DNA of 64,000 nt, from positions 1 through 64,000 of the forward strand of contig NZ_SWJG01000013.1 of the NCBI RefSeq assembly GCF_005870035.1. Direction: 5' to 3'. Below the pieces are notes generated by a model that was given only the letters and a program-made list of their open reading frames with translations, was not told where the DNA came from and did not search any database. The DNA comes from Spirosoma lacussanchae. Its GTDB lineage: Bacteria; Bacteroidota; Bacteroidia; Cytophagales; Spirosomataceae. Positions 1 through 64,000 of this stretch are shown one piece after another. The number at the start of each line of letters is the position of its first letter. Positions within the stretch are counted from its first letter, which is position 1. The translations under genes and the position numbers were made by a program.

Positions 1-68
1 TTAGCTAGGGAGAGCTCGACGGCCATCCGTTTGAACTCCTCGTCGTACTGTCTTCTGCTGGTTTTCAT
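1..68 (-). CDS. IS3-family transposase OrfA, N-terminal fragment cut by window edge
   Basis: A minus-strand frame opens with ATG at 68 and runs off the left edge after 22 codons. The visible start, MKTSRRQYDEEFKRMAVELS, matches the usual beginning of IS3/IS911-type OrfA proteins, whose N-terminal helix-turn-helix begins with a basic 'R-x-Y-x-x-E-F-K' stretch. OrfA binds the insertion sequence ends and is normally joined to OrfB by a programmed frameshift; neither OrfB nor the far end is in the window. Whether this copy is intact cannot be judged. Family call from the motif only. Confidence 0.7.
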   Translation of the reverse strand, partial: MKTSRRQYDEEFKRMAVELSLA

Positions 69-124
69 GGTTCACTAAGTTAGATCACACTTAACTTAAT
101 GTCCAGTCAAATGTAGCAGGTCCA
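69..124 (-). mobile_element. Probable left terminal region of the IS3-type element
   Basis: Read on the minus strand, the segment upstream of the OrfA start begins TGGACCTGCTACATTTGACT. IS3-family ends start with TG and carry 20-40 bp imperfect inverted repeats, so the boundary of the element is placed near 124. The other end lies outside the window, so neither the inverted repeat nor a target-site duplication can be confirmed. This is inference. Confidence 0.35.
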
Positions 125-140
125 ACTAAATACAGACCCC

Positions 141-548
141 ATGTTTCAGACGGTTTCAATCGGCCCTGATAAAGAAATGAAGTTGCTTGACTTTGACTAT
201 AAAACCAGTTCTATATTAGAATTGGATGAACTTTTAGGTAATTCAAGTGATGACATAGTAAGGTTCATAGATGCTAAAAATTCGTTAAGACAGTTCTGGA
301 ATAAATTAGAGACTAATTGTGTAGCGGGCTGCTGTGGTATTGACGCCTTCGCGTTTTGGCCTGAAGATATCGCTATAGCTGTTGAAGAACTTGGCAGGAA
401 AGATTTGCTAGAGCAGCTGGAACAATTAAGAAATCGAGTAGTAGCTACTAATGAGCAAGTTGTTTACTATCACCGATTCAATTACCTCTTTGCTAAGCAG
501 TCCTTTTTAGAGCTACTTGATTATTTACTAACAGAGGTTAAGAAGTAA
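141..548 (+). CDS. Hypothetical protein, AT-rich orphan gene next to an IS end
   Basis: This frame encodes 135 residues rich in acidic residues and leucine, with no signal peptide or membrane segment, so it is probably cytosolic. A cysteine-rich stretch, CVAGCCGIDAFAFW, lies near residues 56-69 and is the best search handle. It loosely recalls uncharacterised families such as DUF6331, but I cannot confirm that. An alternative start at 177 (MKLLDFDY) is possible. The open frame begins only about 17 bp from the inferred insertion-sequence end, so the native 5' region may have been replaced. Base composition is visibly more AT-rich than the genes to the right, which suggests horizontal acquisition. 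Function unknown. Confidence 0.6.
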   Translation: MFQTVSIGPDKEMKLLDFDYKTSSILELDELLGNSSDDIVRFIDAKNSLRQFWNKLETNCVAGCCGIDAFAFWPEDIAIAVEELGRKDLLEQLEQLRNRVVATNEQVVYYHRFNYLFAKQSFLELLDYLLTEVKK

Positions 549-780
549 CCGCTAAATTGAACGATTCCATCATTGTCCATTAGCTTAACGAAGTTTTTCT
601 CACAAAATAGTCTCTTAACATATCGTTAGTTTTGAAACACCCCTCGGTATGGTCCTATTCTGGATACATTACCAGGAGGTATTGTGATGCTCTGTTTCTC
701 CGTGCTCGCTGTTCAACTTTCCACAGCACGATTTGGTGAAGGTGGTATTAAAACTTAGGCCTGGCCTCACTTTACACATG
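549..780. other. Intergenic spacer without a recognised feature
   Basis: This is 232 bases between the orphan gene and the stop of the minus-strand VioB-like gene. I see no convincing open frame, tRNA or long inverted repeat in it. Confidence 0.5.
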
Positions 781-2847
781 CTACGCTTTGCCGGGGATCG
801 GCGATCGGCTCTGCAATTGAGATACCCATTGGCAGAATAACTGCCACTTCACCATCGGCATGTCCCGGCTCGAGGGCATGTAGGTGGCCGACGACCAGTT
901 GGCGGGGTCCATTCGTTGCCAGATGAACGGCCACCCCTGGCTAAAATAGGCTTCTGTGAACGGAGTAATCAGTGACGCTTTGGGAAACACCAGATCGTAG
1001 GCCATCAGGAGTTCCTGATGCAGAAAATCGAACGGGATGGGTTGGGGATAGTCCGGATGGGTTGGGTCGAGGTAGGGGCCGTAGTCGGGCGCAGGCAGCA
1101 CTCGCAGGCTAACGAAGAAGCCCGTTTTGATCAGGTCGGTCAGGAGGTTGTCGGAAACCCTGGCTGTTGGTCCCGGATAAAATATATACATACTGTTAGC
1201 TGCCCGGTTGGTAGGGAAGCATAGCGGCTGTCCGTCGTAAAAATGGCTGGTTTCCAGAAACCGGTCAACAGTAGCCGACGAACCGGACTCCGTGATTGTC
1301 AGCGCCATGATGGTCATAGGAGTGGCTTCGGTCAGGGGCTTGCCTCGCCGGTAAACCCTGAGGTGACAGGGCTCCTGCCCGGGGCCATAGCTTCTGTATC
1401 CCTGGCTGGCATCCTGCCCCTGATCGATATACAGGCCCGACTCATCAGCAATAGCCATATAATCGCTTTCGAGTAAGTAGGTCGTGCGCTGGCTGGGATC
1501 GGCTGATCGACTACGAAGAGCCAGTAAGCCATTGTCAACGTCTGCTTCGGTCAGCGCCAGGGACTGGTCAATGGGTATGTCAAGAACCCCGCCCGTTTGC
1601 AGCAGATATTCCCGGCTCAGGTGACTGGCATCGACCTGGAAACTACCGAGGGTTACAGCTCCCTGGCCGGGTCGAATGAGGTCTAATGAAAGCACCCCCA
1701 ATGGATACGTTTCGTACCGGAGCGGCTGACTGCTGAGTTGGGTTTCGGGAATACTGCCCAGCAGGTCCAGGCGTGCCCTGCCCCTGGCATGATCGACCTG
1801 ACATACAACCGATGAAAGCGTTTTATCCGAAAAGTATGGTTTGTCGGGCAACAGTATCCGCCCCATCGTCATCGACTTCAGCTCGCCTTCGTACCAGGGC
1901 GTGAGGCTACCCGACACGGTAGCCGTGGCCGGATTGGCTTTTGTGCCCAGCGCTGAATAATCGGGGTGTTGATTTTCCTGAACCTCGAACAGATTATACC
2001 GAATCAGCACCCCAGCCAGTGGCTCCTGCCGGTGATTGAATTCCTGAAACAGACGCAAGAGTGGTGACGCCAGCCCACCGTCCAGTTCGTGTAGGGGCAG
2101 GGCCATAAAAAAAGTACCTGAACTGCTGAAGACCCCCGCTTGATTGACGATTCTATGCAGGTTTAAATGCCGAAGGGAGCCTTTGTAGGGTCTGCCCGAC
2201 AGCAACACCCTGTCTTTCTGGCGAACCCGAATCAGGTCACAGAACACCTGGCTGAACATGGCCAGACTGGGCAATACATCGATCATAACGGCTGTAGTCT
2301 GGCCGGCGTCGTTATCGAGGCTAACGACCGCATCCAGCAGCTGGGAGATGGCGGCCGGACAGTCGGCTAACTCGGTTGTGAATACCTGCTCATCGGCTGT
2401 TGCTACGCTGCTGACCCGTACATCCCGAAAGCCGAATTCCATGCCGCCGTAGTAATTCCAGCCAGCCGGTAAGTGGCCGGTGAGGGGTTTGCCCGTCCGT
2501 TTGATGGTAACCAGTTCGTATAACGCGTGGTAAGCGGTGTCGAGCGGGGAGCTGCCCAGGGGCGTTGTGGCCCAGTCGGTGAACGTCTGGCGGGTATTGA
2601 TCGGCTCGATGTCGATATACCGCTGATTGCCGTCTTCCTGAACTACCTGACCCGGTGGAACAGGCAAACCGCCCAGTTTGTGAAGCGCCAGCAGATCGGT
2701 AGACAGATAGACACGAGGGGGCAGAAACGCGCTGATCTGAATGGGGTCGTAGGTCACCAGCGGCAGCAGTATGTTATTGTTGGCCGTGCCGGGGTTAATG
2801 AAAGCCTGGCCCCGGAAGTTGACGCGCGGAAAATCAAACTGACTCAT
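781..2847 (-). CDS. VioB N-terminal-like protein lacking the ferritin-like domain
   Basis: This 688-residue protein has no signal peptide. Its start (FDFPRVNFRGQAFINPGTAN) and its end (WQRMDPANWSSATYMPSSRD preceded by a 'FLHQELLMAYDLVFP' segment) resemble, from memory, the start and the roughly 500-600 region of VioB, the imine-dimerising enzyme of violacein synthesis related to RebD/StaD. In VioB those parts are followed by a catalytic ferritin-like iminophenyl-pyruvate dimer synthase domain of several hundred residues. Here the protein stops shortly after the conserved 'YMPS' block, so that domain is absent. No tryptophan oxidase (VioA-like) gene is nearby. It faces away from the unknown gene starting at 2953 across about 105 bp. 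The homology is moderately secure; the biochemical role is unknown. Confidence 0.6.
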   Translation of the reverse strand: MSQFDFPRVNFRGQAFINPGTANNNILLPLVTYDPIQISAFLPPRVYLSTDLLALHKLGGLPVPPGQVVQEDGNQRYIDIEPINTRQTFTDWATTPLGSSPLDTAYHALYELVTIKRTGKPLTGHLPAGWNYYGGMEFGFRDVRVSSVATADEQVFTTELADCPAAISQLLDAVVSLDNDAGQTTAVMIDVLPSLAMFSQVFCDLIRVRQKDRVLLSGRPYKGSLRHLNLHRIVNQAGVFSSSGTFFMALPLHELDGGLASPLLRLFQEFNHRQEPLAGVLIRYNLFEVQENQHPDYSALGTKANPATATVSGSLTPWYEGELKSMTMGRILLPDKPYFSDKTLSSVVCQVDHARGRARLDLLGSIPETQLSSQPLRYETYPLGVLSLDLIRPGQGAVTLGSFQVDASHLSREYLLQTGGVLDIPIDQSLALTEADVDNGLLALRSRSADPSQRTTYLLESDYMAIADESGLYIDQGQDASQGYRSYGPGQEPCHLRVYRRGKPLTEATPMTIMALTITESGSSATVDRFLETSHFYDGQPLCFPTNRAANSMYIFYPGPTARVSDNLLTDLIKTGFFVSLRVLPAPDYGPYLDPTHPDYPQPIPFDFLHQELLMAYDLVFPKASLITPFTEAYFSQGWPFIWQRMDPANWSSATYMPSSRDMPMVKWQLFCQWVSQLQSRSPIPGKA

Positions 2848-2952
2848 ATCGACTCAAAAGAATACACGCATTACGGTTATATTTATCGGCTGCCACCACG
2901 GGCCTGCCAAAGCTTTACCGCGGCCGGCTTCCGGCCTCATCCACGACCTGCC

Positions 2953-4020
2953 ATGCAAGCAGACTTAGCCGACTACATCGACGTACTGACCCCCTGGCTC
3001 TCGACAGACCTGGTTTCGGACGCCTACCTGAGCCGCATCCGACAGATTGGCCGACGGCTACCGGCTTTATCGTTCGGTTGCTTCGAGTGCTGGCTCGGTC
3101 AGGATCAGATGCGGGTTGACCTAAACCTGGCCATTACGGGTAAGGTAAACGAGCACCTGGTGATTATAGACTGGCTGGCCGCAACTCCGGACGCCGATGA
3201 CGACGGGTATCAGTCTACTCTGGATAAGATACGATCTATTTGTGGTCTTTGGCGCGATAGTCAGTTTATTCTTCATCCGCATATTAAAGTACTCTGGCTG
3301 GTTTATGATATTACGGATCCGGTGTGCCGTGAGCCTGCGCCGTGGCTGTACATACATTTTAGGAGAAACCGCCTGAGCGACGATGTTCTTGTACGGCCCG
3401 AGCTGGTTCTTCAGACCGTTGCGCTCCTGAACGATCAGTACCCCCGGGAGCGGTTTCGTCCGTTTTTCGAGTCGATTGGGCCTGCTGTGCAGATCTGCTC
3501 CATCGGCGCACCAACCAGCCGGGATAAACAGGCGCTGCGGGTATATCTGATGATGCACTCCTTTTCGGACCTGCTCCAACTCCTCATCGACCATCATTGG
3601 CCCGGGAACGTGGCTGGGTTTAAGCAGGTGATGAGTCCGTACGCAGACCGTAGCGATTTTTTTGGCCTCTCCCTTGATATAACGCCCGAACTACAGCCCA
3701 GAATCGGTATTGAGTGCTGGTTTGCCGAAGATCGGGCGCAGGAGAAACTGGCTGACTTTACGCAGCAGCTGGTGGCTGACGATCTGTGCTCAACTCAGAA
3801 GCGGGATGCGCTGCTCAGCTGGAACGGCCAGTTCGACGTTCAGCTAAACCCGGGCCAGTGGTCGTGGCACGACCCGGCAACGGACATCCTGCTGCAGAAC
3901 CCGCAGCCAACCGCTGTCAGACGAATGGCGCAATACGTAAAGCTGACCTACCAACCCGGCAAACCCCTGCTGGCCAAAGGATACCTTTACTTCGATCGCT
4001 CGGCCAGACGGTCTGACTAG
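2953..4020 (+). CDS. Hypothetical protein, divergent partner of the VioB-like gene
   Basis: It encodes 355 residues starting MQADLADYIDVLTPWL. The open frame extends upstream to 2527, but that part lies antisense within the VioB-like gene and has no protein-like character, so ATG 2953 is chosen. There is no signal peptide or transmembrane segment. The protein is rich in tryptophan and aspartate, and its C-terminus carries a compact stretch, YVKLTYQPGKPLLAKGYLYF, that looks like a conserved core strand pair. I do not recognise a named family. The divergent arrangement over about 105 bp suggests shared control with the VioB-like gene. It converges on the sensor kinase gene, 15 bp away. Confidence 0.7.
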   Translation: MQADLADYIDVLTPWLSTDLVSDAYLSRIRQIGRRLPALSFGCFECWLGQDQMRVDLNLAITGKVNEHLVIIDWLAATPDADDDGYQSTLDKIRSICGLWRDSQFILHPHIKVLWLVYDITDPVCREPAPWLYIHFRRNRLSDDVLVRPELVLQTVALLNDQYPRERFRPFFESIGPAVQICSIGAPTSRDKQALRVYLMMHSFSDLLQLLIDHHWPGNVAGFKQVMSPYADRSDFFGLSLDITPELQPRIGIECWFAEDRAQEKLADFTQQLVADDLCSTQKRDALLSWNGQFDVQLNPGQWSWHDPATDILLQNPQPTAVRRMAQYVKLTYQPGKPLLAKGYLYFDRSARRSD

Positions 4021-4035
4021 CAGGGAGTTGGCCGG

Positions 4036-6141
4036 TCAGGCAGCGGGTGCGTAGGGCAGAATAATCGTAAACTCTGTATACAGGCCCTGTTCGGTTTGTA
4101 CGCGCAGTTCACCGGCATGGCCTTTGGTAATAATATCGTAAGCCAGATACAGCCCGAGTCCCGTTCCCTGTCCCGTTGGTTTGGTGGTAAAAAAGGGCTG
4201 GTATATCTTATTCAGAATATCAGCCGGAATGCCAATACCATTGTCTCTTATCTGAAGCGCCAGCCTGTTTTTTTCCAGAAACGTCCGGACCGAAAGCTGG
4301 GGTTGATACCCTGTTTGCGCTTGCCTGGCTTTCTCTTTTATGGCGTAAAAAGCATTGCCATAGATGTTCAGTAATACCTGGCCAATTTCCTGCGGGGCCA
4401 GTTCGGTAGGTTGTATGGTCGGGTCGAAATCTCTATAAAGTTCGGCGCTGAATAATACATCTTTGCTCCGAAGTCCCTGAAAAACAATCATTAAGTATTC
4501 TTCGGCGAGGTTGTTAAGATTGGTCATCCGCTTTTCGGCGGTTCCCATACGGCTGTGCTCCAGCATTCCTTTCACGATCGCATTGGCCCGGCCACCATGA
4601 GCCGTAATTCGTTTCATATTTTGTTTTAAATCCTCCAGAATAAAACTGGCTTCTGTCAGATCACCTTTGTTCAGTTCCTGCTGTATTTCTTCGACCAGTT
4701 CCGTATTAATTTCGGAGAAGTTATTGACGAAATTCAGGGGGTTCTGAATTTCATGCGCCACCCCGGCGGTCAGTTCGCCCAGCGATGCCATTTTTTCGCG
4801 CATAATGAGCTGATCCTGCGTAGAGCGCAGCTGGTTGAGTGATTGGTTTAGCTCCTGGGTTCTCTCCTCTACTTTTTGTTCCAGTTCCCGGTTCAGGGTT
4901 ATCTGAAGCTGTTGATTCTCTTCGAACTGGTGGATGATGCGGGCCTGTTTTTCTTCATTTTCGCGCCGGAGCACATTAATCATATTGGCCAGTGCAAAAG
5001 CCAGCATAATGACCTCCAGCGCCGAGCCGGTGGGTAAGGCGTACTTGAACGTAAAGTCATTTTTGGGCAGCACGCCCAGCAACATCAGAATGACGCACAG
5101 TATACCAGCGAACAAAAACGAGAAACCAATGGAGAAGAAAAGAGCCGACGGGTACCGGTCGCGAATACTACGTATACCCAGATAGATGATAAGCGGAAAC
5201 GAAGCCAGACCCAGTAGCTGGGTCATGGCAAACCCCAGCTCGAAGTAAATAAAGATCAGCAGACCCGAAAGAATATATAACCCGATCAAACCATTCAGAA
5301 TGTTATTCCAGAAAGGATACCGCTGCTTTACATTAAGAAAACTCTGGACAAACAAGACATAGACAATTGCCAATAGATTAGACGCTATCGATTCGAAATC
5401 TGAAAACCAGACCGGGAAATTGTCGCTGAATCCAAAAATAGAGATAAGATATCCTGAATTACCCGCTGTGAAAAAGAAAGCAAAAAATAACACTAATAAA
5501 TAGTACGCATAACTCTGTAAACGAGTCGAGATATAAATGAAGGCGTTGTAAATAAACATGACGATGAACACGCCGAGGAACATAAAAATGATTTGTCCTG
5601 AAAAAGCATTCGCTTCGTCAATTTTGGCGCGGGGCGCTGCGACAAAATTAAGGGTAACAGGTACTTTTTCTATATTGAATTTGGATATTAATCGGACAAT
5701 ACATTCCTGCGTCTCTCCAGCTTTGAGCGGTAATTTTATGTATACTTTATTAGCATGTGGGTAATCCCGTTTTTGGTACGGATATAAGTAGCCAGTCTCT
5801 TTACGCAGTAGCTTATTTTCTGATCCGTAAAAGAAGCTAACAAAAGACCAGTTTTCGAAATCAAATACCCATTCTTTATCAAACGCTGTATCATTTTTTA
5901 CTGAAAATTTTAGCCAATAAACCTGAATATTTTTATTCCATGGCGTATTATTTGCCGCTATGAACTCGCGCATAAACGTAGGGTTTACGACATCCGCAAT
6001 GGATAGCTTTCCAGTTGTATCTTTCAGGTAAGAGAAACCAGAGGAGATCGTGATTGGCTGATCCTGTTGTAATAGAATCGGTTGCGCCACCGAAGCTATT
6101 GAAAAAAACAAACAGTAATAGAATAAATAGAGGTATCTCAT
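4036..6141 (-). CDS. 7TM-DISM sensor histidine kinase
   Basis: It encodes 701 residues from ATG 6141, chosen because it begins a clean signal peptide (MRYLYLFYYCLFFSIASVAQ); the frame extends to 6294 without such a sequence. An extracellular beta-domain (about 25-180, DISMED2-like) is followed by about seven membrane helices (about 190-400), a coiled coil and a histidine kinase core. The phosphoacceptor is His463 in VAHEIQNPLNF. ATP-binding motifs follow: N box near NIYGNAFYAI, DNGIGIP, and GQGTGLGLYLAYDI. Such kinases sense extracellular small molecules and phosphorylate a response regulator. No regulator gene is adjacent, so the partner must lie elsewhere. The gene stands alone, converging with the 2953-4020 gene. 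Confidence 0.9.
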   Translation of the reverse strand: MRYLYLFYYCLFFSIASVAQPILLQQDQPITISSGFSYLKDTTGKLSIADVVNPTFMREFIAANNTPWNKNIQVYWLKFSVKNDTAFDKEWVFDFENWSFVSFFYGSENKLLRKETGYLYPYQKRDYPHANKVYIKLPLKAGETQECIVRLISKFNIEKVPVTLNFVAAPRAKIDEANAFSGQIIFMFLGVFIVMFIYNAFIYISTRLQSYAYYLLVLFFAFFFTAGNSGYLISIFGFSDNFPVWFSDFESIASNLLAIVYVLFVQSFLNVKQRYPFWNNILNGLIGLYILSGLLIFIYFELGFAMTQLLGLASFPLIIYLGIRSIRDRYPSALFFSIGFSFLFAGILCVILMLLGVLPKNDFTFKYALPTGSALEVIMLAFALANMINVLRRENEEKQARIIHQFEENQQLQITLNRELEQKVEERTQELNQSLNQLRSTQDQLIMREKMASLGELTAGVAHEIQNPLNFVNNFSEINTELVEEIQQELNKGDLTEASFILEDLKQNMKRITAHGGRANAIVKGMLEHSRMGTAEKRMTNLNNLAEEYLMIVFQGLRSKDVLFSAELYRDFDPTIQPTELAPQEIGQVLLNIYGNAFYAIKEKARQAQTGYQPQLSVRTFLEKNRLALQIRDNGIGIPADILNKIYQPFFTTKPTGQGTGLGLYLAYDIITKGHAGELRVQTEQGLYTEFTIILPYAPAA

Positions 6142-6744
6142 AGGGTTACGGTTTATACCGTCGGTTCGGCTTATCAGGATCAGTCTTTGGAAAATATCAG
6201 CATTCTTTCCTATTTTCTGAAGACCGCTATCCATCATTTTTTCGCTGTTACTGGCAACAGGGCGGTACGCACAGGGCTGGAGTAGCGAACACACGGTAGC
6301 GGTTACGGATAGGGTTACTGATAAAAGAGGGTTTGGGTGCTGGTTGAGGCAGGCAGGTTAATATCAGGAAAAGGCGTATTCAAAGCAATGTATACTGGCA
6401 AATAGTTGAAAGAAGCCATCGGTTAGGCCGGGTTAATATCGGTACTGGCTGCTTATTTCATCCGCTTACGAAACGAATGGGCAGCTTACTCAACCGCTCA
6501 CACAAATATTTCCTTTTTTCGGGCTGTTCTCTTTGATTTTACTACCGGCTTCTTACTTTTATACGCTTCATTTGTGGGATAATATACGACTCCTGACAGG
6601 TACTTGCCTGGGCCATGGCTACTAAAGTGTTTGAGCGAATTAGATTGACGGGTGATGCGAGCTAAATGCATACATCTGTATTTATTAAAAGCGATTAATT
6701 GTTTTTTATAATCAGTAGTTCACTAACCTAATTTGCCATAAACC
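6142..6744. other. 603-bp non-coding region upstream of the peptide gene
   Basis: No coding frame is convincing here. A promoter-like pair on the plus strand, TTG at 6533-6535 and TACTTTTA at 6554-6561 (18-bp spacer, one mismatch to TAnnTTTG), could drive the peptide gene with a leader of about 175 bases. The last 90 bases before the start at 6745 are strongly AT-rich. The region must also hold the sensor kinase promoter on the opposite strand, which I could not place. Confidence 0.35.
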
Positions 6745-7023
6745 ATGAAAGATTCTGAAACCCTGAAAGACGCCCTCACACGCACAGGCGATGCCAAGTA
6801 TGTTAAACATCTAACCCCCGATGCGCAGCAGCTGACCAAAGCCCAGCTTACCGATTTCATGAACAGCAAAACGGATCAGGACTTTAAACCGGAAACGATT
6901 AGTTCACTACGGAAATTTGCCAAGATGCGCATGAAGGACGGTAAAAGTATTTTTCCATACGAAAAGATGGAAAAACTGAAACATAACGAGTCCGACGACC
7001 ACATGGGCGGAGGCACCTGGTAA
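6745..7023 (+). CDS. Small peptide ending in GGGTW, candidate precursor peptide
   Basis: It encodes 92 residues starting MKDSETLKDALTRTG, charged and lysine-rich, with no signal peptide and no cysteine. The body looks helical; the tail changes character to ESDDHMGGGTW, a flexible acidic/glycine segment with a C-terminal tryptophan. It is followed immediately by a 14-bp perfect stem-loop (7027-7078) and then, 121 bp downstream, by a papain-like protease gene on the same strand. The layout of short charged peptide, partial terminator, cysteine protease and unknown gene is typical of precursor-peptide loci, and the GGG motif would suit proteolytic trimming. No family is recognised, and a role as a small regulator or immunity protein cannot be excluded. 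Confidence 0.7.
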   Translation: MKDSETLKDALTRTGDAKYVKHLTPDAQQLTKAQLTDFMNSKTDQDFKPETISSLRKFAKMRMKDGKSIFPYEKMEKLKHNESDDHMGGGTW

Positions 7024-7026
7024 GGC

Positions 7027-7078
7027 AAACGCGTATTCCCAGCTGATACCATAAGATGCAGACGGGGAATACGCGTTT
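7027..7078 (+). terminator. Intercistronic stem-loop / attenuator after the peptide gene
   Basis: AAACGCGTATTCCC (7027-7040) pairs perfectly with GGGAATACGCGTTT (7065-7078), a 14-bp stem with a 24-base loop, starting 4 bases after the peptide stop codon. The downstream side ends in only three Ts followed by ATTGAT, so it is a weak terminator or an mRNA-stabilising hairpin rather than a full stop. It would give excess peptide message over the downstream genes. Confidence 0.6.
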
Positions 7079-7144
7079 ATTGATCTACGGAGTTTAACTG
7101 CATAGCTGGCTAATTCTCTTTTATATCGTTAACTTATCTGTACC

Positions 7145-7741
7145 ATGCCCGGGAAAAAAGACAAAAAAGTGTCACTTAATTTTACCATGCAGCATCAGCT
7201 GGGACATGCTATGTGCTGGGCTGCTGTGGGTACAAGCTGTGCACTTTTTTACGATCCCGCCAGCAACTGGACCCAGTGCAAACTGGCCAGCCAGTCAATT
7301 GGGCCTGACACGGGCGATTGCTGCTCTAATCCCGAAAATTCTCCCTGCGATATAGTCTGGTATCTTCAGAATGATGAAAATATAGGGTCGTTCGTAACGG
7401 CCGGTATTGCGCGGGGCTATGAAAAAGGATTTATTCCTTATAAAAAACTTGTCGGCGAGCTGGATGCCGGCAGAATCATTGCGTTCCTGCTCCGAATGGA
7501 TATCGACGGGACGATCAATAACAGGAATGAATTTTCTCATTTTGTAGCCATCGCGGGCTATGAGTGGACCGATACGGAAGAAAACGTAATTATATATGAC
7601 TCTTTTTTCGGCAAATCAGAAATGTCTTACAAAGAGTTTGTGACTAATTATAAATGCCATGGCGGCACGGTGCTGGGCCACGCCGTTAAAGATAGTCTGG
7701 TAGAATATACGTTTTTTTCGACGCCAACATCAACGCCTTAA
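7145..7741 (+). CDS. Papain-like cysteine protease (C70/AvrRpt2-like)
   Basis: It encodes 198 residues with no signal peptide (start MPGKKDKK), so it is probably cytosolic. The nucleophile is Cys24 in HAMCWAA, with Gln16 or Gln18 supplying the oxyanion hole. His132 (EFSHFVAI) and Asp152 (IIYDSFFG) complete a papain-type triad. The block FYDPASNWTQCKLASQ followed by GDCC is typical of the AvrRpt2-type papain-like family (Pfam PF12385, peptidase family C70 or near it). Several further cysteines (45, 59, 60, 68) could form a structural cluster. It lies between the GGGTW peptide and the 194-aa gene, 3 bp from the latter, implying one transcript. The peptide is an obvious substrate candidate, but this is inference. 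Confidence 0.8.
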   Translation: MPGKKDKKVSLNFTMQHQLGHAMCWAAVGTSCALFYDPASNWTQCKLASQSIGPDTGDCCSNPENSPCDIVWYLQNDENIGSFVTAGIARGYEKGFIPYKKLVGELDAGRIIAFLLRMDIDGTINNRNEFSHFVAIAGYEWTDTEENVIIYDSFFGKSEMSYKEFVTNYKCHGGTVLGHAVKDSLVEYTFFSTPTSTP

Positions 7742-7744
7742 GCC

Positions 7745-8329
7745 ATGCCGATCCGACAGATACTCGCCCCCGAAAAATCAGTTGTCAAGTATACGGGCTG
7801 GCTCACCCAGCGAAAGCCGAAGTCGTTGCAGCTCAAAAAAACCTTTACCTACGAGAAGGCTTTGCCGCATAAAGTATACCACGCGCAGTTGAGTGATATT
7901 CTTTCCGAGGTTGGGTTTAGCCAGGCGGATGTTGTTTCATGGCGACACCTGCATACGGATCAGCATGGCACCGTGGCTGTAGAGACCAGAGTTGGCAAAA
8001 GGGGCCAATACCAGGTTCACGAGGTCCATTCCGGCCATATGGTCGATGCGTTGAAGGAGCTGTACCCGGCTCTGAAAAAGAAGAAAGAAATCCGGACCGG
8101 CGATTATGAGTACTCGTTCCTGCGACTCTTCTCGCTCAAGATTTGTGCCGTCTGGTTGCGGGCCGACAGTCGCGAAGCTGATTACTTTATGCCGTTGCCT
8201 CCGTGTTTTTACGGCTTAGAACGCGATAAGCTGTATACCTGCGCCGAGTTTACCGACATTGTCCGGAAAGCTATCCAAACGCTCCAGGCTAAAACCGATA
8301 CGTACGGCCATCCGATGCAGGGGGGCTGA
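7745..8329 (+). CDS. Hypothetical protein, co-transcribed with the cysteine protease
   Basis: It encodes 194 residues starting MPIRQILAPEKSVVKYTG, basic and soluble, without signal peptide or membrane segment. It starts 3 bp after the protease stop codon, so the two are almost certainly translated from one message. I recognise no domain. Visible features are a central SWRHLHTDQHG segment with clustered histidines and a C-terminal FMPLPPCFYGLERDKLYTC segment with two cysteines. It may be a regulator, scaffold or inhibitor of the protease. It converges on the HTTM gene with only 4 bp between stop codons. Confidence 0.7.
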   Translation: MPIRQILAPEKSVVKYTGWLTQRKPKSLQLKKTFTYEKALPHKVYHAQLSDILSEVGFSQADVVSWRHLHTDQHGTVAVETRVGKRGQYQVHEVHSGHMVDALKELYPALKKKKEIRTGDYEYSFLRLFSLKICAVWLRADSREADYFMPLPPCFYGLERDKLYTCAEFTDIVRKAIQTLQAKTDTYGHPMQGG

Positions 8330-8333
8330 TCAG

Positions 8334-9242
8334 CTACGCCAGCCATCGCTGAATCTGGCCGAATAAATAGCCGTACTCGTGCGGGCTCACAAAGGCCCCC
8401 AGGCCCGCAATCATGGCCATCTGAAAAAAACCGATGCGCAGGAAAACCCATAGCCCCAGGTGAAACAGGACGCCCAGCGCCACTACCGCCAGCCGACACT
8501 CATCGATCCAGATCAGGGTGAAAAGAGCGGTTTCGATGACGAGCGTGCCGTAGGTGGTTGTTTTATAAAACCAGGACCGGTCCAGGACCGGCGGAATAAC
8601 GAATCGATTCCAGATTCTGACGCGTAAGACCAGCTGGGTAGCGGTCCCGTTGAGCCAGCTGCTACCCTGTAGTTTGAAAAAGACGTTTTTTAGATAGATG
8701 TTCGCCATAAAAAGCTGAATCATCAGCAGGGGCCAGGCTGGGGCTTTGGCTTCGGGCTGGAGCAGGTTCGGATAATCCATTACCGAGAGCTGAGTCTGGG
8801 TCGGTGCAAAGACCAGAAACAGGCAGAAAAAGCGGTACAGCGCATCGCCCGAGCTGAGCACGTACATGTTTCGGTTGTGGATAGAAACGAGCGTTATAAA
8901 ACAAATCAGCGCGGCCAGCTGAGGCTGGATACCGACGGTCAGGCAAAACCCGGCTATGGTCTGAACTCCCAGCAAAACCTCTACCGACCGGGTGCTGGGC
9001 GGCATGTAGTTGAGGAGCGAAAAACGGGCCGGCTGCTGAAGGGTAATGTACTCATCGTAGCCAAACCAGCCGTCGGGACTTAACAGGAGTTTGTAGACGC
9101 TGAGCCAGTTCCGGGTTTCGGTAAGCACCAGCATACCCGTCAGCGCCCTGAATACGCAGAGCGTCAGGCTAGACTGCTCGCTGAACAGCAACTGGTTCCA
9201 GCCTCCGGCCAGCTCGCCAAAAGTGATGAAGAGGAGTGTCAT
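8334..9242 (-). CDS. HTTM-domain membrane protein (vitamin K carboxylase-like fold)
   Basis: It encodes 302 residues with about six to eight hydrophobic segments. The sequence pattern RALTGMLVLTETRNW, WFGYDEY near the first extracellular loop, LIQLFMANIYLKNVFFKLQG and the FHLGLWVFLRIGFFQMAMI helix fit the HTTM family (horizontally transferred transmembrane, related to vitamin K-dependent gamma-carboxylase, PF05090). Bacterial members are mostly uncharacterised; the soluble carboxylase lobe is absent at this length. Its start overlaps the end of the upstream 180-aa gene by 4 bp, so the two are translationally coupled. Role unknown; it may belong to the same accessory island as the peptide/protease genes, which it faces tail to tail. 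Confidence 0.75.
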   Translation of the reverse strand: MTLLFITFGELAGGWNQLLFSEQSSLTLCVFRALTGMLVLTETRNWLSVYKLLLSPDGWFGYDEYITLQQPARFSLLNYMPPSTRSVEVLLGVQTIAGFCLTVGIQPQLAALICFITLVSIHNRNMYVLSSGDALYRFFCLFLVFAPTQTQLSVMDYPNLLQPEAKAPAWPLLMIQLFMANIYLKNVFFKLQGSSWLNGTATQLVLRVRIWNRFVIPPVLDRSWFYKTTTYGTLVIETALFTLIWIDECRLAVVALGVLFHLGLWVFLRIGFFQMAMIAGLGAFVSPHEYGYLFGQIQRWLA

Positions 9243-9781
9243 ACGGCCGGCGTGCGATGCTGTTCGATTACGTCGTGCGTATAAACCACCTGACTCATCC
9301 AGGGAACCAGCTGAAACGTGCCGTTGACCGGGGGCTCATAGTACTGGAGTATGTGTATGCGAATAGGTGGATTGGCGGCATCCTGCTGCGGTCGGTACTG
9401 GCGAAGAACGTACCGGCAAATGGCCTCTTTGGGAATAGGGTCTTTCTGCGACAGCAACTGATTATGCATCTTGATGAACCGGAAATGGTCCGTCAGTTGA
9501 TAGTCGTCCTGGAGGGTGTAGGGGGCGAGTTTCCAGGCCACAACGGTACCGTTGGCCAGTTCGATCTCGAACCCGATCAGGAAGTTTTTGGAGATGGGGC
9601 GGGGCGCAAACAAGGACCAGTAATTGTCGAGCCCGGCCCAGCAGATATACCGGCCCAGCTTTGTGTGTAGCAGATCCCGAAAGAAATACCCTTCCGGCAA
9701 ACACCAGAAGAGCAGAAACAGACTCATCAGGATAACGAACAGGCTCGCCAGCGTTTGCTGAGCCAGTACAAACCATTCCAC
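9239..9781 (-). CDS. Membrane-anchored partner of the HTTM protein
   Basis: It encodes 180 residues with one strong N-terminal membrane helix (about 5-28, LAQQTLASLFVILMSLFLLF) and then a soluble beta-rich domain. The motif GLDNYWSLFAPRPISKNF (about 49-66) is typical of small proteins found beside or fused to HTTM proteins, where 'W-x-M/L-F-A-P' follows the anchor. It probably forms a complex with the HTTM protein, since the genes overlap by 4 bp (9239-9242). No enzymatic motif is visible. The gene is the first of this two-gene unit; an upstream promoter in 9782-9868 was not identified. Confidence 0.7.
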   Translation of the reverse strand: MEWFVLAQQTLASLFVILMSLFLLFWCLPEGYFFRDLLHTKLGRYICWAGLDNYWSLFAPRPISKNFLIGFEIELANGTVVAWKLAPYTLQDDYQLTDHFRFIKMHNQLLSQKDPIPKEAICRYVLRQYRPQQDAANPPIRIHILQYYEPPVNGTFQLVPWMSQVVYTHDVIEQHRTPAV

Positions 9782-9868
9782 AGCCGATCAGCGGTTAGTG
9801 TTAGCGTTACAGTCTGTATAGTAGCAGATTGAGCGGAGAAAAGCAAGCCCGGACGGCTGGTTGACAGA

Positions 9869-12454
9869 CTACGGTCTACCAATCAAGACATACTCTTTCC
9901 CAGCTTCAGTAGCCAGATCATATACGCTGATCCCGTTGGTTGCCTGTTCTGGCGAACGGGTCTGGTACTGATTCTGGGGAAGCTTGAAAAACGGATTGGG
10001 GTTGCTGCCTGTGGCGGGGCGCAGCTGGGCATTGGCCGTGCCGGTGAGGGCATTGGGCACCCGTAGCCGACAGAGACCGCCCAGCAACGAGCGAATCGCT
10101 ACCCGGGTCAGTTTTCCGTTTTGCCAGCGCATCGCCACTTCATAACCACCGCGTGCTTTGAGTCCGGTCACCTCGCCCGATGCCCAGGCGTCAGGCCGGG
10201 CGGGCAGCAGGTTGAGCAGACCGTCGTGGCTCTGGAGCAGCATCTCGCCGATACCCGACGTGCCGCCGAAGTTACCGTCGATCTGGAAGGGCGGGTGGGC
10301 GCAGAGCAGGTTTGGGTAGGTACCTCCACCGTTAGCGTAGTCAGTACCCTCCAGGCCGGTCAGGCGTAATAGCTCGCGCAGTAGTTTATAGGCATGGTTG
10401 CCGTCATGCAGCCGGGCCCAGAAGTTAATTTTCCACGATTTGCTCCAGCCCGTGCCACCGTCGCCCCGGATAGCCAGTGTCTGACGGGCTGCGTTGGCCA
10501 GGGCGGGCGTCGTTAACGGCGATACTTCCCGGCCGGGGTGCAGGGCGTAGAGGTGCGACACGTGGCGGTGTTGCGGATCTTCGTCGGCCCAGTCCTTATA
10601 CCACTCCTGCAGGTTGCCTTTGCGGCCAATCTGTAAGGGAAACAGCTTCGCCTTTTTGGTCAACAGCGTTTGCCGGAAATCAGCATCGACGTTGAGTTGC
10701 TCGGAGGCCTGAATGACGTTGCTGAACAGATCCCAGATCAGGGCCATGTCCATGGTTGTGGCCACCGATACCGAGCCTTTTTCGCCTTTTTCGGTCACGA
10801 AAATATTCTCAGGGGTGGTGGCGGGTGCGGTTACCAGCCGCCCCTGGTTGTCGGTAACGAGCCAGTCGAGACAGAACTGGGCGGCTTCTTTCATGAGCGG
10901 GTAAGCGTACTGCTGCAGGTAGGCCCGGTTGCCGGTGAAGGCGTAATGATCCCAGAGGTGCTGGCTGAGCCAGGCTCCGCCCATGGCCCAATTGGCCCAG
11001 GAAGGGCTGCCTTTGCCCCGATCGCCAACGGGATTCGAGGTGGCCCAGATGTCTGAGTTATGGTGAACAGTCCAGCCCGACGCGTTGTAAAAATTACGGG
11101 TGGTTTCGCGACCAGTCGTGGCCATATACCCAATCCAGTCGAGGAGGGGCGTATGCAGCTCCGACAGATTCGTCATTTCGGCCGGCCAGTAATTCATCTC
11201 GGTGTTGATATTGGTCGTGTAGTTGCTGCTCCAGGGAGGGCGTACGATGGGGTTCCAGATGCCCTGCAGGTTGGCCGGAATGGCACGCGCGGCCGGGTCG
11301 CCGGACCGTTTCGGGCGCGAACTCGATATGAGCAGATACCGCCCGAACTGGAAATACAGACTCTCCAGCTGCGGGTCGGCCGCTCCGCCCGCGTAGCGCT
11401 GCAAACGCTCGTCCATCGGCAGGTTGAGGGGCGGAGTCGCTGCATCGGCCTGCAAGGAGAACCGCACCCGATTGGCCAGTTGCCGGTAGTCGGCTACGTG
11501 GGCGCGGTACAACGCATCGGCCGATTTACCGGTTGCCTTAGCCAGGTAAGCCGATGCCAGCTTTTTCTCGTCGAGGCCGTCGCGGTCGGGACATTTGTCG
11601 AACCCGTTAAAACTGGTAGCCGCCGAAACGAGCAGAACCGCTTCGGTTGCGTTGTCGATGCGCAGGCCGGTGGTGTCGGTCGATACCCGTCCATCGGTCG
11701 ACTGGACGTTGATCCGCCAGTCGAAACGCATACCCCGACAGCCGGCCGTGTCGCCATAGATCACCGGAGTCGGGTTGTACTGAACGTAGTTCGGATCGCT
11801 ATGGGCTGGTGCTTTTCCCCGAATGGCCAGTTCGTTCCGGGATAGTATCTGTTTGGTAACGGGATGCGGGCTGGTGGCAGATGCCGTTAGGCTCAGGGCG
11901 CCTTTCTTTGACGACCGGAGCCGGATAACGATCAGCTGGTCGGGGGCCGACACAAAAACAGTGCGACTATAGGTAATCCCATTGACCGTGAACCGGGTCG
12001 TGGCGGTGGCATCGTCGATGTTCAGCTCGCGCGTATAGGCGGTTGGCTCGCCCGTAAGGGTTTGTTTGAGCAGCAGGTCGCCTAGGGGTTGGTAGGCTTC
12101 GGTGTAGAGGCCCTGTAGTTTGGTTGTCAGCCTGGCCGCTTCGGCATAGTCTTCCCGGAAAAGCGCTTCCCGAACCTGAGGCAGATAAGCCGCGGCACCC
12201 GGGTTTGGATTGCGGTTAACCGGTCCGCCCGACCATAAGCTCGACTCGTTGAGTTGTAACAGCTCTTCGGCTACGCGCCCAAATACCATTACCCCCAGTC
12301 GGCCATTGCCAACGGGTAAGGCTTCGTTCCAGTTGCGGGCGGGTTGTTTATACCAGATAGGCGATGCCGGCTGGCTAACGGCAGATAAACTGAGCAGCAG
12401 ACCTGACAGGGCGAACAGAAAACGGGCAACTTGTACGATGGCCAGTCGGAGCAT
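9869..12454 (-). CDS. GH95 alpha-L-fucosidase/alpha-L-galactosidase, secreted
   Basis: It encodes 861 residues from ATG 12454, which opens a signal peptide (about 1-30, ending LSAVSQ); the frame extends 13 codons further upstream without signal character. The body follows the glycoside hydrolase family 95 plan: N-terminal beta-sandwich with the hallmark [18 protein letters not shown] and [10 protein letters not shown], then a helical barrel with [36 protein letters not shown] and [19 protein letters not shown]. The family cleaves alpha-1,2-linked L-fucose or L-galactose by inversion, using acid and Asn/Asp residues in these blocks. It is probably periplasmic or surface-exposed and serves glycan use. 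It stands alone, not beside the SusCD genes at 35-40 kb. Confidence 0.93.
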
Positions 12455-12577
12455 AGGGCGAAAAACGGTAGGTTGATACCTGAACAAGACCAAACCCCGG
12501 GTTGCCTACTCTACTTTACCGGGCTTCGATCGCGTATTGGCAGGGAGTCAGGCCCGCAGGATGCGATGCCCAACAAA

Positions 12578-12605
12578 AAAGGCGCCGTCCGTAGACCGCG
12601 CCTTT
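12578..12605 (-). terminator. Terminator of asd
   Basis: AAAGGCGC (12578-12585) pairs with GCGCCTTT (12598-12605). On the minus strand the stem is followed by a run of Ts, the plus-strand A tract at 12575-12580, fitting intrinsic termination 22 bp past the asd stop. Confidence 0.75.
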
Positions 12606-12626
12606 CAAAACAGGTAATAGACCGGC

Positions 12627-13643
12627 TTAGGCCAGACTGGCTTCGGTCGTTTCTACGAGGTTGTGCTTCATCAGGTATTCGGCAATCTGAACGGCGTTGG
12701 TAGCGGCTCCTTTGCGCAGGTTATCCGCAACGCACCAGAAGTTGAGCGTGCGGGGCTGGGTTTCGTCGCGCCGGATACGGCCTACGAATACCTCGTCGCG
12801 ACCGTGGGCGGTCAGCGGCATCGGGTAAACTTTATTGGCCGGATCGTCCTGCACCACAACGCCTTCGGCATTCCGCAGCAGTTCGACCACGTCGTTCAGC
12901 TCAAACTCTTCGTCGAACTCAACGTTGACGGCTTCTGAGTGGCCGCCAATGGTCGGAATCCGGACCGTGGTCGCGGTAACTCGGATCGAGTCGTCGCCCA
13001 TGATCTTTTTCGTTTCGTTCACCATCTTCATCTCTTCTTTCGTATAGCCGTTGTCGAGGAAAACGTCGATATGGGGCAGTACGTTGAGGTCGATGGGGTG
13101 GGGGTATACTTTTGGGATATCCGCGCGTCCTTCCCGCTCGGCAAACAACTGGTCAACGGCCGCCTTGCCGGTGCCGGTTACCGACTGGTAGGTCGATACA
13201 ACGACCCGTTTTACCCGGTACCGATCGTGCAGCGGCTTCAGCGCTACGACCATCTGGATGGTTGAGCAGTTCGGGTTGGCAATGATTTTGTCTTCGGGGG
13301 TCAGGGTGTTGGCATTGATTTCGGGCACAACCAGTTTCTTGGTCGGGTCCATCCGCCAGGCCGATGAGTTGTCGACAACCGTAATGCCGGCTTCGGCAAA
13401 CTTAGGAGCCAGGGCCAGCGAGGTGCTGCCGCCCGCCGAAAAGATTGCAATGGCAGGTTTGGCGGCAATGGCATCCTCAAAGCTGACAACCGTATACGCT
13501 TTTCCCTTGAACTCAACCTGTTTACCAACCGACCGCTCGGAGGCAACGGGAATAAGTTCTGACACGGGGAAGTTGCGTTCTTCCAGTACTTTCAAGATTT
13601 CGCCACCGACAAGGCCGGTAGCCCCAACAACTGCGATTTTCAT
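12627..13643 (-). CDS. asd: Aspartate-semialdehyde dehydrogenase
   Basis: It encodes 338 residues from ATG 13643 (MKIAVVGATGLVGGEILKVL); the 18 upstream codons of the open frame precede the Rossmann start and are rejected. It reduces aspartyl phosphate to aspartate semialdehyde with NADPH, the branch point to lysine/diaminopimelate, threonine and methionine. The dinucleotide motif GATGLVGG (about 7-14), nucleophile Cys126 in NPNCSTIQ, and the conserved GGHSEAVNVEF block are all present, and length is normal. It is a single-gene unit with a promoter-like TACTTTTG upstream and a hairpin terminator downstream. Confidence 0.96.
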   Translation of the reverse strand: MKIAVVGATGLVGGEILKVLEERNFPVSELIPVASERSVGKQVEFKGKAYTVVSFEDAIAAKPAIAIFSAGGSTSLALAPKFAEAGITVVDNSSAWRMDPTKKLVVPEINANTLTPEDKIIANPNCSTIQMVVALKPLHDRYRVKRVVVSTYQSVTGTGKAAVDQLFAEREGRADIPKVYPHPIDLNVLPHIDVFLDNGYTKEEMKMVNETKKIMGDDSIRVTATTVRIPTIGGHSEAVNVEFDEEFELNDVVELLRNAEGVVVQDDPANKVYPMPLTAHGRDEVFVGRIRRDETQPRTLNFWCVADNLRKGAATNAVQIAEYLMKHNLVETTEASLA

Positions 13644-13717
13644 TGATAGAATGCGGATTGGTCTCCGCACGAATTGGTTTATACAGAAGGCCCGCACCTG
13701 CGCGCCATTTTCGCCCG

Positions 13718-13725
13718 CAAAAGTA
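13718..13725 (-). promoter_or_regulatory. Promoter -7 box of asd
   Basis: On the minus strand TACTTTTG matches the Bacteroidota TAnnTTTG -7 element exactly, 74 bp upstream of the asd start. No clear TTG was found at the -33 position. Confidence 0.5.
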
Positions 13726-13939
13726 CGGGAAATTCGTTGATGGACAGGGTGTATTGTTCAGAAAAAATAGACAGACTGATTCTGCGAGTTGGTTAGTCAA
13801 GGCAGCGTTAGCCGCAAAAAGTCCCACCGATCGGGCCGCGAATCAGCCCGGTTCAGTATGCGGAAGACCAGTCGGTATACCGTTAATACTACGGATCGGT
13901 TGGCGTAAGAAGAAAACAGAAAGCCATGCGCAAAGCGCA

Positions 13940-14521
13940 TTAAAAGGTATACAGCTTCTGCGGAGATAAACAGGCGGTAAGGCTGATGTCAGTGTCGGCG
14001 ATGTCGTCAATGGTCGTTACCGGCTCAAACAGCGACAGACCAACCCGCGCACAGTCGGGACGACATTCGGCCAGAAATCGGTCGTAATAGCCACCGCCGT
14101 AACCGACCCGGTGTCCGCTCTGGTCAAAAATCAGCAGCGGAACCAGCACCAGGTCAAGGTCGGCCGGGGGAACCGGAGCGCTGGCCGAAGCGGGTTCGGG
14201 AATACCCCAGCGATTCTGGATGAGGGGTGTTTCGGGGGTTAGCTTCGTATGGGTGAGTAGCCCGGTGCCCGGTTCGGTAATGGAAACGACCAGCCGAACC
14301 GAAGGGAAATCCTGCCAGATTCGGTGAACGATGGGCCAGGTGTTTACTTCATTCTGCCGCGCAATAGGCAGAAACACATGCACGCAGGAAAGAGAAGGCG
14401 AGGAACCGAAAAACGCCCGGAAAAACTGACCGGCAATGGCCGCGCTGCGATCGCGAACGGCCTCGGCCGACAGCGCCCGGCGCAGGGTCAGGAAGTGGGT
14501 TCTGAGAGCTGCCTTTTCCAC
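13940..14521 (-). CDS. 5-formyltetrahydrofolate cyclo-ligase
   Basis: It encodes 193 residues. This enzyme converts 5-formyl-tetrahydrofolate to 5,10-methenyl-tetrahydrofolate using ATP, recycling a folate by-product. The basic N-terminus (KAALRTHFLTLRRAL, about 3-17) contributes to the nucleotide site, and the C-terminal signature VPLLIFDQSGHRVGYGGGYYDRFLA (split here by position, about 131-155) is diagnostic for the family. Length is normal. It lies 26 bp from the bshC stop, in the same direction, so it is probably co-transcribed downstream of bshC. The 296 bp between it and asd contain the asd promoter and nothing else recognised. Confidence 0.93.
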   Translation of the reverse strand: MEKAALRTHFLTLRRALSAEAVRDRSAAIAGQFFRAFFGSSPSLSCVHVFLPIARQNEVNTWPIVHRIWQDFPSVRLVVSITEPGTGLLTHTKLTPETPLIQNRWGIPEPASASAPVPPADLDLVLVPLLIFDQSGHRVGYGGGYYDRFLAECRPDCARVGLSLFEPVTTIDDIADTDISLTACLSPQKLYTF

Positions 14522-14547
14522 GGTCGACCGTTGTAAACCGAAATTAC

Positions 14548-16098
14548 TTAGCTTTCCAGACAGAGCTGCATCTGAAAGTTGAACGGATCGAAACTGGCCA
14601 GCATTTTTTGCAGAAACGCCCGGTCGTTGAGGTGAAACGTCAGGAAGTTTTCGGTCCGCTCCTGCAACCCACCGTTTGGGAACAGCTCGTTCTTGACTGC
14701 CAGCAACTGCCGGATACCTGTATCCTGGTTGCGTTCTTCGGCCCGGCGCATCTTCTTCTCCAGACGAGCCACCGCATTGGCAAACCGTTTGGTTTCGGCC
14801 AGCACTGCTTTTTCGAGGGTCGGATCAACGATCTGCGCTTTGTGCAGAATAGCATCCAGCGCCTTATTGATGGTCCGGTTTTCGTTGTCAAACTTCAACG
14901 CATGACGCGTGTGGGTATCGATGTAGTTATGCTTGAGGGTGAGGGTATCCTGAAACAGCTCTTCCGGCGTCAGCCCCAGCTTGTGAATGCGCTTGGCCGT
15001 TACTTTAGGCACGTAAGTGGCAAAGTTGCGCGGCATCAGCATCGGAAAAGGCGTCTGATAATGATCGAATACGCCTTTGAGCTGCAGCCAGTACGGCACC
15101 TCCGACGGGCCGCCGATATAGACCAGGTTCGGCAGGATCGTTTCCTGGTAGAGGGGGCGCAACACGACATTCGGACTGAAGCGTTCGGGATGCTCGTCCA
15201 GCAGGGCCAGCAGTTCCGGTTCCGTAAAGCGAATTTTGGTGTGAACCACCTTATAAGCGCCGTTGGGAAGCCGCTCGATGCGTTCGCGCAGCTGATCGTC
15301 GAGATAAAACAGGTTGATGTCGCGTGGGGTGATAACGGTTTTGTAGCCCAGTTGCTCCAGCTGCTCGGTGCGGGTGTGTACGAGGCCACCGGCCGTTTGC
15401 TGAAGCAGATCATCGCGCATAACGGGCGCAAATACGCGTTTCAGAGCCGCATCGTCGGCATCGAGACAAACGAGCCCCTCGGCGCCGAACAGCTCGTTGA
15501 TGAAGTACCGCACCGAATTGGCCAGGGTTTCCTGCCCAAGATACGCTTCTTCAAAGAGAGCTAGTTTCTCGGGTATTTCGCTAAAGAGGGTTTTCAGTTC
15601 CCGCGGGTCCATACGGCCCACGGCCCCGCGCTGTTCGGTCTGCCAGGTGTGCGTCCGGCCAAACAGCGAAAAGTGGTTGATTTCGGCAAAATCATGGTCC
15701 TCCGTCGCCATCCAGTAGACCGGAACGAAGTTGTAGTCCGGGTAGGCTTGTTTCAGCTGTCGGGCCAGATTGATGGTCGTAATCAGCTTGTATACAATGT
15801 AGAGCGGCCCGGTAAAGATGTTGAGCTGGTGGCCGGTTGTAACGGTAAAGGTGTTGGGCTGAAGCAGTATCGACAGGTCGGGCTTGCTGACTAGTCCTTC
15901 GTACTGGCGGGTTAGCGCGTCGACCAGGACCCGGCGTTTAGATTCATCAACCGTTTTTTCCGCAATTTGCTCCCTGAACTGGGCTGGGTCTGGAAAGCGG
16001 TTGTAAAACGGGCGAAGACTTTCTTTTTTGGCAAGGTAATCGAGAAAGAGCGGAGAAAACTGGCCGGTTTGAACAAGCGGTAGGTACTGACAGTCCAT
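14548..16098 (-). CDS. bshC: Bacillithiol biosynthesis cysteine-adding enzyme BshC
   Basis: It encodes 516 residues. BshC performs the last step of bacillithiol synthesis, joining cysteine to glucosaminyl-malate; bacillithiol is the main low-molecular-weight thiol of many Bacillota and Bacteroidota. Diagnostic stretches are TTGHQLNIFTGPLYIVYK (about 89-106), VYWMATEDHDFAEI (about 128-141) and YIGGPSEVPYWLQL (about 325-338). A C-terminal coiled coil (about 430-475) mediates dimerisation. Length is normal for the family. bshA and bshB are not in the window. It is oriented as the likely first gene of a pair with the cyclo-ligase. Confidence 0.95.
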   Translation of the reverse strand: MDCQYLPLVQTGQFSPLFLDYLAKKESLRPFYNRFPDPAQFREQIAEKTVDESKRRVLVDALTRQYEGLVSKPDLSILLQPNTFTVTTGHQLNIFTGPLYIVYKLITTINLARQLKQAYPDYNFVPVYWMATEDHDFAEINHFSLFGRTHTWQTEQRGAVGRMDPRELKTLFSEIPEKLALFEEAYLGQETLANSVRYFINELFGAEGLVCLDADDAALKRVFAPVMRDDLLQQTAGGLVHTRTEQLEQLGYKTVITPRDINLFYLDDQLRERIERLPNGAYKVVHTKIRFTEPELLALLDEHPERFSPNVVLRPLYQETILPNLVYIGGPSEVPYWLQLKGVFDHYQTPFPMLMPRNFATYVPKVTAKRIHKLGLTPEELFQDTLTLKHNYIDTHTRHALKFDNENRTINKALDAILHKAQIVDPTLEKAVLAETKRFANAVARLEKKMRRAEERNQDTGIRQLLAVKNELFPNGGLQERTENFLTFHLNDRAFLQKMLASFDPFNFQMQLCLES

Positions 16099-16132
16099 GC
16101 AGGGTTGGGATTTACGGACGCAACAAATGAAG

Positions 16133-16164
16133 AACCCGCAAGGTTCGGGAGGGCCTTGCGGGTT
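16133..16164 (-). terminator. Terminator of rimO
   Basis: AACCCGCAAGG (16133-16143) pairs perfectly with CCTTGCGGGTT (16154-16164), an 11-bp stem with a 10-base loop. It starts 16 bp beyond the rimO stop codon on the minus strand. The T tract after it is weak (TTCTTCATTTG). Confidence 0.6.
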
Positions 16165-16179
16165 GAAGGAATACGGTAC

Positions 16180-17487
16180 TTAAACTACGTTGCCGTACAG
16201 GTCGAACTCTTCGGCGCGGTCGATGCGGACGTTGGCAAAATCGCCCAGGCGCACGTACTGGCTGGCCGGAACCAGCACTTCATTGTCGACCTCGGGCGAG
16301 TCGGCCTCGGTGCGGCCGATAAAGTAGCCGCCTTCTTTCCGGTCGAACAGGGTTTTGTAGGTCCGGCCTACTTTCTGCTGGTTCAGCTCGGCCGAAATAC
16401 CCTGTTGCAGATCCATCAGCTCGTCGGCGCGTTCCTGCTTGATATCGGCCGGAATATCGTCGGGCATCGAGTACGAATGGGTGTTTTCTTCGTGCGAGTA
16501 GGTGAACACGCCCATCCGGTCGAACCGCATCCGGTCCACGAAATCGTAGGTTTCCTGGAACATGGCGTCGGTTTCGCCGGGATGCCCCACAATGAGTGTT
16601 GTACGCAGGGTGATATCGGGCACTTTGTCCCGGATGGTGTTGATGAGCGCTTCGGTTTTCTCGCGGGTGATGCCCCGGCGCATGAGCCGAAGCAGTTCGG
16701 TCGAGCCGGTTTGCAGCGGCATGTCCAGGTAGTTGCAGACATTGGGCCGGTTACGCATGACGTCCAGCACCTCCAGCGGGAAACCCGACGGGTAAGCATA
16801 CTGAAGGCGAATCCAGTCAATGCCTTCCACGTCGGCCAGACGGGCCACGAGCTCGTCGAGGTTGCGTTTTTTATATAAGTCGAGGCCGTAATAGGTCAGG
16901 TCCTGAGCGATTAGAATCAGCTCTTTGGTGCCACGCCGGGCCAGCGACCGCGCTTCGGTAACCAGCTCATCCATAGACCGCGACACGTGCTTACCGCGCA
17001 TCAGCGGAATGGCGCAGAACGAACAGGGCCGGTCGCAGCCTTCGGCAATTTTCAGGTAGGCAAAATGGGCGGGGGTGGTCAGCAGCCGTTCGCCAACAAG
17101 TTCGTGTTTGTAATCGGCCCGGAGCGTTTTCAGCAGCCGGGGCATTTCGTTGGTACCAAACCAGGCATCGACGTCGGGAATTTCGACCTCCAGCTCGTCT
17201 TTGTACCGATGCGACAAGCAGCCGGTTACGTAAACTTTATCCACCATGCCCGCGTCTTTGGCATCTACGTAGCGCAGAATCGTATTGACTGATTCTTCTT
17301 TCGCGTTGTCGATAAAGCCGCAGGTATTGATAACGACAATATTGGCGTCGTCTTTTTTGGACTCGTGCGTTACGTCCATGCCGTTGCCCCGGAGTTGCGT
17401 GAAGAGTACTTCCGAATCGACCAGGTTTTTGGAGCAGCCGAGCGTAACGATATTGATTTTATTGGTACGTATTCCTTTGGTTTTCAA
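16180..17487 (-). CDS. rimO: Ribosomal protein S12 methylthiotransferase RimO
   Basis: It encodes 435 residues. This radical SAM enzyme adds a methylthio group to a conserved aspartate of ribosomal protein S12. The order is an N-terminal UPF0004 domain with three iron-sulfur cysteines (first in VTLGCSKNLVDSE, about 15-27), a radical SAM domain with the CxxxCxxC motif CDRPCSFC (about 152-159) and a C-terminal TRAM domain. EGCDRPCSFCAIPLMRGKHV distinguishes RimO from MiaB, which has a CNNxCTFC type motif. It is flanked by a small membrane protein gene upstream (34 bp) and a terminator downstream. Confidence 0.95.
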   Translation of the reverse strand: MKTKGIRTNKINIVTLGCSKNLVDSEVLFTQLRGNGMDVTHESKKDDANIVVINTCGFIDNAKEESVNTILRYVDAKDAGMVDKVYVTGCLSHRYKDELEVEIPDVDAWFGTNEMPRLLKTLRADYKHELVGERLLTTPAHFAYLKIAEGCDRPCSFCAIPLMRGKHVSRSMDELVTEARSLARRGTKELILIAQDLTYYGLDLYKKRNLDELVARLADVEGIDWIRLQYAYPSGFPLEVLDVMRNRPNVCNYLDMPLQTGSTELLRLMRRGITREKTEALINTIRDKVPDITLRTTLIVGHPGETDAMFQETYDFVDRMRFDRMGVFTYSHEENTHSYSMPDDIPADIKQERADELMDLQQGISAELNQQKVGRTYKTLFDRKEGGYFIGRTEADSPEVDNEVLVPASQYVRLGDFANVRIDRAEEFDLYGNVV

Positions 17488-17520
17488 AACAGGACTTATT
17501 AGCAGGCGGTTAGAGAAAAA

Positions 17521-18189
17521 CTAACGCCCGGTGGTTGGACAAAGTTCGCCGATAGGGCTGTCGTTTTCGGGCTCGTACCAAATGGTCTTGTGGCTGACCA
17601 GCACCTGAGGTATACCGGAAAAATAGAATTCCAGTAAGTCGTCAGCTGTTATAAACAGGTCGTGCAGGCTAAACCGGCGCTCGTCTGTCAGTAGAAACGT
17701 ATAAAAAGCCCAGTCCGCTTTTCTGTCGCCCCGGTGGTTGGTATGAAACTCGATAGACGCAAGGTTCTGTGAACTGACGACAACGAAACCATTGGCCTCC
17801 GCAATGGTAATGGTCTTCAGCGCCGGATCGAAAGTTACGCGCTTGTCGCGAACTTGCTTCCACAGCCTGTATTGCTGGCTGAAAATGAATGCCACTATCG
17901 CCACCATAGCGACGCCCAGCAGCATAAGAATTACCGCCCCCAGAACCTGATCGGGCTGGCGAATGAATGTGGCTACCCCCATACCGCTATATAGCAGGCC
18001 CATCAGCGGGAGTGGTAAAAGAAGTAGAACGGTGAACCGGGAGAAGAATCGATTACGATCCCACGTAATCGTAATGGACCGAACCAGCGGAGAGCCATCG
18101 CCCAGGCTCTCGCGGGTATGACGGAGCATCCGGACGGTGAAGAACACGAAGGGCGCGAAAACGATCAGAAACAGCAGCAGAACCTTCAT
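17521..18189 (-). CDS. Small membrane protein, unknown function
   Basis: It encodes 222 residues. A first hydrophobic segment lies at about 3-19 and two more at about 52-75 and 84-107; the rest is a soluble C-terminal domain containing VTFDPALKTITIAEANGF and SSQNLASIEFHTN. This arrangement of two membrane helices and a pleckstrin-like beta domain resembles YcxB-like proteins, but I cannot confirm it. It ends 34 bp before rimO and starts 6 bp after the stop of the secreted protein gene upstream, so it is likely in the same minus-strand transcript. Confidence 0.65.
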   Translation of the reverse strand: MKVLLLFLIVFAPFVFFTVRMLRHTRESLGDGSPLVRSITITWDRNRFFSRFTVLLLLPLPLMGLLYSGMGVATFIRQPDQVLGAVILMLLGVAMVAIVAFIFSQQYRLWKQVRDKRVTFDPALKTITIAEANGFVVVSSQNLASIEFHTNHRGDRKADWAFYTFLLTDERRFSLHDLFITADDLLEFYFSGIPQVLVSHKTIWYEPENDSPIGELCPTTGR

Positions 18190-18194
18190 AGCCG

Positions 18195-18665
18195 CTAAAA
18201 TACGGCACTATGCGAAATCTCTACAGTGACGCTAGACTGACGATTCTTCTGTACGCTGACAGGAAAGATGTTATTCTGACTGTCAGACAGATTGGCGTAG
18301 AGGCCTTTGGGTTCGCGCACCATAACAGTATATTTTCCGACCGGCATACTGACACAGAACCGGCCGTTCTTGTCAGATTTTACTGTTTTAAGGGGTTTGG
18401 CACCCCGCACTGATGTAATAAATCCGTTGTCACCTGCGTCGACCTGGCTGCTGTTCAGCAAAGGAAAAATAAGCACCTCGCGCACAACCGCCGTTCCGTT
18501 GGTCCTAGCCGGTGCGGGGCCTACAGAAGGCATCATGTTCCCTTTCTTCTCGACCACCGTACCGCAGATTCCTTGCCTAACGACCTGCTGACGAGAGGCT
18601 TGTTGTGCTGTACCAGGAATAGATATGCTAAAGAGAATAGCCCAGAAAATGAGGTATTTATGCAT
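18195..18665 (-). CDS. Secreted protein with carboxypeptidase regulatory-like fold
   Basis: It encodes 156 residues from ATG 18665, which opens a signal peptide (MHKYLIFWAILFSISIPGTAQ); an upstream in-frame ATG at 18680 is less likely. After the signal, a single beta-sandwich is suggested by GICGTVVEKKGNMMP, SDKNGRFCVSMPVGKYTVMV and the terminal SSVTVEISH, the pattern of transthyretin-like/CarboxypepD_reg-like modules. The periplasmic role is unknown. Its start codon overlaps the last codons of the HEPN remnant by 8 bp, so the decayed toxin gene forms its 5' neighbour. Confidence 0.65.
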   Translation of the reverse strand: MHKYLIFWAILFSISIPGTAQQASRQQVVRQGICGTVVEKKGNMMPSVGPAPARTNGTAVVREVLIFPLLNSSQVDAGDNGFITSVRGAKPLKTVKSDKNGRFCVSMPVGKYTVMVREPKGLYANLSDSQNNIFPVSVQKNRQSSVTVEISHSAVF

Positions 18666-19010
18666 AACGTTCTTTAACAAAAGCGAGGAAGTTTTCGGCC
18701 AGACTGATCAGGTATAGTATGTCATCTAACGAAAAATCGCCGTCGATATCATAATCGGCTAGTTGCCTTTGCTCAAACAGAGTTGCAAAGTAATCTTTAT
18801 ACTGTTCAGGAATTTCTCCAGATTTATGTAGTACAGAGAAAACATTTAACGGGCAGACAAATGCCGCTTCGTAACAATGTTCTTATCGGCAAGTAAACCG
18901 CGAACAAACCAGAAAAAACAGTAGTAGCTAGATGTGATGGCTCCGTTGGGAAAATCCGTAGCTACTAAAATTTTAGCATTTGCCAAGTAGCCGGTTAGCC
19001 GGTTGCTTTC
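18658..19010 (-). pseudogene. Degraded HEPN toxin gene
   Basis: Directly after the MNT stop codon, the same frame continues ESNRLTGYLANAKILVATDF, then AITSSYYCFFWFVRGLLADK and IVTKRH, matching the N-terminal two helices of HEPN-domain proteins. That frame hits a stop at 18848-18846. A one-base shift then gives SVLHKSGEIPEQYKDYFATL, EQRQLADYDID and a clean C-terminus ending FVKERYA with stop at 18658-18660. The number of residues from His to SGEIP fits the family consensus if a single base is lost or gained near 18850-18870. No ATG or plausible start is present at the front. Two defects point to a pseudogene, unless one is a sequencing error. Confidence 0.7.
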
Positions 19011-19355
19011 CTAACGCAATTGCTCAGGTCGTCGCTCGTAAATGCATTTCCCGTCTTTTTTAACTTCGCGGTAAAATATGCGGTTTGATGTCAGAAATTG
19101 AGTTTTGGAGACAACGACGGTCGATATAGGAATTAGTGTCTTCAGGTAGTAATCGTTTCGGGCGGCTACGGTTGTATATGCTTCTTTGGATGCCGATACG
19201 TTTTCGTCAGCTAAAACGACTAGGTAATCTACGTCAGATTCTTCATTGTAATCACCACGCGCGTACGAACCAAACAAGATGACACTGTCCAGGCGTGGGC
19301 CATAATGACGCTCCATGATGTCGATCACATCATTGTTCACGGTAGCCAGATCCAT
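19011..19355 (-). CDS. MNT-type nucleotidyltransferase, antitoxin of a HEPN/MNT pair
   Basis: It encodes 114 residues from ATG 19355 (MDLATVNNDVIDIMERHYGP); the open frame upstream overlaps ftsY and is rejected. The minimal nucleotidyltransferase signature is exact: GSYARGDYNEESDVDY (about 38-53), i.e. GS, ten residues, DxD. In type VII toxin-antitoxin systems the MNT protein neutralises the HEPN RNase by AMP transfer. The partner gene follows immediately but is broken, so this is a surviving antitoxin. It lies 19 bp after ftsY, probably inserted there by transfer, and is more AT-rich than its neighbours. Confidence 0.85.
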   Translation of the reverse strand: MDLATVNNDVIDIMERHYGPRLDSVILFGSYARGDYNEESDVDYLVVLADENVSASKEAYTTVAARNDYYLKTLIPISTVVVSKTQFLTSNRIFYREVKKDGKCIYERRPEQLR

Positions 19356-19374
19356 AACGATTGCCGTATTCTTA

Positions 19375-20331
19375 TCATTTCTTAAAGAACGAATCGACAA
19401 ACTCCATCTTGTTGAATGTCTGCAGATCCTCGATTTTCTCGCCGACGCCAATGTACTTGACCGGTATCTTGAACTGATCCGAAATGCCGATTACCACACC
19501 CCCCTTGGCTGTTCCGTCCAGCTTGGTGATGGCTAGTGCCGATACCTCGGTGGCTTTGGTGAACTCGGTCGCCTGAATAAACGCGTTCTGTCCCGTCGAC
19601 CCGTCCAGCACGAGCAAAACCTCATGGGGCGCGTCGGGAGTTACTTTCTGCATGACCCGTTTGATCTTGGTCAGCTCGTTCATCAGGTTCACTTTGGTAT
19701 GAAGCCGGCCAGCTGTGTCGATAATCACCACGTCGGCACCCATATCGGTTGCTTTTTTCACGGCATCGTAGGCCACGGCCGAAGGGTCGGTATTCATGCC
19801 GTGTGAAATGACCGGTACGCCCACCCGATCGCCCCAGAGTTTAAGCTGGTCGACGGCGGCTGCCCGGAAGGTATCGCCCGCGCCCAGCACCACCTGTTTG
19901 CCCCGTTTGTGAAACTGAGCGGCCAGTTTGCCGATGGTGGTCGTTTTGCCGACGCCATTGACGCCGACAACCATAATGACGTAGGGCTTGATCGACGCCG
20001 GCAGCGCAAAATCGTCGGCCACGTCTACGGTGTTGTTGCTGGCCAGGAGCCCGGCAATCTCTTCGCGCAGGATGCGGTCGAGCTCGTCAGTACCCATGTA
20101 TTTGTCGCGCGCCACCCGCTCTTCGATCCGGCGAATGATCTTGACGGTGGTTTCGACGCCCACGTCCGACGATACCAGCACGTTCTCGAGTTCGTCGAGT
20201 ACTTCTTCGTCGACGGTGGCTTTGCCGACTACGGCGCGACCCAGCTTGGCGAAGAAGCTATCTTTGGTTTTCTCTAACCCTTTGTCTAGATTTTCTTTCT
20301 TTTCCTTCGAGAAAAAGCCGAATAAAGCCAT
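19375..20331 (-). CDS. ftsY: Signal recognition particle receptor FtsY
   Basis: It encodes 318 residues. FtsY is the membrane-associated GTPase that docks the signal recognition particle and its ribosome at the translocon. A short N-terminal region replaces the long acidic A domain found in proteobacteria, then the N domain (about 25-100) and the G domain follow. GTPase motifs: GVNGVGKTT (123-131), DTFRAAAVDQL (153-163), DTAGR and TKLDGTAKGG. It is downstream of rpmG and the DUF4295 gene on the same strand, the usual Bacteroidota order, though a terminator-like hairpin (20454-20486) separates them. Confidence 0.97.
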   Translation of the reverse strand: MALFGFFSKEKKENLDKGLEKTKDSFFAKLGRAVVGKATVDEEVLDELENVLVSSDVGVETTVKIIRRIEERVARDKYMGTDELDRILREEIAGLLASNNTVDVADDFALPASIKPYVIMVVGVNGVGKTTTIGKLAAQFHKRGKQVVLGAGDTFRAAAVDQLKLWGDRVGVPVISHGMNTDPSAVAYDAVKKATDMGADVVIIDTAGRLHTKVNLMNELTKIKRVMQKVTPDAPHEVLLVLDGSTGQNAFIQATEFTKATEVSALAITKLDGTAKGGVVIGISDQFKIPVKYIGVGEKIEDLQTFNKMEFVDSFFKK

Positions 20332-20453
20332 AGTTCGTAGTGAATGAGTTGTCAGTTAGGGAGCCGATTCAGGGGTGCAAACAGCCCAACAGTCTACTGA
20401 TTGGAGGGGTGTACTGGATTCTTACCTGCTAGTTAACTGATTTGCAACAAAAA

Positions 20454-20486
20454 AAGTCCCACCGGGCCGCGTGGGCTGGGGGACTT
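20454..20486 (-). terminator. Terminator after the rpmG-DUF4295 genes
   Basis: AAGTCCC (20454-20460) pairs with GGGACTT (20480-20486), and the inner bases add CC/GG pairs. On the minus strand the stem is followed by the complement of an A tract (20450-20455), giving a T run. It lies about 65 bp past the DUF4295 stop. Confidence 0.65.
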
Positions 20487-20548
20487 CCTAAAATTTTGCG
20501 CAAACGGTCTGTGTCGCAGACAACAGGCCGTTGTAGCTGAGAGTGGGC

Positions 20549-20704
20549 CTAGCTTTTGAGGGCAGCCTGTACTTCATCAACCGGAACCATTTCTTCTTTG
20601 AAGGTATAAGCGCCGGTTTTGGGCGACTTAACGGCTTTGATAATTTTGGCGAACGCCTTGCCGTTGTCCTTCGTTTTCAGGGTTGCAACTACCTTTTTTG
20701 CCAT
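20549..20704 (-). CDS. DUF4295 family small protein
   Basis: It encodes 51 residues: it starts MAKKVVATLKTKDNGKAFAK and ends with VPVDEVQAALKS. This tiny basic protein is characteristic of Bacteroidota, where it is encoded between the ribosomal protein L33 gene and ftsY; its function is unknown, though its position suggests a ribosome-associated role. Here it sits 93 bp after rpmG and 218 bp before ftsY on the same strand, as expected. Recognition is by sequence character and context. Confidence 0.85.
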   Translation of the reverse strand: MAKKVVATLKTKDNGKAFAKIIKAVKSPKTGAYTFKEEMVPVDEVQAALKS

Positions 20705-20797
20705 GACAGATGGTTAGTTTAGGGTTTACGGTTTTCAGTTTTCGGAATGGGCAGCCTGTGGGCTCCACCGTAACCAGAAAACTATAAACCAGAAACC

Positions 20798-20983
20798 TTA
20801 TTTAATTTCTTTGTGCAGCGTTACTTTCTTCAGGAACGGATTGTATTTCTTCCGCTCGATACGAGCCGGCGTGTTCTTCCGGTTCTTGGTGGTAATGTAC
20901 CGGGACATGCCGGGTACACCGCTGTCTTTTTGCTCGGTGCATTCCAGAATAACCTGGATTCTATTGGCGCCTTTCTTTGCCAT
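20798..20983 (-). CDS. rpmG: 50S ribosomal protein bL33
   Basis: It encodes 61 residues: [20 protein letters not shown] followed by [19 protein letters not shown] and a basic tail. This is the zinc-free (C-minus) form of L33: the two CxxC pairs of zinc-binding L33 are absent. It is a small component of the large ribosomal subunit near the E site. In many Bacteroidota rpmB (bL28) precedes rpmG; here a complete promoter sits directly upstream instead, so rpmB must be elsewhere. Confidence 0.95.
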
Positions 20984-21012
20984 TGCTCAGTTCGTTTTCT
21001 CGATAAGGAGCG

Positions 21013-21043
21013 CAAAGGTACGAAATGGGATTTATTCTCCCAA
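21013..21043 (-). promoter_or_regulatory. Promoter of rpmG-DUF4295
   Basis: On the minus strand TTG (plus CAA at 21041-21043), a 20-bp spacer and TACCTTTG (21020-21013) form a full match to the Bacteroidota primary sigma promoter (TTG, 19-21 bp, TAnnTTTG), 30 bp upstream of the start codon. Confidence 0.8.
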
Positions 21044-21141
21044 TAGCCCGACAAGAAAAAGTAATGATTTGTAGTTGATTAGGGGAGAGCCGGCGCTGTT
21101 TTTTGACTTTAGACCGTCAACTGCCGACCTTTGAGGAGCTC

Positions 21142-22362
21142 ATGACAACCCAAACCATCCAATACGACTACGCGCCGGGTCATTTTCGGGCGTCAGAACC
21201 GGCGGTCTATCGCCCCGATATGCTGGCCGAAGGGGAAATGATTCTCAACATGGGGCCGCAGCACCCTTCTACCCACGGCGTACTGCGGCTGGAGGTCGTT
21301 ACCGACGGCGAGATTATTGTCGATGTGGTGCCGCACGTAGGGTACCTGCACCGCTGTTTCGAGAAACACGCGCAGTCGCTGCCCTTCAACCAGGCAATTC
21401 CGTTCGTCGACCGACTCGATTATCTGGCCGCCATGAACTGCGAACACGCTTTTGTCATGGGCGTTGAACGGATGCTGGGTATCGAAAACGACATCCCCAA
21501 ACGAACCGAGTATATCCGGGTGCTGGTCGCTGAACTGAACCGCATTGCGGCTCATTTTGTCGGCATCGGTACGTATGCGCTCGACATTGGTGCCTACACC
21601 CCCTTTCTATGGCTTATGCGTGACCGCGAGCATATTCAGCGGCTGCTGGAGTGGGTCAGTGGCGCGCGGATGCTCTATAACTACATTTGGATCGGGGGCT
21701 TGTTCTACGACCTGCCGGTTGGCTTCGAGGAGCGTTGCCGTGAATTTGTAGCCTACCTGAAACCCAAACTGGTAGAGTTACAGCAGCTGGTTATCGAAAA
21801 TGAAATCTTCGTGAAGCGAACGGCCAACGTTGGCGTCTTACCATTGGCGGTAGCTATCAACTACGGCTGTACCGGCCCCATGCTCCGCGGGTCGGGGCTG
21901 CGGTACGACCTGCGCCGGGTCGATGGGTACTCGGTCTACCCGGAGCTGGCATTCGATATTCCGATCGGGCAGGGCCAGATGGGAACCGTAGGCGATTGCT
22001 GGGACCGCAATAACGTTCGGGTGCTGGAGTGCCACGAGTCGATCCGGATCATTGAGCAGTGCCTCGATCAGCTCACCGGCCCTCACAAACGCACCCGCGA
22101 TTACGACCCACAGGCGGTGGTGCCAAAGAAAATACGGCCGAAAGCGATGGATTTTTATGCCCGTGCCGAGAGCGCCAAAGGGGAATTGGGCTTTTTTTTT
22201 CGCACCGATGGCCGCGCCGATGTGCCGGTTCGCTGCAAGGCCCGGTCGTGCTGTTTTCATAACCTGTCAGTTATTGGTGAAATAGCTAGGGGGGCCATGC
22301 TGGCCGATCTGGTGGCTATAACGGGCTCGCTCGATCTGGTTATGGGCGAGGTAGACCGCTAG
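21142..22362 (+). CDS. nuoD: NADH-quinone oxidoreductase subunit D, isolated copy
   Basis: It encodes 406 residues from ATG 21142, preceded by GAGGAG as ribosome-binding site; an in-frame ATG at 21103 lacks one. NuoD is the 49-kDa-type subunit that shapes the quinone site of complex I. Typical motifs are MGPQHPSTHGVLRLE (37-51), DRLDYLAAMNCEHAF, GPMLRGSGLRYDLR and the terminal GSLDLVMGEVDR. No other nuo genes are adjacent, so this is an orphan or second copy. A run of nine Ts (22192-22200) encodes GFFFR within the conserved C-terminal region. It converges on hpt, sharing the CTAG that forms both stop codons. Confidence 0.92.
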   Translation: MTTQTIQYDYAPGHFRASEPAVYRPDMLAEGEMILNMGPQHPSTHGVLRLEVVTDGEIIVDVVPHVGYLHRCFEKHAQSLPFNQAIPFVDRLDYLAAMNCEHAFVMGVERMLGIENDIPKRTEYIRVLVAELNRIAAHFVGIGTYALDIGAYTPFLWLMRDREHIQRLLEWVSGARMLYNYIWIGGLFYDLPVGFEERCREFVAYLKPKLVELQQLVIENEIFVKRTANVGVLPLAVAINYGCTGPMLRGSGLRYDLRRVDGYSVYPELAFDIPIGQGQMGTVGDCWDRNNVRVLECHESIRIIEQCLDQLTGPHKRTRDYDPQAVVPKKIRPKAMDFYARAESAKGELGFFFRTDGRADVPVRCKARSCCFHNLSVIGEIARGAMLADLVAITGSLDLVMGEVDR

Positions 22363-22889
22363 TCGGCCAGCACCAGAATATCTTTCGTGTTGCGGCCGAG
22401 TCCGTCGTAGTCGAGGCCGTAGCCCAGCACGAATCGGTTTTCGATTTCGAAGCCGACATAATCGAGTTGAATGTCTTTCTTCAGCGCCGATGGTTTGTAC
22501 AGCAGCGTCACCAGCGCCATGGACGCCGGATTGGCGGCCTGGAACTGTTCGCAAATGTCGGCCATGGTCAGACCCGTATCGACGATGTCTTCCACAATGA
22601 GCACATGACGCCCCTCAATGGATTCATTCAGGCCCAGAATTTGTTTTAAATGGCCGGTTGAGGTGGTAGACGTATACGACGCTACCCGAATAAACGTGAC
22701 CTCGCAGGGAATATCAATGCACTTGAGCAGGTCGGCGGTAAATACTACGGCTCCGTTCAGTACACCGATGATCAGCGGTTGACGGTCGGCATAGTCGCGG
22801 CTGATCTGGCTGGCCAGTTCCTGTACGCGGTTCTGAATGGTATCGGCGGCAATAAACGGGACGAAGGTTTTGTCCTTGATGGTTAGCAT
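22359..22889 (-). CDS. hpt: Hypoxanthine phosphoribosyltransferase
   Basis: It encodes 176 residues if the start is ATG 22889 (MLTIKDKTFVPFIAADTIQ); an ATG at 22910 would add seven residues. It converts hypoxanthine or guanine with PRPP to IMP or GMP in purine salvage. The PRPP-binding signature is LIVEDIVDTGLTM (about 96-108), the flexible-loop side shows GVLNGAVVFTADLL, and the base-specificity loop appears as FVLGYGLDYDGLGRN. Length is normal. Its stop overlaps that of nuoD on the opposite strand. Confidence 0.93.
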   Translation of the reverse strand: MLTIKDKTFVPFIAADTIQNRVQELASQISRDYADRQPLIIGVLNGAVVFTADLLKCIDIPCEVTFIRVASYTSTTSTGHLKQILGLNESIEGRHVLIVEDIVDTGLTMADICEQFQAANPASMALVTLLYKPSALKKDIQLDYVGFEIENRFVLGYGLDYDGLGRNTKDILVLAD

Positions 22890-23017
22890 GATGACGTCGG
22901 CGAAGGTCAAAGATACGGCCAGCGCCGGAAAGGGGGCTAAATTTCAGTGAAAAATACGCCTGAGCAAACGGACCGGCACCCGTTTACGTTCATAGATTGA
23001 TAACGAATCACTAACGA

Positions 23018-24235
23018 ATGAAGAAGACTTTGTTGACGGTATGGCTGACGGCGCTGGCCTATTTGGCGCAGGCGCAACTCTATGATCCGTCGGCGTTTGA
23101 TAAAAAGTACGATGGTCTCCTCAAGCACCCCGGCGTGCAGATTGAATCGGCGGAGGCCATCAACCAGATGTACAACTTCAAGTTCTACGAAGCCGACAAG
23201 GAGTTTCGGTGGCTGCGGGTGCGCTATCCGAAACACCCGATGCCGTACTTCATGATGGGGCTGGCCGAGTGGTGGAAAATTGTGCCCAACACCGACGTTA
23301 CGGACTACGATAACCTCTGCCATGCCTACATGGACTCGACCATTATCCTGGCCGAGCGGTTATACGACCAAAGTGATAACAAGCTGGAGCCTTCGTTCTT
23401 TCTGGCGGCTGCCTATGCGTTTAAAGGCCGGCTGTATTCAGAACGAAAAAAATGGGCCAAGGCGACCCTGGCCGGTAAAAACGCGCTCAAGTATTTCGAC
23501 AAGTGCAAAGGCAATGCTGACTTCAGTCCTGAACTGCTCTTCGGCGATGGGATGTACAATTATTATTCCCAGTGGATTCCGGAGAATTACCCCATCCTGA
23601 AGCCTATTCTGATGTTTTTTCCGAAAGGAAATAAGCAGAATGGGATCAGGCAGCTGGAAAAAACGGCTAATTCGGCTTTCTACACCCGCGTTGAGGCCCG
23701 GTATTTCCTGCTTCAGATCTACAGCATGGAAAACCAGTACGACAAGGCCTACGAGATGGCTAAATATATGTCGGAGCAGTATCCGGATAACCCGTTCTTT
23801 GAGCGGTATTATGCGCGGTCGGCCTTCGTTCAGGGGCGACTGGCCGAAGCCGAGCGGATTTCCAAAAACATGCTGGAGAAAATAGCCCGCTCTCAGTCGG
23901 GCTACGAGGGCGTCAGCGGCCGAACGGCGGCTTATATTTTGGGCTACATCAATCAGCTGTTCTACAAGAACCTGCCCGAGGCCAAGAAATACTATCAGCA
24001 ATCGATTGATTTTGCCCGGCAAACCAATGCTACGAATGCGGGCTACTACTGGTCGTCGGTGCTGGCACTCGGAAAAATAGCGACGGAGGAGAAAAATTAC
24101 GACCAGGCCCAACTCTACTTCAAGGAGGTGCTGGATAAGTCGGATCGGAAGTCAAGCCAGCACAAGGAAGCGCAGAAGCTGCTCGACGAACAGAAAAAAG
24201 CCCGACGCGAAGAGCGCCGAAAGCGGAGAGGGTAA
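23018..24235 (+). CDS. Secreted tetratricopeptide-repeat protein
   Basis: It encodes 405 residues. A signal peptide (MKKTLLTVWLTALAYLAQA) directs it to the periplasm. The rest is all-helical with repeated 'AEWW..A', 'YDKAYEMAKYMSEQYPDNPF' and 'YDQAQLYFKEVLDKSD' stretches typical of TPR units, ending in a highly basic tail (EQKKARREERRKRRG). No catalytic motif is visible, so it is probably a scaffold or envelope assembly factor of unknown partner. It stands alone between hpt (opposite strand) and the large hairpin that ends the unit. Confidence 0.8.
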   Translation: MKKTLLTVWLTALAYLAQAQLYDPSAFDKKYDGLLKHPGVQIESAEAINQMYNFKFYEADKEFRWLRVRYPKHPMPYFMMGLAEWWKIVPNTDVTDYDNLCHAYMDSTIILAERLYDQSDNKLEPSFFLAAAYAFKGRLYSERKKWAKATLAGKNALKYFDKCKGNADFSPELLFGDGMYNYYSQWIPENYPILKPILMFFPKGNKQNGIRQLEKTANSAFYTRVEARYFLLQIYSMENQYDKAYEMAKYMSEQYPDNPFFERYYARSAFVQGRLAEAERISKNMLEKIARSQSGYEGVSGRTAAYILGYINQLFYKNLPEAKKYYQQSIDFARQTNATNAGYYWSSVLALGKIATEEKNYDQAQLYFKEVLDKSDRKSSQHKEAQKLLDEQKKARREERRKRRG

Positions 24236-24238
24236 ACG

Positions 24239-24300
24239 AAGTGATGAGTTAGGGGCGGTGAGTTAATAGAACTTTGCTCATCGCCCCTAACTCATCACTT
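24239..24300. terminator. Long bidirectional hairpin between the TPR and lrp genes
   Basis: A 24-bp arm (24239-24262, beginning AAGTGATGAGTTAGGGGCG) pairs with 24277-24300 with one G-T wobble and a 14-base loop. It lies 3 bp after the TPR stop and 3 bp before the lrp stop, so it can terminate both converging transcripts, although T tracts are poor. The arm length exceeds that of an ordinary terminator. Confidence 0.6.
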
Positions 24301-24303
24301 ATA

Positions 24304-24774
24304 TCAGGGAATGGGCAGGACTTTGCTTTCTTTGAAGGTCGACATGATCACCATCGTCTGGGTGCTGGCTACTTCGTCTATTTCATTGATCACATCCAGC
24401 ATCAGCGCCTGATACGAGGCAATATCTTTGGCAATAACCTTCAACAGAAAATCGCCCGAGCCGGTGATGTGGTGGCATTCGATAATCTCAGGAATTTCGT
24501 TGGCTTTGTCGACAAACGACATAGTCGTCTCCTTTTTGTGGCCCGTTAGCGTAACCATAACGAAGGTGGTAACGCCGAGGCCTACCTTTTCCCGGTTGAG
24601 CTGGGCGTGGTAGCTCTGGATAATGCCCGAGGTTTCGAGTTTTTTGACGCGCTCCAAAGTGGGAGCGGGCGAAAGTCCGATTTCTTTAGATAGTTGGGCG
24701 TTGGTAATTTTAGCGTTGGCTTGAAGAATTTCTAGGACGTTGCGATCTATCTGATCTAACTTCTGGCTCGACAT
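24304..24774 (-). CDS. Lrp/AsnC family transcriptional regulator
   Basis: It encodes 156 residues from ATG 24774 (MSSQKLDQIDRNVLEILQAN); the open frame upstream (to 24816) precedes the conserved start. An N-terminal winged helix-turn-helix (about 5-60, ISKEIGLSPAP-type recognition region, here LSKEIGLSPAPTLERVKKLE) is followed by a RAM ligand-binding domain (about 70-150) with the GSGDFLLKV motif. Such proteins sense amino acids and form octameric rings on DNA. Its targets are not visible; the neighbouring genes face away. Confidence 0.95.
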   Translation of the reverse strand: MSSQKLDQIDRNVLEILQANAKITNAQLSKEIGLSPAPTLERVKKLETSGIIQSYHAQLNREKVGLGVTTFVMVTLTGHKKETTMSFVDKANEIPEIIECHHITGSGDFLLKVIAKDIASYQALMLDVINEIDEVASTQTMVIMSTFKESKVLPIP

Positions 24775-24947
24775 AACAAGGTGATCTGTTTGGAACTTGG
24801 TTGCAGAACGGCGCAAAGCTACTACCTTTAAAGATAAAATAATCTAAAAAGATATTGGTTTTCTACTATAGGCAGAATAAAGATTGCTGACCCGTTGATT
24901 TAGCGGTACAAAACTACGCTAATTCGTCCGGACGCCAAATTACCATT

Positions 24948-25241
24948 TTAGCGTTTGGCTATCTTGTTGTGTGTCACTATCCTCTGCTGCGTTGACTTGA
25001 AACGCGCATCGTCAACGGCCGACCGGAACGCGTGTTTGGTAGCCCGTCCCTGCACCCGCGCCCGCCACATACGCCACGACGACGGCTTCATTTCGCGACG
25101 CATGAGCGCAATGACGGCCTGCTCGGGCAAACCAAACTGGGCTTCGATCGCGTCAAACGGCGTACGGTCTTCCCAGGCCATTTCAACAATTCGGTCAATG
25201 TCGGCTTCGGTTAGCGCAGCAATTAGCTCGGTGTCTTTCAT
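24948..25241 (-). CDS. TIGR03643 family protein
   Basis: It encodes 97 residues. The core ALTEADIDRIVEMAWEDRTP, FDAIEAQFGL and MKPSSWRMWRARVQGRATKH (about 9-70) is the signature of the TIGR03643 family, a small helix-turn-helix-like protein of unknown function. In other genomes it is frequently near cryptochrome/photolyase genes and DUF2256, from which a role in the light or DNA-damage response has been guessed. Here DUF2256 lies head to head 159 bp away, but no photolyase is in the window. Confidence 0.9.
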   Translation of the reverse strand: MKDTELIAALTEADIDRIVEMAWEDRTPFDAIEAQFGLPEQAVIALMRREMKPSSWRMWRARVQGRATKHAFRSAVDDARFKSTQQRIVTHNKIAKR

Positions 25242-25399
25242 GTACTTACAACCAAGTAGGGAGGAAAACGTTTGCGGTAATGAATTAGTAACCCATTAAA
25301 AAAACAGCTGGCCAGAGCCGCCTGATTTCAGGCTGCACGAACCGCCAAAAGGCTCCCCAAAGCCGTAAACCTATCCGGCGCAACCCGGGTTATTGGCGT

Positions 25400-25564
25400 A
25401 TGAAGATGCGTAAGAAAGCCGACCTGCCCACCAAGATCTGCCCCGTATGCAACCGGCCTTTCGCCTGGCGAAAGAAGTGGGAGCGCGACTGGGAGAACGT
25501 CGTCTACTGCAGCGATGCCTGCCGGGCCGCCAGTAAAAGAAGCCAGGTTCAGGCCGGAGCGTAA
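25400..25564 (+). CDS. DUF2256 zinc-ribbon protein
   Basis: It encodes 54 residues starting [20 protein letters not shown]. The paired motif CPVC (14-17) and CSDAC (37-41) is a small zinc-binding site, and [19 protein letters not shown] is the diagnostic DUF2256 (COG4338) core. The family is uncharacterised and is often linked with photolyase-like genes and TIGR03643, its divergent neighbour here. It ends 50 bp before the GH10-like lipoprotein gene on the same strand and may be co-transcribed with it. Confidence 0.88.
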
Positions 25565-25614
25565 GACTTCTGGTTGTTGTGTCGTTATTTTGGGGCATTG
25601 ATTTTTATGTCTCC

Positions 25615-27285
25615 ATGATGCGTTCTGTTGCTTTTCTTTTCCTGCTGTCCTGTCTGGTCCTGGTACATGCCTGTCGGCGGCCCGAACCGGTCGTCACCAA
25701 AAAACCGACCGGCCCTCCCGTAGCGGCAAAACCCGCTCCCAAACCCGCACCGCCCAAACCCAAACCGGCCCCGTCGGCCGTTCTCGTACCGGCCGATACG
25801 CTCGAAGACGATGTTCCGCTGATTGGGCCGGTGCCGCCCAAGCGTGAGTTCCGGGCCGTCTGGATTGCAACGGTTGAGAATATCGACTGGCCCAGCAAAA
25901 AGGGACTGCCCGTAGCCGAGCAGCAGCGGGAGATTGTCGAGATGTTCGACATGTACCAGCAAACGAACCTGAACGCAGTGGTGGTGCAGGTTCGGTCGGC
26001 GGCCGATGCGTTCTACGCGCGCGGTTCAGAACCCTGGTCCGAGTGGCTGACGGGGCAGCAGGGGCTGGCTCCCCAGCCGTTCTACGATCCGCTTGATTTT
26101 ATGATCGAACAGGCGCACCAGCGGGGGCTGGAGTTTCATGCGTGGTTCAACCTGGACCGGGCTACGTTTGGCAAAACAGCCAGTGTGGCGCCCAGCAATA
26201 TTGTTTATCAAAAACCCCGCTGGATGCTGGAGTACGGCGGGCGCAAACTGTTCAACCTCGGTATTCCCGAAGTCCGGACCTACATCGCCGGTATCGTTGC
26301 CAACGTGGTGCGCGAATACGATGTAGACGGCATCCACTTCGACGATTATTTTTATCCCTACGCCATTGCCGGCCAAACCCTGCGTGACGATAGCACCTAC
26401 CAGGCCAATTATAACGGCATGAAAAAAGCCGACTGGCGACGCGACAACGTGAACAAACTCGTGGCCGAGCTGCGCGATTCGATCCGGGCCAACAAACCCT
26501 GGGTCAAGTTTGGCATCAGCCCGTTTGGCATCTGGAAAAATCAGAGCAACGACCCCGATGGTTCCGCTACCAACGGTGGGCAGTCATACTACGATCTGTA
26601 TGCCGACACGCGCAAATGGATTCGGGATGGCCTGATCGATTACATCGTGCCGCAGGTTTATTTCAGTTCGGAGTTTACGCGGGTGCCGTACAAAACGCTG
26701 GTTGAGTGGTGGACGCGCAACTCGGGCAAATGTCATCTGTACATTGGCCACGGTGCTTACCGCGTTGGACGCGGGTCGGAACGGGATCCGGGCTGGGCGC
26801 GCGCTACCGAGTTTCCCGATCAGATGCGCTACAACCGGCTCCAGCGCATTGTGCAGGGAAGCGTGTTCTTCAGCGCCAAAAACCTGAAATTGAACCCGCT
26901 GGCCATCCGTGATTCGCTGCAAACCAATTTTTACCGGCATCCGGCGCTGGTACCGCCCATGACGTGGCTGGATAGCATCGTGCCCCTGCCCCCGCGCGAC
27001 CTCAAAGCCGCCGATACGCCCGAAGGGGTTGAACTGTTCTGGCAGCAATCGGCCGAGGCCGAGGATGGCGACGGAGCCAGTGCCTACATCATTTACCGGT
27101 TTGAAGGGCGCAAACCTCGCCTGCGGCTCGACGATCCGCGCTATATCGTGGCGCGTTGCCAGGGCGAATCGACAACGCGTTTTGTAGACAGGACCGCCGA
27201 TCCCAAAAAGAAGTACGTGTACGCAGTAACGGCCCTCGACCGGCTCAATAACGAAAGCCGTGAGGTCACCATCCGGGTTCGCTAG
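25615..27285 (+). CDS. Family 10-like glycosylhydrolase (GHL10/DUF187), lipoprotein
   Basis: It encodes 556 residues from ATG 25615, chosen because it starts a lipoprotein signal (MMRSVAFLFLLSCLVLVHAC, Cys20 as lipidation site). A proline/alanine-rich linker (about 30-60) leads to a TIM-barrel domain (about 80-410) with FRAVWIATVENIDWPS, VVQVRSAADAFY, FHAWFNLDRATFG, GIHFDDYFYPY and FGISPFGIWKN, characteristic of DUF187/GHL10. A fibronectin-like domain closes the protein. Such proteins act on cell-wall or outer polysaccharides; the substrate is not known here. Its stop overlaps that of ispH (CTAG). Confidence 0.92.
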   Translation: MMRSVAFLFLLSCLVLVHACRRPEPVVTKKPTGPPVAAKPAPKPAPPKPKPAPSAVLVPADTLEDDVPLIGPVPPKREFRAVWIATVENIDWPSKKGLPVAEQQREIVEMFDMYQQTNLNAVVVQVRSAADAFYARGSEPWSEWLTGQQGLAPQPFYDPLDFMIEQAHQRGLEFHAWFNLDRATFGKTASVAPSNIVYQKPRWMLEYGGRKLFNLGIPEVRTYIAGIVANVVREYDVDGIHFDDYFYPYAIAGQTLRDDSTYQANYNGMKKADWRRDNVNKLVAELRDSIRANKPWVKFGISPFGIWKNQSNDPDGSATNGGQSYYDLYADTRKWIRDGLIDYIVPQVYFSSEFTRVPYKTLVEWWTRNSGKCHLYIGHGAYRVGRGSERDPGWARATEFPDQMRYNRLQRIVQGSVFFSAKNLKLNPLAIRDSLQTNFYRHPALVPPMTWLDSIVPLPPRDLKAADTPEGVELFWQQSAEAEDGDGASAYIIYRFEGRKPRLRLDDPRYIVARCQGESTTRFVDRTADPKKKYVYAVTALDRLNNESREVTIRVR

Positions 27286-28523
27286 ACCATAAACTCGCTC
27301 ATCACCTCGCCAACGGGTCGGGCATCGGGAAAGAAGCCAACTAGCCGGAGCAGTATGCCTTCTACCACCGCGTCGGGGCAGGAAGCTCCGCAGGTGAGCA
27401 GTACCGTTACCGGCCGATCGGGCTGCGTTGAAGCCGTCAGGAAATTTTCGGTTACGATCTCCTGTTTGGTGTGGTTGTCGAAATGCCGGATCAGGGTCTC
27501 TGACAGAATTTTCTGGTCTGACTCAATGAAGTAGGTCGGCAGTTTTTCGGCGCAGAGTTCAACGATATGCGAGGTGTTGGACGAGTTGTAGCCCCCGGCC
27601 ACGATGGCAAAATCGGCTTCGTAGGTCAGCAGCGCGTAGGTGGCGTCCTGGTTATCGTTCGTGGCGTAGCAGAGCGTGTCGCGGGTGTTGGCAAAGTGAG
27701 CGTCGATCTGGTCGGGCTGGAGCGCATACCGCCGAATCATAACCTGTTTGAGGTAGTCGGCAATGCCCTGCGTGTCCGAAGCCAGCATGGTTGTCTGGTT
27801 CACGACGCCGATGCGCTGAAGGTCGCGGGTCGGGTCGAAGCCGTCGGAGTACTGGCCCGCAAACTCGCTGAAGAACTCGGCTGCCGAAGCTTCGCCGGTG
27901 ATGTAACGAGCCAGCCGCTGCGCCTGCGCCATATCCTTCACTACTACCGTTGGGGCGGCTTCTTTGCTGTGCGAAAAGGTAGCCCGCGTTTCTTCGTGGG
28001 TCGGTTTACCATGCACTACAACGGTGTAGTTCTTCTGACCGATCTGCCCGGCTTTGTTCCACACCTTCTCGACAAACGGGCAGGTTGTATCGTATTTCGC
28101 CACATCGAGGCCAATGGCCGCCAGCTGTTGCTGAATTTCGAGGGTAGTACCGAAGGCGGGTATGATAACCACGTCATCGGGCGTCAGTTCGGCCCAGTTC
28201 ACGAGTTGATTACCTTTTGTGTCCATCAGAAAGCGGACGCCCCGGCTCTGCAGGTCGGCGTTCACATCGGGGTTGTGAATCATCTCGCTTAGCAGAAAAA
28301 TGCGTTTGCCGGGGTTTTCGGCAATGGCTTTGTAGGCGATCTCCACCGCGTTCTCTACGCCGTAGCAGAACCCGAAATGGCGGGCCACCAGAAACCGGAC
28401 CGGACCGAAGTCGAGCACAGTAGGGGTAAAATCTCGCTTGAGCTTATCCCGTTTCCGCCGGAATTCTTTCAGAGGGGTAATAATGCTGCTGCGGTAGTAC
28501 TCGGGAATATCGAACGATTTCAT
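27282..28523 (-). CDS. ispH: 4-hydroxy-3-methylbut-2-enyl diphosphate reductase
   Basis: It encodes 413 residues. IspH makes isopentenyl and dimethylallyl diphosphate in the last step of the MEP pathway. The three iron-sulfur ligands are visible in RHFGFCYGVENAVEIA, YDTTCPFVEKVWNKAG and TCGASCPDAVVEGIL; substrate residues appear in the HGKPTHEET block. The N-terminal extension (about 45 residues before FLVARHFGFC) and length fit the long cyanobacterial/plastid-like form rather than the about 315-residue proteobacterial form. It is a single-gene unit converging with the GHL10 lipoprotein. Confidence 0.94.
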   Translation of the reverse strand: MKSFDIPEYYRSSIITPLKEFRRKRDKLKRDFTPTVLDFGPVRFLVARHFGFCYGVENAVEIAYKAIAENPGKRIFLLSEMIHNPDVNADLQSRGVRFLMDTKGNQLVNWAELTPDDVVIIPAFGTTLEIQQQLAAIGLDVAKYDTTCPFVEKVWNKAGQIGQKNYTVVVHGKPTHEETRATFSHSKEAAPTVVVKDMAQAQRLARYITGEASAAEFFSEFAGQYSDGFDPTRDLQRIGVVNQTTMLASDTQGIADYLKQVMIRRYALQPDQIDAHFANTRDTLCYATNDNQDATYALLTYEADFAIVAGGYNSSNTSHIVELCAEKLPTYFIESDQKILSETLIRHFDNHTKQEIVTENFLTASTQPDRPVTVLLTCGASCPDAVVEGILLRLVGFFPDARPVGEVMSEFMV

Positions 28524-28647
28524 TCGGCAGTCGTTAGGGGTCAGCGTATGGTTGCCAACTTCACGTCAAAATTAACCAGACTCATAGAATCAACAATCAG
28601 GCTGGCGGCTTCGTTCTGCCAGCGGCCCCCCAATCCTACACGACCTC

Positions 28648-29178
28648 ATGCCCAAGCGCCTGCTGAAATTCAAAAACTACGACGTTCACAGTATTACCAC
28701 CATCACATCAGACGGTCAGAAAAACGCCAACATCGCTACCTGGGTGATGCAAACGGCCATGGGAGGAACGCACCTGGTGGTAGCACTTTACAAAACCGAC
28801 TATACCATTGAGCTGGTTCGGGAAAGCGGTATGCTGAACGTCAACCTGCTGGCCACCGACCAGACCAGCCTGATTCGGAAACTGGGCCAGCAATCGGGCC
28901 GCCCTGGATCGGGCCGCCCAATCCAGGGCCGCCCTGGATCGGAAGGAAAAAAGAGACAAACGGACAAATTCCGAAAGTTGCCGTATGCGGTCGATGTGCG
29001 GGGCTGTCCGTACCTGACAGAAGCCATCGGGTACGCCCAGTGTCAGGTGCTGCACACGACCGACTCGGGTGATCATGAACTGTTTGTCTGTGCGGTGCTG
29101 AAGCAGGTGGTGCTCAACCCGGACAAAACCGTGATGACCAATGACTTTATCAAAGAAAAGAAGCTGGTTCGGGGCTGA
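28648..29178 (+). CDS. Flavin reductase-like (FMN-binding) protein with repeat insertion
   Basis: It encodes 176 residues. The fold is suggested by TTITSDGQKNANIATWVMQT (FMN-binding split barrel), GMLNVNLLATDQTSLIRKLG and a C-terminal DHELFVCAVLKQVVLN segment, as in flavin reductase-like domain proteins that bind FMN for NAD(P)H-dependent reduction. Between LGQQSGR and KRQTDKFRKL an in-frame glycine/arginine/proline stretch (GRPGS GRPIQ GRPGS) is inserted by a 15-bp tandem repeat. The usual relatives connect 'GQKSGR' directly to a 'DKF' segment. It is tail to tail with the GH3-family gene, with no gap. Confidence 0.8.
   Translation: MPKRLLKFKNYDVHSITTITSDGQKNANIATWVMQTAMGGTHLVVALYKTDYTIELVRESGMLNVNLLATDQTSLIRKLGQQSGRPGSGRPIQGRPGSEGKKRQTDKFRKLPYAVDVRGCPYLTEAIGYAQCQVLHTTDSGDHELFVCAVLKQVVLNPDKTVMTNDFIKEKKLVRG
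28896..28942 (+). repeat. Coding 15-bp tandem repeat, three copies
   Basis: GGGCCGCCC starts at 28896, 28911 and 28926, i.e. every 15 bp. Copies one and three are GGGCCGCCCTGGATC; the middle copy ends AATCCA instead. CCCTGGAT (28902-28909) and ATCCAGGG (28921-28928) also form an inverted pair. The repeat keeps the reading frame, adding five residues per unit. Confidence 0.9.
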
Positions 29179-30711
29179 TTACGACCAGTTTCCAACCGAG
29201 AACTGGCCCAGAATATCGTCGAGGTATTCGCGGGAGTTGGCCAGGCGCGGCACTTTGTGCTGACCGCCAATCTTGCCGCGCTGTTTCATCCAGGCGTAAA
29301 ACGTGCCGCGCGGAACAACGTGGATGCGGGGGTGCTTCAGCACGTAGTTATTGTAGCGCTTGGCATCGTAGTCGGAGTTGATTTGCCGGAGGGTTTCGTC
29401 CAGAATCTGGTTGAACTGCTGCTGATCGTGGGGGGGCTGCGCAAACTCAATGACCCACTCGTGGCAGCCGTTTTTCCCGTTGCTCATGTAAACCGGCCCG
29501 GCGGTATAATCGGCAATGACGGCTCCGGTAGCCTCACTGGCGCGGGTAATGGCGGCTTCAGCATTTTCTACAATGACTTCTTCGCCGAAAGCATTGATGA
29601 AATGTTTGGTTCGGCCGCTGACCTTCAGCCGATGGGGGTAGAGCGACGTAAACCGAACGGTATCGCCAACGCGGTATCGCCACAGGCCACCATTAGTCGA
29701 TACGACCAGGGCGTAATTTTTGTCAAGCTCTACTTCGTCAATGGTCAGGGCTTTGGGAAACGGTTTGTCGGCTTCGGCGGCTGGCACAAACTCGTAAAAA
29801 ATGCCGTAGTCGAGCATCAGCAGCATTTCGCCAACGCGCGCCATATCGTCCTGAATGGCGAAAAACCCTTCCGATGCATTGTACACTTCCTGGTACCGAA
29901 CCGTATCGGACGGGAAAATCTGCTGACGGAACAAATCGCGGTACGGTTGGAAATTGACAGCGCCGTGAACGAACAGCTCGAAATTGGGCCATACCTCCAG
30001 AATATTCGATTTGCCGGTTCGGGCCAGAATCTTATCGATCAGCACCAGTCCCCAGGTCGGTACGCCGAGCATACTGGTTACGTTTACCTGGGAGGTGACT
30101 TCGGCCATGCGCTCCAGTTTGGCTTCCCAGTCGTCCATCAGGGCTACCTCGATGCCGGGGGTACGGATGGCCTGGGCCCAGCTGGGCAGGTTCTTCATAA
30201 CCACTGCCGATACGTCGCCCGCCACGCCATTTGTACCGGTTGGGTTCGGGTGCAGACTGCCACCAATGGAGAGGCCTTTGCCTTCAAACGTGCGGGTGTC
30301 TGGGTTGTTGGCTACGTACAGCGCCATCATGTCCTTGCCCCCTTTGAAGTGACTTTCGTCGAGCGATTCGGGCGTAACGGGAATGAACTTGCTGCGGGCG
30401 TTGGTTGTACCCGACGACTTGGAAAACCAGCGTACCGGCGATGGCCAGAGCACTTTCTGTTCGCCCCGCATCACCCGCTCAATGTAGGGATACAGCTCTT
30501 CGTAGCTCGAAATCGGCACCTGCTGTTGAAAATCCGCCACCGTCCGAATCGACTGGTACTGGTGGGCCCGTCCCCATTCGGTTCGCCGGCCCGCTCGGAT
30601 CAGCTGGTCAAATACCTTCTGCTGCACCGCTCCGGGGTGTTTTTTCATGGCTTCGATGCGCGGCAGTCGCCGTTCGAGGAGCCATTTGAGCGTCGTGTTC
30701 AGAAGGGTCAT
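29179..30711 (-). CDS. GH3 auxin-responsive promoter family protein (acyl-adenylating)
   Basis: It encodes 510 residues from ATG 30711 (MTLLNTTLKWLLERRLPRIE); an ATG at 30726 adds five residues and is less likely. GH3 proteins activate carboxylic acids with ATP and transfer them to an amino acid or other acceptor. The P-loop-like FSKSSGTTNARSKFIPVT (about 98-115), ASEGFFAIQ, and WRYRVGDTVRFTSLYPHRLK are the family's nucleotide-binding and hinge motifs. Bacterial members have no assigned substrate. The gene stands alone on this strand. Confidence 0.93.
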   Translation of the reverse strand: MTLLNTTLKWLLERRLPRIEAMKKHPGAVQQKVFDQLIRAGRRTEWGRAHQYQSIRTVADFQQQVPISSYEELYPYIERVMRGEQKVLWPSPVRWFSKSSGTTNARSKFIPVTPESLDESHFKGGKDMMALYVANNPDTRTFEGKGLSIGGSLHPNPTGTNGVAGDVSAVVMKNLPSWAQAIRTPGIEVALMDDWEAKLERMAEVTSQVNVTSMLGVPTWGLVLIDKILARTGKSNILEVWPNFELFVHGAVNFQPYRDLFRQQIFPSDTVRYQEVYNASEGFFAIQDDMARVGEMLLMLDYGIFYEFVPAAEADKPFPKALTIDEVELDKNYALVVSTNGGLWRYRVGDTVRFTSLYPHRLKVSGRTKHFINAFGEEVIVENAEAAITRASEATGAVIADYTAGPVYMSNGKNGCHEWVIEFAQPPHDQQQFNQILDETLRQINSDYDAKRYNNYVLKHPRIHVVPRGTFYAWMKQRGKIGGQHKVPRLANSREYLDDILGQFSVGNWS

Positions 30712-30809
30712 GGTGCCAAAATACAAAAAACCGACCTAAACCTATTGGTCAGTCATACAAACTTGAAAAGACGGGGGTTAGTTTGGACTACCCGGGTTGG
30801 TGAGGGGTG

Positions 30810-31700
30810 TCAGAGTCCTTTTGCCCGGTCCGGATAATCGGTAATCAACCCATCGACACCCCAGGCTTTTAGCCGCTCCATGTCGTCGCGCTGGTTTACT
30901 GTCCAAGGAATTACTTTGATCTTCTGTTCGTGTAGCCGGGCAATTTTGTCCTGGCTCAGGAGTCGGTAATAGGGGCTATAGATATCGGGTTTAAAGCCCA
31001 GTTCTTCGAGGTTTTTTTCGGGGCTACGCAGGTTTTCGACCAGGGCGGCCAGCCTGACGCGGGGGTAAATGCCGACCGCTGCCTGCTGCTGCCAATGCTT
31101 CAGAATAGCGAAATCGAAGCTCTGTATGGTCACCCGATCAGCGGGTAGTTGCTTCTTCAGGATGGTCTGCACCAGGTCGCAGAAGGCCGCCGGCCGGGGC
31201 TGGCTCGTATCGTATTCCGACGACTCGCTCTTCAGCTCGATGTTGTACGAAAAAGCGGGACCATTATTTACTTTTCGGTAGGCTTCGGCCCGTTCGATCA
31301 CCTCGCTCAGCAACGGCTTGTAGGTGTTCAGTTTCTGCTGCTCCGGGTAGGCCGAATTGCCGTTCGATCCAACGTCGTATCGCTTTATGTCGGCGTAGTT
31401 CATCTGGTACAGGATCAGGCTTTTCTGCTCGCTCTTGCTAACCGGCGTGCCGTCGGGTTTGATGCTGAAAGCTGCGTTGAAATAGGGCTCATGCGACACA
31501 ACTACCTGACGATCTTTACTGATAACGACGTCCATCTCCAGCGTCGTAACGCCTAGGTCGAGAGCTTTCAGGAAAGCAGGAACGGTATTTTCGGGCATCA
31601 GTCCCCGACAGCCGCGGTGGCCCTGCAGATCGAAAGCCGGGGGGGCGGGGTCAACGAAAGCGGTAGCAGCCATGCAAAACAGAACCAGGATGAAACGCAT
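30810..31700 (-). CDS. Glycerophosphodiester phosphodiesterase, secreted
   Basis: It encodes 296 residues with a signal peptide (about 1-17, MRFILVLFCMAATAFV). It cleaves glycerophosphodiesters to sn-glycerol 3-phosphate and an alcohol. The catalytic HRG is in LQGHRGCRGLMPENT (about 26-40), metal ligands are in TLEMDVVISKDRQ, and the second histidine is in VVVSHEPYFN. The C-terminal WTVNQRDDMERLKAWGVDG and ITDYPD motif completes the TIM barrel. It lies 38 bp after the VCBS/ASPIC gene on the same strand and is probably co-transcribed with it. Confidence 0.94.
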   Translation of the reverse strand: MRFILVLFCMAATAFVDPAPPAFDLQGHRGCRGLMPENTVPAFLKALDLGVTTLEMDVVISKDRQVVVSHEPYFNAAFSIKPDGTPVSKSEQKSLILYQMNYADIKRYDVGSNGNSAYPEQQKLNTYKPLLSEVIERAEAYRKVNNGPAFSYNIELKSESSEYDTSQPRPAAFCDLVQTILKKQLPADRVTIQSFDFAILKHWQQQAAVGIYPRVRLAALVENLRSPEKNLEELGFKPDIYSPYYRLLSQDKIARLHEQKIKVIPWTVNQRDDMERLKAWGVDGLITDYPDRAKGL

Positions 31701-31738
31701 AAACTAGTAGGTTGATCTGCCAAATGTACGGTTTCCGT

Positions 31739-34700
31739 TTAATTGGATCGCTCTCTGACCACCCGCGACGACTGCGACAGATAGCCCCCGCCCCAGCCGG
31801 GTTCGGGTAGCCGCTGGCCCGGCTTTGCTGCGTTGTCGGTACTGGCCTGTCGCCGGTATCTGATGGAACGATCAGCCAGTTGATACGCACGCAGGGGCCC
31901 ATTGTTCTGGGTCGACACGTACAGCAGCTGCCCACTGGCCAGCAGCACAGCCCCCATTGCTTTAGCATCACCATCGACGAGCAGGCCGGACTGAGCGGGC
32001 CGGAGTGTCTTCCAGCTATCCTGACGGCCACCCAGCAGGCAGAGGCCAAGTCCGGCATCCTGATACCCGGATAGGACTTCGGTGGCGTAGTCGTTGCCAA
32101 TGGTCAGCAGATCCAGCTGATTGTCGTGGTTTAGGTCGGTTGCCAGGGTTCCGAAGATCGGCGAGAACTGCGCTTCGGTGGGAAGCGGTCGCAGCAACAG
32201 CGTACCGTTCCTGTTCTCGACATAGGCCGACGCCAGGTAGGTTGCCTGCCGGGTCATAGACTGTTTGCGTTCGTCGCTGGTGAGCAGGTCGGGCAGGGTA
32301 AGGTTGCCATAGGCTGCGTAGGAGGTCATCCGCTTCTTGAACGAAGGAATCTGGTCGATCAGGGCGTCGCGCGGGTGGAGCGGGTATTCCCGGTTGCCGT
32401 TGAACAGGCCGATGATGGGGTCGAGCGAGCCGTTTTTGTCGTAGTCGGCCGCGTAGACGGAGATGGGGTGGCCGGGGGTTGCCTGCATCCGGCTGTTCAG
32501 TCCCAGATTGCCAGCTATGTAATCCAGATCCCCATCGTTATCGAAATCGCCGGGAGTGAGGCTGTTCCAGAAACCGGTAGCCGCCTGCAGAGCAGGTTGC
32601 TGATCAGCCTGGTTCACGAGCGAACGCCCCTGCTTGTTCCGGTACAGCGTGATGGGCATGAATTCACCGGCCAGCAGCAGGTCGGGCCAGTTGTCGTTGT
32701 CTACATCGGTCCACAAAGCGGCACAGACCAAGCCAGCCTGGGCCAAACCCGGTGCCAGCTGATCGGTAACGTCGGTAAACCGGACCGATGGGGAAAGCCG
32801 GGAGCCTGACCGAGGGGTAGTATCGTTACGGAGTATATAACTGCGGGCGGCTTCCGGATACCGCTGGGGCACAACTCGCCCCCCAATGAACAAGTCCAGG
32901 TCGCCATCGTGATCGTAATCGGCGGCCAGCACGCAGGAGCCGCTGGCCGTGGTTGGGGGCAGGGCACCGGCCGAAGCCCGAAAGTTTCCGCGTCCGTCGT
33001 TCAGGTACAGGCTGTCCTGGTACAGGGTTTTGTTCTGGCCAAACTCGGTGCTGCCGTGTACGGCATACAGATCCAGATCGCCGTCGGAGTCGGCGTCGAA
33101 TAGCAATACCCCCGTTTCTTCGGGAATTTTTGCGGGTCGGTCGCGCCGGACGAAGGGGCCGCTGGCCTGCTGCAGGAAGAAAGTACCGCTCCGGTTAGCC
33201 GCCCCGGCAATGTAAATATCGTCCAGCCCATTGCCGTCTACATCGCCCACGGCCAGCCCTGGCCCGATCTGTGAGTGTTTGCGGGGAAGGGTGGCCTGCT
33301 GCTGTTTATAATCGACAAAGTCGTCTTCCTGATGCTGGTAGGCTAGCCCGAGCGCCTGCGTAACGTCGGTCAGCAGGGGGCGGGTGGGCGGCTGTAGCTG
33401 CATAAACGAAGCCGGCTGCGGCCGGGCCTGCTGCTGGTTGAGGGTCAGCGTCTGGTTGACCGGCAGATTCCGCAGCGTCTGGCCACTGCCGCCCGGCCAC
33501 CAGATCCGTAGCGAGTCGATCCGTTGGGCCGGTCCCAGGCCGATGTGCAGTCCTGACTCGACCGACGATTGGTAGCCGCGCTGGCGTGTATGTTCGAGAT
33601 AGTGGCATTGTCCGCCCGCCCAGACGGCTACTTTAGCGCCCAGTCCTTCGCGATTCCCCGGCCTGCCAACCAGGCTGACGCGCAGAAAGTGATGCGTAGT
33701 GGAGTCGGCAGCGGTTTCGGTCGTTTGGTTTCGGTAGAGAAAGGCCTCGCCATTGATATTATTCATAACCAGGTCGAGGTCGCCGTCGCCGTCGAAATCG
33801 GCATAAGCCGTTCCGTTGGTGAACGAGCGTTCTGAGAGGCCCCAGTCGGTGGTAACGTCGGCAAAATGGAGGTTGCCCAGATTATGGAAGAGGAAATTAG
33901 GTTTGTCGACCGGTTCCAGATCGGCAATGCGTTTGAGCAGGCCGGCGCGCCGGTCGTTGTCGGAGCCGAAGGTACCTTCATCGCGGTTGTAGCTCGTAAA
34001 GTCCAGGTCGGTGATGTCTTTGCGGTAGCCGTTGGTGATCAGCAAATCGCGCAGCCCGTCGTTATCCAGATCGGCCAGTAACGCGCTCCAGCTCCAGTCG
34101 GTAGCCGACGTACCCGCCAGGTAGCCAATATCCGAGAAATGAGGCAAAGGACTCGGAGCCGCTTTTCCCGGCGAAGACTCTGTCAAACCCCCGCGGTTGA
34201 GCTGAAGCATGTTGCGGACATACTGAGGCTGGTAGCCCAGGCGCCGGGCCAGCTGAAACCGGTCGTAGGGAATGCTGGAGAACATGGTCTTCTGCCGAAG
34301 ATTATCGTCGGGCATCATATCAACAACCGCCAGATCGGTTAGCCCGTCATTGTTGATATCGGCCATGTCGGCGCCCATGCTGTTGTGGCTCTGGTGTTTG
34401 AGCAGCTGTGCAATCTGATTCTCAAACCCGCCCTGCCGGTTGTTGATGAGCCAGACGTCATTGGATTGAAAATCGTTGGCGACATAGATATCGGGCCAGC
34501 CATCCTGGTTAATGTCATTGACCACCACGCCCAATCCCCAGCCTTCATGAACCAGTCCGGCCTGCTCCGAAACATCCGTGAACCGAAGCGGGCCACCGGC
34601 CGGGGTGTCGTTGCGGAACAGCTTGTCGCGGCTGCGGGCGCGACCCTGGTTCTGCGGGCCGCTTACCGTATTTCGATTGTAAATTTCCAGCGCGTTGGTC

Positions 34701-35263
34701 AGCAGGAACATGTCCTGATCACCATCCTGATCGTAGTCCAGCCAGGTGGCCTGCGTCGAATAGCTCGAATCGGCCAGTCCGGCGGCCTGAGCCATCTCGC
34801 GAAACTGCGGAATACCGTCGGCGTTGTTGCCGGTGTTGATAAACAGCAGGTTTGGTACGGATCGGTTACGATCGGGGTGGATGGTCGAGATGTACAGATC
34901 CTGCCGCCCGTCCTGGTTGATGTCGGCAACCGACACGCCGGTACACCAGCTGCGCGTTTCTACCCCCGCCGGGCGGGTTACGTCTTCAAACGCAAAATTG
35001 CCCCGGTTCAGGTACAACTGGCTCGACACCTGATTGCCTGCGAAGAAAACGTCAGGCCGCCCGTCGCCGTTGAAGTCGCCCACGCCTACGCCCCCGCCAT
35101 TGTAGATGTATTCGAACTCAAGAACGTTGAGCGAATCGGTTTCGGTGATGGTATTGGCAAATCGAATGCCGGTCTGACTGGCCGTCATCCGATCGAAACG
35201 GGCGGTTCTGGACTGGCACCCGGCTAAGCAGGCCGCAAAAATGATGAAGAGCAGGAAGCGCAT
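31739..35263 (-). CDS. VCBS/FG-GAP repeat and ASPIC/UnbV domain lipoprotein
   Basis: It encodes 1174 residues. A lipoprotein signal (MRFLLFIIFAACLAGC, Cys16) places it on the outer membrane. Many DxDxDGxxD calcium loops follow, e.g. DFNGDGRPD, DINQDGRQD, DYDQDGDQD, DFDGDGDLD, DFDNDGDLD, forming two beta-propeller-like blocks. Between them at about 530-610 is an ASPIC/UnbV domain (GNREGLGAKVAVWAGGQ and IDSLRIWWPGGSGQ). Such proteins commonly follow SusCD pairs in Spirosoma-like genomes and are thought to bind surface glycans. A hairpin at 35281-35312 separates it from susD, so it may have its own expression level. Confidence 0.9.
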   Translation of the reverse strand: MRFLLFIIFAACLAGCQSRTARFDRMTASQTGIRFANTITETDSLNVLEFEYIYNGGGVGVGDFNGDGRPDVFFAGNQVSSQLYLNRGNFAFEDVTRPAGVETRSWCTGVSVADINQDGRQDLYISTIHPDRNRSVPNLLFINTGNNADGIPQFREMAQAAGLADSSYSTQATWLDYDQDGDQDMFLLTNALEIYNRNTVSGPQNQGRARSRDKLFRNDTPAGGPLRFTDVSEQAGLVHEGWGLGVVVNDINQDGWPDIYVANDFQSNDVWLINNRQGGFENQIAQLLKHQSHNSMGADMADINNDGLTDLAVVDMMPDDNLRQKTMFSSIPYDRFQLARRLGYQPQYVRNMLQLNRGGLTESSPGKAAPSPLPHFSDIGYLAGTSATDWSWSALLADLDNDGLRDLLITNGYRKDITDLDFTSYNRDEGTFGSDNDRRAGLLKRIADLEPVDKPNFLFHNLGNLHFADVTTDWGLSERSFTNGTAYADFDGDGDLDLVMNNINGEAFLYRNQTTETAADSTTHHFLRVSLVGRPGNREGLGAKVAVWAGGQCHYLEHTRQRGYQSSVESGLHIGLGPAQRIDSLRIWWPGGSGQTLRNLPVNQTLTLNQQQARPQPASFMQLQPPTRPLLTDVTQALGLAYQHQEDDFVDYKQQQATLPRKHSQIGPGLAVGDVDGNGLDDIYIAGAANRSGTFFLQQASGPFVRRDRPAKIPEETGVLLFDADSDGDLDLYAVHGSTEFGQNKTLYQDSLYLNDGRGNFRASAGALPPTTASGSCVLAADYDHDGDLDLFIGGRVVPQRYPEAARSYILRNDTTPRSGSRLSPSVRFTDVTDQLAPGLAQAGLVCAALWTDVDNDNWPDLLLAGEFMPITLYRNKQGRSLVNQADQQPALQAATGFWNSLTPGDFDNDGDLDYIAGNLGLNSRMQATPGHPISVYAADYDKNGSLDPIIGLFNGNREYPLHPRDALIDQIPSFKKRMTSYAAYGNLTLPDLLTSDERKQSMTRQATYLASAYVENRNGTLLLRPLPTEAQFSPIFGTLATDLNHDNQLDLLTIGNDYATEVLSGYQDAGLGLCLLGGRQDSWKTLRPAQSGLLVDGDAKAMGAVLLASGQLLYVSTQNNGPLRAYQLADRSIRYRRQASTDNAAKPGQRLPEPGWGGGYLSQSSRVVRERSN

Positions 35264-35280
35264 ATGGCAATATAGGCGTA

Positions 35281-35312
35281 CAAAAGCCTTCCCCGTCTGG
35301 AGAAGGCTTTTG
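35281..35312 (-). terminator. Hairpin between susD-like and VCBS genes
   Basis: CAAAAGCCTTC (35281-35291) pairs with GAAGGCTTTTG (35302-35312), an 11-bp perfect stem with a 10-base loop, 25 bp after the susD-like stop on the minus strand. The closing AAAA/TTTT provides a short T run, so it can terminate or attenuate transcription of the sus genes. Confidence 0.7.
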
Positions 35313-35336
35313 TAGCGGCACGAAATGAAAGATAAC

Positions 35337-36872
35337 TTAATAACCGGGGTTCTGATCCTGCTGGCTCAGGCGGGCGTTGTTGTCGAGCTCCTGTTGCGGA
35401 ATGGGCAGCAACTCCTGCCGGTTTCTGACGAAGTAGGCAATAGGCTCGGTGGTAAGCTTGTTCTGGGCTCTCCAGCGCAGGATGTCGCGGTTACGAATCT
35501 GCTCGCCCGCCAGTTCGACCCGGCGTTCGTGGACAATGGCCCGGAATACTTCGTTTTTGCTGTTGACCGGATAATTGGTGGTCGGGTAGGGAGGCATCGC
35601 TACGCTTTTGCGGCTCCGAACCTGGTTGAGCAGCGCAATGGCCGCAGCGGTATTGCCGGCTTCGTTTTCGCACTCGGCCATGCCCAGCAGTACGTCGGCG
35701 TAGCGAATGATTTTCATGTTGATCCCCGACGTGTAGAACGTCTCGGCGTTTTTATACAGCGCCGTGTACTTGCGCCAGCTTACTTTCTGGCTTACCCCGT
35801 TGAACAGTTGCGCATTGCCCTGCACATCGGCGTCGGCCAGTACACGGGTACCGTTGTTGAACGAGTCGCCAATGAAGTAAAAATTGAACTTGAGCCGTGG
35901 GTCGGTTTTGGCATCGCCCTTCGCCGTGTTCTCGAAGTCGGCCAGCAACGAAGCCGACGGGATCAGGTTACGCCAGCCAATCGGGCTGTATTCCTGACTG
36001 CGGGTGGTCGTTTCGTTGGCCCCGCCGTCGTTTCCGTCGCCGTCCCAGTTGAAGTCGCCAATTCTGGAGAAGCCGATCTCGAAAACACCTTCGGGGTTAA
36101 ACTTGCTTTCTTCGGTGAAATTGTCCGTGTATTCGTCCATCAGCCGGTACTGGCCCGAGCTGATCACCTTCTGGAACTGCGTACGGGCATTGGCGTAGTC
36201 ACCTTTCTGCATGTATGCCCGTCCCAGCAGGGCCGCAGCTGCCCCAGACGTGGCCCGCCCGAGGTCGTTACCGCTGTAAGAAGCGGGCAGGTCAGCCTGG
36301 GCGGCTGTCAGGTCCGCGATAATGGCGGCATATACTTCATCGACGGAGGCTCGGGGTTTGGTGCCGTCAACGGCCGTAACTACGCTGGTGTAGAGGGGTA
36401 CACCGCCCCACAACGTAACCAACTCAAGATAAGCCAGTGCCCGCAGGAAACGCGCTTCGCCAACGGCCCGTTTGGCCAGGGTTGGGTTATCGTTGACCGT
36501 GGCTCCGTTGTCGATAACGACGTTGGCGCGGTGAATAGAGCGATACAGCCCGTTCCAGACCGCGGCCGATACCGCGTTGTTCGGCAGCTGGGCGCCAATC
36601 AGAATCTGGTTACGGGGCGCTTCCAGCTGACCACCACCCGTTGCCATGTCGTCGCTGCGGAGGTCATGGGTGAAGAACCACTCGCGCCCGGTCAGGTTCA
36701 GACTTTGCCAGATGGCATAGACCGAGTTTACACCAGAAACGAGCTGACTACCCGTTTTGTAGTAGATTTCGGTAGTTACCTGGTTGGGGTTGATCTTATC
36801 CAGGCTACTGGTGCTACAGCCCATCAACAGGCTGAGGGCTACAACGCTGGTTGTTATATATTGACGATTCAT
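35337..36872 (-). CDS. SusD/RagB-family outer-membrane nutrient-binding lipoprotein
   Basis: It encodes 511 residues. A lipoprotein signal (MNRQYITTSVVALSLLMGC, Cys19) is followed by the SusD fold: TPR-like helices, EARFLRALAYLELVTLWGGVPL (central motif, split by a domain boundary), SGAAAALLGRAYMQKGDYANA, and the C-terminal VELAGEQIRNRDILRW motif. It captures glycans or glycan fragments on the cell surface for the SusC transporter, whose gene lies 57 bp upstream. The substrate cannot be read from the sequence. Confidence 0.95.
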   Translation of the reverse strand: MNRQYITTSVVALSLLMGCSTSSLDKINPNQVTTEIYYKTGSQLVSGVNSVYAIWQSLNLTGREWFFTHDLRSDDMATGGGQLEAPRNQILIGAQLPNNAVSAAVWNGLYRSIHRANVVIDNGATVNDNPTLAKRAVGEARFLRALAYLELVTLWGGVPLYTSVVTAVDGTKPRASVDEVYAAIIADLTAAQADLPASYSGNDLGRATSGAAAALLGRAYMQKGDYANARTQFQKVISSGQYRLMDEYTDNFTEESKFNPEGVFEIGFSRIGDFNWDGDGNDGGANETTTRSQEYSPIGWRNLIPSASLLADFENTAKGDAKTDPRLKFNFYFIGDSFNNGTRVLADADVQGNAQLFNGVSQKVSWRKYTALYKNAETFYTSGINMKIIRYADVLLGMAECENEAGNTAAAIALLNQVRSRKSVAMPPYPTTNYPVNSKNEVFRAIVHERRVELAGEQIRNRDILRWRAQNKLTTEPIAYFVRNRQELLPIPQQELDNNARLSQQDQNPGY

Positions 36873-36929
36873 TTCTGTAAGAAATTTATGGAAATGGCTG
36901 CTAATCTGTTTGTTGCGTGTAATTAGTCA

Positions 36930-39900
36930 TTAAAAGCCGAGCTGAAGGCCAATCATCATGGTGCGAGCCTGCGGGAACTGACCATAATCGACGCCGTTGG
37001 TCAGCGTTGCGTTGGCCCGTGAGCCGACTTCAGGATCATAGCCTGTATACTTAGTAAACGTCAGAAGGTTAGTGGTTGATACATACAACCGGGCCCGGCT
37101 GAGCGTTCCGCGCGACCAGCTTTGCAGGATACCACCCGGCAGGTTGTAGCCCAGGCTCAGGTTCTTCAGCCGCAGGTACGAACCGTCTTCCAGGAAACGA
37201 TCCGATGTCCGGGTGTTGCCGTTCGGGTCACCGCTGACCGCACGGGGAATGTCGGTGTTGGTGTTCTCGGGCGTCCAGGCGTTAAGCACGCCGGTACCGG
37301 CGTTGAACAGCCGCAGCATACCTTCGGTCAGCACTTTCGTTCCGTTATAGATTTTGTTACCCTGTACACCCTGGAAGAACAGCGCCAGATCGAAATTGCG
37401 GTAGTTGGCATTGAAGTTTAAACCGTAGTTGAACTTAGGCAGGAAACTACCCAGGTTCACCCGGTCGTTGGCATCGATCGTGCCGTTACCGTCGACGTCA
37501 ACAAACCGCACATCGCCGGGTTTCGCATTCGGCTGGCTGGCGCCCGACGTGACCTCGCCCGTGTTCTGGTAGATACCGGCCACTTTCCAGCCGTAGAACG
37601 ACTGAATAGGCTCGCCAGCTACAGTGCGGGTAATGTCATTGCCGCCGAAGTCGGCGTTCAGACCAGCAAACAGGGGGGATACGTTCGGGCCGAGGCTTAG
37701 CACCTTGTTGCGGATTGCACTCAGGTTGGCCGATGCGTTGTAGCGAAAAGCGCCCTTCTGTTTGTTATAGCCCAGCTGCAGTTCCAGACCCTGGTTGCGC
37801 ATGTTGCCGATGTTGACAATGGGCGACTGGGAGTAGCCGATCGAGGGGGCAATGGGCTGGGGCAGAATAAGCCCGTCGGTGTTCCGGATGAAGTACTCGG
37901 CCGTCAGGGTAATGCTATTGTTGAACAGGCCCAGATCGACGCCCACGTTGCTCATCTTAGTGATTTCCCACTTCAGCGAGGTGTTGCCCAGGCGGTCGTA
38001 GAAAACGCCCTGCGTACGTACACCACCCAGAACGGCGTTGGTGTTCTGCGCTACCGCAACCTGCCAGTCATAGTCGCCAATACCGTTGAAGCCCAGCGAG
38101 CCGTAGCTGGCCCGTAGTTTCAGTTCCGAGATAGCCGGTACGTTCTTGATGAACGACTCCTCGCTGATCCGCCAGCCTACCGAAGCCGATGGGAAGTTGC
38201 CCCACTTGTTGCCCGGAGCGAATTTCGACGAACCGTCGCGCCGGATCGATGCGCTCAGCAGGTACTTGCCGCCGTATTCATAGTTGACCCGGCCCAGATA
38301 CGACAACAGGACGTTCTGGTTACGGCCACCCTGCAGCCCTACAGTGGTCGGCGACAGAGCCGATATTTCCCGGATGTCGTTGGAAGGGGCCTGGCCGCTG
38401 CCGTTCAGGAAGTTGGAGTTGGCCGCCTGGCGCTCAGCTACCGCCACGGCGTTGAGGCTGTGTTTGCCAAACGTGCGGTCGTAGGTCAGCTGGTTAGAAA
38501 TCAGGGGCGACACGTACACGTTGCGGTTGTCGGTGATCGTGGCCTGGGTGCGGGCGTTGAAGCTTTCGCTGTAGATGGGCTGGAAGGTAAAGTCGCGGTT
38601 CGACACGTAATCGACACCGCCCCGAATGCGGTAGGTCAGTCCTTCAATCAGCTTCACGTCCAGATACGCGCTACCCAGCAATTTGAACTGCTGCGAGTTG
38701 GTCCGATCCTGCAAAGCAGCACGAACCGGGTTTTGCGGGTCAGACGCGTCTGCGCCATCGGGACCCCGGTAGCCGCCGGGCAGGAACGGATCTGTAACCG
38801 GCATGTAGGGCGTCATCCTGATCATGTTCTGCACCTGCGTACGGCCGCCGGCGCTCACCTCGCCATAGCGGTCGCTGTAGGCCAGGGTCAGCGCCTGACC
38901 AAACGTGAATCGCTTGCTGATCGTGTGGTCCGAGTTGAGCCGGAAGTTACCCCGCTTGTAGTTCGTACCGATCATGATACCATCCTGGGTGAAGAAACCA
39001 ACCGACGACAGGAACCGAGACCGCTCGTTACCACCCGAGAGCTGGATGCTATGCTGCTGAATGGCGGCATTTCGGAATACCTCGTCCTGCCAGTTGGTGT
39101 TGGTTTGCGCGTAGGTCTGGGTAGCACCCGTGTAGATGGGGTCGTTCATATTCAGGAAGCGACGCGGCCGCGCATCTACCGGCGGGCGGTTAGCCGCCAG
39201 GGCCGCATCATTCTCTGCATTTTGCAGCAGCGCCGTACCAAATTGCAGGTACTGGTCGGTATTGAGCAGGTCGAGCTGCCGCCAGGCGCTCTGAACACCC
39301 GCGTAGCCGTCGTAGCTCACGTGGAGCCGACCGTCGGCTTTACCTTTTTTGGTCGTGATGACGATAACCCCGTTGGCCGCCCGCGATCCGTAGATGGCCG
39401 CTGCACTGGCATCTTTCAGCACATCGACCGACTCAATATCCCGTGAATCGAAGTTGTTGAGGTCGCCGGTCGGGAAGCCGTCAATGACGTAGAGCGGGTT
39501 AGAGGCAAACAAAATAGAGCCGATCCCCCGAATACGCACGATGGGCGACTCGCCGGGCGAACCGTTGTTCACAACGCTTACCCCCGGAACCCGGCCCTGA
39601 ATAGCACTTTCGATGCTGGGTACGGGCAGCTGCGTTACTTCCTGCGCGGAGATTGACGAAATAGCGCCCGTTACCGACGCCCGCTTCTGGGTACCGTAAC
39701 CAACAACAACTACCTCCGACAGGGCTTTCACGTCGTCGAGTAAGGTAACTGAAATCTGGCTGCGATCGCCAACTGGTACCTCCTGCGACACGTAGCCGAC
39801 AAAGCTGAACACCAGCACTCCACGGGCCGGTACGTTGATGGTAAAGTTACCGTTGGGGTCGGTGGTAGTACCCCGGTTGGTGCCTTTCACCAGAACGCTG

Positions 39901-40424
39901 ACGCCCGGAATACCCTGACCGGTTTTGTCAACTACACGCCCGCTGATGTCGGCCAGGGGCTGGGAGGAGGTGGTGGTCCAGCCAATCTGTTCCAGTTTGT
40001 CGAGCGTTCGCGACGGTATACCCAGGGCTTCGGTAGGCTGGCTGGTGCCGGTCTGTACCTGTTCGATTTTCCGAAAAAGCCGGGGCTGTTTGTCTTTATT
40101 CGAAACGATGGCGTAGAAGTTAGGCTGTATTTTCCGGAACGAAAGGTCTTTTCCGGCCAGCAGCGTCGTCAGCTCAGTTTCCAGATTGTTGCCAGACTGG
40201 CGGCCCACCATTACCTTGGTTTCGACCAGGCTGGATGGGTAAATAAAGGATACGCGATAGCGTTGCTCCAGTTCGGTCAGCGCTTTCCGAAGCGTAAGCA
40301 TGCGGGTGTCGCTCGCTCTGGCCTGTAAACTGGTGTACCGACTCGTTGACGCGAGCAGCTGTGCTCTGACCGATCCAATTCCGATCAGCAACAGCAGCCA
40401 CAGGGTAGATAGTATTTGCTTCAT
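36930..40424 (-). CDS. SusC/RagA-family TonB-dependent transporter with STN signalling domain
   Basis: It encodes 1164 residues. A signal peptide (about 1-21) is followed by an STN secretin/TonB N-terminal domain (about 40-115, LTLRKALTELEQRYRVSFIY), a CarboxypepD_reg-like domain (about 160-245, ISGRVVDKTGQGIPGVSVLV), a plug (about 250-370, EVVVVGYGTQKRASVTGAIS and RGIGSILFASNPLYVIDGFP) and a 22-strand barrel ending in an aromatic (GLQLGF). It imports glycans with SusD. The STN domain implies signalling to the FecR anti-sigma protein encoded 18 bp upstream. Confidence 0.96.
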   Translation of the reverse strand: MKQILSTLWLLLLIGIGSVRAQLLASTSRYTSLQARASDTRMLTLRKALTELEQRYRVSFIYPSSLVETKVMVGRQSGNNLETELTTLLAGKDLSFRKIQPNFYAIVSNKDKQPRLFRKIEQVQTGTSQPTEALGIPSRTLDKLEQIGWTTTSSQPLADISGRVVDKTGQGIPGVSVLVKGTNRGTTTDPNGNFTINVPARGVLVFSFVGYVSQEVPVGDRSQISVTLLDDVKALSEVVVVGYGTQKRASVTGAISSISAQEVTQLPVPSIESAIQGRVPGVSVVNNGSPGESPIVRIRGIGSILFASNPLYVIDGFPTGDLNNFDSRDIESVDVLKDASAAAIYGSRAANGVIVITTKKGKADGRLHVSYDGYAGVQSAWRQLDLLNTDQYLQFGTALLQNAENDAALAANRPPVDARPRRFLNMNDPIYTGATQTYAQTNTNWQDEVFRNAAIQQHSIQLSGGNERSRFLSSVGFFTQDGIMIGTNYKRGNFRLNSDHTISKRFTFGQALTLAYSDRYGEVSAGGRTQVQNMIRMTPYMPVTDPFLPGGYRGPDGADASDPQNPVRAALQDRTNSQQFKLLGSAYLDVKLIEGLTYRIRGGVDYVSNRDFTFQPIYSESFNARTQATITDNRNVYVSPLISNQLTYDRTFGKHSLNAVAVAERQAANSNFLNGSGQAPSNDIREISALSPTTVGLQGGRNQNVLLSYLGRVNYEYGGKYLLSASIRRDGSSKFAPGNKWGNFPSASVGWRISEESFIKNVPAISELKLRASYGSLGFNGIGDYDWQVAVAQNTNAVLGGVRTQGVFYDRLGNTSLKWEITKMSNVGVDLGLFNNSITLTAEYFIRNTDGLILPQPIAPSIGYSQSPIVNIGNMRNQGLELQLGYNKQKGAFRYNASANLSAIRNKVLSLGPNVSPLFAGLNADFGGNDITRTVAGEPIQSFYGWKVAGIYQNTGEVTSGASQPNAKPGDVRFVDVDGNGTIDANDRVNLGSFLPKFNYGLNFNANYRNFDLALFFQGVQGNKIYNGTKVLTEGMLRLFNAGTGVLNAWTPENTNTDIPRAVSGDPNGNTRTSDRFLEDGSYLRLKNLSLGYNLPGGILQSWSRGTLSRARLYVSTTNLLTFTKYTGYDPEVGSRANATLTNGVDYGQFPQARTMMIGLQLGF

Positions 40425-40442
40425 AACAGATTAATTGATTGA

Positions 40443-41435
40443 TTATTGAATGAGAATCTGATTGCCCTTCCGCGTGATACGCAGATCGAACAGGGTGGAT
40501 AGACCGTTTAGAATGGTTTCTACGGAGTTGTTGGGCACGCTGCCCGACAGGGTTTGCCGGCCCAGCTCCGGATTGGTAATGACAACATCAACACCGTATG
40601 TTTCCCGCAGCATATCGGCCACTTCCTGCAGGGTGGTGCCCTCGAAACGGAGTTTGTCGGCCTGCCACGACGACTGTACCGCCGGGTCGACCCGTTTCCG
40701 GTAGTAAATCCGCTTGTTGATATCGGCAAAGACCAGATCGCCGGGGCGCATGATCAACTTCTCTTTAGCGCGTTCACCAACGTCGAGCCGGATTTTACCA
40801 TTGGTCAGGACCACTTTGGCCCGGCTGGCGCGGGCCAGCACGTTGAACTGCGTGCCAAGCACCTCAATGTTGAGCTTGTTGGGGAGGTGAACAACAAAGC
40901 GCTCGTGGTTCTGCTGGTGGGTAACCCGGAAGAAGCCTTCGCCATCGAGCCACACTTCGCGCGCCTGGCCAGGGCGCCACTGTTCAGTAAGCCGCAGCCG
41001 ACTGTTGCCGTTTAGGGTTACGACGGAGCCATCGGAAAGGGTGAGGGTACGAATTTTCCCAAAGGGCGTCTGGTAGGTTAGCTCAGCGGGCTGGCGCTGG
41101 GTATACAGCCAGAAGCTGCCGAGTGCGATCAGCAGGGCACCCACAAACACAGCCGCCCAGCGCATAGGCTGTCGCCAACTGGTCAAGGGTCTGATAACCG
41201 GAGTTGGCTGGGCAGATAGTGACTGCCGGGCCTCGTTCAGGCGTTGCCAGAGCGGATCCGCTGCGGGGGCCGAAAGGGGTGAGGTGGTTTGCCAGTTAGG
41301 CTGACCAAACTGCTTATCGAGTCGGTTGACCAGGTACGCACGGCCCTCATCTGTATCGAACCAGGTCAGAACACGCTGGGCTTCTTCGGGCGTAATCTGG
41401 TTGGCAAAATACCGATTGAGTACATCGTCTGTCAT
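40443..41435 (-). CDS. FecR family anti-sigma regulator
   Basis: It encodes 330 residues. A cytoplasmic N-terminal domain (about 1-90, with MTDDVLNRYFANQITPEEAQ) binds the sigma factor, one membrane helix (about 93-112) crosses the inner membrane, and the periplasmic part has a FecR domain (about 118-215, YQTPFGKIRTLTLSDGSVVT and FNVLARASRAKVVLTNGKIRL) and a C-terminal DUF4974 module (about 258-330, LRFEGTTLQEVADMLRETYG). It relays the signal from the STN domain of the SusC-like transporter to the ECF sigma factor encoded just upstream. It may become a sigma activator after cleavage. Confidence 0.96.
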   Translation of the reverse strand: MTDDVLNRYFANQITPEEAQRVLTWFDTDEGRAYLVNRLDKQFGQPNWQTTSPLSAPAADPLWQRLNEARQSLSAQPTPVIRPLTSWRQPMRWAAVFVGALLIALGSFWLYTQRQPAELTYQTPFGKIRTLTLSDGSVVTLNGNSRLRLTEQWRPGQAREVWLDGEGFFRVTHQQNHERFVVHLPNKLNIEVLGTQFNVLARASRAKVVLTNGKIRLDVGERAKEKLIMRPGDLVFADINKRIYYRKRVDPAVQSSWQADKLRFEGTTLQEVADMLRETYGVDVVITNPELGRQTLSGSVPNNSVETILNGLSTLFDLRITRKGNQILIQ

Positions 41436-41514
41436 AGGGTATAGGAGTCCGTTTACTCACCATACACCACAGCTTGTAGAAAGTATTATTGGAATCAAAA
41501 AAAAAGTTCTGATT

Positions 41515-42102
41515 TTAATGATATAGGCTGCTCAGCACGGCAATCACCAGCGTAGGCAGGTCGGCATGATGCCGCAGGTAGTCGCGCAGAAAGCGACAGG
41601 CGTGGTAATAGTGAATTTTAACCGTATTGATTGAGATGCGAAGTTGTGAGGCCACTTCTTCGTTGGTCAGCCCGACTTCGGAGCGGAGGGTGAACACCAG
41701 CCGGCGCTGGGCTGGCAGCAGCTGCAGGCCCTGACGAACAACCGAGCTGTATTCATTCAGGGTAATTGACTCTTCTGTCGAGGTATCTGCTTCGGGCAAA
41801 AGTGCCTGCCGCTCAATATGCCGCAGAATGGCCCGCCTGTCGTCGCGAAGCCGGTTGATGATCTGATTGCGCATGGCAGTAGCCAGATAGGCTTTTATCG
41901 ACTGCGATGCGTTGAGCTGGGTTCGGTGGGTCCAAAGTTTCAGGTACACCTCCTGCAGCGCGTCTTCGGCCAGTTCCGGATCTTTCACGTACTGAACGGC
42001 AATACTGTACAGATAACGATAGTACCGTCGGAACAGCGTTTCAAAGGCTGTTTCGTCGTGTTGACTCAGACGATACGTTAGTTCGGCATCCGTTACTTCC
42101 AT
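41515..42102 (-). CDS. ECF RNA polymerase sigma factor (FecI-like)
   Basis: It encodes 195 residues. Region 2 (about 10-85) contains FETLFRRYYRYLYSIAVQYV and AEDALQEVYLKLWTHRTQL, and region 4 (about 130-185) contains LPAQRRLVFTLRSEVGLTNE and IRISINTVKIHYYHACRFLR-type helix-turn-helix (here LRISINTVKIHYYHACRFL). It is the first gene of the unit and presumably activates the FecR-SusC-SusD genes. The 79 bp between it and fecR are AT-rich and non-coding. Confidence 0.96.
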   Translation of the reverse strand: MEVTDAELTYRLSQHDETAFETLFRRYYRYLYSIAVQYVKDPELAEDALQEVYLKLWTHRTQLNASQSIKAYLATAMRNQIINRLRDDRRAILRHIERQALLPEADTSTEESITLNEYSSVVRQGLQLLPAQRRLVFTLRSEVGLTNEEVASQLRISINTVKIHYYHACRFLRDYLRHHADLPTLVIAVLSSLYH

Positions 42103-42259
42103 GATAATTCGGCAGTCATTCCCAACCCACTAGCTCTTATAGAATTGATCGTAGACAAATGTAAAAAAGAATAAGTCTGGTTAGTATAAGAATACTTTTT
42201 ATTTGCTGGGTGCAATCGTAAACTTGCACTTCCAATCGGGAATTCGCCCCACTTCACGC

Positions 42260-44686
42260 ATGCGCTACATTAAAGCTTCGTTCTTTATTCTTCTGACTAT
42301 TTTATTGGTTTACGCATTGAACCGCACCTGGGGTGTAGTGCCGGCTTTCGGGCCTTTATTGAGTCCGTTTGTGGGTTTCTGGCAAAATGCCGAGACCACC
42401 GAAGCCGCCGATGAAGAGCTGATCCTGAAAGGCACCCGGGCACCCGTCACCATTGTGTTCGATGACCTGGCTATTCCGCACGTATTTGCGGAGAACGACC
42501 GCGACGCTTATTTCGCGCAGGGGTACCTGACGGCCCGTGATCGGCTCTGGCAGATGGAATTTCAGACACACGCTGCCGCCGGGCGCGTGGCTGAGATTGT
42601 AGGCGATCGGGCGCTGGAGCTGGACCGGTACAACCGGCGGCTGGGCATGGGGTTCGGTGCCGAGCGGTCCGTTAAGGCCATGCTGACCGATCCGCGCTCG
42701 CGGGAGTCGGTAGAAGCATATACCGCAGGAGTCAATGCGTACATCAGTCAGCTCAGCCCGGCTCAGTATCCGCTGGAGTATAAACTGCTCGGCTACAAAC
42801 CCGAACCCTGGCAGACCATCAAGTGCGCCTATTTTCTCAAATACATGTCGGGGGTGCTGGCACTCGGGGCCGATGACCTGAATATGAGCAATGTGCTGCG
42901 CCGGATTGGCCCGGCGGCTACCGCCGATCTGTTTCCGGATTATCCGTTTCGCGAAGATCCGATCATTCCGGTCGGCACGTCCTGGGATTTTAAACCAGTT
43001 GCTGTACCGGCCACTCCGCCCAACGCGTTTACCAGCAGCGAGCCGCTGGCTATGAAATGGCCCGACCACGACCCGGCTATCGGCAGTAACAACTGGGCCG
43101 TTGGGCCGCAAAAGTCAGCCACCGGCTATCCTATTCTGGCCAACGACCCGCACCTGTCGCTCAGTCTGCCGTCTATCTGGTACCAGATGCAGCTCGTTAC
43201 TCCGACCATGAATGTATACGGGGCCACCATGCCCGGCGCACCGGGGGTGATTATCGGGTTTAACAAGCAGGTGGCCTGGGGCGTCACCAACGTGGGGGCC
43301 GACGTACTCGATTTCTACCAGATACGTTTCCGGGATGCCTCGCAGCGGGAGTACTGGCACGACAACCGCTGGAAACCCGTTACCCGTCGTATCGAACGGA
43401 TCAAGGTGAAAGGGCAGGCCGACGTGATAGACACTGTGCTGTATACGCACCATGGCCCCGTTATGTACATGGCTGGCCAGAAACCGTTCGCCAAAAATGT
43501 TCCGGTGGGGTATGCCGCCCGCTGGATCGCCCACGAAGAGTCGAACGATTTTCTGACGTACTACCTGCTCGACCGGGCTAAAAACCACGCCGATTACCGC
43601 GAAGCACTGCGTTATTACGGAGCCCCTGCCCAAAACTTCGTGTTTGCCGATGTAGCCAGAGACATTGCCATCTCGCCCAATGGCCGCTTTCCGTTAAAGT
43701 GGAAAGATCAGGGTAAGTTTTTGCTGGATGGTACCAACCCCGCTCACGACTGGCAGGGCTGGATTCCAGCAGCGCATAATCCGCACGTGAAAAATCCACC
43801 GCGCGGGTTTGTCAGCTCCGCTAATCAGTCCTCTACCGATCCAACCTATCCGTACTATATCAACTGGCAGTTTGCCCCCTATGAACGGGGCGTGCGTATT
43901 AACCAGCGGTTAGCGCGCATGAAACAGGCTACCCCCGACAGTCTGCGGCAGCTACAGAATGACAATATGAACGTGCGGGCGGCTAATGCTCTGCCCGTGT
44001 TTCTAAATTATGTACAGCCGCAAAAACTGACAGGCCAGCAATCCAACGCGCTGGCGGTGCTCAAAGCCTGGCGATACAACAACGATGTGAGCGAAATAGC
44101 GCCGACCATCTTTACCGAATGGACGCGGCAATGCATGGAAGCAGTCTGGAACGATAACTTTCCGAGCAACGACTCCACCACCCTGCGCTACCCTAGCTTT
44201 GACCGTACGCTCCAGCTGGCCGAGAAAGACCCCGGTGCCAACTGGTTCGATGATGTTAACACGCCCGCCCGCGAAACGATCAACGATGTGCTGACGCAAA
44301 GTTTCCGCGCGGCTGTCGATTCGCTGACCCGACAGCACGGCCCGCTCGGTACGTCATGGCAGTGGGGGAAGCACAAAGCCACCCGCATCAGTCACCTGGC
44401 CCGGCTCGACGCGCTCAGCGCACTGAACGTGCAGATTGGCGGGGGCGGTGGAATCGTGAACGCCACGACCGAGCGTACCGGCCCCTCCTGGCGGATGGTG
44501 GTAGCCCTCGGCCCGAAGCCCAGAGCTTACGGAGTGTATCCGGGTGGGCAGTCCGGTAACCCCGGCAGCCCGCACTACCTCAACATGCTGGAGACCTGGC
44601 GTACGGGGCAACTCAACGAATTGCTCTTTTTGCTGTCGGCCGATGAGAAGCATGTCCGGATCAGGCGCCGGGTCACGATAAAATAA
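42260..44686 (+). CDS. Penicillin acylase family N-terminal nucleophile hydrolase
   Basis: It encodes 808 residues from ATG 42260 (MRYIKASFFILLTILLVYAL), which gives a membrane anchor or signal segment; the open frame starts 19 codons earlier without protein-like character. The precursor is cleaved autocatalytically before Ser276 (DPAIG|SNNWAVGPQKSATG), the nucleophile of the beta chain. The oxyanion region PILANDPHLSLSLPSIWYQM and NPGSPHYLNM follow. The family hydrolyses amides such as penicillins or acyl-homoserine lactones; substrate unknown here. It is followed 54 bp later by a small membrane protein gene. Confidence 0.93.
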   Translation: MRYIKASFFILLTILLVYALNRTWGVVPAFGPLLSPFVGFWQNAETTEAADEELILKGTRAPVTIVFDDLAIPHVFAENDRDAYFAQGYLTARDRLWQMEFQTHAAAGRVAEIVGDRALELDRYNRRLGMGFGAERSVKAMLTDPRSRESVEAYTAGVNAYISQLSPAQYPLEYKLLGYKPEPWQTIKCAYFLKYMSGVLALGADDLNMSNVLRRIGPAATADLFPDYPFREDPIIPVGTSWDFKPVAVPATPPNAFTSSEPLAMKWPDHDPAIGSNNWAVGPQKSATGYPILANDPHLSLSLPSIWYQMQLVTPTMNVYGATMPGAPGVIIGFNKQVAWGVTNVGADVLDFYQIRFRDASQREYWHDNRWKPVTRRIERIKVKGQADVIDTVLYTHHGPVMYMAGQKPFAKNVPVGYAARWIAHEESNDFLTYYLLDRAKNHADYREALRYYGAPAQNFVFADVARDIAISPNGRFPLKWKDQGKFLLDGTNPAHDWQGWIPAAHNPHVKNPPRGFVSSANQSSTDPTYPYYINWQFAPYERGVRINQRLARMKQATPDSLRQLQNDNMNVRAANALPVFLNYVQPQKLTGQQSNALAVLKAWRYNNDVSEIAPTIFTEWTRQCMEAVWNDNFPSNDSTTLRYPSFDRTLQLAEKDPGANWFDDVNTPARETINDVLTQSFRAAVDSLTRQHGPLGTSWQWGKHKATRISHLARLDALSALNVQIGGGGGIVNATTERTGPSWRMVVALGPKPRAYGVYPGGQSGNPGSPHYLNMLETWRTGQLNELLFLLSADEKHVRIRRRVTIK

Positions 44687-44740
44687 AGTCTCGATCAGTT
44701 CAGTATACCAATCAATGCGACTACGGGTCGTTTCTGGAAT

Positions 44741-45103
44741 ATGCGTCAAATCATTGCTATTGCTGTGCTGAGTTTGCTGGTGCAGCTCGTTTTTCCCTGG
44801 TGGAGTCTGGCCGTTGTGTCCTTTGCTGTTTGCTGCTGGCGTAGCCCGGGGGCGGGGCGTGCCTTTTTGTATGGCTTTGTCGGGGTGGGTATTGTCTGGC
44901 TGCTGTACGCCCTGATGATACAGCTCCGCACCGACGGTGTTTTTGTAGGTCGAATGAGCGAGTTGCTTTTCAGAACGAACGGAGGAGTGCTGCCGGTTCT
45001 GGTAACAACATTGGTAAGCGGTCTGGTGGGTGGTTTAGCCGGAGCGACCGGATTCTTTGTCCGGCAGGCCAGCGGAAATCAAATCGAAAATCGTATTTCC
45101 TAA
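44741..45103 (+). CDS. Small membrane protein
   Basis: It encodes 120 residues with about three or four hydrophobic segments (about 3-20, 20-32, 39-58, 80-105) and little else. It starts MRQIIAIAVLSLLVQLVFPW and ends in a polar tail (RQASGNQIENRIS). No domain is recognised. Its position 54 bp after the penicillin acylase gene suggests co-transcription, and the OmpH-like gene starts 55 bp later with its own promoter box inside the spacer. Confidence 0.7.
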   Translation: MRQIIAIAVLSLLVQLVFPWWSLAVVSFAVCCWRSPGAGRAFLYGFVGVGIVWLLYALMIQLRTDGVFVGRMSELLFRTNGGVLPVLVTTLVSGLVGGLAGATGFFVRQASGNQIENRIS

Positions 45104-45116
45104 TCGTAAATCCCTA

Positions 45117-45124
45117 TACCTTTG
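45117..45124 (+). promoter_or_regulatory. Promoter -7 box of the OmpH-like gene
   Basis: TACCTTTG at 45117-45124 matches TAnnTTTG exactly, 34 bp upstream of the GTG start. The -33 position is T-rich (TTT near 45096) rather than a clear TTG. Confidence 0.6.
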
Positions 45125-45158
45125 TACGATAAACAAGTCACTAACTAATTCATTTATC

Positions 45159-45758
45159 GTGAAGAATGCTTCGTTGATTCTTAACGTCGTCCTGACGATT
45201 GCCGTAGCCGTACTGTATTACCTGCATTTTAAAGACCGCCAGCCCGAGACGACTGCCGTGACCAAGCCAGCCCAGGCTAAGGGGAAAGAAATTGTTTACG
45301 TAAACGTTGACTCGCTGCTGACCAAGTACGAGTATTTCAAAGACACCCAGAAAGTACTCGAGAGCAAACGCTTCCAGCTGGAAAACGATCTGGCCTCTAA
45401 AGGGCGCAACCTGCAGAACAAGGTGGCCTTTTTTCAGCAGCGGGCCGCTACCATGACGCAGGAGCAGGGTCGGGCTACCGAAGCCTCGCTTCAGAAAGAG
45501 CAGCAGGACATCCTGGCTTTCCGCGAGCGCGCAGCCCAGAATCTGGCCGCTGAAGAACAGGCGAAGAACAAGCAGCTTTATGATCAGATCTACGATTATC
45601 TGAACAAGGTCAACGCACAGAATAAATACCAGTTCGTGTTGGGTTACACCAAAGGCGGTGGTATTCTGTTCGCAAATCCCGACGCCGACCAGACAAAAAC
45701 CATTCTGGACGGGCTTAATAAGGAATACAAAGACAAGCAGGCTCAACCCAAGAAATAG
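45159..45758 (+). CDS. OmpH/Skp-family periplasmic chaperone
   Basis: It encodes 199 residues from GTG 45159, which starts a signal/anchor segment (VKNASLILNVVLTIAVAVLYYL); the frame upstream has no such sequence. The mature part is IVYVNVDSLLTKYEYFKDTQ followed by a long charged coiled coil (about 65-150), and a terminal YQFVLGYTKGGGILFANPDA block typical of Bacteroidota OmpH proteins. Such proteins trimerise and escort unfolded outer-membrane proteins across the periplasm. It follows the membrane protein gene and ends in a strong hairpin. Confidence 0.9.
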   Translation: MKNASLILNVVLTIAVAVLYYLHFKDRQPETTAVTKPAQAKGKEIVYVNVDSLLTKYEYFKDTQKVLESKRFQLENDLASKGRNLQNKVAFFQQRAATMTQEQGRATEASLQKEQQDILAFRERAAQNLAAEEQAKNKQLYDQIYDYLNKVNAQNKYQFVLGYTKGGGILFANPDADQTKTILDGLNKEYKDKQAQPKK

Positions 45759-45782
45759 CCCGATCGGCTCAGGGCCAACCGA

Positions 45783-45821
45783 CAAAAGGGAATTTGTCTA
45801 CAGCGGACAAATTCCCTTTTG
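45783..45821 (+). terminator. Terminator of the OmpH-like gene
   Basis: CAAAAGGGAATTTGTC (45783-45798) pairs perfectly with GACAAATTCCCTTTTG (45806-45821), a 16-bp stem with a 7-base loop, 25 bp past the stop codon. The downstream arm ends in TTTTGCTGTTTT. Confidence 0.8.
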
Positions 45822-45922
45822 CTGTTTTAGTCATCTGATAGGTAGGTGCTGTTCCGAAAAATGGCACGATTATTGGTCCTGTTAACGACCTATTTTTTGT
45901 GGTGACACTGTATAGCCGTTAA

Positions 45923-45955
45923 TTGGATTTCAGATTTGGCATAGCCCTAATTTTG
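45923..45955 (+). promoter_or_regulatory. Promoter upstream of the structured RNA / smpB region
   Basis: TTG at 45923-45925, a 22-bp spacer and TAATTTTG at 45948-45955 (an exact TAnnTTTG box) form a primary-sigma-type promoter on the plus strand. A transcript from about 45962 would contain the hairpin-rich segment at 46042-46156. Confidence 0.5.
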
Positions 45956-46041
45956 TTTATTTCCCGGTATTCCTGTGGGTTAGGCATTGTTTTTGCTTAA
46001 AAATTAAGCAATCCCGTTTTGATGAGTCATTGCTTCTGACT

Positions 46042-46156
46042 GGAGAAAAGGCCAACACCGCCTGGGTTGGGCCGATGCCGTAACAAGTCTTGAGGCTGTG
46101 ACTTCGTTACCACTCTTCGGGGTGTCAACATCGGCCTACCCAGGCGACCTTTCCCC
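46042..46156 (+). ncRNA. Candidate structured RNA upstream of smpB
   Basis: A long stem is formed by CGCCTGGGT (46059-46067) with ACCCAGGCG (46138-46146) and GGCCGATG (46070-46077) with CATCGGCC (46129-46136), and is extended outward by imperfect pairing of 46042-46051 with 46148-46156. Inside, GTAAC (46080-46084) pairs with GTTAC (46106-46110), and CACTC (46111-46115) pairs with GGGTG (46120-46124) around a UUCG tetraloop. No coding frame explains the region. It could be a 6S-like RNA, another housekeeping RNA or an smpB leader element. It does not match tmRNA or SRP RNA as I recall them. Confidence 0.5.
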
Positions 46157-46226
46157 GACGAGACAGTATTTTCGCCTGTTCCCGCAAACCTCCCTCCGCT
46201 TCCCGGTGTTTGTGTTCTTACCTGGC

Positions 46227-46234
46227 TACCTTTG
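46227..46234 (+). promoter_or_regulatory. Possible smpB promoter -7 box
   Basis: TACCTTTG is an exact TAnnTTTG box, 119 bp upstream of the smpB start. The nearest TTG upstream (46210-46212) is only 14 bp away, so the assignment is tentative. Confidence 0.4.
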
Positions 46235-46352
46235 TGGCCATTTCTCGGTTTATATTTTGGCGTTCATGCCCGACCAATGCGGGTCGGCACAGAAACTGAG
46301 TGCAAACAGCATCTCATTTCCTGACCAGTATACTGGTTCAACCTTTGCATAC

Positions 46353-46814
46353 ATGGCCTCCGCTTCTATTGTTAAACAAGTTGATATCCGCAATCGCCGG
46401 GCTTCGTTCGAGTACTCGTTTCTCGAAACCTACACCGCTGGCATTGTGCTGACCGGTACCGAAATCAAATCGGTTCGGCAAGGAAAAGTAAATCTCCAGG
46501 ATGCGTACTGCCTCATTAATGGCGAAGAGCTGTTTATCCGACAGATGAACATCTCGCTGTATTCTGAAGGCACGCATTATAATCACGAGCCGCTGCGCGA
46601 CCGTAAACTCCTGCTCACCAAACGCGAAATCAGACGGCTTACCGAAAAACTAAAGGATCAGGGACTGACCATTGTACCGATCCGGATGTTTACCAACGAG
46701 CGTGGTTTTGCGAAGGTCGATATTGCTCTGGCAAAAGGTAAAAAGCTGTACGACAAGCGGGATAGCATAAAGGAACGGGAGGTTGAACGGGATCTCCAGC
46801 GCGAGCGATACTAA
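46353..46814 (+). CDS. smpB: SsrA-binding protein SmpB
   Basis: It encodes 153 residues from ATG 46353 (MASASIVKQVDIRNRRASFE); the open frame starts at 46098 but that part runs through the structured RNA region and is not protein-like. SmpB binds tmRNA and delivers it to stalled ribosomes. Signature blocks are NRRASFEYSFLETYTAGIVL, LTGTEIKSVRQGKVNLQDAY and a basic C-terminal tail (KKLYDKRDSIKEREVERDLQ). Length is normal. The tmRNA gene is not recognised in the window. Confidence 0.95.
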   Translation: MASASIVKQVDIRNRRASFEYSFLETYTAGIVLTGTEIKSVRQGKVNLQDAYCLINGEELFIRQMNISLYSEGTHYNHEPLRDRKLLLTKREIRRLTEKLKDQGLTIVPIRMFTNERGFAKVDIALAKGKKLYDKRDSIKEREVERDLQRERY

Positions 46815-46885
46815 TTTTCCACAAATCTTGTCGTTTTGTGGATAAGTCTGTAAATTGCTACCGTACAGAGGCATTCAAACGCGAT

Positions 46886-47401
46886 ATGGGCAGGAAAGTA
46901 TTAGTCTTAAATCAAGATTACAGCGCACTCAGCATCTGCTCCGTTCCCAAAGCATTTTTGCTGGTTTACTTAGACAAAGCCGAACTCGTTGCCGAATCGG
47001 AGCAATTTATGCTGCGAACCGTTTCTGCCGAGTTTCCGATGCCGTCGGTTATCCGTCTGCACCGGTACGTGAATCTGCCCTACAAAGGCGTCATGCTAAC
47101 GAGGCAGAATATTTTCAAGCGCGATGGGCATCGTTGTCAGTATTGCGGCACGCCGGAAGACCTCACGCTTGACCATGTTATGCCAAAATCGAGAGGAGGC
47201 AAAACCAGTTGGGATAACCTGGCTACCGCCTGCAAACGCTGTAACTCCAGGAAAGGAGATTACACGCCCGACGAAGCTAACATGAAACTGCGCCAGAAAC
47301 CGTTCAAACCTACGTTTCTGGTTTTTTTACGCGAATTTTCGGGCTCCATAGAAGAAAGCTGGATGCCGTTTCTAGCTAGGAAAGAAAAAGCGTTTTTATA
47401 A
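46886..47401 (+). CDS. HNH endonuclease family protein
   Basis: It encodes 171 residues from ATG 46886 (MGRKVLVLNQDYSALSICSV); an upstream ATG at 46838 is rejected because relatives begin with this segment. The HNH zinc-binding nuclease core is CQYCGTPEDLTLDHVMPKSR (about 85-104) followed by GGKTSWDNLATACKRCNSRK. This type (COG1403) is widespread in Bacteroidota, usually a solitary housekeeping-like gene of unknown substrate. It starts 71 bp after the smpB stop and ends in a strong terminator. Confidence 0.9.
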   Translation: MGRKVLVLNQDYSALSICSVPKAFLLVYLDKAELVAESEQFMLRTVSAEFPMPSVIRLHRYVNLPYKGVMLTRQNIFKRDGHRCQYCGTPEDLTLDHVMPKSRGGKTSWDNLATACKRCNSRKGDYTPDEANMKLRQKPFKPTFLVFLREFSGSIEESWMPFLARKEKAFL

Positions 47402-47413
47402 AAAAACAGTAGC

Positions 47414-47474
47414 CAGGCAGGGAGGCCGACAGAAAAGACGGGGTAACCGCTTCTTTTCTGTCGACCTCCCTGCC
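47414..47474 (+). terminator. Terminator after the HNH gene
   Basis: A 24-bp arm (47414-47437, beginning AGGCAGGGAGG) pairs with 47451-47474 with a single mismatch around a 13-base loop, and is followed by TTTTTT. It lies 12 bp after the stop codon. Confidence 0.85.
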
Positions 47475-47516
47475 TTTTTTACGGCCCGTCAGAACTTTTT
47501 GCCCGAAAAGATTGCT

Positions 47517-47524
47517 TACCTTTG
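47517..47524 (+). promoter_or_regulatory. Promoter -7 box of rpsA
   Basis: TACCTTTG at 47517-47524 matches TAnnTTTG. A TTG lies at 47499-47501 but only 15 bp away. A leader of about 90 bases would precede the rpsA start. Confidence 0.5.
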
Positions 47525-47619
47525 CAGTCCTTTTTCAAGGATAACAATCTATAAACCAAAAGTCAGCGCGCCATTGACCCAGCGCCTGATGTACCGAGTG
47601 GGTCAGGAAACCATTTTTT

Positions 47620-49404
47620 ATGAGCAAAACGCAGCAACGCGAACTGCCGGCATTTGATTGGGACCGGGCAGACAACAAAGGATTTGGAAGTGGCTATTCG
47701 GATGACGAGCGCAACCGGATGTTAGAACTCTACGACAACACCCTGTCGGAGGTTAAAGAGAAAGAAGTGGTGATGGGAACCGTAGTTGGGATCACGGACC
47801 GGGAGGTACTGCTCAACATCGGATTCAAGTCGGACGGGTTGGTGCCAGCTTCTGAATTCCGGGATCTGCCGGACCTGAAGATGGGTGATGAAGTTGAAGT
47901 TTACGTAGAAAATCAGGAAGACCCGAACGGTCAGCTGGTGCTCTCGCGCAAAAAAGCGAAAGTGATCACCGCCTGGCAGAAAATCCAGAAGGCGCTGGAC
48001 GAAGACCTCGTTATCGATGGCTTCGTAAAACGCCGGACCAAAGGTGGCCTGATCGTTGATATTTACAGTGTAGAAGCGTTCTTGCCTGGTTCGCAGATCG
48101 ACGTGAAGCCGATCCGTGACTTCGATATTTTCGTTGGCAAGAAAATGGAGGTTAAAGTCGTCAAGATCAACTATGCAAACGACAACGTCGTTGTTTCGCA
48201 CAAAGTACTGATCGAGAAAGACCTCGAAGCACAACGTGCTCAAATCCTGAACAACCTCGAAAAAGGGCAGGTACTCGAAGGGGTGATCAAGAACATGACC
48301 AACTTCGGTGTGTTCATCGACCTCGGTGGCGTAGATGGTCTGCTGCATATCACGGATATCTCGTGGGGCCGTATCAGCCATCCGTCAGAAGTCCTGCACC
48401 TCGACCAGAAAGTCAACGTGGTTGTACTCGACTTCGACGAAGACAAGAAGCGGATTTCGCTGGGTATGAAGCAGCTGCAGGCCCACCCATGGGATGCGCT
48501 GTCGGACGATATTCAGGTTGGTTCGAAAGTGAAAGGCAAAATCGTAAACGTAGCCGATTACGGCGCGTTCCTCGAACTGATGCCGGGCGTAGAAGGCCTG
48601 ATCCACGTATCCGAAATGTCGTGGTCGCAGCACCTGCGCAACCCGCAGGAGTTCCTGAAAGTTGGCGATGAAGTAGAAGCACAGGTGCTGACGCTGGATC
48701 GTAACGATCGGAAAATGTCGCTGGGCATCAAGCAACTGACCGAAGATCCCTGGACCCGCCCCGAACTGCGGACCAAGTATGCGATCGGTACCAAGCACAA
48801 AGGTCTGGTGCGCAACCTGACCAACTTCGGTCTGTTCCTCGAACTGGAAGAAGGTATCGATGGTCTGGTACACGTATCGGATCTGTCCTGGACCAAGAAA
48901 GTAAAACACCCATCGGACTTCATCAAAGTAGGTGAAGAACTGGAGGTTGTAGTACTAGAACTGGACGTTGATAACCGTCGTCTGGCCCTGGGTCATAAGC
49001 AGCTCGAAGAAAATCCTTGGGATACGTTCGAGTCTGTATTTGCGGTAGGTACCATTCACCGGTGCACGATCCTGAGCAAAAACGACAAGATGGCTACGCT
49101 CGAACTGCCCTACGGCATCGAGGGCTTCTCGTCGCTCAAGAATCTGGGCAAAGAAGACGGTACCTTCGCTGAGGTGGGTGAAAACCTCGACTTCAAAGTG
49201 ACCGAATTTTCGAAAGAAGAGAAACGCATCATGCTCTCGCACACGAAAACGTGGCAGGAGAAAAACGAGCCGGTAAAAGAGCAGAAGCCGAAAGCCCCCA
49301 AAGCGCAGTCGACTTCGACCTCCAATCAATCGGATCGTGGCGCAACCTTGGGTGATCTCGATGCCCTGGCTGCCCTGAAAGAGCAGATGGAAGGCCGCAA
49401 CTAA
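47620..49404 (+). CDS. rpsA: 30S ribosomal protein S1
   Basis: It encodes 594 residues starting MSKTQQRELPAFDWDRADNK. S1 binds mRNA on the small subunit. Six S1 (OB-fold) repeats are visible, for example GTVVGITDREVLLNIGFKSD (about 48-67), GVIKNMTNFGVFIDLGGVDG, GKIVNVADYGAFLELMPGVE and GLVRNLTNFGLFLELEEGID. A low-complexity lysine/proline/serine tail (about 545-580) precedes the helical C-terminus ALAALKEQMEGRN. It is a single-gene unit with its own promoter box and terminator. In many Bacteroidota S1 has little role in Shine-Dalgarno-independent initiation, but length is normal. Confidence 0.97.
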   Translation: MSKTQQRELPAFDWDRADNKGFGSGYSDDERNRMLELYDNTLSEVKEKEVVMGTVVGITDREVLLNIGFKSDGLVPASEFRDLPDLKMGDEVEVYVENQEDPNGQLVLSRKKAKVITAWQKIQKALDEDLVIDGFVKRRTKGGLIVDIYSVEAFLPGSQIDVKPIRDFDIFVGKKMEVKVVKINYANDNVVVSHKVLIEKDLEAQRAQILNNLEKGQVLEGVIKNMTNFGVFIDLGGVDGLLHITDISWGRISHPSEVLHLDQKVNVVVLDFDEDKKRISLGMKQLQAHPWDALSDDIQVGSKVKGKIVNVADYGAFLELMPGVEGLIHVSEMSWSQHLRNPQEFLKVGDEVEAQVLTLDRNDRKMSLGIKQLTEDPWTRPELRTKYAIGTKHKGLVRNLTNFGLFLELEEGIDGLVHVSDLSWTKKVKHPSDFIKVGEELEVVVLELDVDNRRLALGHKQLEENPWDTFESVFAVGTIHRCTILSKNDKMATLELPYGIEGFSSLKNLGKEDGTFAEVGENLDFKVTEFSKEEKRIMLSHTKTWQEKNEPVKEQKPKAPKAQSTSTSNQSDRGATLGDLDALAALKEQMEGRN

Positions 49405-49436
49405 GACCTGTTGCTACTGTTCTACTTAGATAGTAT

Positions 49437-49464
49437 CGCCCCGGTATTACCAAATACCGGGGCG
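49437..49464 (+). terminator. Terminator of rpsA
   Basis: CGCCCCGGTATT (49437-49448) pairs perfectly with AATACCGGGGCG (49453-49464), a 12-bp stem with a 4-base loop followed by seven Ts. A textbook intrinsic terminator 33 bp past the stop codon. Confidence 0.95.
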
Positions 49465-49481
49465 TTTTTTTGGCGTGACTT

Positions 49482-49511
49482 TTGCCTGCGATAGATAAAT
49501 ACCTATATTTG
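49482..49511 (+). promoter_or_regulatory. Promoter of tRNA-Cys
   Basis: TTG (49482-49484), a 19-bp spacer and TATATTTG (49504-49511) match the Bacteroidota primary promoter, about 40 bp upstream of the tRNA. Confidence 0.75.
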
Positions 49512-49551
49512 CAGTCCCGAATCGAGGAGTTATCATGTGTTCGGGTAAAAT

Positions 49552-49622
49552 GGTTCCGTGGCCGAGTGGCTAGGCAGAGGTCTGCAAAACCTCGTACAGC
49601 GGTTCGAATCCGCTCGGAACCT
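49552..49622 (+). tRNA. tRNA-Cys (GCA)
   Basis: This is 71 nt. The acceptor stem GGTTCCG (49552-49558) pairs with CGGAACC (49615-49621), with U as discriminator, as expected for cysteine. The anticodon arm reads GAGG-T-CTGCAAA-A-CCTC with anticodon GCA. The T arm contains GCGGTTCGAATCCGC. CCA is not encoded. Confidence 0.97.
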
Positions 49623-49633
49623 CTCCGATTATG

Positions 49634-49676
49634 ATTGCCATTTGGCTATTCTTTGCAAAAGAAGCCGAATGGCAAT
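49634..49676 (+). terminator. Terminator of tRNA-Cys
   Basis: ATTGCCATTTGGCT (49634-49647) pairs with AGCCGAATGGCAAT (49663-49676) with one G-T wobble, followed by eight Ts. Confidence 0.85.
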
Positions 49677-49796
49677 TTTTTTTGCAGAACACCCAAATAA
49701 ACAAATCGTTATCAGTCGGTACGGCGAATCAGAATTGGCGCTGCTTAGAACCAATATAAATAAAATTGAGCCTTAAAAATATCTAAACCTTGATTT

Positions 49797-49827
49797 TTGC
49801 CTATACAGCAATCGTGTCGTACTTTTG
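49797..49827 (+). promoter_or_regulatory. Promoter of the ACIII-oxidase operon
   Basis: TTG (49797-49799), a 20-bp spacer and TACTTTTG (49820-49827) are a full match to the Bacteroidota promoter. Because the -7 box covers the ATG-like frame start at 49825, the translation start must be further downstream (49888, or 49855). Confidence 0.8.
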
Positions 49828-49887
49828 TGGGCCAATGAAAAGTTAGTGGTGAATATGGTGATTAACACGTTAACTATACATCTCAAA

Positions 49888-51198
49888 ATGAGTCGCTTGT
49901 CTAAGGTTTACGGGGTGTTTGCCCTGTCGCTGGCGCTGTTACTGAACGGTAGTCAGCTCAAGGCGCAGGACTCAGTTGCGGCAGCCGGCGGAGGTCCAGC
50001 CACAGCCACACCTGCTGGTGGGGGTGGTGGCGGAGACGCTGAAAAGGGAAAAACATTGTTCACAAACAACTGTGCGCAATGCCATGCTGTAACTGAAGAA
50101 GTAGTTGTTGGACCCGGTTTGAAAGGAATTCAGCAGCGTGCTCCCAGTAAAGATTGGTTGCATAAATGGATTCGTAACTCATCGGCCCTGATTGCCGCTG
50201 GAGATCCATACGCTGTTCAGGTTTACAACAAGTTCAACAAGATTCAGATGTCGAACTTCCCGAACCTGACGGATGCCGACATCGATGGTATTCTGGCCTA
50301 CATCGACCAGGCGAGTGCGCCCGCAACGGCTACCGTTGATGGAGATGGCAAAGCTCAGCCGCGTGGTGGCGGTGGTGCCTCAGCCGAGAACGGTGGTATC
50401 AGCTCGAGCCCGTCTAATCTGTTTACGTTTGTACTCGTTGCGCTGCTGGTTGTCATGCTGCTCGTACTGGGCGTATTACTGGTTATCGTGACGATTCTGT
50501 CAAAAGCGGTAACGCCGGTAGCTGCCGGCGATGGTACACAAACCGTAGCTCCGCTGGGTCAGCGTTTGAAAGAAGGTCTGTCCGGCGCGTTTAACAACCC
50601 AACACTCCGCTCCGTTGTTATCTGGCTGTTTTTGCTGGTCGTCGCAAAAGAGTCGATCGACGGTTTGTATAGTGTTGGTATCCAGCAGGGTTATGCTCCT
50701 AAGCAGCCTATTGCTTACTCCCACAAGCTACACGCCGGTCAGTACAAGATCGACTGCAACTACTGCCATACGGGTGTGAATAAAGGGAAATCGGCAACGA
50801 TTCCGGCTGCCAACATTTGTATGAACTGCCACGGCGTCATCAAGAAAGAGTCGCCCGAAATCCAGAAAATCTACGCAGCCATCGAGCAGAACCGGCCTAT
50901 CGAATGGGTTCGGGTACACAACCTGCCTGATCTGGCTTACTTCAACCATGCTCAGCACGTAAACGTCGGCAACGTACAATGCCAGACCTGCCACGGCGAG
51001 ATTGAGAAAATGGAAGTAGTGGAGCAACGCTCTTCACTGACCATGGGCTGGTGTATTGACTGTCACCGCAAAACGGAAGTCAACACGAAAGACAATGCTT
51101 ATTACGATAAGCTGGTTGCGTTGCACCGGAAAGAAAGCAAAGAGCCGCTCAAGGTAGCCAACATTGGTGGTCTGGAGTGTTCCAAATGCCACTATTAA
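49888..51198 (+). CDS. actA: Alternative complex III subunit ActA, multiheme cytochrome c with N-terminal monoheme domain
   Basis: It encodes 436 residues from ATG 49888 (signal peptide MSRLSKVYGVFALSLALLLN); ATG 49855 is possible. Six CxxCH heme motifs are visible: CAQCH (62-66), then CNYCH (290), CMNCH (311), CQTCH (365), CIDCH (389) and CSKCH (431). The first belongs to a cytochrome c domain (about 48-150), followed by a membrane helix (about 170-195) and the pentaheme module typical of ActA. ACIII oxidises menaquinol and passes electrons to the oxidase. The extra N-terminal domain may replace a separate electron carrier. First gene of the operon. Confidence 0.92.
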   Translation: MSRLSKVYGVFALSLALLLNGSQLKAQDSVAAAGGGPATATPAGGGGGGDAEKGKTLFTNNCAQCHAVTEEVVVGPGLKGIQQRAPSKDWLHKWIRNSSALIAAGDPYAVQVYNKFNKIQMSNFPNLTDADIDGILAYIDQASAPATATVDGDGKAQPRGGGGASAENGGISSSPSNLFTFVLVALLVVMLLVLGVLLVIVTILSKAVTPVAAGDGTQTVAPLGQRLKEGLSGAFNNPTLRSVVIWLFLLVVAKESIDGLYSVGIQQGYAPKQPIAYSHKLHAGQYKIDCNYCHTGVNKGKSATIPAANICMNCHGVIKKESPEIQKIYAAIEQNRPIEWVRVHNLPDLAYFNHAQHVNVGNVQCQTCHGEIEKMEVVEQRSSLTMGWCIDCHRKTEVNTKDNAYYDKLVALHRKESKEPLKVANIGGLECSKCHY

Positions 51199-51225
51199 TC
51201 GTTTAACCTGCCGCACAAAATACGC

Positions 51226-54200
51226 ATGGAAAATACAACCAAACGGTATTGGAAAGGGGTTGAGGAACTGCGCAATGACGCTACGTTCGTCAAGAACGCC
51301 AACAGCGAATTTGCTAATCCCGACGAGTCTTCCTCAGACCTTGATGGTCTGCTGGGCGGCTCGAACACCCAACGCCGTGATTTCCTTAAAGCAATGGGTT
51401 TTGGCATGGCTGCCGTTTCGCTGGCGGCCTGTGAGACACCAGTTCATAAAGCTATTCCGTACATCAACAAACCGGAATTTACGTACCCATCTATTTCAGA
51501 CTACTACGCTTCAACCTTCGTTGATGGTGGTGATTACGCGGCTATCCTGGTAGAAACCCGCGAAGGTCGGCCCATTAAAATTGAAGGTAACCCGCAGTCA
51601 AGCATCTCGAAAGGGGGGACCACCGCCCGCGTTCAGGCATCGGTTCTGTCTCTGTATGACATCGACAAGCTGAATGGACCGCGCCGGGGTGATGCCGTCA
51701 TCGACTGGGCAACCGCCGACCGCGAGATTATTAATGGTCTGAATACGGTTTCTTCGCGCGGTGGAGCTATTCGCATCGTTACGTCTACGATTTTAAGTCC
51801 AGCCACCAAGGCGGTTGTTGCTGACTTCGTAGCCAAGTACCCGACAGCCCGCCACATCATGTACGATGTGAACTCGGCATTCGGTATAGTCCAGGCCAAC
51901 CAGGCCTCGTTTGGTAAAGCCGTTATTCCATCGTACGATTTCGGCAAAGCGCAGACGATCGTTAGCCTGGGAGCCGACTTCCTGGGCACCTGGATTGCTC
52001 CGCTGGATTTTGCCCGTCCGTATGCACAGGGTCGTAAGATCGGTGCTGTTGGTGGTGGCAAGAAAACGATGTCACGTCACTACCAGTTTGAGACCGGATT
52101 GTCGATGACGGGTGCGAACGCCGATTACCGGGGTACCTATAAACCATCGCAGGAAGGTCTGGTTGCGCTGGCGCTATACAATAAAGTAGCTCAAAAACTG
52201 GGTGGTACGGCTGCTGGCTCTGCTTCTGTCGATGTGCAATATCTGGACAAAGCGGCTACGGATCTGGCCCGCTCACGCGGCCGGGCGCTGGTTGTATCTG
52301 GATCCAATGATCCAAACGTTCAGGTGGTGATAAACGCCCTGAATGGTCTGCTTGGCAGCTACGGCTCCACCATTGATCTCGATACACCACTGAACTACCG
52401 GCAGGGTAACGATCAGCAGATGAATGCGTTCATCGATGATGCGAAAGCGGGTCGGGTAGGAGCTGCTCTGTTTTTCGGTGCTAACCCGGTATACGATCAC
52501 CCACGTGGTGCCGAACTGGCTGAAGCCCTGCCGCGGGTAGGTCTCTCCATTTCGTTCGCTGACCGTGCTGATGAGACCGCTTCGGTTTGTAAATACATCA
52601 CACCGGCTCCGCACTTCCTCGAGTGCTGGGGCGATGCCGAGCCTAAAGCTGGTCATTACAGCCTGATGCAGCCGGCTATCACGCACATCTTCAAGACGCG
52701 CCAGTTTCAGTCGAGTCTACTCACTTGGGCAGGTCGGCCAAACGACTTCCAGACGTACCTGAAAAACTACTGGCGTACCAACTATTATCCGCAGGCTTCA
52801 GGATTCTCGTCATTTGACGCTTTCTGGATAAAGTGTCTGCACGATGGCGTTTTTGAGCCCGCTAAGGGTCAGGCCGTTGCTGGTGGTGCTAGCTTTGCAG
52901 GTAACCTGGCCCAGGCTGCCGCTGGCATTGCGCAACGCTACCGGCCAACGACGGGTATCGAGCTGGCCCTGTACGAGAAAGTAAGCATCGGTTCTGGCTC
53001 GATGGCTAATAACCCCTGGTTACAGGAGATGCCTGATCCGGTTTCTAAAGCCTGCTGGGATAACTACGCAGCCCTGTCGCAGAAAACGGCCAACGATATG
53101 GGCGTTGCGCAAAACGACTTGGTGACGGTTACTGTAAACGGCAAGTCGATTGAATTACCCGTGCTGGTACAACCCGGTCAGGCCGACAACACCGTATCGG
53201 TAGCCATCGGTTATGGCCGTGAAAAAGCGGGTAAAGCGGGCAACAGTGTTGGTAAGAACGCCTTCCCGCTCGCCAGCCTGACCAACGGATACCTGAACTT
53301 CTCAGCGGTTGGCGCCAAAGTTGAAAAAGCAAGTGGTAAGCGTGAGATTGCGCAGACGCAAACCCACGACACCGTAATGGGTCGCCGGGCGGTCGTGCAG
53401 GAAGCCAAGCTGACCGACTACGTCAAGAATCCGATGGCCGGTCGGTATACACCTAAGGTTGAAACGTCCGAAGGGCCAACCGATCCGACCAACATCACTC
53501 TCTGGCACGGCTACGGTAAGCCTAACCATTCATGGGGTATGGTCATTGACCTGAACTCCTGTATCGGTTGTAATGCCTGCGTGATCGGTTGTCAGTCGGA
53601 GAACAACATCCAGGTAGTAGGCCGCGACGAAGTAATCATGCGTCGTGAAATGCACTGGATTCGGATTGACCGTTACTACAGCAGCGACGCTGACGCTGAA
53701 GATGTAAAAGCACTGGAAGTAGCTTCGGCCAATCCCGAAGTAACATTCCAGCCTATGCTTTGCCAGCACTGCAGCAACGCTCCCTGCGAAACGGTATGTC
53801 CTGTTCTGGCTACGACCCACAGCACTGAGGGTCTCAACCAGATGACCTACAACCGTTGTATCGGTACCCGTTACTGCGCTAACAACTGTCCTTATAAAGT
53901 ACGCCGTTTCAACTGGTTCAAGTACTTCGATAACGATAACTTCGATTATCATTTCAACAATGACCTTGGTAAGATGGTCATCAACCCGGATGTTACAGTT
54001 CGGTCACGGGGGGTAATCGAGAAGTGTTCGTTCTGCGTGCAGCGGATTCAGGAAGGCAAACTGACGGCCAAGAAAGAGCGTCGTCGACCCATGCCGGATG
54101 AAATCCAGACTGCCTGTGCGCAGGCCTGCCCAACCGACGCCATTATTTTCGGCGACATGAACAACCCCGAAAGCACCATTTCCAAAACGCTGGAAGTAGA

Positions 54201-54327
54201 GATGAAGGGTCGGGCTTTCCACGTACTGGAGGAAATCAACGTGAGACCGCAAATCTCGTACCTGACAAAAATCCGCAACAAGGACGAAGAGCCCAAGCAG
54301 GAAACCCGTCAGGAATCACAAGCCTAA
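51226..54327 (+). CDS. actB: Alternative complex III subunit ActB (molybdopterin-type/iron-sulfur protein)
   Basis: It encodes 1033 residues. A Tat-like signal (NTQRRDFLKAMGFGMAAVSL, about 48-67) with AAC lipobox-like end directs it to the periplasmic side. The large N-terminal part resembles a molybdopterin oxidoreductase (about 75-720) that in ACIII lacks molybdenum. The C-terminal ferredoxin module binds several clusters: CIGCNACVIGC (779-789), CQHCSNAPCETVCP, CIGTRYCANNCP, CSFCVQRIQEG and CAQACPTDA. It takes electrons from menaquinol and passes them to ActA. It starts 27 bp after actA. Confidence 0.95.
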   Translation: MENTTKRYWKGVEELRNDATFVKNANSEFANPDESSSDLDGLLGGSNTQRRDFLKAMGFGMAAVSLAACETPVHKAIPYINKPEFTYPSISDYYASTFVDGGDYAAILVETREGRPIKIEGNPQSSISKGGTTARVQASVLSLYDIDKLNGPRRGDAVIDWATADREIINGLNTVSSRGGAIRIVTSTILSPATKAVVADFVAKYPTARHIMYDVNSAFGIVQANQASFGKAVIPSYDFGKAQTIVSLGADFLGTWIAPLDFARPYAQGRKIGAVGGGKKTMSRHYQFETGLSMTGANADYRGTYKPSQEGLVALALYNKVAQKLGGTAAGSASVDVQYLDKAATDLARSRGRALVVSGSNDPNVQVVINALNGLLGSYGSTIDLDTPLNYRQGNDQQMNAFIDDAKAGRVGAALFFGANPVYDHPRGAELAEALPRVGLSISFADRADETASVCKYITPAPHFLECWGDAEPKAGHYSLMQPAITHIFKTRQFQSSLLTWAGRPNDFQTYLKNYWRTNYYPQASGFSSFDAFWIKCLHDGVFEPAKGQAVAGGASFAGNLAQAAAGIAQRYRPTTGIELALYEKVSIGSGSMANNPWLQEMPDPVSKACWDNYAALSQKTANDMGVAQNDLVTVTVNGKSIELPVLVQPGQADNTVSVAIGYGREKAGKAGNSVGKNAFPLASLTNGYLNFSAVGAKVEKASGKREIAQTQTHDTVMGRRAVVQEAKLTDYVKNPMAGRYTPKVETSEGPTDPTNITLWHGYGKPNHSWGMVIDLNSCIGCNACVIGCQSENNIQVVGRDEVIMRREMHWIRIDRYYSSDADAEDVKALEVASANPEVTFQPMLCQHCSNAPCETVCPVLATTHSTEGLNQMTYNRCIGTRYCANNCPYKVRRFNWFKYFDNDNFDYHFNNDLGKMVINPDVTVRSRGVIEKCSFCVQRIQEGKLTAKKERRRPMPDEIQTACAQACPTDAIIFGDMNNPESTISKTLEVEMKGRAFHVLEEINVRPQISYLTKIRNKDEEPKQETRQESQA

Positions 54328-54342
54328 ATCACAAGCATGGTT

Positions 54343-54415
54343 TACGATTGACGAATTACGAGCTGAGTAAAACAACGTAATTCCACAAATTGTAAATCGT
54401 ACATCGTCAATCGTA
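54343..54415 (+). repeat. Inverted repeats between actB and actC
   Basis: TACGATTGACGA (54343-54354) is inverted as TCGTCAATCGTA (54404-54415), and GAATTACG (54353-54360) as CGTAATTC (54376-54383). The spacer is 109 bp and holds no gene. It may be an mRNA processing or stability element. Confidence 0.5.
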
Positions 54416-54436
54416 CCTCGTAAATACAGTAAGTAT

Positions 54437-55867
<1,431 letters not shown>

Positions 55868-55878
55868 TTGAATAGTTA

Positions 55879-55922
55879 AGCCTTCAGGCTTTTTCATCCT
55901 GGTGATGAAAGGCCTGAAGGCT
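55879..55922 (+). terminator. Intra-operon hairpin between actC and actD
   Basis: AGCCTTCAGGC (55879-55889) pairs perfectly with GCCTGAAGGCT (55912-55922), and inside TTTCATC (55892-55898) pairs with GATGAAA (55904-55910) around a 5-base loop. No T tract follows, so it more likely stabilises mRNA ends than terminates. Confidence 0.6.
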
Positions 55923-55948
55923 CAAGCAGAAACAGACCAATAAAAAGT

Positions 55949-56482
55949 ATGTCAGACGTAAATGGTAGCGGTAAGTTTCTAGTCGGCATCTATGACGATG
56001 ACGATGTAGTTCTGAAAGCCGTTAGAGATGTAAAAAAAGCGGGTGTTCGAATCCACGAAGTATATAGCCCATTCCCGATCCACGGACTGGACGTTGCTCT
56101 CGGTCACCCACGCAGTCGGTTAGGCATTGCCGCTTTCCTGTTCGGTCTGTCCGGTACTCTTACTGCCCTGACCCTGACTGCCTACACCGAAAGCTTTGAC
56201 TGGCCTATGATTGTAGGTGGTAAAGATTCGTACTCGCCTGTGGTATACGTACCGGTAATTTTTGAGCTGACGGTACTTTTCTGCGCCCTGGGCATGGTAG
56301 GTACTTTCCTGGTTTCGAATGGTCTCGGTCCCACAGTGAAGCCGCTCATGTACGATTTACGCACAACAGACAACAAGTTTGCGATGGCTATTGATCTTAG
56401 CAAAAACAACCTTGTTGAAGGCGACATTGAACAGATTCTGAAAAATTCAGGAGCTGCCGAAGTTAACGTTAAGCAGTTCTGA
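55949..56482 (+). CDS. actD: Alternative complex III subunit ActD (DUF3341)
   Basis: It encodes 177 residues starting MSDVNGSGKFLVGIYDDDDV. The N-terminal cytoplasmic part contains VYSPFPIHGLDVALGHPRSR, diagnostic for DUF3341/ActD, and two membrane helices follow (about 60-80 and 105-125), then a small C-terminal soluble tail. It anchors ActC and ActF in the complex and has no cofactor motif. It is 81 bp after actC and 8 bp before actE. Confidence 0.94.
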   Translation: MSDVNGSGKFLVGIYDDDDVVLKAVRDVKKAGVRIHEVYSPFPIHGLDVALGHPRSRLGIAAFLFGLSGTLTALTLTAYTESFDWPMIVGGKDSYSPVVYVPVIFELTVLFCALGMVGTFLVSNGLGPTVKPLMYDLRTTDNKFAMAIDLSKNNLVEGDIEQILKNSGAAEVNVKQF

Positions 56483-56490
56483 TTCGAACA

Positions 56491-57102
56491 ATGAGCAAGA
56501 TTACGAAACATAGAAGCGTGGCTGCCATCGCTATGGTCGGTCTCATCATTGCAGGCTCGGCCTGTAAGCGTGGGCATGACGATACGAATGTTGAATTCGC
56601 TCCGCAGATGTATGATGCTGTTGGGTATGAGCCCTATCGGCAAATCCGTCCCAACACGATAAACCCGGAAGGACTGAATATGCGTCTGCCCGCCCGGGGC
56701 ACGGTTGCGCGACCCAACTACCATACTCAGTTCGGAACTGGTGACAGCGCCACAACCGACCTGATGATTTACAACATCCCCAAAGACAGCATTGGGCTGG
56801 CAGAACGCGTATTGACAAACCCTATACTCGAAACGGAGAAAACGCTTGAGGAAGGTAAGGTCCTGTATGGCCGCTACTGCATCCACTGCCATGGTGAAGG
56901 TGGTAAAGGTGACGGGCTGGTTGGTAAGGAATACAAAGGTGTTCCCAGCTACTCAGCCGACGCTTACAAGACCATGAATGACGGACATATTTTTCATGTC
57001 ATCACCCATGGTAAAGGGCGTATGTGGCCCCATGGATCGCAGATGACGCCTGAAGAACGCTGGAAGATTGTACAGTACGTACACAAACTACAACAAGGAT
57101 AA
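56491..57102 (+). CDS. actE: Alternative complex III subunit ActE (monoheme cytochrome c lipoprotein)
   Basis: It encodes 203 residues. A lipoprotein-type signal (about 1-25, AMVGLIIAGSAC, Cys25) is followed by MYDAVGYEPYRQIRPNTINP and a class I cytochrome c domain with heme motif CIHCHGEGGKGDG starting at residue 130; the Met ligand is likely in GRMWPHGSQM. It passes electrons from ActA toward the terminal oxidase. It starts 8 bp after actD. Confidence 0.94.
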   Translation: MSKITKHRSVAAIAMVGLIIAGSACKRGHDDTNVEFAPQMYDAVGYEPYRQIRPNTINPEGLNMRLPARGTVARPNYHTQFGTGDSATTDLMIYNIPKDSIGLAERVLTNPILETEKTLEEGKVLYGRYCIHCHGEGGKGDGLVGKEYKGVPSYSADAYKTMNDGHIFHVITHGKGRMWPHGSQMTPEERWKIVQYVHKLQQG

Positions 57103-57190
57103 TTTGATTGTTCCGCTTTCAACGCAGGCTTTGATCTACTGTACATACCTGCTTTTCTGAAACGCGAACCGAAAACTTATAACTATAAGA

Positions 57191-58501
57191 ATGGCATCGG
57201 CTCACGCAATACCGTCGCTAGACGAACAATTCGAATTTACAGCAGAGTCCAAACGTCGCTTACTGATCGGCATTGGAGCCGGTGTTGCGTTGGTGGCAAT
57301 CGGCGCTTATTTACTGGCTTCAGGAGTTGGTGAACACGGTACCCATGAAGTCGTTCATGGTACGGGCGCCAGCGAAGGTCATGATGGCGGCCACCATGCG
57401 TACAAATGGACTAACCGCCTGTGGGCAAACGTTTGGTTAAACGCTATCTATTTTACAGGTGCATCGGTAATCGGGATGTTCTTTATCTCGTACAACTATC
57501 TGGCTCAGGCCGGCTGGTCATCTGCTTTCAAGCGTATTCCCGAAGCGCTACCTGCTTACCTTCCTTTTATGGGAGTTGTGGTGCTGGCTGTTTTCTTTAT
57601 TGCTGGTCATGATCTGTTCCACTGGACTCATGAAGGGCTATACGATAAAGCTAGTCCAGACTATGATCCGATCATTGCCGGTAAACAGGGCTTTCTAAAT
57701 ACGCCCTTCTATTTGATTCGGGTCGTTCTGTACTTTGTGCTATGGTACGTGCTGTGGCGTATGCTTCGTAATTTCTCTCTGCAGGAAGATCTCCATGGCG
57801 GTACCGAATACTACGAGAAGAGTATCAAGTTTGGAACCGCATTTCTGGTTGTGTTTGCCGTTACATCGTCGACCTCAGCCTGGGATTTCGTGATGTCGAT
57901 TGATACTCACTGGTTCAGCACCATGTTCGGTTGGTATACACTGGCTAGCTGGCACGTAACAGGTCTGGCTATCATTACACTGACGGTAGTTACGCTGAAG
58001 GAACGTGGGTATCTGCAAATTGTGAACGATAGTCACCTGCATGACCTGGGTAAGTTCATGTTTGCGTTCAGTATCTTCTGGACCTATGTCTGGTTTGCGC
58101 AGTTTATGCTGATTTATTACGCCAACTTACCTGAAGAAACGATCTATTACCGGGAGCGTTTCAGTGGTTATGGTGGTATCTACAAAGCGCCATTTTTTAT
58201 AAACATCCTGTTAAACTTTGTCTTTCCATTCCTTGTTCTGATGACAAGGGACGCCAAGCGTACGTACATCTTCCTGAAGCTGGCCGCCTGGGGTATTATC
58301 GTTGGCCACTACTTTGATTTCTACGTGAATATCATGCCAGGAACAGTTGGCGAACACGCTGGTTTTGGTCCGATCGAGTTTGGGATGATTCTCATTTTCG
58401 CCTGCGGATTTATGTGGTCCATTTCAACCCAGCTGACGAAGGCTAACCTGATTGCCAAGAATCACCCGATGCTGGAAGAAACCCTGCACCACGACATTTA
58501 A
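57191..58501 (+). CDS. actF: Alternative complex III subunit ActF (membrane subunit)
   Basis: It encodes 436 residues with about ten transmembrane helices. It belongs to the same family as ActC but without an obvious quinol site. A histidine-rich loop (GEHGTHEVVHGTGASEGHDG, about 49-68) precedes the first main bundle. Motifs FAVTSSTSAWDFVMSIDTHW and WAQFMLIYYANLPEETIYY-like segment (here WFAQFMLIYYANLPEET) are typical. It contacts ActC and ActD. It ends 18 bp before coxB. Confidence 0.93.
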   Translation: MASAHAIPSLDEQFEFTAESKRRLLIGIGAGVALVAIGAYLLASGVGEHGTHEVVHGTGASEGHDGGHHAYKWTNRLWANVWLNAIYFTGASVIGMFFISYNYLAQAGWSSAFKRIPEALPAYLPFMGVVVLAVFFIAGHDLFHWTHEGLYDKASPDYDPIIAGKQGFLNTPFYLIRVVLYFVLWYVLWRMLRNFSLQEDLHGGTEYYEKSIKFGTAFLVVFAVTSSTSAWDFVMSIDTHWFSTMFGWYTLASWHVTGLAIITLTVVTLKERGYLQIVNDSHLHDLGKFMFAFSIFWTYVWFAQFMLIYYANLPEETIYYRERFSGYGGIYKAPFFINILLNFVFPFLVLMTRDAKRTYIFLKLAAWGIIVGHYFDFYVNIMPGTVGEHAGFGPIEFGMILIFACGFMWSISTQLTKANLIAKNHPMLEETLHHDI

Positions 58502-58519
58502 CGATTAAACTTTCTGATC

Positions 58520-59641
58520 ATGGTTTATATAGTCGCTCTGTTATCGGTTATATTCCTGGGGCTGGCCGTATTGGTTATATCCAGAATGGCAGCTGTTGTT
58601 AAAAGCACCAGAGGGCCAGTTGAAGAAGGACGCATAGGAATGAGCAATCGCGTCAACGCTGCTCTGTTCATGGTCTTCTTCGTTGTAGGATTAGTTGGGG
58701 CAGTCTGGTCGTTCTGGTATGCATCGGACTTCTTCCTGCCTGAAGCTTCGTCTCCACATGGTCGCCGGACTGACTTTCTGTTCTGGCTCTCTATGGCCAT
58801 TATTACGGTCGCGTTCTTAGTTACCAATGCTCTGTTGTTTTTCTTCGCCTGGCGCTATCAGCACCGCGAAGGATACAAGGCGGCATATTATCCGGAAAAC
58901 CATAAGCTCGAACTGATCTGGACCGTTATTCCGGCGGTTGTGATGGCAATTCTGGTGTTTACAGGCTGGCGTGCATGGCGGGACATCATGTCCGAGGCTC
59001 CTGCCGATGCTCAAGTGTTTGAAATTGTAGGAAAGCAGTTTAACTGGATTGTTCGTTACCCGGGCGTTGATGATAACAAGCTGGGTGCTTACAACTATAA
59101 ACTGATTGATAATAGTAACGATACAGGTATCGATTATACAGACCAGGCCTCTTTTGACGACTTTACATCGACAACGGAGTTGCACATCCCTGTAAATAAA
59201 CCTGTATTGCTGAAGATCCGGGCACGGGACGTATTGCACAGCGTGTTTATTCCGCATCTGCGGGTAAAAATGGATGCTGTGCCAGGTATGCCAACACGCT
59301 TCTGGTTTGTGGCGGACAAAACCACCGACGAGATGCGGAATATAACAGGTAATCAGGATTTCGGTTACGAGATTGCCTGTACTGAAGTTTGCGGACGCGG
59401 CCACTTTTCGATGCGTATCCGGTTAGTAGTAGAAGATGAAGCTTCCTGGCAGGCATGGTGTAAAGAGCAGAAGCCTTTGCTGTCATCAACGCCTGAACTG
59501 GCAGCCCGTATACCTGCTAATCTGAAAGCAAAAGCGGCCAAATATTTGCCGGCTGATGCGCCTGCTGCTCCCGCAGACAGCACAACAGCCTCCACTCAAC
59601 AGGGCGGTGGTGTTTCAATAGCCCGGACCACAATCCGTTAA
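58520..59641 (+). CDS. coxB: Cytochrome c oxidase subunit II (CuA), aa3 type
   Basis: It encodes 373 residues. Three hydrophobic segments (about 1-20, 38-60, 85-112) and one more around 130-150 anchor it, and the periplasmic CuA domain (about 165-320) binds the dinuclear copper: His in DVLHSVFIP, Cys287/Cys291 in CTEVCGRGHFSM, plus Glu, His and Met in the same block. The C-terminus (alanine/proline/threonine-rich) has no CxxCH, so this is an aa3-type rather than caa3-type subunit. It accepts electrons from ACIII, whose genes precede it. Confidence 0.95.
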   Translation: MVYIVALLSVIFLGLAVLVISRMAAVVKSTRGPVEEGRIGMSNRVNAALFMVFFVVGLVGAVWSFWYASDFFLPEASSPHGRRTDFLFWLSMAIITVAFLVTNALLFFFAWRYQHREGYKAAYYPENHKLELIWTVIPAVVMAILVFTGWRAWRDIMSEAPADAQVFEIVGKQFNWIVRYPGVDDNKLGAYNYKLIDNSNDTGIDYTDQASFDDFTSTTELHIPVNKPVLLKIRARDVLHSVFIPHLRVKMDAVPGMPTRFWFVADKTTDEMRNITGNQDFGYEIACTEVCGRGHFSMRIRLVVEDEASWQAWCKEQKPLLSSTPELAARIPANLKAKAAKYLPADAPAAPADSTTASTQQGGGVSIARTTIR

Positions 59642-59666
59642 TCTTTAGACAACAAACCAAAATACT

Positions 59667-61556
59667 ATGGCGACTGTAGCAGCTAACACGGCAACCGTGG
59701 CGCATGTAGCAGAACATGAGCACCACGAGCCGCAAAGTTTTTGGCGCAAGTACGTTTTTTCAGAAGATCACAAGACAATCGCTAAGCAGTACCTGATTTC
59801 TGGTATTATCTGGTCTGTTATTGGTATTAGCTTATCGGTTATGTTCCGTCTTCAGTTAGGCTTCCCTGACATGAAGCTGGAGTTTCTGCGGCCGATTCTG
59901 GGTAACTGGATTAATGAAAGCGGTAAGCTTGATCCCGACTTTTACCTGGCTCTGGTGACGATGCACGGTACCATCATGGTATTCTTTGTATTGACTGCCG
60001 GTTTGAGCGGTACGTTCTCTAACTTCCTGATCCCTCTACAGGTCGGAGCACGTGACATGGCATCAGGATTCCTGAATATGTTATCGTACTGGTTCTTCTT
60101 CCTGGCCAGCGCGGTTATGCTCGTGTCGCTTTTCATTGAAACAGGTCCTGCTGCTGGTGGTTGGGTGGTTTATCCGCCTTTGAGTGCTCTGCCACAGGCG
60201 CACCCCGGCTCACAGCTGGGTATGACGCTCTGGCTGGTCAGTATGGCTCTGTTTATTGTATCGCAGTTGCTGGGTGGTATTAACTACATCACCACGGTAA
60301 TCAACCTGCGCACACGGGGTATGTCATTCAGCAAACTGCCGCTGACGATCTGGGCTTTTTTCCTGACAGCGGTTCTGGGTCTTATTTCATTTCCAGTGCT
60401 GTTATCGGCTGCTCTGTTACTGATTTTTGACCGGAGCTTTGGAACAAGCTTCTACTTGTCTGAAATTTACATTGGCCAGACCGGTGAGGCATTGCCAAAC
60501 GTCGGTGGTAGCCCGATTCTGTTCCAGCACCTGTTCTGGTTCCTGGGTCACCCTGAGGTATACATTGTACTGCTACCGGCGCTTGGTATGACGTCGGAGA
60601 TTATTGCCACGAACGCCCGTAAGCCGATCTTTGGTTACCGTGCCATGATTGCCTCCATGATGGGTATCGCCTTCCTGGCATTTATCGTATGGGCGCACCA
60701 TATGTTCGTAACGGGGATGAACCCATTCCTGGGCTCGATCTTTATGTTCCTGACGCTGATCATCGCTGTACCATCGGCGGTAAAAGCGTTTAACTACATA
60801 ACAACGCTGTGGCGTGGTAATATCCGGTTCACCCCGGCCATGCTGTTCTCGATCGGTCTGGTATCGTTCTTTATATCAGGTGGTCTGACAGGACTGATTC
60901 TGGGTAACTCAGCGCTGGACATTCAGTTGCACGATACCTACTTCGTGGTAGCTCACTTCCACTTGGTGATGGGTGCCGCTTCGGCATTCGGTCTGCTGGC
61001 GGGTGTGTACCACTGGTTCCCGAAGATGTTTGGTCGTATGATGGATGAGAAGCTGGGTTATATCCACTTTTGGCTGACGTTCATTGGTATCTACCTGGTG
61101 TTCTTCCCGATGCACTACATCGGTATTGCCGGGTTCCCACGCCGTTACTACGCTTTCACGAGCTATGATTTCACGAAGAATATCTTCACAGATATGAATA
61201 GCTTCATCAGTCTGGCGGCTATTTTCACCTTCACAGCTCAGTGGGTATTCATCTGGAACTTTGTGTATAGCCTGTTCAAAGGCAAAAAAGCACCCCAGAA
61301 CCCGTGGAAGTCGAACACGCTCGAATGGACTACGCCGATCAATCCTGGACACGGCAACTGGCCCGGTGAGATCCCAGCTGTTTACCGCTGGCCATATGAT
61401 TACAGCAAGCCTGGCGCGAAGGACGACTTCATTCCTCAAAACGTGCCGTATTCGCAAACTCCAGAATCAAATCTTCCGCATGAGAATGAGTTGATTGGTT
61501 TGGAGAAAGAGATTGAGGCACAAAACCTGAATGACCAGTTCAAGCAACCTCACTAA
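59667..61556 (+). CDS. coxA: Cytochrome c oxidase subunit I
   Basis: It encodes 629 residues with about twelve transmembrane helices. It holds heme a and the heme a3-CuB site where oxygen is reduced. Visible features are HGTIMVFFVLTAGLSGTFSN, GHPEVYIVLLPALGMTSEII (Glu and cross-linked His-Tyr of an A1-type oxidase), WAHHMFVTGMNPFLGS and HDTYFVVAHFHLVMGAASA. A charged C-terminal tail follows. It is 25 bp after coxB and overlaps ctaA by 26 bp. Confidence 0.97.
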   Translation: MATVAANTATVAHVAEHEHHEPQSFWRKYVFSEDHKTIAKQYLISGIIWSVIGISLSVMFRLQLGFPDMKLEFLRPILGNWINESGKLDPDFYLALVTMHGTIMVFFVLTAGLSGTFSNFLIPLQVGARDMASGFLNMLSYWFFFLASAVMLVSLFIETGPAAGGWVVYPPLSALPQAHPGSQLGMTLWLVSMALFIVSQLLGGINYITTVINLRTRGMSFSKLPLTIWAFFLTAVLGLISFPVLLSAALLLIFDRSFGTSFYLSEIYIGQTGEALPNVGGSPILFQHLFWFLGHPEVYIVLLPALGMTSEIIATNARKPIFGYRAMIASMMGIAFLAFIVWAHHMFVTGMNPFLGSIFMFLTLIIAVPSAVKAFNYITTLWRGNIRFTPAMLFSIGLVSFFISGGLTGLILGNSALDIQLHDTYFVVAHFHLVMGAASAFGLLAGVYHWFPKMFGRMMDEKLGYIHFWLTFIGIYLVFFPMHYIGIAGFPRRYYAFTSYDFTKNIFTDMNSFISLAAIFTFTAQWVFIWNFVYSLFKGKKAPQNPWKSNTLEWTTPINPGHGNWPGEIPAVYRWPYDYSKPGAKDDFIPQNVPYSQTPESNLPHENELIGLEKEIEAQNLNDQFKQPH

Positions 61557-62550
61557 TAATCGTGAGCGGCAGTTCCGGAGCCTGGCTCTTCTGACAGTCA
61601 TCATCGTATACCTGCTGGTATTAGCGGGTGGGATTGTCAGAGGGACCGGCTCCGGAATGGGCTGCCCTGACTGGCCGAAGTGCTTTGGCCAATGGATTCC
61701 CCCTACAGACGCTTCTCAACTCCCCTCAAACTATCAACAGCTATACGGCGCTAAGCTAAAGGGAGAGGTTGAGTTCAACGCCGTCAAGACCTGGATCGAA
61801 TACGTAAACCGTTTACTGGGTGTACTCTCCGGTCTGTTTGTTTTTGCCACGCTGGTGGCCTCTTTCCCCTACTTACGAAAAGACAAGCCCGTTTTCTGGG
61901 GTAGTTTAGCTGCTTTTGTACTCATTGGCCTCAATGGATGGCTGGGTTCCCGCGTTGTAGCCACTGAGTTAGCACACTACATGATTACGTTGCATCTGTT
62001 TTTGGCAGTGCTTGTTGTTTTTGCCTTGTTGTTTGTGTACGTGCGTGCTAGTGCTGCTAATTGGCAGATCCCGTTTCAAAGCATTGGTAGAAAATCACTG
62101 AATGGGTTAGTGGTCCTGACAATTATCTTGTCACTAGGTCAGGTGCTTTTAGGAACTCAGGTGCGTGAAGCACTGGATGAAGTCGTAAAGCAGCTTGGCT
62201 ATAGTCAGCGAGCCGAATGGATCGACAACCTTGACTGGCGATTTTATGTACACCGGTCTTTCTCGCTCATCGTTTTTGGACTACACGTTGCTGTGATTAG
62301 AAAGGTGAGGTCCATCAGTAAAGGAGGGGTTTTGTCCTCGTTGTCCATATTATTGATCCTTACCGTACTGGCCGAAATAGGTACCGGCGCTATCATGGGG
62401 TACTTTGAAGTGCCCGCGTCAGCTCAACCCGTTCATCTGTTTCTGGCAATTATCATGATTGGGGTGCAGTTTATGATTTGGCTGCTTATAAACCCCGCTT
62501 TAAGTTCATCGAAACTGGCTATTCGTAGGCTCAGTTTACAGACTACTTAA
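61531..62550 (+). CDS. ctaA: Heme A synthase (COX15/CtaA)
   Basis: It encodes 339 residues with eight predicted transmembrane helices. It oxidises the heme O methyl to a formyl group to give heme A. Typical sequences are GIVRGTGSGMGCPDWPKCFG (about 31-50), LIGLNGWLGSRVVATELAHY and AQPVHLFLAIIMIGVQFM, with the heme-binding histidines. Its start lies 26 bp inside coxA, so translation is coupled; no later start is better. It immediately precedes ctaB. Confidence 0.95.
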   Translation: MTSSSNLTNNRERQFRSLALLTVIIVYLLVLAGGIVRGTGSGMGCPDWPKCFGQWIPPTDASQLPSNYQQLYGAKLKGEVEFNAVKTWIEYVNRLLGVLSGLFVFATLVASFPYLRKDKPVFWGSLAAFVLIGLNGWLGSRVVATELAHYMITLHLFLAVLVVFALLFVYVRASAANWQIPFQSIGRKSLNGLVVLTIILSLGQVLLGTQVREALDEVVKQLGYSQRAEWIDNLDWRFYVHRSFSLIVFGLHVAVIRKVRSISKGGVLSSLSILLILTVLAEIGTGAIMGYFEVPASAQPVHLFLAIIMIGVQFMIWLLINPALSSSKLAIRRLSLQTT

Positions 62551-62551
62551 C

Positions 62552-63430
62552 ATGGAAAAAGTGATTGCTCTTCGTCTCATCAACGAGAAAGCGAAAGCCT
62601 ATATAGAGTTGTTAAAATTGAAGCTGACACTAGCTGTTGTATTCTCAGGTGTGTTCGGATATTGTTTGGCAGCTGATGTAATTGTATGGTGGAAAGTGGC
62701 GGTGTTGGTAATTGCTTCTATTGCCATCACGGGGGCCGCTAACATCATCAACCAGATTATAGAGAAAGATTCGGACAAGCTTATGAAGCGTACGGCTGGT
62801 CGCCCGTTGCCAACCGGTCGATTGTCAGTGAACGAAGCCGCTGGATTCGCATTCATCCTTTTTTCGGCTGCCTGCCTGCTGTACGTTGAAGTATTTAATC
62901 TGCGGGCGGCTGCCCTGGCGGTTCTGTCTTTGCTGCTGTATGGGTTTGTGTACACACCCCTTAAACGGAAAGGCCAGATTGCCGTATACATTGGCGCTTT
63001 GCCCGGCGCTTTTCCTCCCATGATTGGCTGGGTAGCCGCTACCAATCATTTCGGCTGGGCGCCCGGAATTCTATTTGCTATACAGTTCTTCTGGCAGTTT
63101 CCGCATTTCTGGGCCATTGGCTGGCTGGCCTTCGACGAATACAAGAAAGCCGGCATTCAAATGATGCCCGGTAAAGCTAAAGATGAAAATACAGCCTTCC
63201 GGATCATGATCTATACGCTGTTCCTGATTCCGGTTGGCTGGCTGCCATATGCCCTGGGAATGACCGGAATTAATTCAGCCTTTATAGCCATGATCGGCGG
63301 AATCTTGTTTCTGGCACAAACGTTTCATTTAATGAGGACCTGCACCGATAAAGCAGCGTTACAGATGATGTTTGGATCATTACTGTACCTGCCCATTGTG
63401 CAGATTGTTTATCTGTTAGACAAACTATAA
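62552..63430 (+). CDS. ctaB: Protoheme IX farnesyltransferase (COX10/CtaB)
   Basis: It encodes 292 residues with about eight to nine helices. It attaches a farnesyl group to protoheme to make heme O, the precursor of heme A. The prenyl diphosphate motif is INQIIEKDSDKLMKRTAGRP (about 65-84), followed by GFVYTPLKRKGQIAVYIGAL, WQFPHFWAIGWLAFDEYKKA and the C-terminal membrane core. It begins 1 bp after the ctaA stop. Synthesis and use of heme A are therefore encoded together. Confidence 0.97.
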   Translation: MEKVIALRLINEKAKAYIELLKLKLTLAVVFSGVFGYCLAADVIVWWKVAVLVIASIAITGAANIINQIIEKDSDKLMKRTAGRPLPTGRLSVNEAAGFAFILFSAACLLYVEVFNLRAAALAVLSLLLYGFVYTPLKRKGQIAVYIGALPGAFPPMIGWVAATNHFGWAPGILFAIQFFWQFPHFWAIGWLAFDEYKKAGIQMMPGKAKDENTAFRIMIYTLFLIPVGWLPYALGMTGINSAFIAMIGGILFLAQTFHLMRTCTDKAALQMMFGSLLYLPIVQIVYLLDKL

Positions 63431-63436
63431 GGCCCC

Positions 63437-64000
63437 ATGAGTGAGATCGTAAAGGATATAGCGGTTCTGGAAGAGCCCGAAGAAACCCTCTCGATGAATC
63501 CCCGGAAGTTCATTCTGTGGTTATTCATCGTAAGTATTATTATGTTGTTTGCGGCTATGACAAGTGCTTACCTGGTACGCAGAGCTGAGGGTAACTGGCT
63601 GGAGTATACGATTCCGCCTATATTTTCGTATAGCTCGGTAGTATTGGTGTTAAGCAGTCTGACTATGCATTGGGCCTACGTGTCTGCAAAAAAAGATAAC
63701 TTCAACAGCCTGAGGACAGCGATAACTATTACTTTTGCACTTGGAATGGCTTTTCTGTACATGCAGTTCCAGGGCTGGGTCGAGCTAGTTGAACAAAAGG
63801 TGTTTTTTGTTGGTAATCCGGCCGGTTCGTTCATGTATATATTTACGGGGCTTCACGGTTTCCACCTCATCTCTGGCCTGATTGTGCTGGTGTTTGCGCT
63901 GGTAGCCGCTTTTCGGCTTCGTATTCATGCAAAAAGCTTAAACCAGATCGAAATTGCCGCCACGTACTGGCATTTTTTAGACATTCTGTGGCTGTACTTG
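63437..64000 (+). CDS. ctaE: Cytochrome c oxidase subunit III, N-terminal part cut by window edge
   Basis: An open frame of 188 codons from ATG 63437 reaches the right edge without a stop. It begins MSEIVKDIAVLEEPEETLSM and contains KFILWLFIVSIIMLFAAMTS, SAYLVRRAEGNW, MQFQGWVELVEQ and FTGLHGFHLISGLIVLVFAL, the subunit III pattern of membrane helices with the conserved 'HxxH' region. It stabilises subunit I in the oxidase. It starts 6 bp after ctaB, continuing the operon. Confidence 0.93.
   Translation, partial: MSEIVKDIAVLEEPEETLSMNPRKFILWLFIVSIIMLFAAMTSAYLVRRAEGNWLEYTIPPIFSYSSVVLVLSSLTMHWAYVSAKKDNFNSLRTAITITFALGMAFLYMQFQGWVELVEQKVFFVGNPAGSFMYIFTGLHGFHLISGLIVLVFALVAAFRLRIHAKSLNQIEIAATYWHFLDILWLYL

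What the first reader, a model, noticed from the sequence alone, without database searches (positions are those of the whole stretch)
6745..8329. Candidate peptide-processing locus: GGGTW peptide, cysteine protease, unknown partner
A 92-residue charged peptide with a distinct acidic/glycine tail ending GGGTW is followed on the same strand by a complete papain-like protease (Cys24, His132, Asp152) and, 3 bp later, an unrecognised 194-residue protein. None carries a signal peptide. The order and spacing resemble loci where a protease trims a short precursor or conjugation protein, but no known class was recognised. The function is inference; the catalytic residues are read directly.
Basis: partly seen in the sequence, partly recalled or inferred. 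Interest (0 to 1): 0.7.

Follow-up and report, generated by a model that had tools for sequence, protein, structure and literature searches.

The report
Tryptophan-tailed peptide-processing gene cassette
A Spirosoma bacterium carries a set of eight genes that looks built to make, trim and perhaps sense a tiny tryptophan-based molecule cut from the end of a small protein; if confirmed, it would be a new branch of peptide-derived bacterial chemistry.

Summary
The three genes are real and correctly read. They are the middle of an eight-gene accessory cassette (window 781-9781), present in all 6 Spirosomaceae genomes with the peptide. In the genus, peptide, partner, X359 and VioB-like genes hit the same 3 of 36 genomes. 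The peptide's tail GGTW is invariant (6 of 6). The protease is a C39/C70-like papain-fold enzyme; its partner lies directly downstream in 13 of 14 loci seen and is fused to it in the other. Nine of 14 partners end in Gly-Gly, like the peptide just before its final Thr-Trp. Other cassette genes: a VioB-like protein (VioB couples tryptophan-derived imines), a family otherwise seen mostly in RiPP clusters, a 7TM sensor kinase, an SdpB-like membrane protein. Best reading: a RiPP-type cluster in which the protease frees a C-terminal Thr-Trp core after GG and the partner restrains the protease. A distant cluster has a probable homologue that keeps the terminal Trp but lacks both GG and this protease: the Trp, not the glycine run, is the constant part. 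Cleavage, modification, product and signalling are inferred.

The parts
781..2847 (-). Y688: VioB-like protein, 688 aa (best stretch matches positions 238-585 of the 1003-position VioB model)
   Evidence: TIGR04492 E=2.6e-14, 52 bits, cut-off 1250; in 3 of 36 genus genomes, the same three as the peptide
2953..4020 (+). X359: uncharacterised protein whose distant homologues lie mostly in RiPP clusters
   Evidence: 3 of 99 relatives; plasmid homologues at 23-29% identity in RiPP contexts; start chosen by homology
4036..6294 (-). 7TMR-DISM sensor histidine kinase, divergent from the peptide gene (start uncertain)
   Evidence: PF07695 E=1.9e-33, PF07696, HATPase_c; in all 6 cassettes; a version with a cyclase output beside the peptide homologue in G161
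6745..7023 (+). Precursor-like peptide, 92 aa, tail DDHMGGGTW
7027..7078 (+). Hairpin (14-bp perfect stem, 24-nt loop) between peptide and protease genes
   Evidence: hairpin in 6 of 6 homologous intergenic stretches
7145..7741 (+). Papain-fold cysteine protease, C39/C70-like
   Evidence: PF13529 E=0.021, below cut-off; 5 of 6 relatives scanned pass the PF12385 cut-off and the sixth passes PF13529; catalytic residues invariant
7745..8329 (+). Protease partner, C-terminal MQGG; proposed cognate inhibitor/control subunit
   Evidence: directly 3' of the protease in 13 of 14 loci, fused in 1; tails
8334..9242 (-). HTTM-domain membrane protein, distantly SdpB-like
   Evidence: PF05090 E=3.5e-14; TIGR04033 30.7 bits, cut-off 178.4; in 3 of 60 relatives, the same three genomes
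9239..9781 (-). 180-aa protein with one likely N-terminal membrane helix (by eye), beside the HTTM gene
   Evidence: no family hit; in all 6 cassettes

Best explanation
The trio is the precursor-and-processing arm of an eight-gene RiPP-type cassette. The 92-residue peptide is a precursor with a leader of about 90 residues and a minimal C-terminal core, Thr-Trp (at least the Trp). Cassette enzymes (X359 and/or the VioB-like Y688) modify the Trp while it is on the leader. The papain-fold protease then cuts after Gly-Gly (G90|T91) and frees the core. The partner is the protease's cognate control subunit, probably an inhibitor whose C-terminal [L/M]xGG tail sits in the active site like the leader product. 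The HTTM and 180-aa membrane proteins help mature or export the product, and the divergent 7TM sensor kinase responds to it. Shown here: gene content, co-occurrence, conserved tails, conserved catalytic residues, homology of X359 to proteins of RiPP clusters and of Y688 to VioB. Inferred: cleavage site, modification, inhibitor role, export and sensing.
For: All eight genes in 6 of 6 peptide genomes, with differing outer neighbours. Same 3 genus genomes for peptide, partner, X359 and Y688; HTTM in the same 3 of 60 relatives. GGTW invariant in 6 of 6 at down to 52% identity. Hairpin between peptide and enzyme genes in 6 of 6. X359 homologues in clusters with NHLP leaders, PoyD-type epimerase, LanM, a TfuA-like protein or Nif11 precursors (three Bacteroidota clusters read by eye). 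VioB homology of Y688; VioB dimerises a tryptophan-derived imine (PMC10076799, passages). Weak best PDB matches of the protease profile include double-glycine C39 domains, E 0.045-1.5; AvrRpt2 (C70) cuts [LVI]PxFGxW (PMC6386880 and PMC8150971, passages), with Gly and Trp spaced as in G-T-W. Partner tails GG in 9 of 14; among 263 ORFs of 120+ aa, 8 of the 9 ending in GG are partners. Precedents: PalX, an NHLP precursor with a conserved C-terminal Trp (PMC10853753, passages); mycofactocin, a C-terminal Val-Tyr core released by a peptidase (PMC7491314, passages); an inhibitor gene 5 bp after a papain-like protease gene in Bacteroides (PMC3462683, passages).
Against: No known RiPP-modifying enzyme was recognised in the cassette; X359 and Y688 are uncharacterised, and Y688 is far below the VioB cut-off. 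The peptide homologue in G161 has no GG and no C70 protease nearby, and its homology is not beyond doubt: 21.2 bits (E 4.6e-5), while set-aside chance hits in the same call reach 18.3 bits, and BLASTP finds nothing. The GGTW peptide is seen in one protease clade only. Eight protease-partner loci have no peptide, so the protease family did not arise for it. Exact C-terminal GG is absent in 5 of 14 partners (one has GG+KRK, one GA, three neither). No NHLP/Nif11 hit for the leader. The window's own hairpin is only modestly better than shuffles. The protease profile's best, though weak, PDB matches are CdiA toxin domains. Structure models were too poor to use.
Confidence: 0.5

Rival explanations
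1. The protease-partner pair is an effector/toxin with its immunity protein, captured by the cassette as cargo; the peptide is not its substrate.
For: The pair occurs alone on plasmids and in other genomes, with the protease fused to beta-propeller lectin, NHL/LamG-type domains or a C-terminal extension, once near a polymorphic-toxin gene; the best, weak PDB matches are CdiA toxin domains, E 0.012 and 0.016.
Against: In the cassette clade the protease is bare, has no delivery domain, and always comes with the peptide (6 of 6); the peptide tail resembles the motifs cut by related families.
Confidence: 0.17
2. The GGTW tail is not cut but docks in the protease, replacing a hairpin (GxGxWT) that this clade's proteases have lost, so the peptide is an activator or inhibitor in trans.
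For: GxGxW[TS] hairpin in 8 of 8 proteases without the peptide and 0 of 6 with it.
Against: All 6 form one clade, so this counts once; the G161 peptide keeps the Trp with no such protease found nearby.
Confidence: 0.1
3. The partner, not the peptide, is the substrate or a ubiquitin-like protein: its [L/M]xGG end (LQGG-KRK in one) is exposed by the protease and then conjugated.
For: GG tails; LQGGKRK in the Persicitalea MAG looks like an untrimmed precursor.
Against: No E1/E2-like gene recognised in the cassette; 9 of 14 partners already end at GG and 3 of 14 have no GG; a natural protease-partner fusion ends in GA.
Confidence: 0.06
4. The cassette is above all a signalling system (ComQXPA-like): a modified Trp peptide is the pheromone and the 7TM kinase its receptor; the protease merely trims it. 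This is compatible with the best explanation rather than exclusive.
For: The sensor gene is divergent from the peptide gene in all 6 cassettes and, with a cyclase output, in G161.
Against: No response regulator recognised in the cassette; X359 has no detectable similarity to ComQ or other prenyltransferases in the libraries used.
Confidence: 0.3

Closest known systems
AvrRpt2 / Peptidase C70 and C39-type double-glycine peptidases
   Same: Papain-type Gln/Cys/His/Asp residues, small single domain; Gly-directed cutting would fit the peptide tail
   Different: The window protein itself gives no PF12385 hit; no type III context seen; conserved partner gene; AvrRpt2 needs a host cyclophilin (PMC11475232, passages)
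Mycofactocin (MftA with Val-Tyr core, MftE peptidase)
   Same: Minimal aromatic C-terminal core on a leader, released by a peptidase (PMC7491314, passages)
   Different: No mycofactocin maturase recognised among the cassette genes; core Thr-Trp; leader about 90 residues
PalX/PalQ RiPP (C-terminal Trp prenylation)
   Same: Long leader, conserved C-terminal Trp (PMC10853753, passages)
   Different: Leader is not NHLP by profile; no isoprenoid-synthase-like gene recognised in the cassette
VioB/RebD tryptophan-imine dimer synthases
   Same: Y688 is homologous to part of the VioB model
   Different: 52 bits against a cut-off of 1250; shorter (688 against 1003 positions); no tryptophan oxidase recognised in the cassette
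Staphopain-staphostatin and Bacteroides C10-Bti pairs
   Same: Papain-like protease gene followed at once by a small partner gene; 3 bp here, 5 bp for btpA-btiA (PMC3462683, passages)
   Different: Partner is 179-201 aa (275 in Persicitalea) rather than 116-138; no sequence match in the PDB; no signal peptide evident on the protease
SdpABC antimicrobial peptide system
   Same: HTTM protein distantly like SdpB plus a small membrane-anchored companion
   Different: Below the SdpB cut-off; no SdpA or SdpC hit for the 180-aa protein or the peptide; peptide has no evident signal sequence

Membership tests
Peptidase C70 (AvrRpt2) | Passes Pfam PF12385 gathering score (19 bits) | tested here: not met
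   Window protease: no PF12385 hit at E<=5. Of 6 relatives scanned, 5 pass (Persicitalea 20.7, Nocardia 37.2, Rhizobium 21.6, Azospirillum 24.6, Burkholderia 27.0) and cassette member L015 does not (14.1) but passes C39_2 (28.4, cut-off 24); the longer Persicitalea ORF scores 18.4
Peptidase C70 (AvrRpt2) | Cys-His-Asp triad with upstream Gln | tested here: met
   Q18, C24, H132, D152 invariant
Peptidase C70 (AvrRpt2) | Cuts at [LVI]PxFGxW | not testable with these tools
   Tail has G-x-W but not the PxF part; cutting not assayed
RiPP biosynthetic cluster | Gene-encoded precursor with conserved core | tested here: met
   GGTW invariant in 6 of 6; terminal Trp in 7 of 7 with G161
RiPP biosynthetic cluster | Recognised modifying enzyme in the cluster | tested here: inconclusive
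   X359 homologues lie in RiPP clusters but X359 has no assigned activity
RiPP biosynthetic cluster | Modified, leader-free product | not testable with these tools
   needs mass spectrometry
NHLP/Nif11 precursor | Matches TIGR03793 or TIGR03798 | tested here: not met
   No such hit for the peptide at E<=5
ComQXPA-type quorum sensing | Isoprenoid-synthase-like ComQ | tested here: not met
   No such hit for X359 in Pfam, NCBIfam or PDB sequences
ComQXPA-type quorum sensing | Receptor histidine kinase beside the pheromone gene | tested here: met
   7TMR-DISM kinase divergent from the peptide in 6 of 6; ligand unknown
Staphostatin-like inhibitor | Gene directly next to a papain-like protease | tested here: met
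   13 of 14 directly downstream, 1 fused
Staphostatin-like inhibitor | Sequence or fold similarity to staphostatins | tested here: not met
   No PDB sequence match; model too poor for a fold test
VioB | TIGR04492 equivalog cut-off 1250 bits | tested here: not met
   52 bits; partial homology only
SdpB | TIGR04033 cut-off 178.4 bits | tested here: not met
   30.7 bits

The most novel reading that the evidence does not exclude
A new RiPP class: a VioB-like protein and X359 act on the tryptophan at the very end of a 92-residue carrier protein, a GG-cutting papain-fold protease restrained by a GG-tailed partner then releases a Thr-Trp-derived small molecule, and a 7TM kinase (or, in a distant lineage, a 7TM cyclase) encoded beside the peptide senses it: a tryptophan-derived bacterial signal made on a protein scaffold.
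Probability: 0.25. Interest if true: 0.85.

Novelty: new variant of a known kind. Interest (0 to 1): 0.62.

Why it matters
It would add a minimal-core RiPP in Bacteroidota, suggest VioB-type indole chemistry on a peptide-bound tryptophan, give C70/C39-like proteases a native bacterial substrate, and explain the unnamed partner that follows them. The core claim is directly testable with two or three purified proteins and one deletion mutant.

Tried and rejected
Pfam, NCBIfam, PHROGs and PADLOC scans of the trio gave nothing above a cut-off or of note. Weak peptide hits in G064 and in G540, G571 and G579 were set aside as chance: 19.5-21.2 bits, inside open frames of 245-397 residues; one was read (L019). 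AlphaFold models from 3-row alignments had mean pLDDT 51.5 (partner) and 36.1 (protease), and the partner's Foldseek search gave no match at E<=0.001, so no fold claim is made. My own idea that X359 is a peptide prenyltransferase, from recalled motifs, found no support in family or PDB sequence searches and is dropped. Viral contigs and phage records (with the Nocardia partner, with the window protease) gave no relatives. One scan of genome contigs with a 4-row partner alignment gave only S. sordidisoli and the Persicitalea MAG. A search for Y688 in 198 genomes of the order of G161 found only G161. A partner search with alignment A4 in 395 genomes of the phylum found only G000 and G284. Literature: no such cassette in the listings (open-access library, few query terms); this is weak evidence of novelty.

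The ubiquitin-like reading of the GG tails was considered and kept only as a minor rival.
Full report
WHAT IS THERE. The three open frames are exactly as reported: a 92-residue peptide (6745-7023) ending DDHMGGGTW, a 198-residue protease (7145-7741) and a 194-residue protein (7745-8329), with 3 bp between the last two. The genome is of the genus Spirosoma: its relative G009, placed in the same genus, matches S. sordidisoli TY50, with 93-96% protein identity over the trio. The protease residues Cys24, His132 and Asp152, and Gln18, are invariant in 8 aligned sequences and at the matching columns in 12.

THE PEPTIDE IS A CONSERVED GENE. A profile matched 9 of 222 genomes of the family; 3 of them (G540, G571, G579) had only weak hits inside long ORFs and were set aside, as was G064 in the 99-genome search, leaving 6 of 222. 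Identity to the window copy is 52-96% and the tail GGTW is invariant in 6 of 6; before it the pattern is D-D-x-M-x-G-G in all six.

THE UNIT IS EIGHT GENES. In all six genomes the same order is found: Y688, X359, 7TMR-DISM histidine kinase, peptide, protease, partner, HTTM protein, 180-aa protein. In L007, L027, L024 and L025 the Y688 gene runs off the stretch fetched; it is complete in the window, L026, L067 (G009) and L068 (G014). Four of these genes were searched separately through the genus (36 genomes held) and hit exactly the same three genomes (G000, G009, G014): peptide and X359 within 99 relatives, partner within the same 99 (with G047 outside the genus as well), Y688 within the 36; the HTTM gene did so among 60 relatives. 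The kinase, the protease and the 180-aa protein were not searched through the genus. The downstream neighbours differ between window/G009, G014 and the G284/G628/G631 group, so the block behaves as an accessory unit.

THE PROTEASE AND ITS PARTNER. The window protease scores below cut-off against C39_2. Of 6 relatives scanned, 5 pass the C70 (AvrRpt2) cut-off and the sixth, from a cassette, passes C39_2. The partner belongs to the protease rather than to the peptide: the pair also occurs without the peptide in 8 loci, namely a Persicitalea MAG (L008), G645 (L060), G550 (L061, and L062 where the two are one protein of 388 residues), and plasmids of Nocardia, Rhizobium, Azospirillum and Burkholderia. 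Absence of the peptide there rests on the family-wide search for G047, G550 and G645 and on a profile search of all ORFs of 40 or more residues in the loci held; the chromosomes of the plasmid hosts were not searched. In the family the partner profile matched 9 of 222 genomes: the 6 with the peptide plus G047, G550 and G645. The partner gene is directly downstream in 13 of 14 loci and fused in one. In several loci the protease carries extra domains: beta-propeller lectin (Nocardia, NF052348 E=2.6e-85), NHL and LamG-type (Persicitalea), a C-terminal extension (Rhizobium). How common the pair is outside Bacteroidota is unknown.

THE GG TAILS. Nine of 14 partners end in GG; one has GG followed by KRK, one ends in GA, and three (Rhizobium, Azospirillum, Burkholderia) have neither. 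In a background of 263 non-overlapping ORFs of 120 or more residues from the window and 21 of the fetched loci, 9 end in GG and 8 of these are partners; the ninth is the X359 protein of G014. Related loci count several times in these numbers. The partner ends DDDLKGG and DDDLMGG resemble the peptide's DDxMxGG just before TW. I read the partner tail as a product mimic lying in the same active-site cleft. This fits a known habit of papain-like bacterial proteases: staphopains and Bacteroides C10 proteases are encoded next to small inhibitors, one of them 5 bp downstream (PMC3462683, passages). It is a likeness of logic only; no PDB sequence match was found for the partner.

WHY GG|TW. Two hints point to a cut between Gly90 and Thr91. 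After CdiA toxin domains (E 0.012, 0.016), the next solved matches of the protease profile are double-glycine peptidases of bacteriocin exporters (E 0.045-1.5), all weak. AvrRpt2 cuts [LVI]PxFGxW (PMC6386880; PMC8150971; passages; the exact bond is recalled), which puts Gly and Trp two apart as in G-T-W. Neither is a test of cutting.

WHY A RiPP-TYPE CLUSTER. X359 has no family hit of note, but homologues at 23-29% identity on plasmids lie in RiPP clusters: with an NHLP leader and a PoyD-type epimerase in Nostoc; an NHLP leader, a TfuA-like protein (below its cut-off) and LanM in Azospirillum B510; LanM and Nif11 precursors in Pseudanabaena; a RiPP rSAM methyltransferase and a Nif11 precursor in Acaryochloris. 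In the phylum sample X359 occurs in 8 of 395 genomes. Of the six not already known I fetched five (G342 not): G404, G466 and G310 show GG-type leader peptides and, in the last two, exporter genes (by eye), G161 is described below, and G128 was unclear. Y688 is homologous to part of VioB, which couples two tryptophan-derived imines (PMC10076799, passages). A hairpin lies between peptide and protease genes in 6 of 6 cassettes, with differing sequences (z -2.1 in the window to -7.2; 147 of 171 nt folded for L027), as expected if the precursor is needed in excess; that use is inference. Precedents for a small aromatic C-terminal core are mycofactocin's Val-Tyr (PMC7491314, passages) and PalX's C-terminal Trp (PMC10853753, passages).

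THE DISTANT CLUSTER. G161 (L055) has two X359 copies, a Y688 homologue (31% identity), a 7TMR-DISM sensor with a cyclase in place of the kinase and, in the same divergent position, an 84-residue peptide ending EEVNPNW. It matches the six-peptide profile at 21.2 bits, E=4.6e-5 among 3078 ORFs, the best after the cassette peptides; the set-aside chance hits reach 18.3 bits, and BLASTP finds nothing, so the homology leans on position as well. No C70 protease, partner or HTTM gene was found in the 18-kb stretch; a serine protease with a pro-kumamolisin domain is nearby. So the terminal Trp is the constant (7 of 7) and GG goes with the C70 protease. This is one case, and the serine protease could be a chance neighbour. 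It counts against GG as an essential part and for the Trp as the core.

A PATTERN AGAINST SIMPLE CUTTING. Proteases without the peptide have a GxGxW[TS] hairpin near their C-terminus (8 of 8); those with it do not (0 of 6). The tail could therefore be a docking strand. The six proteases form a single clade, so this is one event.

CONFIDENCE. Cassette and homologies: shown. Peptide as a precursor with a Trp core: about 0.6. Protease cuts GG|TW: about 0.5. Partner as inhibitor/control subunit: about 0.55. Trp modified by X359 or Y688: about 0.35. Product sensed by the kinase: about 0.3.

Noticed in passing
L019 5-1842 (similar ORFs in L020-L023): A 241-residue sigma-factor-like ORF followed by a 363-residue TnpB/Cas12f-like ORF in L019 (by eye); such ORFs turned up as chance hits to the peptide profile and resemble sigma-linked Cas12f-type systems (recalled).
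   Followed up: no
L062 5766-6932: Natural single-protein fusion of the C70-like protease and its partner (388 aa, ends MMGA).
   Followed up: partly
L008 331-3297 and L006 4320-5858: The protease domain fused behind NHL/LamG-type domains (989 aa) and behind a beta-propeller lectin (513 aa), without an evident signal peptide.
   Followed up: partly
L060 and L061, around the pair: The protease-partner pairs of G645 and G550 share similar flanking genes by eye (about 136-155, 415-430 and 457-463 aa), suggesting a second conserved gene set around the pair.
   Followed up: no
L036 5989-7779: X359-like domain fused to a 2OG-Fe(II) oxygenase domain in a Pseudanabaena RiPP cluster, a hint to X359's role.
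   Followed up: partly
L065 7836-10947: Azospirillum B510 has a VioB-like protein and a separate ferritin-like protein side by side, as if VioB were split in two.
   Followed up: no
L013 1840-6384: Rhizobium pRlvC: an AAA ATPase and a protein with a weak HNH match lie upstream of the protease-partner pair, near DNA-repair genes.
   Followed up: no
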